From: Hyphomicrobiales bacterium
Lineage (GTDB): Bacteria > Pseudomonadota > Alphaproteobacteria > Rhizobiales > JAKSCL01
Direction: 5' to 3'
Assembly (NCBI GenBank): GCA_022360615.1
Contig: JAKSCL010000044.1
Location: 1-35,723 of the forward strand
Length of the DNA: 35,723 nucleotides
Positions within the stretch are counted from its first letter, which is position 1, and each line of letters opens with the position of its first letter. This document shows, piece after piece, positions 1 through 35,723 of this stretch. Position numbers and translations under genes: made by a program. The notes beneath the pieces were generated by a model. The model saw nothing but the letters and a program-made list of their open reading frames with translations. It was not told the DNA's origin and ran no database searches.

Positions 1-300
1 AGCGACGAGGAGGCCGATGCCTATTTTGCGACACGGCCGAAGGGCTCACAGATCGGTGCCTGGGCAAGCCGGCAGTCGCGTCCGCTTGAAAGCCGCTTCC
101 ATTTCGAGAAGGAGATCGCCCGCTATACCGCGAAGTTCAACATCGGCGCGGTGCCCCGTCCGCAACACTGGTCTGGCTTTCGCATCGTGCCGGTCGAAAT
201 CGAGTTCTGGCAGGACCGGAAGTTCCGCCTGCATGACCGCATCCGCTTCACACGCGAAACGGCAAGCGCGCCCTGGGCCGCGCAAAGACTGTTTCCCTAA
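1..300 (+). CDS. pdxH: Pyridoxamine 5'-phosphate oxidase, C-terminal part (5' end outside window)
   Basis: Frame 1 is open from the first base to the TAA at 298-300 and gives 99 residues. They match the C-terminal half of PdxH, the FMN-dependent oxidase that converts pyridoxine or pyridoxamine 5'-phosphate to pyridoxal 5'-phosphate. Visible family features are the segment [15 protein letters not shown], a conserved W followed by [12 protein letters not shown], and the terminal block RLHDRIRF ending in RLFP, the usual C-terminus of the family. The N-terminal FMN-binding half lies upstream of the window. A short-chain dehydrogenase follows 96 bp downstream on the same strand. The enzyme makes the cofactor used by three PLP enzymes elsewhere in the window, but nothing here shows that they are co-regulated. 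Confidence 0.9.
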
Positions 301-396
301 TGCGGGGAGACGCACGTCGCGGCCGTTTGTCTCTCGCCTTGCGAAAAGCCGGGAAACTCCTCAAAACAGAGGCATCGGGTTTTCAGGACAGTGGCA

Positions 397-1152
397 ATGG
401 CAACGAACAACGCTGATGACCGCAGAACTCTGCTCCTCACCGGTGCCTCACGGGGGATCGGCCATGCGACGGTGAAGCGTTTTTCTTCCGCAGGCTGGCG
501 CGTCATCACTTGTTCGCGCCAGCCTTTCCCGGAAGACTGCCCTTGGGATGCGGGCCCGGAAGATCATATCCAGGTGGATTTGGCCGACCCGCAAAACACA
601 TGCGAGGCGATCGTTGAAATCAAGGAACGGCTGACGGCCAATGCTGGGCGGCTGAATGCGCTTGTCAACAATGCCGCCATTTCACCGAAATTGGAGGGCG
701 GGGCGCGCATGAATGCCCTCGAGACCGAATTCGAGGATTGGCTCCGGGTTTTTCAGGTCAACTTGTTTGCGGCCATCATGCTGGGCCGCGGGCTGGTTGA
801 TGAGTTGATGGCCGCAACGGGTGCGATCGTGAATGTCACATCGATTGCGGGCAGCCGGGTGCATCCCTTTGCAGGTGCCGCCTATTCCACTTCGAAGGCG
901 GCACTTGCCGCGCTCACGCGGGAAATGGCGCATGATTTCGGCCCCTTGGGCGTGCGCGTGAACGCTATTGCGCCAGGCGAAATCGACACCTCGATTCTGT
1001 CTCCCGGGACGGAGAAGCTCGTCGAGCAGATTCCCATGCGCCGCCTCGGCACCCCGGAAGAGGTTGCGAAAATCATCTATGTACTGTGCACGGAAACCTC
1101 CTCCTACGTGACGGGTGCCGAAATCCACATCAATGGCGGCCAGCATGTCTAG
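397..1152 (+). CDS. SDR-family NAD(P)-dependent oxidoreductase
   Basis: Classical short-chain dehydrogenase of 251 residues, cytosolic, substrate unknown. The Rossmann nucleotide-binding motif TGASRGIG is at about residues 15-22, the structural NNA at 91-93, the catalytic Ser near 149, and the catalytic YxxxK as YSTSK with Tyr163 and Lys167. The end (GAEIHINGGQHV) is typical of the FabG-like classical SDR group. I chose ATG at 397 because AGGA at 384-387 is nine bases upstream; GTG at 391 is also in frame but only three bases from that site. The stop at 1150-1152 overlaps the likely start of the next gene, an EamA exporter, so the two are probably translated from one message. The fold is certain; the reaction cannot be named from sequence. 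Confidence 0.9.
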   Translation: MATNNADDRRTLLLTGASRGIGHATVKRFSSAGWRVITCSRQPFPEDCPWDAGPEDHIQVDLADPQNTCEAIVEIKERLTANAGRLNALVNNAAISPKLEGGARMNALETEFEDWLRVFQVNLFAAIMLGRGLVDELMAATGAIVNVTSIAGSRVHPFAGAAYSTSKAALAALTREMAHDFGPLGVRVNAIAPGEIDTSILSPGTEKLVEQIPMRRLGTPEEVAKIIYVLCTETSSYVTGAEIHINGGQHV

Positions 1153-2113
1153 GACATCCGTTCCGGCCATTCCCGGACCTATACCGGGCCCCGATCTGGC
1201 CGAAGGCGTTCGCCGTTTCAATGCCGCCAGCGTTGGACGGATTTCCGGCACGCTGAAGGCCGCGGCAGCCGGGATGCCGCCGCGGTTCATCGGCATTGTC
1301 TTGATGGTCGCGGCGATGATGCTCATCCCGATCGTCGATACGGCTGCGAAGTATTTGTCCGCCGACCTATCGCCGCTCTTCGTCGCCTTCATGCGTTATG
1401 CGGCGTCCACTGCTTTGATCCTGCCGATTGCATTTGGGCTAAGGGGGGCGGCGAATATGCTGCCGCGAAACGGCTGGGGCATGCATGCCCTGCGCACGAT
1501 GCTCCTCGTCTCGGCCATGAGCTTGTTCTTCGTAGCGCTCACGACGGTGCCGCTTGCCGATGCGCTCGGCGCCTATTTCATCGCGCCGATCGTCGCCGCG
1601 GTGCTGGCGCTCGTGATCCTGAAAGAGCGCTTGACGGCAGGCCGGATTGCGGGCGCGGTGCTCGGCTTTGCAGGTACGCTCCTCATTGTGCGGCCCGGCG
1701 GCGGTATGGAGCCCGGCCTGCTGCTAGCGCTTCTCGCGGGCCTTCTGTTCGGCGGTTATATTATCGCAACAAGGGCTGCGGCCCTGCGCTCAGGCCCGCT
1801 TGAAACGCTTACATTTCAATGCCTTTTCGGTGCGCTTCTCCTGTCGCCTTTCGCAATCCTTTTCTGGGAACAGCCGACCGCCATGCAGTGGGGGCTGATC
1901 GCCCTGATGGGACTTGTCTCGATCACAGGCCATTTCCTGTCGATTACGGCGTTCCGTTTTGCAGACGCTTCAACCTTATCGCCGCTCGTTTATTTCGAGC
2001 TTGTCTCCGGCGCCGCGCTCGGTTTCTTCATTTTTGGCGATAGTCCGGCTCCCATCGTCTGGGCTGGGATCGCTTTGATTGTGACCGGCGGGCTGATCGT
2101 CATCCGGCGTTAG
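1145..2113 (+). CDS. DMT superfamily transporter (EamA domains)
   Basis: Integral inner-membrane protein of 322 residues with about ten hydrophobic segments arranged as two EamA repeats, the drug/metabolite exporter fold. The first 45 residues are polar and Pro/Ala rich (PAIPGPIPGPD) before the first helix (GIVLMVAAMMLIPIVDTAAKYL). The ATG at 1145 overlaps the upstream SDR stop; an in-frame ATG at 1115 would give a ten-residue extension lying inside the SDR gene, so I prefer 1145. The stop lies inside the last codons of a convergent second EamA gene, giving a 14-bp tail-to-tail overlap. The family exports amino acids, nucleotides or amphipathic metabolites; no residue here identifies the substrate. 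Confidence 0.85.
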   Translation: MSRTSVPAIPGPIPGPDLAEGVRRFNAASVGRISGTLKAAAAGMPPRFIGIVLMVAAMMLIPIVDTAAKYLSADLSPLFVAFMRYAASTALILPIAFGLRGAANMLPRNGWGMHALRTMLLVSAMSLFFVALTTVPLADALGAYFIAPIVAAVLALVILKERLTAGRIAGAVLGFAGTLLIVRPGGGMEPGLLLALLAGLLFGGYIIATRAAALRSGPLETLTFQCLFGALLLSPFAILFWEQPTAMQWGLIALMGLVSITGHFLSITAFRFADASTLSPLVYFELVSGAALGFFIFGDSPAPIVWAGIALIVTGGLIVIRR

Positions 2114-3032
2114 TGGAGACGAGGTTCAGGCGGCGGGCCAACCGGCCATCGATGAGGGCAAGCCCTAGAAGGATCAAGCTCATTCCGATGAAGTGATTGG
2201 CGTCAAGCCGCTCATCGAGAAACAAGGCGCCGAGGAGGATCGCACTCGGGGGCACCATGAAGGTTACGAGCGTGGCATTTGTCGCGCCCGCCGTTTCGAG
2301 GATGCGGAAGTAGAGGAGATAGGCGAGCGCGGTCGATGCAATGGCGATCGCGAGGATAGACGCCGAGGCACTCAGCGAGGGAGTGGCAAGCATCCAAGGC
2401 TCGTCGATGATAAGAGCGAGCGGCAGCAGCACAAGGCTCGACATGCACAATTGCCCGGTCGCCACGCTCGTCGGCCTGAGACCCATACCCGCGAAGCGCC
2501 GCCCGAACACGATGGCAAGAGCATAGGAAAGCGCCGCACCCAGGCAAGCAAGCTGGGCCCAGAGATTGCCGGTGAGACCGGCGAGCGCTTCGGGGCCCAT
2601 CAGCACCGCGACCCCGGCGATGCCGGCTGCAATCCCGCTCAGTTTCAAAACGGTAAGCCGCTCATCCGGTAAGAACAGATTGGCGACGACGACTGTAAAA
2701 AGCGGCGTTGTCGCATTGAGAATGGCCGCAAGGCCCGAGGCGATCTGCGTCTGACCCCAGACAAGGAGCGTGAACGGGATCGCATTGTTCAGAACGGCCA
2801 TGATGAGAAAGGCCCGCCAGATAGGCAGGCCGCCTGGAAGGGCGCGGCGGGCAATCCCATGGATGGCCAGAAGAACCAATGCCGCAATCCCCACACGCAA
2901 TGCGACAATCGTAAACGGCGGCAGTTCTTTAACGGCAACACCCGTGAAGAAAAACGAGCCGCCCCACAGAAGCGAGAGAACAACGAGAAGAAACCAGGCT
3001 TCGCCGCCGAGGCGCGGAGTTTGGGTTGGCAT
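2100..3032 (-). CDS. DMT superfamily transporter (EamA domains), convergent to the first
   Basis: Second EamA-type membrane protein, 310 residues, about ten predicted helices in two repeats. The open frame runs further upstream, but the added residues are Arg/Ser/Pro rich and unlike the family. The ATG at 3030-3032 (MPTQTPRLGGEAWF, then a hydrophobic helix) has AGGA about eight bases upstream and is the natural start. Repeat one contains the typical GGSFFFTGVAVKELPPFTIV block; repeat two carries SALAYLLYFRILETAGATNA and ILLGALFLDERL, a classic EamA signature. It shares its last 14 bp with the other exporter on the opposite strand. Sequence divergence suggests it is a separate paralogue and not a recent tandem copy. 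Substrate unknown. Confidence 0.87.
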   Translation of the reverse strand: MPTQTPRLGGEAWFLLVVLSLLWGGSFFFTGVAVKELPPFTIVALRVGIAALVLLAIHGIARRALPGGLPIWRAFLIMAVLNNAIPFTLLVWGQTQIASGLAAILNATTPLFTVVVANLFLPDERLTVLKLSGIAAGIAGVAVLMGPEALAGLTGNLWAQLACLGAALSYALAIVFGRRFAGMGLRPTSVATGQLCMSSLVLLPLALIIDEPWMLATPSLSASASILAIAIASTALAYLLYFRILETAGATNATLVTFMVPPSAILLGALFLDERLDANHFIGMSLILLGLALIDGRLARRLNLVSTNAG

Positions 3033-3179
3033 CACGCGGTTCGTCCTGAGATCTTGCTGGTGCCCGGCGCCGGGTGAGGGATGGCTCGACCATTTACGCG
3101 AATGTGAGCAGTCCAGCCCTCTACTTCTTGCTATCAAAAATCGCGGGCTTGAGGGGGTGAAAAAAGAGCGGGGTCGACA

Positions 3180-3481
3180 ATGCATTTCGCGGCGGCGGTA
3201 TCGGCCTTTTACGGGCTGGTGGCAGTGCTCTTATGGACAGGCGGGTAATGGCCGAAAGCGTAGACCTCCCGCGCCCATTGCCGGATGGCGGTAAGGGGCA
3301 CGCATCCTCGGGCGATATCCGCACAGCGCGCTATCTGGCTCCCACAGACCGTTATGTCCATGCCGTTCTGGGCGACGCGATTGAGAGTGCCGGACGCACC
3401 GCGTCGGGCGCTACGCTTCGTGAGATTGACGGAAGCGGGTATTGTGGAGATCGAACGTGCAAGCCTGGCCGCTCCCGTTAG
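3180..3481 (+). pseudogene. Decayed remnant of an exported VCBS/FG-GAP-like protein
   Basis: An ATG at 3180 opens a 22-residue hydrophobic signal-like peptide (FYGLVAVLLWTGG) that ends in TAA at 3246-3248. In another frame, overlapping that stop, reading continues as MAESVDLPRPLPDGG and then ARYLAPTDRYVHAVLGDAIE, until TAG at 3479-3481. From memory, the segment APTDRYVHAVLGDAIE resembles a rhizobial exported VCBS/FG-GAP repeat protein of several hundred residues; no search was done. A single-base indel near 3240-3248 would rejoin signal peptide and mature part, so I read this as a frameshifted, 3'-truncated gene. After about 3400 no frame continues the family pattern. A genuine small gene of unknown function is the alternative. 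Confidence 0.4.
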
Positions 3482-3602
3482 GGGCAATCTCACGCTTGAG
3501 CGACACGGTGTCCAAGCGGTTGCCGTTGTACCGCTCGTATCCGGTCAAAGAGAAATCGTCCCGATTTCAACAAATTAATCGGGAACTCCACGCACACCCG
3601 CA

Positions 3603-3635
3603 TCCATTTGAGTGCTCTTCGTGCACTCAAATGGA
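3603..3635. repeat. Perfect 13-bp inverted repeat with 7-nt loop
   Basis: TCCATTTGAGTGC at 3603-3615 is exactly complementary to GCACTCAAATGGA at 3623-3635, with TCTTCGT between. There is no T tract on either side, so it is not a standard Rho-independent terminator. It lies in the stretch without obvious genes between the decayed gene and a small hypothetical gene whose transcript would run towards it. Confidence 0.7.
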
Positions 3636-3687
3636 GAAGCCTGCTTGATCGACTGCGTCACATCATAGAGATGCGGCGTCAGAAAGA

Positions 3688-3879
3688 TCAGTCAGTGACT
3701 TCAATATCGTAGCGGGCGCGCGAAGTATGCTGACTGGCGGTCTTGCCTGTCTTCTGCTTCTCGCAATAAGGCGCAGCAGCGGCAACGGCGTGAATTCCGA
3801 TACCCTTATACCGAACGGTCAGCTCATCCGACTTGCGGTCAGTGCTTTCTTTACGCTCACGCATTTCACGGTCCGACAT
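3688..3879 (-). CDS. Small charged hypothetical protein (63 aa)
   Basis: Sixty-three residues. The first 24 are highly charged (MSDREMRERKESTDRKSDEL), followed by a short mixed segment TVRYKGIGIHAVAAAAPYCEKQ and a polar tail. There is no signal peptide or full membrane helix. The ATG at 3877-3879 has GAGGA about nine bases upstream, a credible ribosome-binding site, and two exact 10-bp direct repeats lie just beyond it. I do not recognise the family with certainty; the wording resembles small conserved alphaproteobacterial proteins. No longer frame on the opposite strand looks like a real protein, which supports this one being the coding frame. Function unknown. Confidence 0.5.
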   Translation of the reverse strand: MSDREMRERKESTDRKSDELTVRYKGIGIHAVAAAAPYCEKQKTGKTASQHTSRARYDIEVTD

Positions 3880-3902
3880 TGTTGTTATGTCCTCAGTTCC
3901 GG

Positions 3903-3931
3903 ACTCTTACGATTCACACTTACTCTTACGA
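3903..3931. promoter_or_regulatory. Tandem 10-bp direct repeats upstream of the small gene
   Basis: ACTCTTACGA occurs at 3903-3912 and again at 3922-3931, a 19-bp period (about two helical turns), 24 bp upstream of the small minus-strand gene. An 8-bp inverted repeat, ACGATTCA at 3909-3916 and TGAATCGT at 3950-3957, overlaps them. Same-face direct repeats of this kind are typical of activator or response-regulator sites; the regulator is unknown. Apart from these repeats, 3880-4093 shows no gene. Confidence 0.4.
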
Positions 3932-4093
3932 CCATACTAAGATGGGTGTTGAATCGTGGCGGGACTACGGCAAATGCGACGAAAGTCTTCCCCTGCGGAT
4001 TCACGAGTTATTGCCTATTATTGAGGCGGTTCACGAGATGTTGTGAGGCGTGCAAGTCCTGCGTGTCGCGACCGATCCCGGCAACCCTCCATG

Positions 4094-4378
4094 TCAGTGT
4101 GAGAACACGAGCCGGTCACCCTTGAGGCGGCGATTGACCGTCGGCGGTTCCGGTTGCGGGTTGAGACCAACCCAGCCTGCGGGTTTTGGCGCGTTACGTG
4201 GCGGATGCGCCGCGAAGCGTCGCAAAGCTTGCGACGGCGCAGCGGCGATGACGCTAAAATTTCCAGCCTCGGCCCCTGTGCCATTGGCCGAGGGCGTTCC
4301 GGCGAAGGTGTCTCTTGTTTGCGCGGCGCTGAAAAGCGCAAGCGCCGTCAATGCGATTGCAAAATGGCGTGTGATCAT
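4094..4378 (-). CDS. Small exported protein with LNPQPEPP motif
   Basis: Ninety-four residues. An N-terminal signal peptide (MITRHFAIALTALALFSAAQ, cleavage plausible near residue 26) is followed by a low-complexity Ala/Gly/Asn stretch and then the motif VGLNPQPEPP at residues 70-79. I know this proline-rich signature from many small exported bacterial proteins of unknown function. The start was chosen as ATG at 4376-4378, with AGGGAG about eight bases upstream; an in-frame ATG ten codons earlier would weaken the signal peptide. It lies downstream of the aminotransferase on the same strand, but a strong terminator between them suggests separate transcription. Predicted periplasmic or secreted; no function can be named. 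Confidence 0.65.
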   Translation of the reverse strand: MITRHFAIALTALALFSAAQTRDTFAGTPSANGTGAEAGNFSVIAAAPSQALRRFAAHPPRNAPKPAGWVGLNPQPEPPTVNRRLKGDRLVFSH

Positions 4379-4441
4379 TGGTCTTCTCCCTTTGCATGAC
4401 GGAAACACCGGCTTTGCTTGTGTTTGACGGGAGAAGAAAAG

Positions 4442-4465
4442 CAGGCCGGGCCTGATCCCGGCCTG
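4442..4465 (-). terminator. Rho-independent terminator of the aminotransferase gene
   Basis: A perfect 9-bp stem, CAGGCCGGG (4442-4450) with CCCGGCCTG (4457-4465) and a 6-nt loop, lies 30 bp beyond the aminotransferase stop. On the minus strand it is followed by CTTTTCTTCT, a pyrimidine/T-rich tract, as expected for an intrinsic terminator. Confidence 0.8.
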
Positions 4466-4495
4466 ATTGCCGCGTTCAGGAACCGTTTATGCGCA

Positions 4496-5893
4496 TCAGG
4501 CTGCCCGCAATTGGCCCTCAGCAACCCATGCTTCGGTCCGGTCAAGCGCGCGCTCGAGGCGGTCGAAGAGAAGACCGATTTCGTCTTCAGTGATGATGAG
4601 AGGCGGGCAGACGGCAACCGCATCGCCGAGATTACGCAGAATAAGCCCTTCATCCTGGGCATATTTCACGCATTGGCCGCCGACCAGTTTTTTCGGATCG
4701 AAGGCTCGTTTCGTCGCCTTGTCGGCAACGAGTTCGACGGCGCCGATCATGCCCATCCCGCGCGCTTCGCCAACAAGCGGATGGTCAGCGAGGGCTTTCA
4801 GCCGGCTTTGGAACAGCGGTGTCTTCGCGGCGGCCTGCCCGGCAATGTCCTCGCGCTCATAGATCTCGATTGCTTTCACACCGACAGCAGCCGCCACCGG
4901 GTGACCGGCATAGGTGTAGCCATGGCCGAAGGTGCCGATCTTGCGGCTTTCGTCGAGCATCGCCTGATAAACCGGTTCGTTCAGAATGACGCCCGCAAGC
5001 GGCATATAGGCCGAGGTAAGCGCCTTCGCGACGGACATGGTGTCAGGCGTGATGCCCATGGCTTCGCAACCGAACATGGTGCCAAGTCGTCCAAAGCCGC
5101 AGATCACCTCATCGGCAATGAACATAATATCGTATTTGGCGAGCACGGCCTGGACCTTCTCGTAATAGGTCTCAGGCGGGACAATGACGCCGCCCGCGCC
5201 CAGAACCGGCTCCGCGATGAAAGCGGCGACCGTGTCTGGATCTTCCTCCAGGATCATCTTTTCAAGGCTCTCTGCGAGCCGCGTGGCGAACGCTGCCTCC
5301 GTCTCGCCTTCCTCGGCGAAGCGGTAATGGTGGGGGCAGTCGGTGTGGAGAATGCCTGCAATCGGCAGGTCGAAATCGGCGTGGTTGGCGGGCAGGCCCG
5401 TCAGGCTGGCGGACGCCACGGTCACGCCGTGATAGCCTTTGATACGTGAAATGATCTTCTTTTTTTGAGGCTTGCCAATCGCGTTGTTATAGTACCATTG
5501 AAGCTTGATCTGTGTGTCGTTCGCTTCCGAGCCCGAGGAGCAGAACAGCACCTTCGACATCTCGCCTGGCGCAAGTTCCTTCAGCTTTTCCGACAGTTCG
5601 ATGGCCGGGTCATGGCTTTTGCCGCCGAAGACATGCGTGTAGGGGAGGCGGCGCATCTGTTCGGTCGCCGTTTCGATGAGTTCCTCATTGCCGTAGCCCA
5701 GCGCCGTGCACCACAGCCCGGCCATGCCTTCGATCAGCTTGTTGCCGTTCGAATCCCAGACATAGACGCCTTCACCGCGCTCAAGCACGAGCGGGCCGGT
5801 TTCGCGATGGGTGGCAAGGTTGGTGTAGGGGTGGATCACCGTCTCGATATCGCGGACGGCGAGGTTGGAAAGGGGCTGGTGCTGCGCATTCAT
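4496..5893 (-). CDS. Class III (omega) aminotransferase, pyruvate-type
   Basis: Fold-type I PLP enzyme of 465 residues, the usual length for omega-transaminases that move an amino group from an amine or omega-amino acid to pyruvate or another keto acid. Visible motifs: the substrate-pocket [12 protein letters not shown] near residue 60, [12 protein letters not shown] (phosphate binding), YHGVTVAS, the [12 protein letters not shown] motif with the Asp that contacts the pyridine nitrogen, and [15 protein letters not shown] with the Schiff-base Lys. The start is ATG at 5891-5893 with GGAG nine bases upstream; an in-frame TTG three codons earlier is less likely. It has its own terminator downstream and a leader with complementary segments upstream, so its expression may be controlled after initiation. 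Amine, taurine or beta-alanine are possible donors; sequence alone does not decide. Confidence 0.9.
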
Positions 5894-5913
5894 CGGCGTC
5901 AACTCCGTTGCTG

Positions 5914-5992
5914 GCTAAGGTTCAAGGGTCAGGTGTCAGGGGCGTCCGTGAACCTTAGCGACACCGGCGCTCTTAAAGACATAAGAGGTGCC
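5914..5992 (-). promoter_or_regulatory. Potential structured leader (pseudoknot-like) of the aminotransferase mRNA
   Basis: Read on the minus strand just before the aminotransferase: GGTGTC (5965-5960), GCTAAGGTTCA (5959-5949), a loop holding GACACC (5937-5932), then TGAACCTTAGC (5924-5914). The two 11-mers are perfect complements and the two 6-mers interleave with them, the topology of an H-type pseudoknot. A third helix lies upstream, where CTCTT (5970-5974) pairs with AAGAG (5983-5987) and GGC (5966-5968) with GCC (5990-5992). The pseudoknot ends eight bases before the GGAG ribosome-binding site. It matches no riboswitch class I recognise and could instead be a DNA operator. Confidence 0.45.
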
Positions 5993-6077
5993 GATGGTGA
6001 AGGCGTGCCGATGGCGCACCAGCGTTCCCGTGCCAAATCGGATGGTCGGGCTTTTACCGCGATTTGTCAAAGGAGCC

Positions 6078-6869
6078 TTATGCAATGGCGCTATGCGGGA
6101 AAGCTGTCCGTGCAAAGCGGAACCGGCCCACGATGTCGAACGTGCTCCCGCTAAGGCTCAGTTGCTCGATTGAGGCGCTTTCGGCTGAAAGCTTGATCCG
6201 GTTGATGGCGGCTGCGTGGTCGCGTGTGCGTTCTGAAAGCGTTCCAGCGCCCACCAGCACGATTTTCGGCGCCTGTTTTGGAAAGGGCACGACGAAGGGT
6301 TCATGCGTGTGCCCGGTGAGTACGAAATCGGCTCCCGCCGAAGCAAGCGCCTCAAGCGCCTTCATGCCGCCGCGTGTCTTTCCCTGAACACGGGAATTGA
6401 CCGGATCGGCAAGCGGATGATGCGCGACAACAAGCCGCCAAACAGCTTTTGAGTTCCGGACCGTCGCTTCGGTTCTCCCAAGATCGCTGCTGCGAATGGC
6501 GCCATGGGCCCAGTTGAGCCGGAACTGGAAGCCGTGCGCGGTCTTCAGGGTGGCAATGGCTGCGAGCGGCGTGGACACCGTTTCCTTGCGGCCAAAATGG
6601 CGGCGGTACCTGAGATACGGGCCGCGCAGTCGGGAAAAGACGTTGATGGCGGGCGCATCGTGATTGCCCGGCGTAACGAGGAGGTTGTGGCCGAGGCCCT
6701 CGGCCCAGATTTTCGCGGCCCTGAATTCGGTTCTTCTGCCGGTTTGGGTGAGGTCGCCGGATATGACGAGCAAATCCGCCGGGGTTTTCTCAAGATATGC
6801 GCCGAAGGCGGCGAGCGCCCGCTTGTCCTCGCGCCCGAAATGGATGTCGGAAACGTGGACGATATCCAC
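6078..6869 (-). CDS. Calcineurin-like metallophosphoesterase
   Basis: Soluble dinuclear-metal phosphoesterase, 263 residues. All five blocks of the calcineurin-like fold are present in order: VSDIHFG (Asp8, His10), ISGDLTQTG (Asp39), TPGNHDAP (Asn69, His70), VVAHHPL and LTGHTHEP. The GTG start at 6867-6869 follows directly on the TGA of the upstream lipid kinase gene (TGAGTG), implying translational coupling and a shared function. The closest functional groups hydrolyse cyclic nucleotides, UDP-sugars or phospholipid head groups. Pairing with a diacylglycerol-kinase-type enzyme favours a lipid-related substrate, but that is inference from context. No signal peptide or membrane segment is visible. 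Confidence 0.9.
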   Translation of the reverse strand: MDIVHVSDIHFGREDKRALAAFGAYLEKTPADLLVISGDLTQTGRRTEFRAAKIWAEGLGHNLLVTPGNHDAPAINVFSRLRGPYLRYRRHFGRKETVSTPLAAIATLKTAHGFQFRLNWAHGAIRSSDLGRTEATVRNSKAVWRLVVAHHPLADPVNSRVQGKTRGGMKALEALASAGADFVLTGHTHEPFVVPFPKQAPKIVLVGAGTLSERTRDHAAAINRIKLSAESASIEQLSLSGSTFDIVGRFRFARTAFPHSAIA

Positions 6870-7706
6870 TCACGCCGCTCCCCAGACCGGTGAGGCCTCC
6901 TTGAGCATGGTAACGGTTGCTTGCGCCGGAACGGTTCTGAATTCCCCATCGATCAGAACGGCGATCCGCTTTGTGCTTGTCACTTCGAAGTCCGTTTCTG
7001 TGAAGAGCATGCTTTGAGGAGAGTTTCGCCATTCTTCGGTGATGGCATCGAAACCCAGACGCAGCAGATCCTGGGCTGAACTGTGATTGAGCGCAGCCAC
7101 TTCGAGTGTGCTGAAATCATCGTGCCGGGCGCTTGCTGTCGCTGTGAAGGCGATGACCGTGTCTCCGGTGACTTTTGCCGCTCGCCCATTTGCCGTTATC
7201 GGATGCCGGGCAATGCTGCGTACTAACGCGTGTTTGGCCTTCGACAAAGCGTCCGTAACCCGGCCTCCGCGAAGCGCTTCCCGGCTTTTTTGCCAGTGCG
7301 CTGCTTCACCCATCAAGGCACAGAGAAAAAACCGCTCACCGTTTATTTCGCCGGCCGGAAACATGCGGATGCTTGGCGTATCGAGCGCGCGCTTCAAGAT
7401 GAGTTCCCAATGGCCGTCGCCGACCGCTGCGCGCGAGAACCAATTCAAGGTACCGCCCGGAAGCGGCAAAACGGGTTGTCTAAGCTTTTCCATTGCAGAC
7501 CTTATGGTGCCGTCGCCCGCATGGACGATCGCCCCGTCGGCTGTAAGCCTTTCTGCCTTTTGAAGAACGCTATCGAAATTGCCGTTCACGGAAAACACCT
7601 CCAGTACGGAGATGCCGCGTTTCTCGCAGGCCGCCTTGATAATCTCGGCATGCCCGTCGCTGGCTATTCCTGATGTCGGATTGATGATGACCGAAACGGT
7701 CTTCAA
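6870..7706 (-). CDS. Diacylglycerol kinase family lipid kinase
   Basis: 278-residue member of the DAGK catalytic-domain family, which phosphorylates diacylglycerol, sphingoid bases or related lipids with ATP. The N-terminus reads IINPTSG, the conserved beta1 motif. The nucleotide loop normally written GGDGT appears here as AGDGT at residues 63-67. The following LPGGTLNWFSR block at 82-92 corresponds to the usual PLGTGNDFAR. The start is TTG at 7704-7706 with GGAG eight bases upstream; no ATG or GTG lies near the conserved beginning. The gene abuts the metallophosphoesterase with no spacing. Substitution of the first Gly in the GGDGT loop is a tolerated but uncommon variant. Substrate unknown. 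Confidence 0.85.
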   Translation of the reverse strand: MKTVSVIINPTSGIASDGHAEIIKAACEKRGISVLEVFSVNGNFDSVLQKAERLTADGAIVHAGDGTIRSAMEKLRQPVLPLPGGTLNWFSRAAVGDGHWELILKRALDTPSIRMFPAGEINGERFFLCALMGEAAHWQKSREALRGGRVTDALSKAKHALVRSIARHPITANGRAAKVTGDTVIAFTATASARHDDFSTLEVAALNHSSAQDLLRLGFDAITEEWRNSPQSMLFTETDFEVTSTKRIAVLIDGEFRTVPAQATVTMLKEASPVWGAA

Positions 7707-7776
7707 TGGATTGTCTCCGCCAAACTGATTAGAGCGTTGGATATAGGTCTGTGTCCTTGAGACGCAAAAAACGAAA

Positions 7777-7795
7777 GGGCCGGAAAAACCGGCCC
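7777..7795 (-). terminator. Rho-independent terminator of the Ser/Thr-rich protein gene
   Basis: GGGCCGG (7777-7783) pairs perfectly with CCGGCCC (7789-7795) across a 5-nt loop. On the minus strand the hairpin is followed by TTTCGTTTTTTGCG, a strong U tract. It is about 50 bp beyond the stop of the gene at 7845-8288 and would insulate the lipid kinase operon from it. Confidence 0.85.
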
Positions 7796-7844
7796 TCGTT
7801 TCAGATCGCGCGTTGAAGCGTCGGCACGTGCGTGCCGTGGATGT

Positions 7845-8288
7845 TTAGTTGGCGTCCAGGCCATGGCTCCTGAAATAGTTGTCGATCATCCGCGGGCCAC
7901 TCGAATGCGGCTGGGGCGGCGGCGCGCGGTGTACCGTGCGCGGGCGCTCCTGACGCGTGTTGTAGGTCGGCTGCGAATTGTTCAGGCCGTTCAGGATGCT
8001 GTTCACGAGGCCGGAATGGTTTCCGTAATTATAATTGCGCGAGTGACCGGAATTGCTGTTTCCGAGCGGGCGCACCGTTGTTACCGAATTCGACCGGGTT
8101 GTCGATTCAGTCGTCGACCGCGTGGTGCTCTTGGTGTGCGAGCGCGTCTTTGTCTCGATCTGATAGGATGGCGGCGGCGTCACCACCAGAGTGTCAGCCT
8201 GTGCGGTGGTGCTCAAGCCAAGCCCTGCGACTGCAACGGCTCCGGCGATGCTGAGAACCCCAACGGCGTTACCGAGCTTCCGTTTCAT
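7845..8288 (-). CDS. Exported Ser/Thr- and Asn-rich hypothetical protein
   Basis: 147 residues with a clear Sec signal peptide (MKRKLGNAVGVLSIAGAVAV, cleavage after TAQA near residue 31). The mature part begins DTLVVTPPPSYQIE. It continues with a repetitive hydroxyl-rich block in which STTRSTTESTTRS is a run of four-residue units, then an Asn/Tyr/His-rich region and a Pro/His tail (HRAPPPQPHSSGP) ending in MIDNYFRSHGLDAN. The ATG at 8286-8288 has GGAAGGGG about six bases upstream; the longer open frame upstream lacks a signal peptide at its start. I do not recognise a family. An envelope location beside an L,D-transpeptidase suggests a cell-surface protein, but nothing shows a shared function. 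Confidence 0.7.
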   Translation of the reverse strand: MKRKLGNAVGVLSIAGAVAVAGLGLSTTAQADTLVVTPPPSYQIETKTRSHTKSTTRSTTESTTRSNSVTTVRPLGNSNSGHSRNYNYGNHSGLVNSILNGLNNSQPTYNTRQERPRTVHRAPPPQPHSSGPRMIDNYFRSHGLDAN

Positions 8289-8523
8289 GTCGAACCCCTT
8301 CCGTCTCTTCCAGTTGCGAACGAGTTCGATGTGGGGACACGTTTTCGTGAAACAAGAGAAAAAATGAACACCGCCCAAAACTACGCCGTATACCCACCGT
8401 ACACGCAAAAGTGGCAATGAGTGCGCCTTTTTTTACGTAACGTCCGGAATTGGCGGTGGAATTCTAGTTCAAGAAAATGGAACGATTGATGTTTGCGTCG
8501 CTCTGAAACTCAAAAAATGCTCA

Positions 8524-9741
8524 TTATTTTGTCAGAACGACAAAATCAGTGCCTTTTCCGGTTTCCTTGCCCAGTCCGTGATCGGAAATGATGAGAGACG
8601 ATCCCGGCGTGAGCATCAGGGCAATGCGCTGACGGACATCATCGGGAACGCCGATGCGGTCAAGCGCTGTTTCCGGCGTCATGCCCTCGGCCTGCTGAGC
8701 GGTGATGGCGGTCCAGCCAACGTCGCGGTCGCCATCCTCGAAATCCATTGCAAGATACATGTGCGTGCCGAGCGGCTGGTCCGGATCGTCGAGCGAAATC
8801 GGGGCGTCGAAAACCTCCTTAAAGCGCTGGCGCACATAAATGTGGCCCTGCTCAGGCTTGCCGGCAAAGGCTGCATCATGGAGTTCGGCGATCAACGCGG
8901 CATCGATCACGCCGGTGGGCCTCAGGCCGTAGTCTTCCTGGAAGTCTTTAAGCGCGGCAATCGTGTTTTTGCCGATCCAGCCGTCAACCGGGCCTGGATC
9001 GTAGCCGATCTCACCAAGGAGACGCTGCACATCCATGTTTTTCTCGCGGCCCGTCCGGCGCGTCACCAAAATGCGGACCGGGTCTCCGGCCCGCTCGGTA
9101 TAGCTTCGCCAATTGCCAATCTCTTTTTCCAGAGTGGCGAGATGATGATAGGCCGCTTCCCCGGCCCGGTCCGGCGCAAGACTGGCGGTCTCAACGGGAG
9201 CGTAGGGCTGAAAGAGAGCTTCATGCTCGATGGAGCTGGGCTGGGCATCATCGCGCGTAATGACCACATGCCCGCCACGCTCCGTCAGACCGAAAAGTTC
9301 GCGCGCATGACCGTGCGGGATGCGGATGCAGCCATGGGATGCCGGATAGTTCGGCACCATGCCTTCGTGAAGGGCAATGCCCGACCACGTGAGCCGCTGC
9401 ATGTAGGGCATCGGCGCATTGTTGTAGAGGTTCGAAAAATGCCTGCGGCGTTTCTGAAGGATCGAAAAAACGCCCGTCGGTGTCGAATAGCCTTGTCTAC
9501 CGCTGGAAACCCGTGTGGTTTTTACAAGCTCGGTTCCGCGGTAGAGTTTCATTTGCTGCTTGGGCAGCGATACGACGATTTGCAGCGGGGCTTGTGTTGC
9601 TTCGGCTTCCTCACCGGTGGACGCGCTATCGCGCGCCTGTGTTGGCGTTGTCAGACCGATAAGAAGTGCCAGTGCGGCCGCTGCGAAGATCGGAAAAGCT
9701 TTACCTTCACTGAGTTGCGAAAATCCAATTCGCATCGTCAT
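8524..9741 (-). CDS. Exported L,D-transpeptidase (YkuD) with peptidoglycan-binding domain
   Basis: 405-residue periplasmic enzyme that forms 3-3 peptidoglycan cross-links or attaches proteins to peptidoglycan. A signal/anchor segment (FPIFAAAALALLIGL) ends near residue 37. The YkuD domain spans about 54-162 with the catalytic signature H125...SHGCIRIP (Ser135, His136, Cys138). A PG_binding_1 domain follows at about 240-290 (LLGEIGYDPGPVDGWIGKNT). A C-terminal region of about 100 residues (FDAPISLDDPDQPLGTHMYL and onward) occurs in rhizobial relatives and has no function known to me. The start is ATG at 9739-9741; an ATG two codons later is equally possible. The longer in-frame extension lacks a signal peptide at its N-terminus. 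Confidence 0.9.
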   Translation of the reverse strand: MTMRIGFSQLSEGKAFPIFAAAALALLIGLTTPTQARDSASTGEEAEATQAPLQIVVSLPKQQMKLYRGTELVKTTRVSSGRQGYSTPTGVFSILQKRRRHFSNLYNNAPMPYMQRLTWSGIALHEGMVPNYPASHGCIRIPHGHARELFGLTERGGHVVITRDDAQPSSIEHEALFQPYAPVETASLAPDRAGEAAYHHLATLEKEIGNWRSYTERAGDPVRILVTRRTGREKNMDVQRLLGEIGYDPGPVDGWIGKNTIAALKDFQEDYGLRPTGVIDAALIAELHDAAFAGKPEQGHIYVRQRFKEVFDAPISLDDPDQPLGTHMYLAMDFEDGDRDVGWTAITAQQAEGMTPETALDRIGVPDDVRQRIALMLTPGSSLIISDHGLGKETGKGTDFVVLTK

Positions 9742-9841
9742 GATCCAGCCCAATAGTCTTCGAAGTGCCGCGCGGATAAGACTGCATGAATTGGAGCAAA
9801 TTACCAATTCACAGTGAAGTGACAGCTAAGTTTTCCGTGGA

Positions 9842-9857
9842 ACCGTTGCGCAACGGT
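9842..9857. repeat. Perfect 16-bp palindrome ACCGTTGCGCAACGGT
   Basis: A self-complementary 16-mer between the peroxiredoxin stop and the transpeptidase start. As RNA it could form only a 6-bp stem with a GCGC loop, and no U tract follows. A protein-binding operator for the transpeptidase gene, about 100 bp upstream of its start, is one reading; chance in G+C-rich DNA is another. Confidence 0.5.
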
Positions 9858-9890
9858 GACGGTTTTGGCCGAATGGGCACGAAAGCGAAT

Positions 9891-10469
9891 TCATTCTGCA
9901 TTTTCGCGCAAATAGGTGATGACCGTTCTGGCGTGCCCATCGGGCGGGAACACGGGATAGAACACCTTTTCGATCACGCCATCCCGGACAATCAGAGTGA
10001 GCCGCTTGATGAGCGTTGCAGCCCGGCCTTTGATCTCGACATCGAATGTTGGCAGCCGGAGCGCTTTGACAAGCGCAAGGTCTGCGTCGGACAGAACCGG
10101 GAAGGGCAGGTGAAGCCGTTCAGCCATTTCCTGCTGGTGGGCTGTGTCCTGGGTTGAGAGCGCATAGACGTTGGCGCCAAGCGCCGATAACTCCGAGCGG
10201 TGGTCGCGGAAATCGCAAGCCTGTGGCGTGCATCCGCGCGCGCCGGGGATGGCGTCCCAGCCGTCGGGCAGAGGTTCGTCCGGAAGGCCGGTGCGCGGAT
10301 AAGCGTAAATCACCGTTGAAGGCGGCAGTTGGGACAGATCGACTGGACCTCCCGTCGTGGCCGGTAGCGCGATAGCGGGCAGCCTCTGTCCGGGCAGGTG
10401 ATCGCACGCGCCGTCATCCACGGGGATGGGCAAATCATCGGGAAGGGTGCCCAAGCTCTTCCGGTCCAT
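9891..10469 (-). CDS. Peroxiredoxin (AhpC/TSA, PrxQ-like)
   Basis: Thioredoxin-fold peroxidase of 192 residues. The active-site segment is YAYPRTGLPDEPLPDGWDAI followed by PGARGCTPQAC, placing the peroxidatic Cys at 80 and a second Cys at 85. This C-x4-C spacing is typical of PrxQ/BCP-type enzymes, which reduce hydroperoxides with thioredoxin. Downstream blocks (ANVYALSTQD, LPFPVLSDADLALVKALRLP) fit the same family. The start is ATG at 10467-10469 with GGAG ten bases upstream; the upstream in-frame extension is not conserved-looking. It is divergent from an acyl-CoA synthetase, with a 278-bp shared region holding a 10-bp inverted repeat. Confidence 0.88.
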   Translation of the reverse strand: MDRKSLGTLPDDLPIPVDDGACDHLPGQRLPAIALPATTGGPVDLSQLPPSTVIYAYPRTGLPDEPLPDGWDAIPGARGCTPQACDFRDHRSELSALGANVYALSTQDTAHQQEMAERLHLPFPVLSDADLALVKALRLPTFDVEIKGRAATLIKRLTLIVRDGVIEKVFYPVFPPDGHARTVITYLRENAE

Positions 10470-10537
10470 GGTGTTTCCACTCCAAATGCTTACGGTAAGC
10501 TCATCCGAATGATCGGCTGGGCATTCGGCCTGTGAAT

Positions 10538-10584
10538 GGGATGTGGACGAGTATTGGAGGTTTTGCCCAGTTTTTCCACATCCC
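10538..10584. promoter_or_regulatory. 10-bp inverted repeat in the peroxiredoxin/acyl-CoA synthetase divergent region
   Basis: GGGATGTGGA (10538-10547) and TCCACATCCC (10575-10584) are perfect complements 27 bp apart. The region between the two divergent starts (10470-10747) contains no other gene that I can support. The repeat could be a looped operator or an RNA hairpin in either leader. Confidence 0.4.
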
Positions 10585-10747
10585 TTCCACTGACCTGGCG
10601 GGAATGGGCGCCTTTTGTTCCCGTCACAAAGCGGCAATCTCAAAGCGGGTGCGCGGTCCCACGGACTTTGTACCGGTGGACATTCAGGGTCTCAGCCGCA
10701 AAATGCCGAAAACAAAGCCGCCAATATAACATCAGGGAACGATGCCC

Positions 10748-12388
10748 ATGCGCGGATTGATGCAGGAATGGCCGCTCCTGTGCCACACGATCATCGACCA
10801 TGCCGCCCGGAACCATCCGGACCGCCGCATCGCGACGCGCTCGGTCGAGGGCCCGATTGTTTCGACGACCTACGGCGCGGTGCGGCAGCGCGCGTTGAAG
10901 GTGGCGCAGCGTTTGGCCGGCATGAGCATCCGCGCGGGCGATCGGGTCGGTACGCTTGCCTGGAATACCGCCCGCCATATGGAGGTCTGGTATGGGATCA
11001 CCGGTGTTGGCGCCATCTACCACACGGTCAATCCGCGCCTGTTCCACGATCAGATCACGTACATCATCAATCATGCCGAGGACCGGCTGCTGTTCTTGGA
11101 TCTCAACTTTGTTGAACAGGTTGAGAAACTTGCCGAGACGCTGAAGACCGTCGAAGCCTTCATCGTTCTCACCGACCGCGAGAACATGCCGGACACAAGC
11201 CTCAAGAACGCCATCTGCTATGAGGACTGGGTGACGGGTGCGGATGGCGATTTCGCCTGGGTCGAAGTCGATGAAAACGCAGGCTGCGGGATCTGCTACA
11301 CCTCCGGCACGACCGGTCATCCGAAGGGGGTTGTTTATTCGCACCGCTCGAATGTGCTGCACGCCCTGTCGGTCAACATGGCCGATTTTTTTGGCTGCTC
11401 GGTCAAGGACGTGGTGATGCCGGTCGTCCCGATGTTCCACGCCAATGGCTGGTCGCTCGCCTTCTCTGCGCCCATGGCGGGTTCCGAAATGGTGATGCCC
11501 GGCCGCAATCTCGACGGCGAGTCGCTTTGCAGCCTCATCAATGAGTTCGGCGTCACCATGTCGGCTGGCGTACCGACCGTCTGGCTCGGCCTCCAGCATT
11601 ACTTGCAAGAGACAGGCAAGAAGATGCCGTCGCTCAGAAGGCTCGTGATTGGCGGTTCGGCGGTGCCGTTCTCAAGCATAAGGTTTTTTGAGGAGGAGCA
11701 GGACGCCCATGTGCTCCATGCCTGGGGCATGACCGAAATGAGCCCGATTGGCACATTCGGTTCCTTGAAGCCCGAATATGCCGCGCTCCCCCGTGAAGAG
11801 CGTTACGCCGTTCAGACGAAACAGGGCCATTCGCTCTACACCGTTGAGATGAAGATCACGGACGATGACGGCAACCGGCTTCCCTGGGACGGCAAGACCT
11901 TCGGGCGGTTGAAATGCAAGGGTCCGGCCGTCGCCAAAGCCTATTTCAAGGGCGAGGGTGGCGAGGTGCTGGATGCCGAAGGCTTCTTCGATACGGGCGA
12001 TGTCGCGACGATTGATGAGAACGGCTATATGAACATCACCGATCGGGCGAAAGACGTCATCAAATCCGGCGGCGAGTGGATATCCTCCATCGAGCTCGAG
12101 AACCTGGCCGTCGGTCATCCCGATGTGGCCGAGGCGGCCGTCATCGGCCTTCATCATCCCAAATGGGATGAACGTCCGCTCCTTGTGATCGTCGCAAAAG
12201 ACGGCAAGTCCCCCGCGAAAGAGGACATTCTCGGTTTCATGACGGACAAGGTCGCCAAATGGTGGCTGCCGGACGATATCGTCTTCGTCGATGAGATACC
12301 GCCCACCGCGACCGGCAAGATACAAAAGACGGAACTGCGCAAGCAGTTTGCGGACTACACGCTGCCAACCGTGGACGGGCCACGGTAA
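10748..12388 (+). CDS. Acyl-CoA synthetase (AMP-binding, AlkK/FadD-like)
   Basis: 546-residue adenylate-forming enzyme that activates a medium- or long-chain fatty acid to its CoA thioester with ATP. The N-terminus [20 protein letters not shown] is characteristic of the AlkK-like group. Motifs in order: ATP loop [11 protein letters not shown] at 184-194, the MTEMSPIGT block, [16 protein letters not shown], the hinge [20 protein letters not shown], and C-terminal [13 protein letters not shown] with the catalytic Lys. The start is ATG at 10748 because AGGGA is nine bases upstream; the ATG at 10742 is only three bases from it. Cytosolic or membrane-peripheral. The gene stands alone on the plus strand, followed 77 bp later by a DUF1499 gene. 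Confidence 0.92.
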
Positions 12389-12465
12389 CCATTCCAATGG
12401 AGTTGGGGCCGTTTCCGAGACAGGAGCATTGGCCCTTGTGGCGTTTATCGCTTAGATAGTCGGCC

Positions 12466-13356
12466 ATGAGCCTTGATTACGCAGTCGGCCGGAAACGTTG
12501 GTTTGAGCGCGAGACGCGTTTTGCGCGCTGGGGGCGGCGTTTTGCCTTTTTCTCGGTGCCGGTCCTCCTGATCTCGGTCGGACTGCATCGCTTTGGCCAG
12601 ATCGACACACCGACGCTCATCAACCTGGCCGGTCTGTCCTTCGGTTTCGCCCTGATGGGTTTCATTGCCGCCCTTTTTGCCTTTTACCGCATATGGGTCG
12701 ACGGGCTGAAGGGTTGGGCCAACATGTTCAGCGGCCTCATCATCGGCGAAGCCGTCTTGGCCGTTCCGGCCCTCGCAGTGGCCGTGACCTTCCGCTTGCC
12801 CATGGTCAACGATGTGACGACCGACACTGCATCCCCGCCCGCTTTTGAAGCGCTTGCAGGCGCCCGCCGCATGGCGGGCGCGCACATCACCTATCCGGGT
12901 TCCGAGGCAGCCGCAATCCAACGCGAGGCCTATCCGAAGCTCCAGCCTCTCGTTTTGCGTCTGCCCGCGGACAAGGCGCTTGGCATCGTTGTTGCGGAAA
13001 TGGAGGAAAAGGGCTGGGAACTCACCGACAAGATCGAGTTGCCGGGTCAGTATCCCGACTACTCCAGCCGGCAGCCCGACGCCGTTCCTCTTCCCGTGCC
13101 CGATCCGCGGCGCGAGATCATGCGGCGAAGCCTGACGATTGAGGGCGACCTCGTCGTGGAAGCCGTGGTCACGACGCTCGTCGTCGGCTTCAAGGACGAT
13201 GTCGTCGTCCGGATCACGCCGCGCCCGGATGGCAGCCGGATCGATATGCGTTCGGCCTCGCGTTATGGCCGTCACGATATGGGGGCCAACGCGCGCCGCA
13301 TTCAGGCGTTCTTCCGGGTGCTGGAGGAAAAGACCCGCGAAGCGCGGCGGATTTGA
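12466..13356 (+). CDS. DUF1499 domain membrane protein
   Basis: 296 residues. Three hydrophobic segments near residues 26-42, 50-72 and 85-107 make the first third a membrane domain. The remaining two thirds are a soluble DUF1499 region ending in the family signature SRIDMRSASRYGRHDMGANA followed by RRI. DUF1499 proteins are widespread in alphaproteobacteria and have no established biochemical role. The ATG at 12466 is the first in frame and precedes a basic, cytoplasmic-looking N-terminus (RKRWFERETRFARWGRR). It converges with the MBL-fold gene, the stops being only 5 bp apart. No catalytic residues can be assigned. Confidence 0.85.
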   Translation: MSLDYAVGRKRWFERETRFARWGRRFAFFSVPVLLISVGLHRFGQIDTPTLINLAGLSFGFALMGFIAALFAFYRIWVDGLKGWANMFSGLIIGEAVLAVPALAVAVTFRLPMVNDVTTDTASPPAFEALAGARRMAGAHITYPGSEAAAIQREAYPKLQPLVLRLPADKALGIVVAEMEEKGWELTDKIELPGQYPDYSSRQPDAVPLPVPDPRREIMRRSLTIEGDLVVEAVVTTLVVGFKDDVVVRITPRPDGSRIDMRSASRYGRHDMGANARRIQAFFRVLEEKTREARRI

Positions 13357-13361
13357 AGAGG

Positions 13362-14288
13362 TCAGGACACCGCCAACCGGTAAACCGTGTCACGGGTTGC
13401 GGGGCCGTCCGCGGTCGCGCGCCCATCGGCAATCAGCGCTTCGAGATGGGCGAAGGTCGACAACGCGGCAGCGCCTAGAAGCTTCTCATCGAGCCCCGGA
13501 TAAACGCGGGGCACCATGTCCTTGATCCGTTGCGGGCCATGGGTCTCAAGATCGGCAAGGATCATCGCTTCGCGCTGGCGGCGGTGTTTGATGATGGCGG
13601 CCACATAGGGCTTCGGCTTCAGGACGGGGCCGCCATGGCCGGGCCAGTAGCACGCTTCGTCCCGGTGAAGCAGTTTGTCGAGCGAAGCCAGATAAGCGCG
13701 CATGTTGCCGTCCGGCGGACCGATCACCGTCGTGTTCCAGCCCATCACATGGTCGCCTGAAAAGAGTGCGTTTTCTTCTGCGAGCCGGAACACGAGGTGG
13801 TTCGCGGTGTGGCCGGGGGTCTCCACCGTTTCAAGCGTCCAGCCATCGCCGGAGATATCCTCGCCTTCCTTCAACGTCCGGTTCGGCTGGTAGTCCATAT
13901 CGTTCGATGCGCCGAATGGATTGACCTCGCCCGGATGCAGCGGTCGGGCGGAGTGGTGCGGTGCGCATCCGGCGACTGTTGCACCCGTTTCTTGCGCCAG
14001 CCGCGCGGCGAGGGGGGAATGGTCGCGATGGGTGTGTGTCACGGCGATGTGGCTAACCGGGCGCCCGGCTATCGCTTGAAGCAAGGCCTTCAGGTGATCC
14101 TCATCGTCCGGCCCTGGGTCGATGACGGCCAATATCTCCCGGCCGACCAGATAGGTGTTCGTGCCCTTGAACGTGAAGGGACCGGGATTGGGCGCGGTCA
14201 CGCGCGTGATTAGCGGCGAAAGCGGAATGGCCTTGCCCGCCTCGGCCTCAAAGGCTTGATCTAAAGCGACGGTATCGTGATCGGCCAT
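13362..14288 (-). CDS. MBL-fold metallo-hydrolase (LACTB2-like)
   Basis: 308-residue metallo-beta-lactamase-fold hydrolase. The zinc motif HTHRDH lies at 85-90, a further His at 160 (TPGHTANH) and an Asp at 179 (SGDHV). GHGGPV carries the last His. The N-terminal LITRVTAPNPGPFTFKGTNT block and the C-terminal winged-helix-like part (HRRQREAMILADLETHGPQR) are characteristic of the LACTB2-like group, whose members include a mitochondrial endoribonuclease and assorted hydrolases. The start is ATG at 14286-14288 with AAGGA seven bases upstream; the long upstream extension in the same frame is Arg-rich and not credible. Cytosolic; substrate unknown. Confidence 0.88.
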   Translation of the reverse strand: MADHDTVALDQAFEAEAGKAIPLSPLITRVTAPNPGPFTFKGTNTYLVGREILAVIDPGPDDEDHLKALLQAIAGRPVSHIAVTHTHRDHSPLAARLAQETGATVAGCAPHHSARPLHPGEVNPFGASNDMDYQPNRTLKEGEDISGDGWTLETVETPGHTANHLVFRLAEENALFSGDHVMGWNTTVIGPPDGNMRAYLASLDKLLHRDEACYWPGHGGPVLKPKPYVAAIIKHRRQREAMILADLETHGPQRIKDMVPRVYPGLDEKLLGAAALSTFAHLEALIADGRATADGPATRDTVYRLAVS

Positions 14289-14505
14289 TGGATTGTCCTT
14301 GCTTCGTATCATCTGGAAGCGGCAACGAGCGGCCGGTTCCAGGCGAAAATGCCTCCGCCTCGCTTGTGGCCTCAAGGAATGGCGTTTATGAACAGCGCTT
14401 ATGGCTCGGGCCACCAAGAGCCGCTAGTCTGGATGTTATCCTCAAAATCCGCATGATCGGCAAACGGCCTAAAGGAGGCTGTTGGCACAACAACGGGAGA
14501 CGGTG

Positions 14506-15111
14506 ATGGCAGTGGAGCAGGGAACCTATGAAACGCTGAGCGAACGGCTTTGGCGGACGGAAACGGCAGCCGCCGCGGCACTGAAATGGATTGTGCTGGC
14601 TTTCGCGGGCGCATTGCTCATCACGATTGCCGCGAAAATCAAAGTCCCGTTCTGGCCCGTGCACATGTCGATGCAGACTGCGGCGATTCTCCTGATTGGA
14701 GCGGCCTATGGCTGGCGGCTGGGGACGTTGACCGTTCTTCTTTACATCGCGCAAGGCGCGATGGGCCTTCCGGTTTTCCAGGGAACGCCCGAAAGGGGCA
14801 TCGGCATCCCCTATATGCTTGGGTCGACGGGCGGTTATCTGGTCGGATATGTCATGGCCGTTGGCATTGTCGGCTGGTTCGCCGAGCGCGGCTATGACAG
14901 GTCTTTTGCGAAGATCGGTCCGGTCATGTTGCTGGCGGGAGCTGTTCTTTATATCCCCGGCCTTCTTTGGCTCGCCTATCTCTTCGGCGCCGACAAGCCG
15001 ATTCTGGCTTGGGGACTTTATCCCTTCATTCTGGGCGATCTGACCAAGGTCGCACTGGCCGCCGCAATTACAGCGCTCGGCTGGCGGTTGTTCCCATCCG
15101 TGCGTGGGTGA
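14506..15111 (+). CDS. bioY: Biotin transporter BioY
   Basis: 201-residue integral membrane protein, the S-component that binds biotin in the inner membrane. Family hallmarks are VPFWPVHMSMQTAAILLIGA, the GxxxG-rich helix pair GSTGGYLVGYVMAVGIVGW and the C-terminal FILGDLTKVALAAAI, all typical of BioY. Six hydrophobic segments are visible. The ATG at 14506 has GGGAGA six bases upstream. A TTG at 14482 with AAAGGAGG is in frame but the spacing is only three bases, so I prefer the ATG. No bioM or bioN energy-coupling gene is adjacent; solitary BioY proteins are known in rhizobia and can transport alone. Confidence 0.92.
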   Translation: MAVEQGTYETLSERLWRTETAAAAALKWIVLAFAGALLITIAAKIKVPFWPVHMSMQTAAILLIGAAYGWRLGTLTVLLYIAQGAMGLPVFQGTPERGIGIPYMLGSTGGYLVGYVMAVGIVGWFAERGYDRSFAKIGPVMLLAGAVLYIPGLLWLAYLFGADKPILAWGLYPFILGDLTKVALAAAITALGWRLFPSVRG

Positions 15112-15156
15112 CCGCCCGCGTATCAGCGAACGCGCCGGGATAGAAAGGACATCGAT

Positions 15157-15759
15157 ATGAGCACACTCGTCACCATCCCGGCGCGGCGCGGAAAGGCGGC
15201 CCATGTCCGCAAGGGCGAGGCGGTCAAGGTCATCAACACCCATGGCAGCCAGGTGGTTGACACATGGGCGTTTGTCGCGGGGCATCTCATCGAATTCATG
15301 TCGATGGAGCACACCCGCGCGACCCTGACAAAGCTGCGGCCGGTGAAAGGCGACCATCTTTACACGAACAAGCGCCGGCCCATCCTCACCCTTCGGGAAG
15401 ACACAACGAACGGCATCCACGACACGCTGATGGCGGCCTGCGATAATGAGCGCTACGGCCTTCTCGGCTGCACCGACTATCACGACAACTGCACCGACAA
15501 CCTTTATGCCGGCATGCGCGAATTGGGGCTGACGGCGCCCGAATGCCCGTCGCCCCTCAATCTCTTCATGAATATCCCCTGGACGGATGACGGCGCGCTG
15601 TCCTTCGAAGCGCCTCAGACAAAGCCCGGCGACTATGTGGTGCTGCGCGCTGAACTCGATTGCGTGGTCGCCTTTTCCGCCTGCCCGCAGGACATTCTGC
15701 CGATCAACGGCGTCAACACCCCGCCGACCGAGGCGCATTTCGAGATTGTTGCGGGTTGA
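15157..15759 (+). CDS. DUF1989 (urea carboxylase-associated family) protein
   Basis: 200 residues, soluble. It matches the DUF1989 family, often annotated urea carboxylase-associated protein. Visible features: IPARRGKAAHVRKGEAVKVI at the start, GSQVVDTWAF, EFMSMEHTRATL, the Cys/His-rich segment CTDYHDNCTDNL and the closing CPQDILPINGVNTPPTEAHF. The clustered Cys, Asp and His suggest metal binding. AAAGGA is eight bases before the ATG at 15157, a strong ribosome-binding site. In other genomes the family accompanies urea amidolyase or amidase genes; none is present here. It converges with the RyR/SLOG gene across 45 bp that contain only a weak 5-bp hairpin. Function not established. Confidence 0.85.
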   Translation: MSTLVTIPARRGKAAHVRKGEAVKVINTHGSQVVDTWAFVAGHLIEFMSMEHTRATLTKLRPVKGDHLYTNKRRPILTLREDTTNGIHDTLMAACDNERYGLLGCTDYHDNCTDNLYAGMRELGLTAPECPSPLNLFMNIPWTDDGALSFEAPQTKPGDYVVLRAELDCVVAFSACPQDILPINGVNTPPTEAHFEIVAG

Positions 15760-15804
15760 TTGAGAGTGCCATCCACCCAGGGTGGTTTAAGGGACAAAGC
15801 CCTT

Positions 15805-18288
15805 CTACGCGTATGACAGTCTAAGGCTTTCACGGGATTCAAAAGCGTCCCCAGTCTTGTTGAAGACGATTAATCGCCGTTCCATTCCAAGACTGCCGCC
15901 CCGGCAGAATGCCGGTAGCGAAGATACACCATGAGGGATTTGATGTTTTCCAAGCGCCCATGAAAGCGCTTCGCTCGTGTTGCCCGATCGTTTCAAATCG
16001 TCAATCGAGCCCATCGATATGATGATGTCGGATCTTTCAACGATGTATGCCGCAGCACGGCGGAACAGCGTTTCTCTTAGCTCCTGATTGTTCTGCAGAT
16101 CGACGCGGGAAACATCTGGCGGCGTCATCTCGAAACAGTTCCACACGACATGTTTTGCGTTGGCCAGTGCAGCCCGGTCGGCGGCTGCGTCGTCACGGTC
16201 GCAATAATCTTCGGCTGCATCTTGAAGGCTTTCGAATGACATTGCCTGGGCGCTGAGAACACGCACGGTACGCTTCGACACTCTTACGGCCTCGCCCGCA
16301 AACAGGCGTGGTCCGGCAAGGTCAAATCCCGGTGCGCCGGGCGTCAGAAGTGTAACGGCGGATTCGCGGATATCTTGCTTCAGCGTGTTTCCGGCCAGTT
16401 CCTGGAAATGCCGGCGCAGGTTTTCACGCGCTTCTTTGGTGAGCGAAAGCGGACCGAAAAAGCCAATACGCAATATCGGGCGCCAGACATCCTGGGTTTC
16501 CCGGGATGTTTTCTCCACCGTTGCAACATGATTCAGAAGTTCCTCGATCAGGCGACGGTCTTTTTCTTTTTCGGAGCTTTCAAGTTCATTGGCGGGGGTA
16601 AGCAGCGGGTGGCGTTTGCGTTCATCATCCCGGCCAGCCGGGCGACCCGTATCATCTGGAGCACGCCAGCCGTTTAAGTGCTTTTCCGCCTTCCATCGCG
16701 CATGTTCGGCCCGGCCCAAGCGCGCCATGAGTTCCAAGTCCGAACGGATTCTCGAAAAGGCATGATCGGTCAGCGCTGGAACCTTCGTCACATCGATCCG
16801 GAAATCCTCCGGGGCGATGCGTGCGGAGCCCAGTTTCGCGTAGATATGATTTGCGGCGAGTTCATTGGCGAGACGCATCCATCGCGGCGCGTCCGGCCAA
16901 GCGATGTTCCGGGGATCTTCGGGTTTAAGAGTGCTGCGCCAGGCGTCGTGCATGACCTCTGCAAGGGCTGTGAAGCCTTTGCAGAAGACACTGCATTTTT
17001 GAGCAAGATCGCTGGCGGCGCCAAAGTCGACGACACCGTGATCGAGACGTTCCCTTTGGGTATTCCATGGGCTCCCGCGTCGGCGTTCGCGGACGAAGAT
17101 TATGGCGCGGGCCCGCAGGTGAACGTGCTGGAGTTCGAGCAGCCGGCCCACGGCGAGGGTGTTGATGTCGTCGCCTCCAATGCAAACGACGATGGCGGTG
17201 AGGGGGTGACGGCCTTCGGCGCGGTGAAGAGCCGTTTCGTCTTCGAGATTTGCGTGTATGGCATCGAAGTCCTCGAACGTGACCTCGATTGCCCGGGCGG
17301 CTCCTCGGCGCTGGTTGAGATACGCCGTTTTGAGCTGGGTAGCCTTCTTATCCAAGACAGTGACCATGGGATCGGCAAGATCGGTGGCCCAGCAAGTCAA
17401 AGCGATCTCTTCCAACACCGCGCGCCCGGTGGCACCGAAACCAATAATCACGGCGTGGACCCGGTCTTGCGCCCTCTCACGGGCCAATCCCAGAAAATCG
17501 TGTTCCACGACGATCCGCCGTGCACCGAGCTGGGCCTCGCTGATAACCTCAAGAGAATGCAGCTCCGGCTGCAGCGATCCGAACGTATTCTCAAAACTTG
17601 GCTCGTTCAGATGAGCGAAGGCGCGTGGCGTTCGGGTGCGCTTGGCAGCGTGCGGTTTTTGTGCCGACAGAGCGCCCATCACTTCGCTTGCGATGGCCAG
17701 GTTTCTGGCATCGTTGCCCCCGCCGAAAACGATCTCACTGGCCCTGTCGGCCGACGCGACTCGCACCAGATCGAGAGTGGGGTTGGCAGGTTTCAACAGC
17801 AAGACATTCGGTGTCCCTTCAAGCGTCCGCGTCAGGGTCTTGTCGTCGTCGAAGGGAACGACGATGGCCTGGCGTTTTTTAAGCGCCTGCGACCGTGCGA
17901 TCGCAGCCGTAAGCGGCGTGAGCCCGTAAATAACGAGATGGTTCTTTTTTAGACGTGCCGAAATTTCCGTCAGCCAGTTGGAAGCAAAGGCAAGGAAGAC
18001 CCGGATGATTGCCGAAAAGACGACAAGGACACCCACAAAACGCGCAAAAGACGTCCATCCGTTCGGCGGTGTAAGATAAAGGTCGGATGGACCGAAGGCA
18101 TGGAGGCTGAAATAGACTGCCGGGCCGATTTTTTCCCGAAATGTCTCCATTTGCACCGGACAGTGAACGCTTGGATGCATTTCGGCGATGCCTGGACATA
18201 GTGAAAATGCTTTGTGCCAGCCATATATCCCTGTGATCAGCGTGAGGGCGATCAGGGCAATGATGATGTAATCAAATATTTTTGTCAT
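15805..18288 (-). CDS. Channel-like membrane protein: 2 TM, two Rossmann (RCK/TrkA-N-like) modules, RyR and SLOG-like domains
   Basis: 827 residues. Helices lie at about 5-23 and 83-102. Between them is a pore-like segment, AVYFSLHAFGPSDLYLTP (57-74), resembling the pore helix of two-TM potassium channels but without a TVGYG filter. A first Rossmann module follows (about 114-205, LVIYGLTPLT), then a second with an intact GFGATG at 283-288. A RyR domain covers about 505-590 (core AEHARWKAEKHLNGW). The last 200 residues look SLOG-like, with RIGFFGPLSL, LLTPGAPGFDLAG, ERSDIIISMGS and SGNTSEALSWALG. The topology recalls MthK/BK channels with ligand-sensing domains added. The ATG at 18286-18288 has no clear ribosome-binding site. 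The upstream neighbour is a TIR protein, pointing to nucleotide-triggered signalling. Assignments were made by eye; the RyR call is the firmest. Confidence 0.75.
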   Translation of the reverse strand: MTKIFDYIIIALIALTLITGIYGWHKAFSLCPGIAEMHPSVHCPVQMETFREKIGPAVYFSLHAFGPSDLYLTPPNGWTSFARFVGVLVVFSAIIRVFLAFASNWLTEISARLKKNHLVIYGLTPLTAAIARSQALKKRQAIVVPFDDDKTLTRTLEGTPNVLLLKPANPTLDLVRVASADRASEIVFGGGNDARNLAIASEVMGALSAQKPHAAKRTRTPRAFAHLNEPSFENTFGSLQPELHSLEVISEAQLGARRIVVEHDFLGLARERAQDRVHAVIIGFGATGRAVLEEIALTCWATDLADPMVTVLDKKATQLKTAYLNQRRGAARAIEVTFEDFDAIHANLEDETALHRAEGRHPLTAIVVCIGGDDINTLAVGRLLELQHVHLRARAIIFVRERRRGSPWNTQRERLDHGVVDFGAASDLAQKCSVFCKGFTALAEVMHDAWRSTLKPEDPRNIAWPDAPRWMRLANELAANHIYAKLGSARIAPEDFRIDVTKVPALTDHAFSRIRSDLELMARLGRAEHARWKAEKHLNGWRAPDDTGRPAGRDDERKRHPLLTPANELESSEKEKDRRLIEELLNHVATVEKTSRETQDVWRPILRIGFFGPLSLTKEARENLRRHFQELAGNTLKQDIRESAVTLLTPGAPGFDLAGPRLFAGEAVRVSKRTVRVLSAQAMSFESLQDAAEDYCDRDDAAADRAALANAKHVVWNCFEMTPPDVSRVDLQNNQELRETLFRRAAAYIVERSDIIISMGSIDDLKRSGNTSEALSWALGKHQIPHGVSSLPAFCRGGSLGMERRLIVFNKTGDAFESRESLRLSYA

Positions 18289-18503
18289 TGAAAAAGCGTC
18301 TAGATGAAGTAAAAATCAATGTAGTTTATCAGTATATATTATGATATGAGGGGAGTGTTTGATATATTGCTTGAATTGCGACATGAGCGGTGCTGGAAAT
18401 ATTCATTTTACTCTCAATTGTTACGCTGTGCGGGAGTGAGAGTCAGCCATATTCTGAGGGGCTAAATGCGCGAAAAAGCGGCAGTTGAGCGGCTTCGTCG
18501 CGA
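18289..18503. other. AT-rich spacer between the TIR and RyR/SLOG genes
   Basis: 215 bp without a gene. The segment 18301-18360 has only 16 G or C in 60 bases, far below the surrounding coding DNA. It probably carries the promoter of the RyR/SLOG gene; TATACT on the minus strand (18336-18331) could be a -10 element, but no convincing -35 is visible. Low G+C spacers are common in horizontally acquired defence genes. Confidence 0.5.
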
Positions 18504-20648
18504 TTAGCCGTCCAAAAGCGCGAGAGACCCTCGGACTATTCCGATATGGTTCCGTTGAGGCTCTGTAAGCCTGTTTTCCTTTTCAAGTCTCTGAAGAATG
18601 GAAAGCGCTTGCGCCCAGGCGTCACGTTTAGCATTCGCCGTAGGGCTAACCAATGCGATCTTGTCGTAGGTTATGGCCAGTTCGAATTGCCAGGCGGTGT
18701 GGTTGGAGTCGCGGGCGATGAGAGAGACTAAAAGGTCGACGCCTTCCCTGTAAGCGCGCAGAGCTGCTTCTTTGTCATCGTTACGCCTATGAATATCCCC
18801 GAGTCTCAGAAGATTTTCTGCGACATCGAACTTCCATTCTGTGTTCTCCGGGTCGTGAAGCGCTAGGGACCGCGCAATTTCAAGGCCCTCCTTGTAAGAA
18901 GCCAAGGCCCCTTCCATATTGCCGGTTCGGTATTGAGCGTCGCCGATAATACTAAGGTTATTCATGACAATGCCCTGCCACAGGGTGTTTGCCGGGTCGC
19001 TGGCTGAAAGAGTGCGTGAGACATCCAAAGCCTCTTCAAAAGCAGCCAGCGCCTCGTTTGCATTGCCGGAGGACAATAAGGTGAAGCCAGTCTTGCTAAG
19101 AACCGCTGAAAAAACATGTTGCAGCCTTGTGTTCCCCGGATTTTGAAGCAGCAGAGGGCGCGCAATGCTTATCCCTTCCCCAAAGGCCTTTAGAGCATTT
19201 TTTGTGTCTCCATCGAGCAAGTAAACGCTGCCGATGGCATGAAGGCTTCTGAGGATTCCTGCAAACAAGTCCGCTTTTTCAGGAGCGTCGGCGGCGAGAG
19301 CGCGTCCGATTTCGAGGCTCTCCTGAAAAGCGCTGAGCGCGCTTCGAAAATCACCGGCATTTCGATGGATGTCGCCAAGCAATATAAGGCTGGTTGCCAC
19401 ATCGCGTTGCCGTGCGATGTTATCAGGACTGTGAGCGGCGACCTCACGGGTTATGTCCAGGCTTTCTTGGAATGCCGATGCGGCTTTGCCGATATCGCCG
19501 GAGGTTAAATGGATCTGGCCAATAAGCCGGAGTGTTGATGCAACATCAGCCCGCCAACCCATGTCTTCGGGGTCGCGCGCGGCACGAGCACGAAAGATTG
19601 CCAAAGCTTGCTCATGAAGGGACAGCGCTTCATCAAGGTCACCACGTTTCCGGTAAGTATCGCCAAGCTGACTGAGCGCGATGCCTTGGCTCACATCAAG
19701 CTCTTCGTCTTTGGAAAAGTTTTCCGACAGATGTGCCTGAAGCTTCCGTGCCTCTTCAAGGATTGACTGTGTAACCTCGATCGGAATGCTGCTGTTCTCA
19801 AATCTCCGCGCCAAGTCGACAACAAGACGGTTTGCTGTCTGAGTGGCGGTGCGAAGCGCGGCTTGGGCTTTTTCGTTCGCCACCTCTGCCTCGATCCGGC
19901 GTTCGTCCGCACGTTCCGCAGCCTCGATGGCGGCCAGGCGCTGTTCCTGCGCCTCGTTGCGCTGAATGAGCGCGAAAAGGGACAAGGCGACAGCGATAAT
20001 CGCAACGGCCAGTGACGCCAAAACGGCGATTTGCTGTCTCTTTCCATGCGCGCGCCGGCTTGCGTGGATAAGGTCAAGAATCTCCTCGGATGGCGGCGCC
20101 GCGTTCGGCTGTATCCCTTTCCAGTCCTCAGCATCGCTGAGCGCGGTTCCGCGAAGAAGAAGATCGCCCTTCTTGCCTTTTGCCAGCCACTGCCGGGCGC
20201 GGTCGCCGAGCCGGGTGTGCTCTTTCAGCCAGGCCTGGTCGGTGTTAAGCGCGGTAATGAGCGGGGCAAGATGCGCATCGAACTCAAATACGCTTTCGGC
20301 GGGGAGGACATGGATCTTTCCCAAGGCCGCCGGAAGATCCTCTGGCCCGACATCGCCGATCCTCACCGGCAAAAGGCGTTTTTTCAGCCGCTGAACCTCG
20401 CCAAGCTCCCAATTGCACCATTTCGATGCGGCGGATGCCGGGCTAACGAGCCAGACCACCGTATCGGCTGCCCTGATGAAGTCAGCCAGTTCAGCCTGCC
20501 ATTCCTCGCCATAGGGCAGGTCGCGCCGGTCTATGGAGACGTCGAACCCGGCATCTTCCAGCGCGGCGACGAGTTGATCGGTGACCGCGGTGTCCTGACG
20601 CGAATAGGAAATGAAGAGCTTAAGCTTATCGCCGTTCTTTTGCGCCAT
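18504..20648 (-). CDS. TIR domain - transmembrane - coiled coil - TPR protein
   Basis: 714 residues. The TIR domain occupies about 8-135: box 1 is KLFISYSRQDTAV, DLPYGEEW follows, and SKWCNWELGEV supplies the conserved Glu at 81 that serves as catalytic residue in NAD-cleaving TIR domains. One helix lies at 206-227, then an Ala/Glu-rich coiled coil at about 230-270. From 320 to 660 come seven TPR-like units whose central Gly recurs at 329, 377, 425, 473, 521, 569 and 617, an exact 48-residue period. The TIR would face the cytoplasm if the N-terminus is inside. The ATG at 20646-20648 has GAGG three bases upstream, close spacing. The RyR/SLOG gene follows on the same strand. NAD hydrolysis or cyclisation is inferred from the family. 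Confidence 0.88.
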   Translation of the reverse strand: MAQKNGDKLKLFISYSRQDTAVTDQLVAALEDAGFDVSIDRRDLPYGEEWQAELADFIRAADTVVWLVSPASAASKWCNWELGEVQRLKKRLLPVRIGDVGPEDLPAALGKIHVLPAESVFEFDAHLAPLITALNTDQAWLKEHTRLGDRARQWLAKGKKGDLLLRGTALSDAEDWKGIQPNAAPPSEEILDLIHASRRAHGKRQQIAVLASLAVAIIAVALSLFALIQRNEAQEQRLAAIEAAERADERRIEAEVANEKAQAALRTATQTANRLVVDLARRFENSSIPIEVTQSILEEARKLQAHLSENFSKDEELDVSQGIALSQLGDTYRKRGDLDEALSLHEQALAIFRARAARDPEDMGWRADVASTLRLIGQIHLTSGDIGKAASAFQESLDITREVAAHSPDNIARQRDVATSLILLGDIHRNAGDFRSALSAFQESLEIGRALAADAPEKADLFAGILRSLHAIGSVYLLDGDTKNALKAFGEGISIARPLLLQNPGNTRLQHVFSAVLSKTGFTLLSSGNANEALAAFEEALDVSRTLSASDPANTLWQGIVMNNLSIIGDAQYRTGNMEGALASYKEGLEIARSLALHDPENTEWKFDVAENLLRLGDIHRRNDDKEAALRAYREGVDLLVSLIARDSNHTAWQFELAITYDKIALVSPTANAKRDAWAQALSILQRLEKENRLTEPQRNHIGIVRGSLALLDG

Positions 20649-21027
20649 CGCCTCGGTTCGATCTCAAGGGCCCGTAGACCGGTTTGCGGTGAAGGCCTCA
20701 GCTTAAGGCGGGTGAAAAGCTTCACGAGGCGCCTCAACTGCCGGCTTTCCTGACAATTCCGCAGCGGAAGCCTGGCTCCCATCATAGGCATTGCAGGCGA
20801 CAACATGCAATTCCGAGCACTCTACGGGTTCTTGATGCTTTTGCTGCGAGGCGCAGTAGCGGCGGACAACGGATTTTGCGATTAGGTTTCATGGGCGTTT
20901 CTTGGGCGCACGCGGCACCGCAAAACCCCTCTGACGCCATCTATCTTGCGCGGTACAATTTGACTGAGTTTTGCGTCCGTTTTACGTCCGCGGCCGATTT
21001 CCCGAAAACCTAAGTCATTGAAAAGAA
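20649..21027. other. Spacer between the TIR gene and tRNA-Pro, possible integration scar
   Basis: 379 bp with no complete gene that I can support. Read on the minus strand from the tRNA, a non-coding leader is followed by GTG CCG CGT GCG CCC AAG AAA CGC CCA and then a stop (around 20919-20890). The peptide PRAPKKRP resembles the first residues of some tyrosine integrases. This could be the truncated start of an integrase at a tRNA attachment site, but the match is too short to prove it. Confidence 0.3.
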
Positions 21028-21104
21028 TGGTCGGAGTGGCAGGATTTGAACCTGCGACCCCCTCGTCCCGAACGAGGTGCGCTACCAGGCTGCGCCACAC
21101 TCCG
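21028..21104 (-). tRNA. tRNA-Pro (anticodon CGG)
   Basis: 77 nt including an encoded CCA. The acceptor stem CGGAGTG pairs with CACTCCG, the anticodon arm is CCTCG-TTCGGGA-CGAGG with anticodon CGG, and the T arm is CAGG-TTCAAAT-CCTG. The discriminator base is A. The D arm contains AGCCTGGTAGC. The 3' end faces the TIR/RyR segment, the side where tRNA-targeted elements insert. Confidence 0.95.
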
Positions 21105-21167
21105 CCATGTCAAATCGCAGGAGCATTGACGCTAACACGCCAAAACGTCGCCTGCGATATGGGCAGA

Positions 21168-21213
21168 CCGTTTTTTCTTCACCCCAACGTGCCGGAGGGG
21201 GTTCAAAAAACGG
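21168..21213. repeat. 9-bp inverted repeat with T and A runs between the two tRNA genes
   Basis: CCGTTTTTT (21168-21176) and AAAAAACGG (21205-21213) are perfect complements. Inside them ACCCC (21181-21185) can pair with GGGGT (21198-21202). The resulting two-part hairpin has T runs inside its own stem, so it may terminate transcription in either direction or mark the upstream region of tRNA-Pro. Confidence 0.45.
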
Positions 21214-21242
21214 AAAGCCGGTATATAACGGCGCACCTTGAT

Positions 21243-21281
21243 TGCCGCAAGCGTCTCGATACGGATTCGCTGCTTGCGGCA
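21243..21281. repeat. 10-bp inverted repeat upstream of tRNA-Gln
   Basis: TGCCGCAAGC (21243-21252) and GCTTGCGGCA (21272-21281) are perfect complements with a 19-nt loop. The repeat ends 67 bp before tRNA-Gln, where its promoter should lie. It may be an operator or a hairpin; no T tract follows. Confidence 0.45.
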
Positions 21282-21348
21282 GGGCGGCGGGCACTCTATA
21301 TGCCGGTCGCATCGCGGATGTTTTAAACGGATTTCTCCGCGCACGCTT

Positions 21349-21423
21349 TGGGGCGTGGCCAAATGGTAAGGCAGCGGTTTTTGGTACCGAAGATTGGAGG
21401 TTCGAGTCCTCCCGCCCCAGCCA
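21349..21423 (+). tRNA. tRNA-Gln (anticodon TTG)
   Basis: 75 nt with encoded CCA. The acceptor stem TGGGGCG pairs with CGCCCCA, discriminator G. The anticodon loop is TTTTGGT with anticodon TTG. The anticodon stem GCGGT/ACCGA has a G-A apposition at its top, where the usual sequence is ACCGC. The T arm is GGAGG-TTCGAGT-CCTCC. Confidence 0.95.
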
Positions 21424-21497
21424 TCCAGTTAAGACATTGCGACGGTGGCGGAGGTGGTTCGGCCTTACGCTCTCCGCGCTGCCCGGAAGCTGTCCAG

Positions 21498-21519
21498 AGA
21501 GCCTTTGAGCAAAGGCTCT
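21498..21519 (+). terminator. Likely terminator after tRNA-Gln
   Basis: A perfect 9-bp stem AGAGCCTTT (21498-21506) with AAAGGCTCT (21511-21519) and a GAGC loop lies 75 bp after the tRNA. A TTTTATT tract follows, but about a dozen bases beyond the stem, so termination efficiency is uncertain. It also lies just beyond the stop of the convergent ABC transporter operon. Confidence 0.5.
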
Positions 21520-21555
21520 GCCGGCGTTGCTTTTATTCGCCGCGCTCACCCACCC

Positions 21556-22287
21556 TCAAATATGATGCAGGATTTTCGAAAGGAACTGCTGCGCCCGGTC
21601 GCTGCGCGGTGAGCCGAAGAACTCTTCCGTCTCCGCATCCTCGACGATCTCGCCATAATCCATGAACACGACCCGGTTCGCGACCTTGCGGGCGAAGCCC
21701 ATTTCGTGGGTGACCACCATCATGGTCATGCCTTCCTCGGCGAGTTCGACCATGACCTCCAGCACCTCGTTGATCATTTCCGGGTCGAGTGCCGAGGTCG
21801 GTTCGTCGAACAGCATGGCGATCGGATCGAGCGCAAGCGCGCGGGCAATCGCCACACGCTGCTGCTGTCCGCCGGAAAGCTGGCCCGGATGCTTGGCCGC
21901 TTGATCGGAAAGGCCGACCCGCGTCAGAAGGGTCATGGCCTTTTCCTCCGACTCTTGACGGCCGCGGCCCAGCACCTTTTCCTGCGCGAGGCAGATGTTA
22001 TCCGTCACGGTCATATGCGGATAGAGTTCGAAGTTCTGGAAAACCATGCCGATCCGCGAGCGCAGCTTTGGCAGCTTGGTGCTTTTGCCGCCGACGGAAA
22101 CGCCGTCCACGGTGATCTCGCCCTTCTGGAACGGCTCGAGACCGTTCACGCATTTGATCAGCGTTGATTTGCCGGAGCCCGAGGGGCCGCAGACAACAAC
22201 GACCTCGCCCTGTGCGATGTTGGTCGAACAGTTTTTAAGGACGTGGAAATCGTCGAACCACTTGTCGACGTTGCGAAGCTCGATCAT
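21556..22287 (-). CDS. gltL: Polar amino-acid ABC transporter ATP-binding protein
   Basis: 243-residue ATPase of the PAAT family (GltL/GlnQ/AapP type) that powers uptake of acidic or polar amino acids. Walker A is GPSGSGKST, the Q-loop [12 protein letters not shown], the signature [15 protein letters not shown], Walker [15 protein letters not shown] and the switch His in VTHEMGF. The ATG at 22285-22287 overlaps the permease stop as ATGA, showing translational coupling. The longer frame upstream lies within the permease gene. It is the last gene of the operon cuyA-gltI-gltJ-gltK-gltL on the minus strand. The name gltL follows operon order and similarity and does not assert glutamate as substrate. 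Confidence 0.9.
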
Positions 22288-22937
22288 CGCCCGTGTTTCC
22301 TTTGAAGGCGGCGCACATAGAGCGAGCCGGCGAAGCATATGACGAAGTAGACGGCGGCTGCGAAGACATACATCTCGATCAGGCGGCCCTCATTACGCGC
22401 GACGATGGTTGTTGCGGTCATGAAGTCGCGCAGCGCCACCACATAGACGAGGCTTGTGTCCTGGAAGAGCACGATCCCTTGCGTGAGGAGAACGGGCGTC
22501 ATGTTGCGGAAGGCCTGTGGCAGCACGATGAAACGCATGGTCTGCGCGTAGGTAAGACCCGTCGCATAACCCGCTGCGATCTGGCCGCGCGAAACCGATT
22601 GGATACCCGCCCGGATGATCTCCGAGTAATAGGCCGCTTCGAAGAGCGTGAAGGCGATGAGCGCTGAATAAAACCCGCCGACCGGCCGTCCGATGATGAG
22701 CGGCACGAGAAAAAAGAACCAGAAGATCACAAGGATCAGCGGCATGGAGCGGAAGAAGTTCACATAGGCTGCCGAGATGAGCGAAAGCGAGCGGTAGCCG
22801 GAAAGCCGCATCAGCGCCAGGACGACGGCAAGCACGATGCCGCCACTGGCCGCAAGGATCGTAAGGAGGAACGACAGCCCGAGGCCTTGGATCAGAAAGG
22901 GGAGGGCGTCGACGATCACGCCGAAATCGAACGTCAT
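22284..22937 (-). CDS. gltK: Polar amino-acid ABC transporter permease (GltK-like)
   Basis: 217-residue inner-membrane permease with five or six helices. It carries the PAAT membrane-domain signatures VNFFRSMPLILVIFWFFFLV, AYYSEIIRAGIQSVSRGQ (the EAA-type coupling loop) and ATGLTYAQTMRFIVLPQAFR. The length and the LSFLLTILAASGGIVLAV start match GltK. The ATG at 22935-22937 lies 3 bp beyond the GltJ-like stop, and the gene's own stop overlaps the ATPase start, so all three are co-translated. It is expected to form a heterodimer with the neighbouring permease. Confidence 0.9.
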   Translation of the reverse strand: MTFDFGVIVDALPFLIQGLGLSFLLTILAASGGIVLAVVLALMRLSGYRSLSLISAAYVNFFRSMPLILVIFWFFFLVPLIIGRPVGGFYSALIAFTLFEAAYYSEIIRAGIQSVSRGQIAAGYATGLTYAQTMRFIVLPQAFRNMTPVLLTQGIVLFQDTSLVYVVALRDFMTATTIVARNEGRLIEMYVFAAAVYFVICFAGSLYVRRLQRKHGR

Positions 22938-22940
22938 TGC

Positions 22941-23660
22941 TCAGCGCCCTCCGGTGATGAAGCCGGGAATTTTCGCGCGCTCGTCAACGACCGTCATGAA
23001 AGCGGTCACTGTCAGTGTGATCACGATGTAGATCACGGTTGCGGCGGTGAAGGCTTCGAAACCCTGGAAGGTGAATTCGGTGATCTGGCGGCTGCGCGCC
23101 GTGGTCTCAAGGACGCCGATCGTCAGCGCCAGCGACGAGTTCTTGAAGATCGTCAGGAATTCCGATGTCAGCGGCGGCACGATCAGTCTGTAGGCCACCG
23201 GCACTAGGATATGGCGGTAAAGCTGAACGGTGGTGAGCCCCGTCGCATAACCCGCCATGGACTGCCCGCGCGGGATGGCCTCGATGCCGGAGCGCACCTG
23301 CTCGGCGACCCGCGACGCCGTGTAGAAGCCGAGCCCGATGATCGCGGTGGTGACCTCGGGCAGCGGCATCTCCCGTTTCATCCACAAGCCCCACTCGCGT
23401 GGCAGCACCTCCGGCAGCACGAAATACCAAAGAAAGAGCTGAACAAGCAGCGGGATGTTCCGGAAGAGTTCGACGTAAACGGTGGCCGCGCTGCGCACCC
23501 ATCGCACGGGCACGGTGCGCGCTACGCCGACCACCGAGCCGATGGTAAAGGCAATGATCCAAGCCGCTATCGATACGGTGACGGTCCAGCCGATGCCATC
23601 GATGATCCAGCCGAAATAGGGCTCCCGGAAGAGGACCCCCCAGTCCCAATTGTATTCCAT
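22941..23660 (-). CDS. gltJ: Polar amino-acid ABC transporter permease (GltJ-like)
   Basis: 239-residue permease. The N-terminus MEYNWDWGVLFREPYFGWII and the long loop FVLPEVLPREWGLWMKREMP are typical of GltJ of the glutamate/aspartate system. VELFRNIPLLVQLFLWYF and AEQVRSGIEAIPRGQ are the family signatures. It contains about six hydrophobic segments. The ribosome-binding site before the ATG at 23658-23660 is weak (GGGACC). A strong hairpin separates it from the binding-protein gene, a common way to make more binding protein than permease. The partner permease begins 3 bp downstream. Confidence 0.9.
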   Translation of the reverse strand: MEYNWDWGVLFREPYFGWIIDGIGWTVTVSIAAWIIAFTIGSVVGVARTVPVRWVRSAATVYVELFRNIPLLVQLFLWYFVLPEVLPREWGLWMKREMPLPEVTTAIIGLGFYTASRVAEQVRSGIEAIPRGQSMAGYATGLTTVQLYRHILVPVAYRLIVPPLTSEFLTIFKNSSLALTIGVLETTARSRQITEFTFQGFEAFTAATVIYIVITLTVTAFMTVVDERAKIPGFITGGR

Positions 23661-23686
23661 GAAGGTCCCGGCCTTTGACGGTGGGT

Positions 23687-23709
23687 GCCCGGCGCATCGA
23701 GCGCCGGGC
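23687..23709 (-). repeat. 9-bp hairpin between binding-protein and permease genes
   Basis: GCCCGGCGC (23687-23695) and GCGCCGGGC (23701-23709) pair perfectly across the 5-nt loop ATCGA. No U tract follows on the minus strand, so it is more likely a 3'-end stabilising or processing hairpin for the binding-protein message than a full terminator. Confidence 0.65.
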
Positions 23710-23719
23710 GGTTACGCAT

Positions 23720-24646
23720 TTACTCGGGAAAGGCGTTGATGCGCCAAGAGGCCTGCAAGAGGTCCGTCGGCGGCTCGGAGACCGCGTCGCTGGTCGGGAA
23801 AGGTTCGAACCACTTCGCGTAAATCTCCTTGATCTCGCCCGTCCGGAAGAGGTCCGCAATGACACGCGTGCCGAGAAGTTGGAAGTCAGCATCGTTGCGG
23901 CGCACCATGATCGCGTACGGATCGTAGGACAGGAAATCACCCACCACCTCATAGTCCTCGGGGCTGTTCGACCGCGTGATCAGGCCGAAAAGCAGGATGT
24001 GGTCGGTCGAATAGGCATCGACCCGGTCGGTCTCAAGCGACAGGAAGCCCTCGGCATGGTCGGCGACATTGAGAACGTCAATGTCGAGGCTCTGCTCCTC
24101 GATCATGGCTTTGATGACGCGTTCATTGGTCGTGCCTTGGGCGAGTGCGATGCGCTTGCCCACAAGGTCCTCGAGCTGTGCGATGCCGGAATCCTTTTTC
24201 ACCAGGAGCTTCGTTCCGGTGATGAAGGTGGTCGGCAGGTAGGAGACCTGCTCCTGACGGCTCAGCTTGTTGGTGGTCGAGCCGCATTCGATGTCGATGG
24301 TGCCGTTGGCGAGGAGCGGGATGCGGGTCTGCGGTGTCACCGGCACGAAACGGACGTTCAGATCCGGCTTTTCCAGCACCTCTTTCACCTTGTCGACGAC
24401 CTTCATGCACAGGTCGATCGAATAGCCTTTGGGATCGCCGCCGTCTGAATCGATCCAGGAAAACGGAATCGAAGTCTCGCGGTGGCCGACGAGGATCGTG
24501 CCCGATTCATTGATCTTGGCAAGCGTTCCCGTCAGTTCCTGTGCAATGGCCGGTGTTGAGCCAAATGCCACGACCAGCGCGCCCGCGCCGAGAACGGCCC
24601 GGAAGGTGGATGGAAGCCTTTCTATAAATGCACGTGTTTCTCTCAT
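23720..24646 (-). CDS. gltI: Polar amino-acid ABC transporter substrate-binding protein (GltI-like)
   Basis: 308-residue periplasmic binding protein. The signal peptide ends at about PAIAQ near residue 35. The mature part begins LTGTLAKINESGTILVGHRE and shows the SBP_bac_3 features IPFSWIDSDGGDPKGYSIDL, LLANGTIDIECGSTTNKLSR, KRIALAQGTTNERVI and the C-terminal GEIKEIYAKWFEPFP. The overall pattern is that of GltI. The ATG at 24644-24646 has AAGGGG close upstream. It sits 35 bp after the cuyA-like gene in the same orientation, which suggests that the ligand may be cysteate, a close aspartate analogue, but glutamate or aspartate is equally consistent with the fold. Confidence 0.9.
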   Translation of the reverse strand: MRETRAFIERLPSTFRAVLGAGALVVAFGSTPAIAQELTGTLAKINESGTILVGHRETSIPFSWIDSDGGDPKGYSIDLCMKVVDKVKEVLEKPDLNVRFVPVTPQTRIPLLANGTIDIECGSTTNKLSRQEQVSYLPTTFITGTKLLVKKDSGIAQLEDLVGKRIALAQGTTNERVIKAMIEEQSLDIDVLNVADHAEGFLSLETDRVDAYSTDHILLFGLITRSNSPEDYEVVGDFLSYDPYAIMVRRNDADFQLLGTRVIADLFRTGEIKEIYAKWFEPFPTSDAVSEPPTDLLQASWRINAFPE

Positions 24647-24681
24647 GTGTTCCCCTTTTCCTTTGCTGATGGTCGTCTCAA

Positions 24682-25698
24682 TTAGGCGGCCACGCTTGCC
24701 GGTTCGCCGAAGACGGCCGTATAGCCGAACAGCGCAGCCGATCCGCCCGTGTGCAGGAAAACCACCTTTTCGTTCTTCTTGAAGCGGCCCTTGCGCACCA
24801 GGTCGATGAGGCCCGCGGCGCCCTTGCCGGAATAGACCGGGTCGAGAAGGATGCCTTCAAGCCGTGCGAACATTTCGACCGCCTCGATCATGCCGGGAGT
24901 CGGGAGGCCGTAACCCGGCCCCACATAAGAGGTGTCGGCCACCACGTCCTCGCGCTTGACAAGGTTGGGCTGGCCAAGCGTGTCCGCAGTAGCCAATGCG
25001 AGACGGTAGACATTTTCTTCCTGCGTTTTGCGCTCCGCCCGCACGCCGATGCCGAGGAGCGGGATACCGGCATTCACAGCCTTGAGACCCACGACCAGGC
25101 CGGCCTGCGTGCCGGCGCTGCCGGTGGCGTGAATGAGATGATCGATATTAAGACCGATTCCATCGGCTTGGCGCACAAGTTCGAATGCAGCGTCCACATA
25201 GCCAAGCGCCCCGGTAGGATTCGAGCCGCCGCCGGGGATTGCGTAGGGCTTGCGGCCCTCGGCCGCACACCGCTCCGCGGCTTCGGCCAGCTTTGCGTTC
25301 ATGTCGATGCCGCCGGGACAGCGTTCCATCGTGGCGCCGTGGAGATGGTCGAGGAAAACGTTGCCGTTAACGTTGTAATTGGGGTCATTCGACCCGGTCC
25401 TGTTCTCAAGCAGAATGTGACAGTCGATGCCAAGGCGGGCCGCGAAGGCCGCCGTCTGGCGCGCGTGGTTCGATTGCGTGGCGCCTTGGGTCAGAACGAT
25501 GTCGGCACCCTGTGCAACAGCCTCCGCCATCAGGAACTCGAGCTTGCGGGTTTTGTTGCCGCCCGTCGAAAGGCCGGTGCAATCGTCCCGTTTGATCCAG
25601 ATTTCAGGTCCTCCAAGTGCCGCTGACAGCCGGTCAAGCGGTTCAAGCGGGGTCGGCAGATGGGCCAGTCTGATCCTTGGGAAACGCGCGAGCTGCAT
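24682..25698 (-). CDS. cuyA: L-cysteate sulfo-lyase / D-cysteine desulfhydrase
   Basis: 338-residue fold-type II PLP enzyme. CuyA releases sulfite and ammonia from L-cysteate; the related DcyD releases sulfide from D-cysteine. Both give pyruvate. The lysine that binds PLP lies in [12 protein letters not shown] (Lys49), followed by [20 protein letters not shown] and the glycine-rich [11 protein letters not shown]. The segments PTPLERLDRL-like at 16-24, [17 protein letters not shown] and [16 protein letters not shown] agree closely with what I remember of marine CuyA proteins. Start ATG at 25696-25698 with GGAG six bases upstream; two earlier in-frame starts lie before or inside that site. It is the first gene of the transporter operon and divergent from a LysR regulator. 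The choice between CuyA and DcyD is not settled by sequence. Confidence 0.8.
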
Positions 25699-25730
25699 AT
25701 GTATCTCCATTCCAACGACCATTGTGAACG

Positions 25731-25786
25731 TTGCATTTCCGCAATTTCAAATACAAATATCCGAAGTTAAGTTGCGCTTTTTGCAA
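25731..25786. promoter_or_regulatory. Two LysR-type inverted repeats in the cuyA/lysR divergent region
   Basis: TTGCATTTCCGCAA (25731-25744) and TTGCGCTTTTTGCAA (25772-25786) are both TTGC...GCAA dyads and both contain the T-N11-A pattern of LysR-type sites. Their centres are about 41 bp apart, close to four helical turns, in an AT-rich stretch between the divergent starts. This fits recognition and activation sites for the adjacent regulator. Confidence 0.55.
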
Positions 25787-25802
25787 TCTATTTGGGGGCT
25801 GC

Positions 25803-26696
25803 ATGCGCCTTGAATGGCTCGAAGACATTCTCGCTGTCGCCGATCTCGGCTCGCTGAAGGCGGCATCCGATCGCCGGCACGTGTCGCAGCCGGCATTTTC
25901 GCGGCGGTTGCGTATAATCGAGGAGACCATTGGCGCGGCCCTGTTCGACCGGAGCGGCCGCCCCGTGAAGCTTCTGCCGAATGCCGCTGAGCAGGTCGAA
26001 CGCATCAGGGCGCTGTCGGGTGAGCTGAGGGATTTGCAGGCCGCATTGCAGGAGGGTGAGCGCGCCGTCAGCAGGCGCCTCGTTCTTGTGGGCCAGCATG
26101 CCATCACAACGGCCACAGCCCCCACGGTTGTTGAGCGTCTCGCAGGGCTCAATCTCAATATCCGGCTGCGCTCGGCCAACCGCGACGAATGCCTTGCGCT
26201 TTTGATCACGCGACAAGTGGATTTGGCTCTCGTTTACGATGTCGCCGAGCATGATCCGCTGCCTGGCATCGAGTTCTTCGATGTTGCGCCGATCGGTTCG
26301 GAGCATCTGATCCCGGTCTTTGCCTCGTCAAAGATAGACAGGCTCAATGAAGAGTTCCGGAAAGGTGAGATTCCCGTTGTCGCTTACCCGGAGGACGTAT
26401 TCTTCGGTGATGTCCAGCGCCGGCTGGTTTTCCCCGGCATCGCGAATATCGCAAGGATCAGAACACGGCTGGAGACGGCGCTCACGCCCGCCGCATTGCA
26501 GTTTGCCCTAACCGGCGTGGGTATCGCATGGGTTCCGCGTTCGCTTGCCCAGCCTGAAATCAAGCGCGGCGCGCTCATCGCGCCCGACACCCTGCCAAAG
26601 GTGGCCATGCAGCTTTTGGCGGTCAAACTGGGCGAGCGCACCACCGGTCCATCCGGCGAAGCGTGGACGAAGATCGTGCAATGGCTGCGGGACTGA
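25803..26696 (+). CDS. LysR-family transcriptional regulator
   Basis: 297 residues. The N-terminal winged helix-turn-helix (MRLEWLEDILAVADLGSLKA, then SQPAFSRRLRIIEETIGAAL) is classical LysR, followed by a linker helix and a periplasmic-binding-protein-like effector domain from about residue 90 to the end. The start is ATG at 25803 with GGGGG five bases upstream; the frame opens earlier but without a helix-turn-helix. It is divergent from cuyA-gltIJKL, with paired dyads between, so it most likely controls that operon and itself. The effector is presumably the transported amino acid or a product, which cannot be read from sequence. A GC-rich 4-bp hairpin follows the stop but has no T tract. 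Confidence 0.9.
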   Translation: MRLEWLEDILAVADLGSLKAASDRRHVSQPAFSRRLRIIEETIGAALFDRSGRPVKLLPNAAEQVERIRALSGELRDLQAALQEGERAVSRRLVLVGQHAITTATAPTVVERLAGLNLNIRLRSANRDECLALLITRQVDLALVYDVAEHDPLPGIEFFDVAPIGSEHLIPVFASSKIDRLNEEFRKGEIPVVAYPEDVFFGDVQRRLVFPGIANIARIRTRLETALTPAALQFALTGVGIAWVPRSLAQPEIKRGALIAPDTLPKVAMQLLAVKLGERTTGPSGEAWTKIVQWLRD

Positions 26697-26805
26697 CCCC
26701 TTTCGCGGGGGCGATGCCTACAACTCATCGATTGAGCTGCGTCTTACAAGAACGGGCGCTCAGTTCGTCCCGCGAATGCGTTCAGCAAAAGCAACGACGT
26801 GGCGC

Positions 26806-29238
26806 TCAGGCCGCCTGTGTTGTCCCGGGACTTGAAAGGCGCATGCGTGCGCCCGTGGGATCGAAGACCGGTTCGAGCGTCACGAGGCCGGACGCATGAT
26901 CGCCTGCGATGTCGATGGCCAGTGTGTTGCCCTCCATCGCTGAGGTTCGTTCGACGAGCGCCAATGCGACGGGCGAACCGATGCGGTAGCCGAAGGCCGC
27001 CGATGTGGTTTTGCCGATAATCCGGCCGCCATCGAGAACGGGCTCGTCGCCCAGCGGCACCGCCCCTTGATCGTCGAGAATGATGGAGACGATGGTTTTC
27101 TCGCCGCCTTCCTCGCGGCAGCGCAAGACTGCATCACGGCCGATGAACGGCTTTTTGTCGTCAATCGCGAAAGTGAGCCCGGCTTCAACCGGTGTGATAT
27201 CGGCGTCGAGGTCATGGCCCATGGCGAGGAAACGCTTTTCGATGCGCATCGCGGTCTGGGCGAAGAGGCCCGCCGGCTGCGACCCTGCCTGATAAAGCGC
27301 GTCATAAAGCGCACGCGCGTCGCCGCGCCTGCAGGTAATCTCGAAGCCGTACTCACCGACATAGGAGAGCCGTGCCGAGCGTGCCTTGACGCCGGCGATC
27401 TCGCATTCCGCATGGCTGAAATAGGAGATGGCGTTGAGGTCGCCCGCGCCGATGGTGTCGAGCAGCCGGGGCACGTTCGGCCCCATCAGACCCAGAACCG
27501 CGAAATCCCCGGTTTCATCTTGGAGCGTCACCCGCTCGCCGTCGTCCAGATGCCGTTTCAGCCAGGCTATATCGCGGCGGATGGCGGCCGTTCCGACATA
27601 GAGGCGATAGGACTCATCGGAGAGCCGGAGCGCCGTCAGATCGCTTTCAAAACCGCCGTGCGCGTTCAGCATCGCGGTGTAGATCGCGCGGCCCGGCGGC
27701 CGTGTCATGTCGTTGGCGCAGACGCGGTTGAGGAAGCTTTCCGCGTCCGGTCCCTCAACGCGGATCATGCCGAAGGTGGATTGGTCGAAAAGGGCAGCGC
27801 CCTCATGCGCGAGCGCCACTTCACGGCCAACCTCTTCGAACCAGTCCGGTTTGCCGAAGCGAAGGCGCGGCTCGGTCGTTTTGCCGAAATAGAGTGGGCG
27901 CTCGAAGCCATAGACCTGGTCGAAATGCGCCTTCTCCGCCTGCCAGACGTCTTGGAGCGGGAGGGTGCGGAGCCCCCGCGCGGTCTGCCATTGCCGGCCC
28001 GGATAGGCGATTTCGTAGTGCTTGCCGAGCACTTCAGGCACGCGGGCAGCAAGGTGTTCAGCCGCATTGAAGCAACCGGGAAAGCGTTTCGGGTCGACTT
28101 CGGAGAGATCGAAGGGCGTGCGGCCTTCCGTGATGCAGTGCGCCAGCGCCATGCCCGCGCCGCCGCCGGTTGCGACCCCGACGGAGTTCATGCCGCAGCC
28201 GAGGAAAAGCCCGCGTGTCTCCGCTGCTTCGCCAAGGAGAAACGATCCGTCCGGCGTGAAACTTTCGGGCCCGTTGAGCAGCGTTTTCACTTCCGCCGTT
28301 TCGAGAATCGGCAAGCGGTGCAGCGCGTTCAGCATCATCGGTTCGAAATGGCCCCAATCCTCGGGAAGAAGCTGGAAGGCGAAATCATGCCCAAGGGTCT
28401 CCGGCGCGATCGGCTTGCCCATGGGTTCGAAACATCCGACCAGAAGCCCGCCGGAATCATCGCGGATGTAAAGGTGCGCATCATGGTCGGAAAGGGTGGG
28501 GACATTGCCGCTCAACCCCTCGACCGGCTTGGTAAGGAGATAAAAATGCTCGCATGCCCAGATGGGTGCCGCCATACCCGCCATAGCGGCCGCCTCGCGG
28601 CTCCAAAGACCGGCCGTGAGCGCAATCGCGTCGCAACGGACCGTGCCCTGCGTTGTCTCGACGCCTGCGATCCTTCCACGGCGGGTCAGAATGCCGGTGA
28701 CACCCGTTTCCTCAAAGATCCGTCCGCCACGGGCTTTCGCCCCCTTCACGAGCGCGGCGCAGAGGTCCGACGGGCTGACCCGGCCATCCCCGGGCGAGAA
28801 GACGGCGCCGATCACATCGTCGGCGTTCATCAGCGGCCAGCGTTCCTTCGCTTCGCCCGGTGAGATGCTTGCCGCCTCGACGCCGAAAAGCCTTGCGAGC
28901 GCTTCTTGCCTCTTGATGTGGGTAAGCCGGTCTTCGCTGGTCGCGATCGACAAGGAGCCCTTGTTGATCCAGCCGGTTGCCTGTCCGGTTTCCTCCTCAA
29001 GCTCGGAGTAAAGCGCAATGGACGTGCGGATGAGTTCCGTCATGTTGCGGGTCGAGCGCAATGCCCTCACTTGAGCGGCGGAGTGCCAGGTCGTGCCGGA
29101 TGTGAGCTGATTGCGTTCAAGAAGAATGGCGTCCGTGACGCCGCGCTTCGCCAGATGATAGAGGGTCGAGCAGCCCATCACGCCGCCGCCGATGACGATG
29201 ACCGAAGCGCGATCAGGAAGAGCGGGGCGGCCCGTCAT
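26806..29238 (-). CDS. FAD-dependent oxidoreductase fused to GcvT domains (dimethylglycine/sarcosine dehydrogenase-like)
   Basis: 810 residues, the size of dimethylglycine dehydrogenase. Domains: DAO-type FAD domain at the N-terminus (VIVIGGGVMGCSTLYHLAKR), the TSGTTWHSA motif with His52, which carries covalent FAD in characterised relatives, an FAO_M bridge near 370-430, then a GCV_T folate-binding domain (from about 430) and a GCV_T_C barrel at the end. Such enzymes oxidatively remove N-methyl groups and pass formaldehyde to tetrahydrofolate. The ATG at 29236-29238 overlaps the stop of the upstream decarboxylase-like gene as TGATG; a GTG one codon earlier is possible. The operon order is GntR, decarboxylase-like, this gene. 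The substrate is probably an N-methylated amino acid, by inference. Confidence 0.88.
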   Translation of the reverse strand: MTGRPALPDRASVIVIGGGVMGCSTLYHLAKRGVTDAILLERNQLTSGTTWHSAAQVRALRSTRNMTELIRTSIALYSELEEETGQATGWINKGSLSIATSEDRLTHIKRQEALARLFGVEAASISPGEAKERWPLMNADDVIGAVFSPGDGRVSPSDLCAALVKGAKARGGRIFEETGVTGILTRRGRIAGVETTQGTVRCDAIALTAGLWSREAAAMAGMAAPIWACEHFYLLTKPVEGLSGNVPTLSDHDAHLYIRDDSGGLLVGCFEPMGKPIAPETLGHDFAFQLLPEDWGHFEPMMLNALHRLPILETAEVKTLLNGPESFTPDGSFLLGEAAETRGLFLGCGMNSVGVATGGGAGMALAHCITEGRTPFDLSEVDPKRFPGCFNAAEHLAARVPEVLGKHYEIAYPGRQWQTARGLRTLPLQDVWQAEKAHFDQVYGFERPLYFGKTTEPRLRFGKPDWFEEVGREVALAHEGAALFDQSTFGMIRVEGPDAESFLNRVCANDMTRPPGRAIYTAMLNAHGGFESDLTALRLSDESYRLYVGTAAIRRDIAWLKRHLDDGERVTLQDETGDFAVLGLMGPNVPRLLDTIGAGDLNAISYFSHAECEIAGVKARSARLSYVGEYGFEITCRRGDARALYDALYQAGSQPAGLFAQTAMRIEKRFLAMGHDLDADITPVEAGLTFAIDDKKPFIGRDAVLRCREEGGEKTIVSIILDDQGAVPLGDEPVLDGGRIIGKTTSAAFGYRIGSPVALALVERTSAMEGNTLAIDIAGDHASGLVTLEPVFDPTGARMRLSSPGTTQAA

Positions 29239-30557
29239 CACGCCGCGCTCCGCGACAGGGCATCGACACTCTCGATAAGCGCCTGATCGAGAATGGCAAT
29301 CGCCCGGTCGATCTCGTCGCGGGAAACGGTAAGCGGCGGCGCGATCCGCCAGACGGCGCCGCGCTCGGGCCGGCGGCGGATGTTCATGGACAGGCCAAGC
29401 TCGAAACAGCGATTGGTTGTGAGCGCCCCGAGCCGGTGGTTCGGTGTTTTCGAATGGCGGTCGGTGACCAGTTCGACACCAAGGAGGAGACCGAGACCGC
29501 GCACATCGCCGACGGCTTCGTGGCGCTGCTGAAGCTCATCCAGTTGCGCCCGCAGATAGGCGCCCATTTCTCTTGCTCTTTCGATCAGCCTCTCGGTTTG
29601 GATGGTCTCAAGCACCGCAAGGCCGACCAGTGCGGGGAGAGGATCGGCCACGTGGCTCGTGTAATAGGTGAAGCCCTTTTCGTGCGCCGATTGCTCGATT
29701 GCCGCGCTGGTGACGGTGGCCGCAAGCGGCAGGCCCCCGCCAAGCGTTTTTGAGACCGTCATGATGTCTGGCGTTACCCCGAAATGGGTGGCGCCGAAGG
29801 GTTCGCCGATCCGCCCGAATGCCGTCTGCGCCTCGTCGAAAATAAGAAGCATGCCGCGCTCATCGGCGGCTTTGCGCAAGGCCTGCATGAAGCGCTTTGG
29901 CGGCACAAGAATGCCGCCGGCGCTGATGACGGGTTCGATGATGATGGCGGCGGGGCCTCCGCGCGATTGCATGTCGAACATTTTGAGCCCGAGTTCGAGC
30001 CCGGCGAGCGCGGAGTCCTCGGGCGTCATCTCTGGAAAAAGCGGCCGGTAGCTGTTCGGCTCAGGCAGCAGATAGACGCCGGGAACGCCCGGGCCGTACC
30101 CTTTGCGGTCGCTTGCGAAGGAGGCCGATGATGCGCCCGCCGTGACGCCGTGCCATGAGCCGCCAAGTGCAAGCACCTCATAGCCGCCCGTGTGAAGCTT
30201 AGCGATGCGCAGCGCCGCCTCATTGCTTTCAGAGCCGGTATTGACGAACAGCGATTTTTGAAGCGGCGCGGGAAGCCACTCTTCCGCAAGTGTTTTGCCA
30301 AGGCGCGCAACGGCTTCCGGGATCATGCCGGAGAACATGTGAACGGCGGTCCGCCCGGCCTCGGCCATGGCTTCGACAATGGCGGGATGGTTATGGCCGA
30401 TGGTCGAGCACATCTGCCCGGAGGTGAAATCGAGGATCTCGCGGCCTGTATCGTCAACGACGACCGAGCCTATGGCGCGCGTGAAAAGGTTGTCGAACTT
30501 GTCGCCTCCAAACCGGATGAGGAATTCGTCCGCGGCGTTTCTAAGCGCCTGATCCAT
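29238..30557 (-). CDS. dgdA: 2,2-dialkylglycine decarboxylase-like class III aminotransferase
   Basis: 439 residues, fold-type I PLP. It follows the Burkholderia dialkylglycine decarboxylase closely through FDFTSGQM-like LDFTSGQMCSTIGHNHP, MFSGMIPEAVARL, NTGSESNEAALRIAKL, SWHGVTAGASSAS, DEAQTAFGRIG, TVSKTLGGGLPLAA (Schiff-base Lys270), TSHVADPLPA, GLGLLLGVELV and WRIAPPLTVS. The residues known to shape the active site of that enzyme (Gln of SGQM, Trp of SWHG, Arg of RIAPP) are present. The enzyme decarboxylates 2-aminoisobutyrate or isovaline and transaminates the product with pyruvate. The second of two adjacent ATGs (30555-30557) is six bases from GGAG and preferred. It follows the GntR gene by 9 bp. 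Strict decarboxylase activity is likely but unproven. Confidence 0.82.
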   Translation of the reverse strand: MDQALRNAADEFLIRFGGDKFDNLFTRAIGSVVVDDTGREILDFTSGQMCSTIGHNHPAIVEAMAEAGRTAVHMFSGMIPEAVARLGKTLAEEWLPAPLQKSLFVNTGSESNEAALRIAKLHTGGYEVLALGGSWHGVTAGASSASFASDRKGYGPGVPGVYLLPEPNSYRPLFPEMTPEDSALAGLELGLKMFDMQSRGGPAAIIIEPVISAGGILVPPKRFMQALRKAADERGMLLIFDEAQTAFGRIGEPFGATHFGVTPDIMTVSKTLGGGLPLAATVTSAAIEQSAHEKGFTYYTSHVADPLPALVGLAVLETIQTERLIERAREMGAYLRAQLDELQQRHEAVGDVRGLGLLLGVELVTDRHSKTPNHRLGALTTNRCFELGLSMNIRRRPERGAVWRIAPPLTVSRDEIDRAIAILDQALIESVDALSRSAA

Positions 30558-30566
30558 CATCGGCTC

Positions 30567-31220
30567 CTATACTTTCGCGCCGTCTGCGAATTTCACAGCC
30601 AGATCGAGGAAGATCTTGAGTGCATTGTCCATGTGGGTCTCATAGGCACGGGCGATCGCATCCCCGTCGCGTGCCGCGAGCGCTTTGATGATCCGCTCAT
30701 GCTCGGCAAGCGAAGCTTCCTGGCGGCCTTCGACCGTCCAGGGCAAGAAGCGCGGAAAACTGTTCCAAAGCCGCTCGATCGCATCGACCAGAAACGGATT
30801 GCCGCTTTGAGCAAACAACGTGCGGTGGAAAGTGTCGTTGGTCAGCATCATCCGGTCCATCTGGCCCGAAGCCCTGTGACGCTTCATGTCCTCCAGCAGG
30901 TTCTTGAGTTCGGCGAGAGCGTCATCTTCGGCGTGCTGCACGGCAAGCCGGGCGGTTTCCACCTCGATGATGCGCCGCGCGGCATAAATCTGGCGCAGAC
31001 GCCCGGCATCGAGGCTCGCGACCCTGAACCCGCGATGCGCCTCGTGCACGAGAAGGCCGGTTGCCTGCAGTTCCGAAAAGGCCTCGCGTACCGGTGTGCT
31101 CGACAGGCCGAGATCGGCGGCAATGTCATTTTGCCTGAGGAACTGCCCCGGCCCATAGCGCCCGGTCAGGATCGCATCGCGCAGTACGGCCTTCGCGACA
31201 TCTTTCTTGCTGTGAAACAC
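30567..31220 (-). CDS. GntR-family regulator (FCD type)
   Basis: 217 residues. A winged helix-turn-helix at about 5-70 (LRDAILTGRYGPGQFLRQND, then STPVREAFSELQATGLL) is followed by the all-helical FCD effector domain (YAARRIIEVETARLAV, NDTFHRTLF, EHERIIKALAARDGDA), whose His and Asp residues usually hold a metal and an organic acid. The start is GTG at 31218-31220 with AGGTGG three bases before. A 26-bp near-perfect palindrome lies 14 bp upstream of the start, where binding would block its own promoter. First gene of the operon with dgdA and the FAD/GcvT gene, so it probably represses them until the substrate appears. Confidence 0.92.
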   Translation of the reverse strand: MFHSKKDVAKAVLRDAILTGRYGPGQFLRQNDIAADLGLSSTPVREAFSELQATGLLVHEAHRGFRVASLDAGRLRQIYAARRIIEVETARLAVQHAEDDALAELKNLLEDMKRHRASGQMDRMMLTNDTFHRTLFAQSGNPFLVDAIERLWNSFPRFLPWTVEGRQEASLAEHERIIKALAARDGDAIARAYETHMDNALKIFLDLAVKFADGAKV

Positions 31221-31234
31221 TTTCCACCTGTCTT

Positions 31235-31260
31235 ATTATGCATTATCGATTATGCATAAT
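31235..31260. promoter_or_regulatory. 26-bp palindromic operator, probable GntR site
   Basis: The 26 bases read the same on both strands except for one symmetric pair of mismatches (positions 10 and 17). The site consists of two ATTATGCAT-type half-elements around ATCGAT, each itself palindromic (ATGCAT). Position and symmetry fit a GntR dimer-of-dimers site controlling the adjacent operon. Confidence 0.7.
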
Positions 31261-31401
31261 CTATCATGGGTCAAAACCAGATGCAAGTTTGGAGGCAGGG
31301 GAATTGTTGAGGCGGTCAGCAGTGAGGGTGTGTTTTGGGACGTTGGCTGGAATTACATCACGCCATGCACAATGATCGCGCTTGATCCGGAAGCAGACAT
31401 T

Positions 31402-31430
31402 TGTTTCACTTAATATGGTCGGATGAAACA
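31402..31430. promoter_or_regulatory. 7-bp inverted repeat upstream of the RpiR gene
   Basis: TGTTTCA (31402-31408) and TGAAACA (31424-31430) with a 15-bp spacer lie 28 bp before the RpiR start. TGAAA/TTTCA dyads are common at RpiR-family operators, so autoregulation is possible. The rest of the 31261-31457 divergent region shows nothing else that I can assign. Confidence 0.4.
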
Positions 31431-31457
31431 TAACGAACAGCGCATGGTAGGCGCAGC

Positions 31458-32351
31458 ATGGACCGCACACGGTTCTCCAATGATCTATCGGGACGTTTGA
31501 GTGCTCTTAGTCCTCAACTTCAAAAAGCGGGTCGCTATGTTCTCGATCATCCCGAAGAGATCGCGATGAATTCGCTGCGTAGCGTGGCGGCAGAGATCGA
31601 GGTCGCGCCACCGACCATGTCACGGCTCGCCCGCGCTTTGGGTTTTCACGATTACAGCGCTTTAAGGGAAACCTGCCGCGCCACCACCCGCCATAGGCAT
31701 CTCTCGCTTGCGCAAAAGGCAAAGGCGCTCCAGGCTGCCGGTCGCGGTATGGCCGAGAGCGAGCGCGTTCCCTTCGCCTTTCAGCAATCGCGCGCCGCTC
31801 TGGACAATATAGAGACCTTTCTAGCGGAGCTTGATGTAGCCGATCTGCGCCGTGCCGTTGACCGGATCGCAAAGGCCGACCGCGTTTTGGTGATCGGGTC
31901 GCTGAGTGTGGCCCCCTTTGCGCGCTATCTCGCCTATGTGGCCGGTATCGCGTTCGATAACTGGTTTTGCGTTGGCGACACAACGGCAAGTGCTGCCGCC
32001 CATATGGCGGGCATTTCGAAAAAGTCGGCTGCCATCGCGCTCGGGATGACACCGTTCGCGGCAACGACCCTTAAGCTGACGGAGATGGCGCGTGAGCGCG
32101 GGGCCTGCGTGCTTGCCATTACCGACGACCGTAGCGGGCCGTTAGCGGTCCTCGCTGATCACGTGGTGCTCGCGCCCTCTGAGAGCCCTCAGTTTTTTCC
32201 GTCTCACATCTCTTCGCTCCTGGTCATGGAGATCCTCATTGGGATGCTCATGATCCGGGCGGGAAGCTCCGCCGTTTCGCGTGTTCAAGGGGTGGAGGAT
32301 ATCAGAAACGCGATCGGGGAGACCTGGACCGCATCGCCCGACGGCCAATGA
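31458..32351 (+). CDS. MurR/RpiR-family transcriptional regulator
   Basis: 297 residues. An N-terminal HTH_6 domain (RLSALSPQLQKAGRYVLDHP, then SVAAEIEVAPPTMSRLARAL) covers about 1-80, and a SIS sugar-isomerase domain covers about 130-260 (ADRVLVIGSLSVAPFARYLA, TDDRSGPLAVLADHVV). SIS domains usually bind a phosphosugar, but many alphaproteobacterial RpiR proteins regulate amino-acid transport genes, as the neighbourhood suggests here. AGG six bases before the ATG at 31458 is a modest ribosome-binding site. It precedes the second ABC transporter by 66 bp in the same direction and is divergent from the GntR operon. Confidence 0.9.
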   Translation: MDRTRFSNDLSGRLSALSPQLQKAGRYVLDHPEEIAMNSLRSVAAEIEVAPPTMSRLARALGFHDYSALRETCRATTRHRHLSLAQKAKALQAAGRGMAESERVPFAFQQSRAALDNIETFLAELDVADLRRAVDRIAKADRVLVIGSLSVAPFARYLAYVAGIAFDNWFCVGDTTASAAAHMAGISKKSAAIALGMTPFAATTLKLTEMARERGACVLAITDDRSGPLAVLADHVVLAPSESPQFFPSHISSLLVMEILIGMLMIRAGSSAVSRVQGVEDIRNAIGETWTASPDGQ

Positions 32352-32417
32352 ACGGGCGATGCGGGAAGTATTGAATGCATTGGCACTTTGATCGACAACG
32401 GTCATGCAGGAGAGGAC

Positions 32418-33281
32418 ATGGGAATGAAACGGGTGAAACGTGCACTGAAGAACACGGTGGCGGCGACGGTGGCGTTCGCATTCGCCGCATCGAGCACCGC
32501 AGCGCTCGCGGCTGAGTGCAGCAATGATACCTGGAACAAGGTCATGGAGCGCGGCAAGATCGTGGTCGGCGTGAAGGCCGATTACAAGCCATGGGGCTTC
32601 CGCAGCGAGAATGGCGATCTTGTCGGCATGGAGATCGACATGGCCAAGAAAGTGGCCGAGATCATGGGCGTTGAACTGGAGCTTGTCGCCGTCCAATCGT
32701 CGAACCGGATGCAGTTTTTGGAGCAGGGCAAGACCGACATGTTCATCGCCACCATGTCCGACCGCCCGGACCGGCGCGAAATCGTCGGTATCATCCAGCC
32801 GAACTACTACACCTCCGGCACGAACGTTCTTGCACCGAAGGCCCTTGGCATCTCGTCATGGGAAGACCTGCGCGGCAAGCCGGTCTGCGGCAAGCAGGGA
32901 GCCTTTTACAACAAGATCGTAACGGAGCGCTATGGCGCGGAAGTGGTCGCCTTCACCGGTAACGCCGAAGCCAAGCAAGCATTGCGCGACCGAAAATGCA
33001 TCGCCTGGGTCTATGACGATTCATCCATCGGCTCCGACCTCGCCTCCGGCAACTGGGACGACTTCGAAATGCCCCTGAACTCCGAAGATGATAACCCTTG
33101 GGGCCTCGCCGTCCCGCTTGCTGAAAAGAACTGCATCTTCGGCAACTTCATGTCGGGTGTTGTCTTCAACATGCTTCAGTCGGGCGAACTGATCGAGCTG
33201 GAGAAGAAGTGGGGCATCCAGCCGACCGCGTTCCTGGCCGACAAGAAAGACAAATACGGCGATTGGCTCGCGAACCAGTAA
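32418..33281 (+). CDS. Polar amino-acid ABC transporter substrate-binding protein
   Basis: 287-residue exported binding protein of the SBP_bac_3 family. The signal peptide (ALKNTVAATVAFAFAASSTA) ends at ALAA near residue 34. The mature part begins ECSNDTWNKVMERGKIVVGV, then VKADYKPWGFRSENGDLVGM, MQFLEQGKTDMFIATMSDRP (ligand-binding), WEDLRGKPVCGKQGAFYNKI and the C-terminal GELIELEKKWGIQP. Several Cys residues (for instance in CGKQ, RKCIAW and KNCIFG) may form disulfides. ATG at 32418 has AGGAG five bases upstream; ATG at 32424 is equally credible. It is followed by a terminator-like hairpin and then two permeases. Ligand unknown; the neighbouring enzymes suggest an unusual amino acid. Confidence 0.9.
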   Translation: MGMKRVKRALKNTVAATVAFAFAASSTAALAAECSNDTWNKVMERGKIVVGVKADYKPWGFRSENGDLVGMEIDMAKKVAEIMGVELELVAVQSSNRMQFLEQGKTDMFIATMSDRPDRREIVGIIQPNYYTSGTNVLAPKALGISSWEDLRGKPVCGKQGAFYNKIVTERYGAEVVAFTGNAEAKQALRDRKCIAWVYDDSSIGSDLASGNWDDFEMPLNSEDDNPWGLAVPLAEKNCIFGNFMSGVVFNMLQSGELIELEKKWGIQPTAFLADKKDKYGDWLANQ

Positions 33282-33293
33282 AAAACCATGCGG

Positions 33294-33321
33294 AGGGCCG
33301 GGGAGTGCGATCCCCGGCCTT
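33294..33321 (+). terminator. Attenuating terminator after the binding-protein gene
   Basis: An 11-bp stem with one G-U pair (perfect core GGCCGGGGA/TCCCCGGCC at 33296-33304 and 33311-33319, 6-nt loop) is followed by TTTCTTCT. It sits between the binding-protein stop and the first permease, so partial termination would keep binding protein in excess. Confidence 0.75.
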
Positions 33322-33370
33322 TCTTCTGTGCAAACCTCAGAGGGTTGCCGGTTTTAACAAGGGGGAGTGA

Positions 33371-34132
33371 GTGCTCGAGGGTTTTGCCGAGTTTTTCCGC
33401 GTGCTTGCGGACGATCATCCGCGCTGGAATTTCATCTTCTTTCACGATCCCGTCCAATGGGCGCGCATCGTCAGGGGCCTTTACTACACGCTCGTCCTTT
33501 CGGTGGCTTGCGTGTTTTTTTCCGTGGTGATCGGTGTTGTTGGGGCCTGGGCGCAAGGTTCGCCAAACCGGCTCTTGAGAGGTCTTGTCCAGGGTTACAT
33601 CCAGTTCTTCAGGAATACGCCGCCCCTTGTTCAGCTCTATTTTTTCTTCTTTGCGCTCGGCCAGTTCACGCCCACCTATTCGCCCGATGGCTGGCTTCAG
33701 GAGCCGATTATTTCCAATGTGGGCTGGGCTATCATCTCGTTGTCCTTCTTTGCGGGTGCTTTCAACGTGGAGATCTTCCGGGCGGGCATCGAAGCCGTGC
33801 CGGAATCCACGAAGGAAGCGGCGAGTTCCCTCGGCTTCACCCGGCTTCAGACCTATACCGAGATCGTTCTGCCGCTCGCTTTCCGGGTGTCGCTGCCCGC
33901 GCTCAACAACAACCTCGTCAATCTCGTGAAGACGACGACGCAGGCTTTTGCGATTGCCGTTCCGGAACTGCTTTATCAAAGCGTCTCCATCTGGAACGAC
34001 TATCCCAGCGCCCAGTATCCGACGATGCTGCTTCTCTTCGTCGTTTACATCGTGCTGGTCGGCATCCTTGTGATCGGCATGCATCGCTGGGAACGGTCAA
34101 TGAAAATCCCGGGCTATGGAGCGGCCGCATGA
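33371..34132 (+). CDS. Amino-acid ABC transporter permease 1
   Basis: 253-residue PAAT permease with five or six helices. Features: WARIVRGLYYTLVLSVACVF, the conserved FRNTPPLVQLYFFFFALGQF, FNVEIFRAGIEAVPESTKEA (coupling loop), SLGFTRLQTYTEIVLPLAFR and a final helix ending in the polar WERSMKIPGYG. The GTG at 33371 has GGGGGAG about five bases upstream; no ATG is near. The stop overlaps the ATG of the second permease as ATGA. Co-transcribed with the other transporter genes behind the attenuator. Confidence 0.9.
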   Translation: MLEGFAEFFRVLADDHPRWNFIFFHDPVQWARIVRGLYYTLVLSVACVFFSVVIGVVGAWAQGSPNRLLRGLVQGYIQFFRNTPPLVQLYFFFFALGQFTPTYSPDGWLQEPIISNVGWAIISLSFFAGAFNVEIFRAGIEAVPESTKEAASSLGFTRLQTYTEIVLPLAFRVSLPALNNNLVNLVKTTTQAFAIAVPELLYQSVSIWNDYPSAQYPTMLLLFVVYIVLVGILVIGMHRWERSMKIPGYGAAA

Positions 34133-35025
34133 GCGCGCGTCCGATCCCCGGCATTGACGGCAAGGCGGCGACCGACCTTCCCGTCCTTAAACCCTTCGAC
34201 CCGCAAGGCCGTGCGGCTCACGATCCCTACATGCTGACCCGCATGGTGGCGCGGCTGAACGCTTGGCATGTGCTAACGCTTTTTGCCGTCATCGCGCTTT
34301 GGCCGGCGGTTGCGCATGCGCAAAGCAACTACACCTATGGCGAGGCCTTTGCCGCGCTCTGGAAATGGATCCCCTTCGTCGTCCAGCAGGGTTTCCTCTT
34401 CAACATCCTCATCAGCTTTTTTGCGATGGCGATCGGAACGGCAGCGGGCGCGATCCTCGGACTGATGCAGATTTCACCAAGCGCGTTCGTCCGCTATCCG
34501 GCCGCCTTCATCACCCAGCTTTTCAGGAATTCGCCCTGGCTCGTACTCCTGTTCATCGTGCTTTTGGCGTTTCCATTCGAGATCGAGATCTTCGGTTTCA
34601 TCATCCCCATTCCGGCCTGGATGAAGGCTGTCTTCGGCCTCTCCCTGCCGATCATGGCCAATATCGCCGAAGTCGTGCGGGGCGCTGTGCAGTCCGTTCC
34701 CTCCGGTCAGTGGGAAGCTTCGCAATCGCTTGGTTTTTCACGGCGCCAGACGCTGTGGGAGATCATCCTGCCGCAGTGCTTCAAACGGATGATCCCGCCA
34801 TGGATGAACTGGTATGCGATCCTGACCATGGCGACACCTCTTTGCTCGTTGCTCGGCGTTGAGGAAATCGTGACGCTGTCGCGTCAGGCGATTGAAGCAG
34901 AGGACAATCACCCGGAACTGTTGGTGCCGTTCTTCGGTTTCGCGCTCCTCATCTTCTTTGCCTATTGCTACCCGATTGCACGCTGGACGATCGCACTCGA
35001 GCGCCGCTTCGCGGTAAAACTCTAA
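34129..35025 (+). CDS. Amino-acid ABC transporter permease 2
   Basis: 298 residues, longer than most PAAT permeases. The first 65 residues include a polar, Pro-rich N-terminus (RPIPGIDGKAATDLPVLKPF) and an extra hydrophobic segment (HVLTLFAVIALWPAVAHAQS) that looks like an additional helix or uncleaved signal. The permease core then follows: FITQLFRNSPWLVLLFIVLL, ANIAEVVRGAVQSVPSGQWE and SLGFSRRQTLWEIILPQCFK. The ATG at 34129 overlaps the stop of permease 1. The same frame is open for 254 codons upstream, but that is only the shadow of permease 1. It pairs with permease 1 to form the channel. Confidence 0.9.
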   Translation: MSARPIPGIDGKAATDLPVLKPFDPQGRAAHDPYMLTRMVARLNAWHVLTLFAVIALWPAVAHAQSNYTYGEAFAALWKWIPFVVQQGFLFNILISFFAMAIGTAAGAILGLMQISPSAFVRYPAAFITQLFRNSPWLVLLFIVLLAFPFEIEIFGFIIPIPAWMKAVFGLSLPIMANIAEVVRGAVQSVPSGQWEASQSLGFSRRQTLWEIILPQCFKRMIPPWMNWYAILTMATPLCSLLGVEEIVTLSRQAIEAEDNHPELLVPFFGFALLIFFAYCYPIARWTIALERRFAVKL

Positions 35026-35049
35026 GACGTGGAAGAAGGAACGGGCCCC

Positions 35050-35723
35050 ATGAGTGCCGCGAGCGAATGGACACCCGATCAGCCCATGGTCAGCGCCAAG
35101 GACGTGCACAAATCCTTTGGCGATCTTGAGGTCTTGAAGGGCATCTCCATGGACGTCATGAAGGGCGAGTGCGTCTGCGTGATTGGCCCCTCCGGCTCCG
35201 GCAAATCGACCTTCATCCGCTGCATCAATGCGCTCAACGACATCCAGCAGGGCTCGATCACGGTCGAGGGCATCGAGGTGCACGATCCGGCTCTCGACAA
35301 GCTGGAACTGCGCAAGCGTGTCGGCATGGTGTTTCAGCAATACAATCTCTTTCCGCACAAGACGGCGCTTGAGAACATCATGATGGCGCCGATTAAGGTG
35401 CTGAAGGAGCCGAAGGCGGAGGTTGAAGCGCGGGCCCGGGCGCTGATCAAAAAGGTCCGGCTTGAAGGCAAGGAGGACAGTTATCCAGGCGAGTTATCGG
35501 GCGGTCAGCAGCAGCGCGTGGCGATTGCCCGCTCGCTGGCGATGACGCCGGATGTGATGCTGTTCGATGAGGTCACGGCCGCGCTTGACCCGGAGACGGT
35601 GAAGGAGGTCCTTGTCACCATCCGCGAGCTTGCCGAAGCGGGCATGACCTGCATCTTGGTGACGCATGAGATGGGCTTTGCCCGCGAGGTGGCGAACCAC
35701 ATCTATTTCACCGACCGCGGCAT
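35050..35723 (+). CDS. Amino-acid ABC transporter ATP-binding protein (3' end outside window)
   Basis: The first 224 codons of a PAAT-family ATPase; about 30 residues are missing at the end. Walker A is GPSGSGKST, the Q-loop [12 protein letters not shown], signature [15 protein letters not shown] and the switch His in VTHEMGF. Walker B reads [12 protein letters not shown], with Val where most relatives have Pro ([10 protein letters not shown]); such variants exist in this family. AAGGAA lies about nine bases before the ATG at 35050. It is 24 bp after permease 2 and is the fourth gene of the transporter operon. Confidence 0.9.

Follow-up and report, generated by a model that had tools for sequence, protein, structure and literature searches.

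Recurrent pairing of a TIR protein with a RyR-domain, RCK-channel-like protein: a candidate Thoeris-like two-gene system

What do a TIR gene and a gene for a membrane protein carrying a RyR domain do side by side in a bacterial genome? The question arises from a contig of a Hyphomicrobiales bacterium (JAKSCL010000044.1, positions 1 to 35,723; this whole stretch of 35,723 nucleotides is called the window below). Bacterial TIR signalling works through SLOG, Macro and similar effectors. An earlier note, made from the letters of the window without database searches, had proposed that the TIR protein makes a NAD-derived messenger, and that the RyR and/or SLOG domain of its neighbour senses it and changes membrane conductance. 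Our analysis supports that interpretation, in which messenger synthesis, messenger binding and a change in conductance are still inferences.

The two genes lie next to each other on the minus strand, as the note had it, at the coordinates given in Table 1. They encode products of 714 and 827 residues, and the TIR gene is transcribed first. Because the 215-bp spacer between them is AT-rich, co-transcription is not assured; scans for promoters and terminators gave matches no better than chance. A search of the full assembly, which is 3.9 Mb long and 93% complete, found TIR_2 and RyR once each, in these two adjacent genes. Third-position GC is 0.60 and 0.62 in the pair, below the 0.69–0.80 of six sampled neighbour genes, a base composition that would suit acquisition of both genes as one unit. 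The other window genes sampled have common metabolic roles (BioY, DUF1989, an AMP-binding enzyme, an amino-acid ABC transporter, a dimethylglycine-dehydrogenase-like enzyme and an aminotransferase), and no defence island was seen among them. A tRNA-Pro gene at 21028–21104, about 380 bp upstream of the TIR gene, points its 3′ end towards it. The 3′ ends of tRNA genes are typical integration sites. A tRNA-linked island was considered, and convincing direct repeats flanking the pair were not found; nor could an empty site be demonstrated, the sister genome having another gene order around the conserved DUF1989 gene.

Table 1. Features of the TIR and RyR-channel-like gene pair (positions of the window; residue numbers refer to the respective protein)
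Feature	Position	Strand	Basis or remark
TIR-TM-TPR protein, 714 aa	18504..20648	-	Pfam TIR_2 8.6e-23, TPR_2 6.9e-30; sole TIR_2 of the genome
TIR domain, residues 12-113	20310..20615	-	Pfam TIR_2
E81, catalytic-type Glu (SKWCNWE)	20406..20408	-	Glu in 14/14 aligned TIRs
Single predicted membrane helix, residues 207-225	19974..20030	-	hydropathy peak 2.81
TPR array, ~residues 290-700	18549..19781	-	Pfam
Spacer	18289..18503	.	215 bp, 42% GC (AT-rich); own transcription of channel gene not excluded
RyR-domain RCK-channel-like protein, 827 aa	15805..18288	-	Pfam RyR and TrkA_N; GsuK fold match 8e-9
Predicted membrane helix 1, residues 4-22	18223..18279	-	hydropathy and AlphaFold2 model
Pore-helix-like segment, residues 50-62, without TVGYG filter	18103..18141	-	AlphaFold2 model
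Predicted membrane helix 2, residues 84-102	17983..18039	-	hydropathy and AlphaFold2 model
First RCK-like Rossmann domain, residues 118-250, dinucleotide motif degenerate	17539..17937	-	alignment and AlphaFold2 model
Second RCK/TrkA_N domain, residues 280-389, GFGATG intact	17122..17451	-	Pfam TrkA_N 1.2e-5, above cut-off; AlphaFold2 model
RyR (Repeat12-type) domain, residues 464-598	16495..16899	-	Pfam 519-589; human RyR3 Repeat12 fold match 7e-4
H529, equivalent of RyDEP H75	16702..16704	-	94/94 relatives
W532, equivalent of RyDEP W78	16693..16695	-	92/94 relatives
H560, equivalent of RyDEP H100	16609..16611	-	88/94 relatives
D577, equivalent of RyDEP catalytic D117	16558..16560	-	D 56/94, N 32/94 relatives
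Likely divergent SLOG domain, ~residues 605-790	15919..16476	-	motif alignment and model fold matches

The TIR domain and catalytic-type Glu read from the window by the note are borne out by the TIR_2 match and by a glutamate that is present throughout the alignment (Table 1), which comprised the window TIR and 13 TIRs adjoining relatives of the channel gene. The protein also has a predicted membrane helix, preceded by basic residues, which would suggest, by inference from the sequence, that the TIR domain is cytoplasmic and the TPRs lie outside. Over 473 aa its TPR region shares 33% identity with the corresponding part of a TIR-nSTAND1-TPR protein in another locus (L015), which also adjoins a RyR channel gene. 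With this anatomy the 714-aa protein is a candidate for a NAD+-consuming signal synthase and sensor, its enzyme activity being inferred. The helix at residues 207–225 had escaped the note, as had the pore-helix-like segment at residues 50–62 of the channel-like protein.

The 827-aa product runs from a membrane helix through a pore-like helix and a second membrane helix to two Rossmann domains of the RCK/TrkA_N type, the RyR domain and a tail that is likely a divergent SLOG domain. The two membrane helices that the note had seen were recovered by hydropathy and in the AlphaFold2 model, and its Rossmann modules correspond to two Rossmann domains in that model, one of them with a TrkA_N match above the Pfam cut-off. 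In the model (mean pLDDT 68.7, only about 49–63 in the pore region and with the tail poorly modelled) the second membrane helix runs on to residue 113, unbroken into the linker to the first Rossmann domain. Foldseek searches with it returned GsuK as the top match, followed by TrkA, KtrAB, Slo1 and human RyR3 Repeat12 (values for GsuK and RyR3 in Table 1), and with a profile of 16 relatives the match values were 6.4e-17 for GsuK and 4e-33 for ryanodine receptors. The protein thus has the layout of GsuK, two membrane helices around a pore helix and then a pair of RCK Rossmann domains, within the low confidence of the modelled pore region. The K+ selectivity filter TVGYG (TxGY/FG) was absent from the window protein and from aligned relatives, in which the loop between the helices often resembles D-x-L-Y-R-T-L-Q-L-F. 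As far as the model goes, the protein is RCK-channel-like; channel activity and ion selectivity are unproven because the pore segment lacks the K+ filter.

The RyR domain announced by the note was confirmed by a Pfam match above the gathering cut-off (PF02026; 1.2e-7, 32.3 bits against 27.4) together with the fold match to human RyR3. What such a domain might bind is indicated by a 2026 preprint on phage RyR-domain proteins, which bind 2′cADPR and 3′cADPR: a complex formed with 6 of 8 homologues tested, and two of the proteins bind these molecules with nanomolar affinity (PMC13232231). One of them, RyDEP of phage DyoEdafos, is a glycosidase that cleaves 2′/3′cADPR, with H75, W78, H100 and D117 lining the site; cleavage of the signals was not found for the other RyDEP homologues tested (PMC13232231). 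Since phage RyR-domain proteins bind or cleave 2′/3′cADPR (PMC13232231), the messenger steps of the proposal are better grounded than before. To place the ligand residues we aligned RyDEP (gp78 of DyoEdafos) with the channel family of the window protein. All four residues have identical counterparts there, H529, W532, H560 and D577, and the first three are conserved almost throughout the relatives (Table 1). Invariant columns in a 16-member alignment likewise fall mainly in the RyR domain (W464, N475, H481, E528, H529, W532 and H560).

The presence of all four active-site residues, D577 included, would also be expected of an eraser, that is, a RyR domain that resets the system by hydrolysing the signal from the TIR protein, the membrane part serving as scaffold or anchor and not as effector. 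RyDEP of DyoEdafos is itself such a glycosidase (PMC13232231). We find this improbable, because more than a third of the relatives lack the catalytic D (N, V, Y, C, Q or A stands in its place) with the binding residues kept, and because no cleavage of the signals was seen with the remaining RyDEP homologues (PMC13232231). By our inference from the alignment, a change of D to N at this position would spare shape and binding and lose the proposed acid catalysis, as expected of a sensor.

The SLOG-like C terminus claimed by the note fared less evenly. The tail has no Pfam match, and a single-sequence profile comparison with hhalign was weak (42% probability over 44 columns). On the other side, three SLOG motifs align in order between the tail and SLOG proteins encoded beside relatives, GH becoming GP and GGT becoming GNT; and with these neighbouring SLOG proteins as input alignment, a model of the tail (pLDDT 71) matched YpsA (4.2e-5), DprA, LOG and a Moco carrier, all of them SLOG. 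From motifs and model we regard the C-terminal tail as likely a divergent SLOG domain.

Whether the two genes belong together was examined across relatives. Protein and profile searches of genomes and plasmids and one collection scan gathered 94 loci with a family member; collapsing the 28 Micromonospora-type loci to one lineage and Frankia to one left 52 lineages that carry a channel-RyR gene. TIR was not selected for, because loci were chosen by the channel alone. A TIR gene lies within 10 kb of the channel-RyR gene in 21 of the 52 lineages, within 3 kb in 17 and within 300 bp in 13. For the 10-kb range only 0.5 would be expected (Poisson P 5e-27), an excess of about 40-fold; to obtain this expectation, the TIRs of 16 of the genomes were counted (46 in ~66 Mb) and the resulting density was applied to the flanking sequence available. 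TIR calls rested on a profile from Pfam-confirmed TIR_2 seeds; ten of the scanned neighbours had a TIR_2 match in Pfam, and the genome-wide TIR count confirmed the neighbour in L077 and added the TIR in L074. As a control, 20 TrkA_N loci without RyR from the same phylum were inspected, and none has a TIR, DUF4062, SLOG or patatin gene (Fisher P 2.5e-4). In three relatives (G175, G658 and G870), too, the nearby TIR is the sole TIR_2. The pairing occurs in bacteria and in one archaeon: on a Methanoregula contig (L115:137-2610) a 256-aa TIR protein gene stops 6 bp before the gene of a 565-aa TrkA_N-RyR protein, the simplest pair, whose channel-like member has only one membrane helix by hydropathy. 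In 18 of the 52 lineages, some of them on short contigs, no partner gene was found within 10 kb.

Genes that rarely neighbour each other across genomes would have refuted the earlier note, as would models without a TIR fold or without a SLOG or RyR pocket. Instead the pairing recurs, the TIR glutamate and the RyR ligand residues are conserved, and a SLOG fold was recovered in the model. That the TIR and channel genes are merely unrelated neighbours could be argued from the 215-bp spacer and from the absence of a close relative of the exact window pair in a single-protein scan of genome contigs; set against pairing at some forty times expectation and no partner in any control locus, we give this almost no credence. 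Chance neighbourhood in the family at large is ruled out by the same counts (21 of 52 against 0.5, and 0 of 20). We are highly confident that the two genes form one functional unit.

TIR is not the only partner. Within 10 kb, DUF4062 (as DUF4062-STAND genes) was found in 9 of the 52 lineages, SLOG in 14 and patatin in 10; SLATT_3/DUF4231 accompanies SLOG in several loci, beside the channel or fused in some, and some lineages carry both DUF4062 and TIR near the channel. Work published in 2026 showed DUF4062 to be a TIR-like NADase in anti-phage defence, and the protein studied yields ADPR and nicotinamide (PMC13174449). The channel is thus repeatedly accompanied by a domain that attacks NAD+, since either TIR or DUF4062 recurs beside it. 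An alternative is that NAD+ itself is the signal: TIR or DUF4062 would simply destroy NAD+, the RCK part (as in GsuK) would sense falling NAD+ or rising ADP-ribose, and RyR would bind an adenine nucleotide, ADPR for example, and no cyclic messenger. In its favour, GsuK, the nearest fold, has known structures with either NAD or ADP as ligand; ADPR is among the products of the DUF4062 protein (PMC13174449); and GxGxxG is intact in the second Rossmann domain. We nevertheless consider NAD-depletion sensing unlikely: it is in the RyR domain, and not in the Rossmann nucleotide loops, that the family's invariant residues are concentrated, and the window protein has a degenerate motif in its first Rossmann domain.

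Several loci show further arrangements. In most of the 28 Micromonospora-type loci the RyR-channel gene overlaps a ~170-aa SLOG gene by about 10 bp, and in eight of them (L116, L122, L132, L138, L146, L150, L153 and L160) it follows a ~1,400-aa DUF4062-NACHT-HEAT gene (domains from Pfam for L116); DUF4062-NACHT-HEAT, channel and SLOG are thus a three-gene arrangement conserved across a genus. On conjugative plasmids of Sinorhizobium meliloti (L009, L010) a channel relative and a DUF4062-NTPase-TPR gene overlap at the end of the latter, and SLOG and patatin genes are nearby. Patatin-like phospholipase genes adjoin the RyR channel in L014, L073, L075, L078, L074 and L106, several with SLOG-SLATT_3, which suggests a second, lipase effector in these loci. 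Two Oscillospiraceae loci (L151:3321-10915 and L161:3184-8084) encode RyR proteins with a poor or partial match to the channel family next to one or two TIR genes; they may represent RyR effectors with other effector parts. In two Anaerolineae loci (L152:7811-11075 and L164:7796-11072) RyR proteins of ~900 aa match the channel family over the RyR domain only, and a small SLOG gene lies no more than 15 bp downstream of each of their genes. In phage DyoEdafos, gene 89 (L071:5387-5803), about 5 kb from the RyDEP gene, encodes a DprA-like protein of the SLOG superfamily that could be a second nucleotide-binding anti-defence protein. A phage origin of the RyR channel itself was considered and rejected: the phage collection held no match, and the single viral-contig relative was weak, its neighbours giving no matches to family profiles.

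RCK channels usually serve K+ homeostasis. With this general role, and with metabolic genes around the window pair, the pair might be thought a module of ion or osmotic homeostasis rather than of defence, its TIR-TPR protein a scaffold or a metabolic regulator of NAD. The family's distribution, however, is sparse and patchy, homologues sit on conjugative plasmids, and the neighbours of relatives (STAND NTPases, patatins, SLOG, SLATT) are the usual parts of conflict systems; a role outside defence seems to us very doubtful.

The reading we prefer, and judge moderately probable, is a Thoeris-like system of two genes: the TIR protein would supply a messenger, either a cADPR isomer or a related ADPR compound, to which the RyR domain would respond by gating a membrane pore; ligand, gating, conductance and defence role are all inferred. 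The TIR protein, anchored in the membrane by its one helix and using the TPR arm as sensor, would be activated, probably by infection or by stress on the envelope. Once active, it would convert NAD+ to a messenger whose identity, including whether it is cyclic, we can only infer. For homologous TIR and DUF4062 domains, use of NAD+ has been demonstrated by others. This messenger would be held in the RyR pocket (H529, W532, H560, D577), binding there being inferred from the conserved residues, with SLOG as a possible second ligand site. Binding may then be relayed through movement of an RCK ring, built on the two RCK domains, to the part formed by the membrane helices and pore helix, so that the pore opens; gating and the ion passed are conjecture on the modelled layout. 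An open pore could cause depolarisation or leak, leading to growth arrest or death or stopping phage production, and the role in defence is likewise inferred. On the wider claim, that these proteins are a prokaryotic family of RyR-domain channels gated directly by TIR-made cADPR isomers, and so a Thoeris-like class that alters membrane conductance, our judgement is evenly balanced.

In Thoeris (ThsB TIR plus ThsA), as in the window pair, a TIR gene with a catalytic-type Glu adjoins an effector gene (a putative one in the window). The ThsA effector of SIR2-SLOG type has in SLOG a domain that binds cADPR isomers; here the candidates are the RyR domain, with binding inferred from its RyDEP-like pocket residues, and the likely, divergent SLOG domain. 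The Thoeris effector is a SIR2-SLOG or Macro protein, whereas that of the window is a membrane RCK-channel-like protein with RyR. Curated ThsA, ThsB and ThcB models gave no match to the channel; the TIR protein scored 56 bits with ThcB4, where the cut-off is 220, and ThsB models match it over the TIR domain only. PADLOC (2023) and NCBIfam (June 2026) have no model named for such a system, and none of their models scored above its cut-off on the tested proteins. We propose that the pair works like Thoeris, a mechanism that is inferred, but by curated models it is not a member.

Other known proteins share single parts with the pair. RyDEP belongs to the same Pfam family and has the same ligand residues (H, W, H, D) but is a small, soluble phage anti-Thoeris sponge or glycosidase (PMC13232231), whereas the window RyR domain is fused to a host membrane protein beside a TIR. 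GsuK and other two-RCK channels give the best fold and profile matches and the same order of TM, pore helix, TM, RCK and RCK; the window protein differs in lacking the TVGYG filter and in carrying a RyR and a likely SLOG domain as well. Animal ryanodine receptors also fuse RyR Repeat12 to an ion channel, but only Repeat12 is common, and pore, size and remaining architecture differ. TRPM2 joins a SLOG-type domain to an ADP-ribose-gated channel. Nucleotide-centred conflict systems with SLOG and SLATT were reportedly set out by Burroughs et al. in 2015; like them, the channel loci have adjoining SLOG genes (14 of 52 lineages) and in some SLATT_3/DUF4231, whereas the effector here is of RCK type with RyR, and its pairing with TIR is undescribed in the open literature searched. 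In several lineages DUF4062-STAND takes the place of TIR beside the channel, a likeness to the Swarozyc/DUF4062 NADases; Swarozyc acts by NAD+ depletion, with no channel or RyR mentioned (PMC13174449). A described TIR-RyR channel system was not found in the open literature, and priority is uncertain, as the preprint with a systematic survey of TIR systems by Yirmiya et al. 2025 (doi 10.64898/2025.12.03.692087) or the comparative-genomics paper of Burroughs et al. 2015 may contain the pairing.

A long-standing question is whether RyR-domain channels are direct targets of cyclic ADP-ribose. The archaeal pair of 256 and 565 residues would offer a simple, purifiable system in which to study such action. 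If the proposal is true, a channel gated through its RyR domain would be a new class of effector in TIR signalling, and the cellular RyR-domain proteins of bacteria would have a role. It would also hint at the source of the phage RyR-domain sponges, RyDEP being the same ligand-binding domain on the side of the virus, and would provide a bacterial counterpart of the disputed link from cADPR to the ryanodine receptor in animals.
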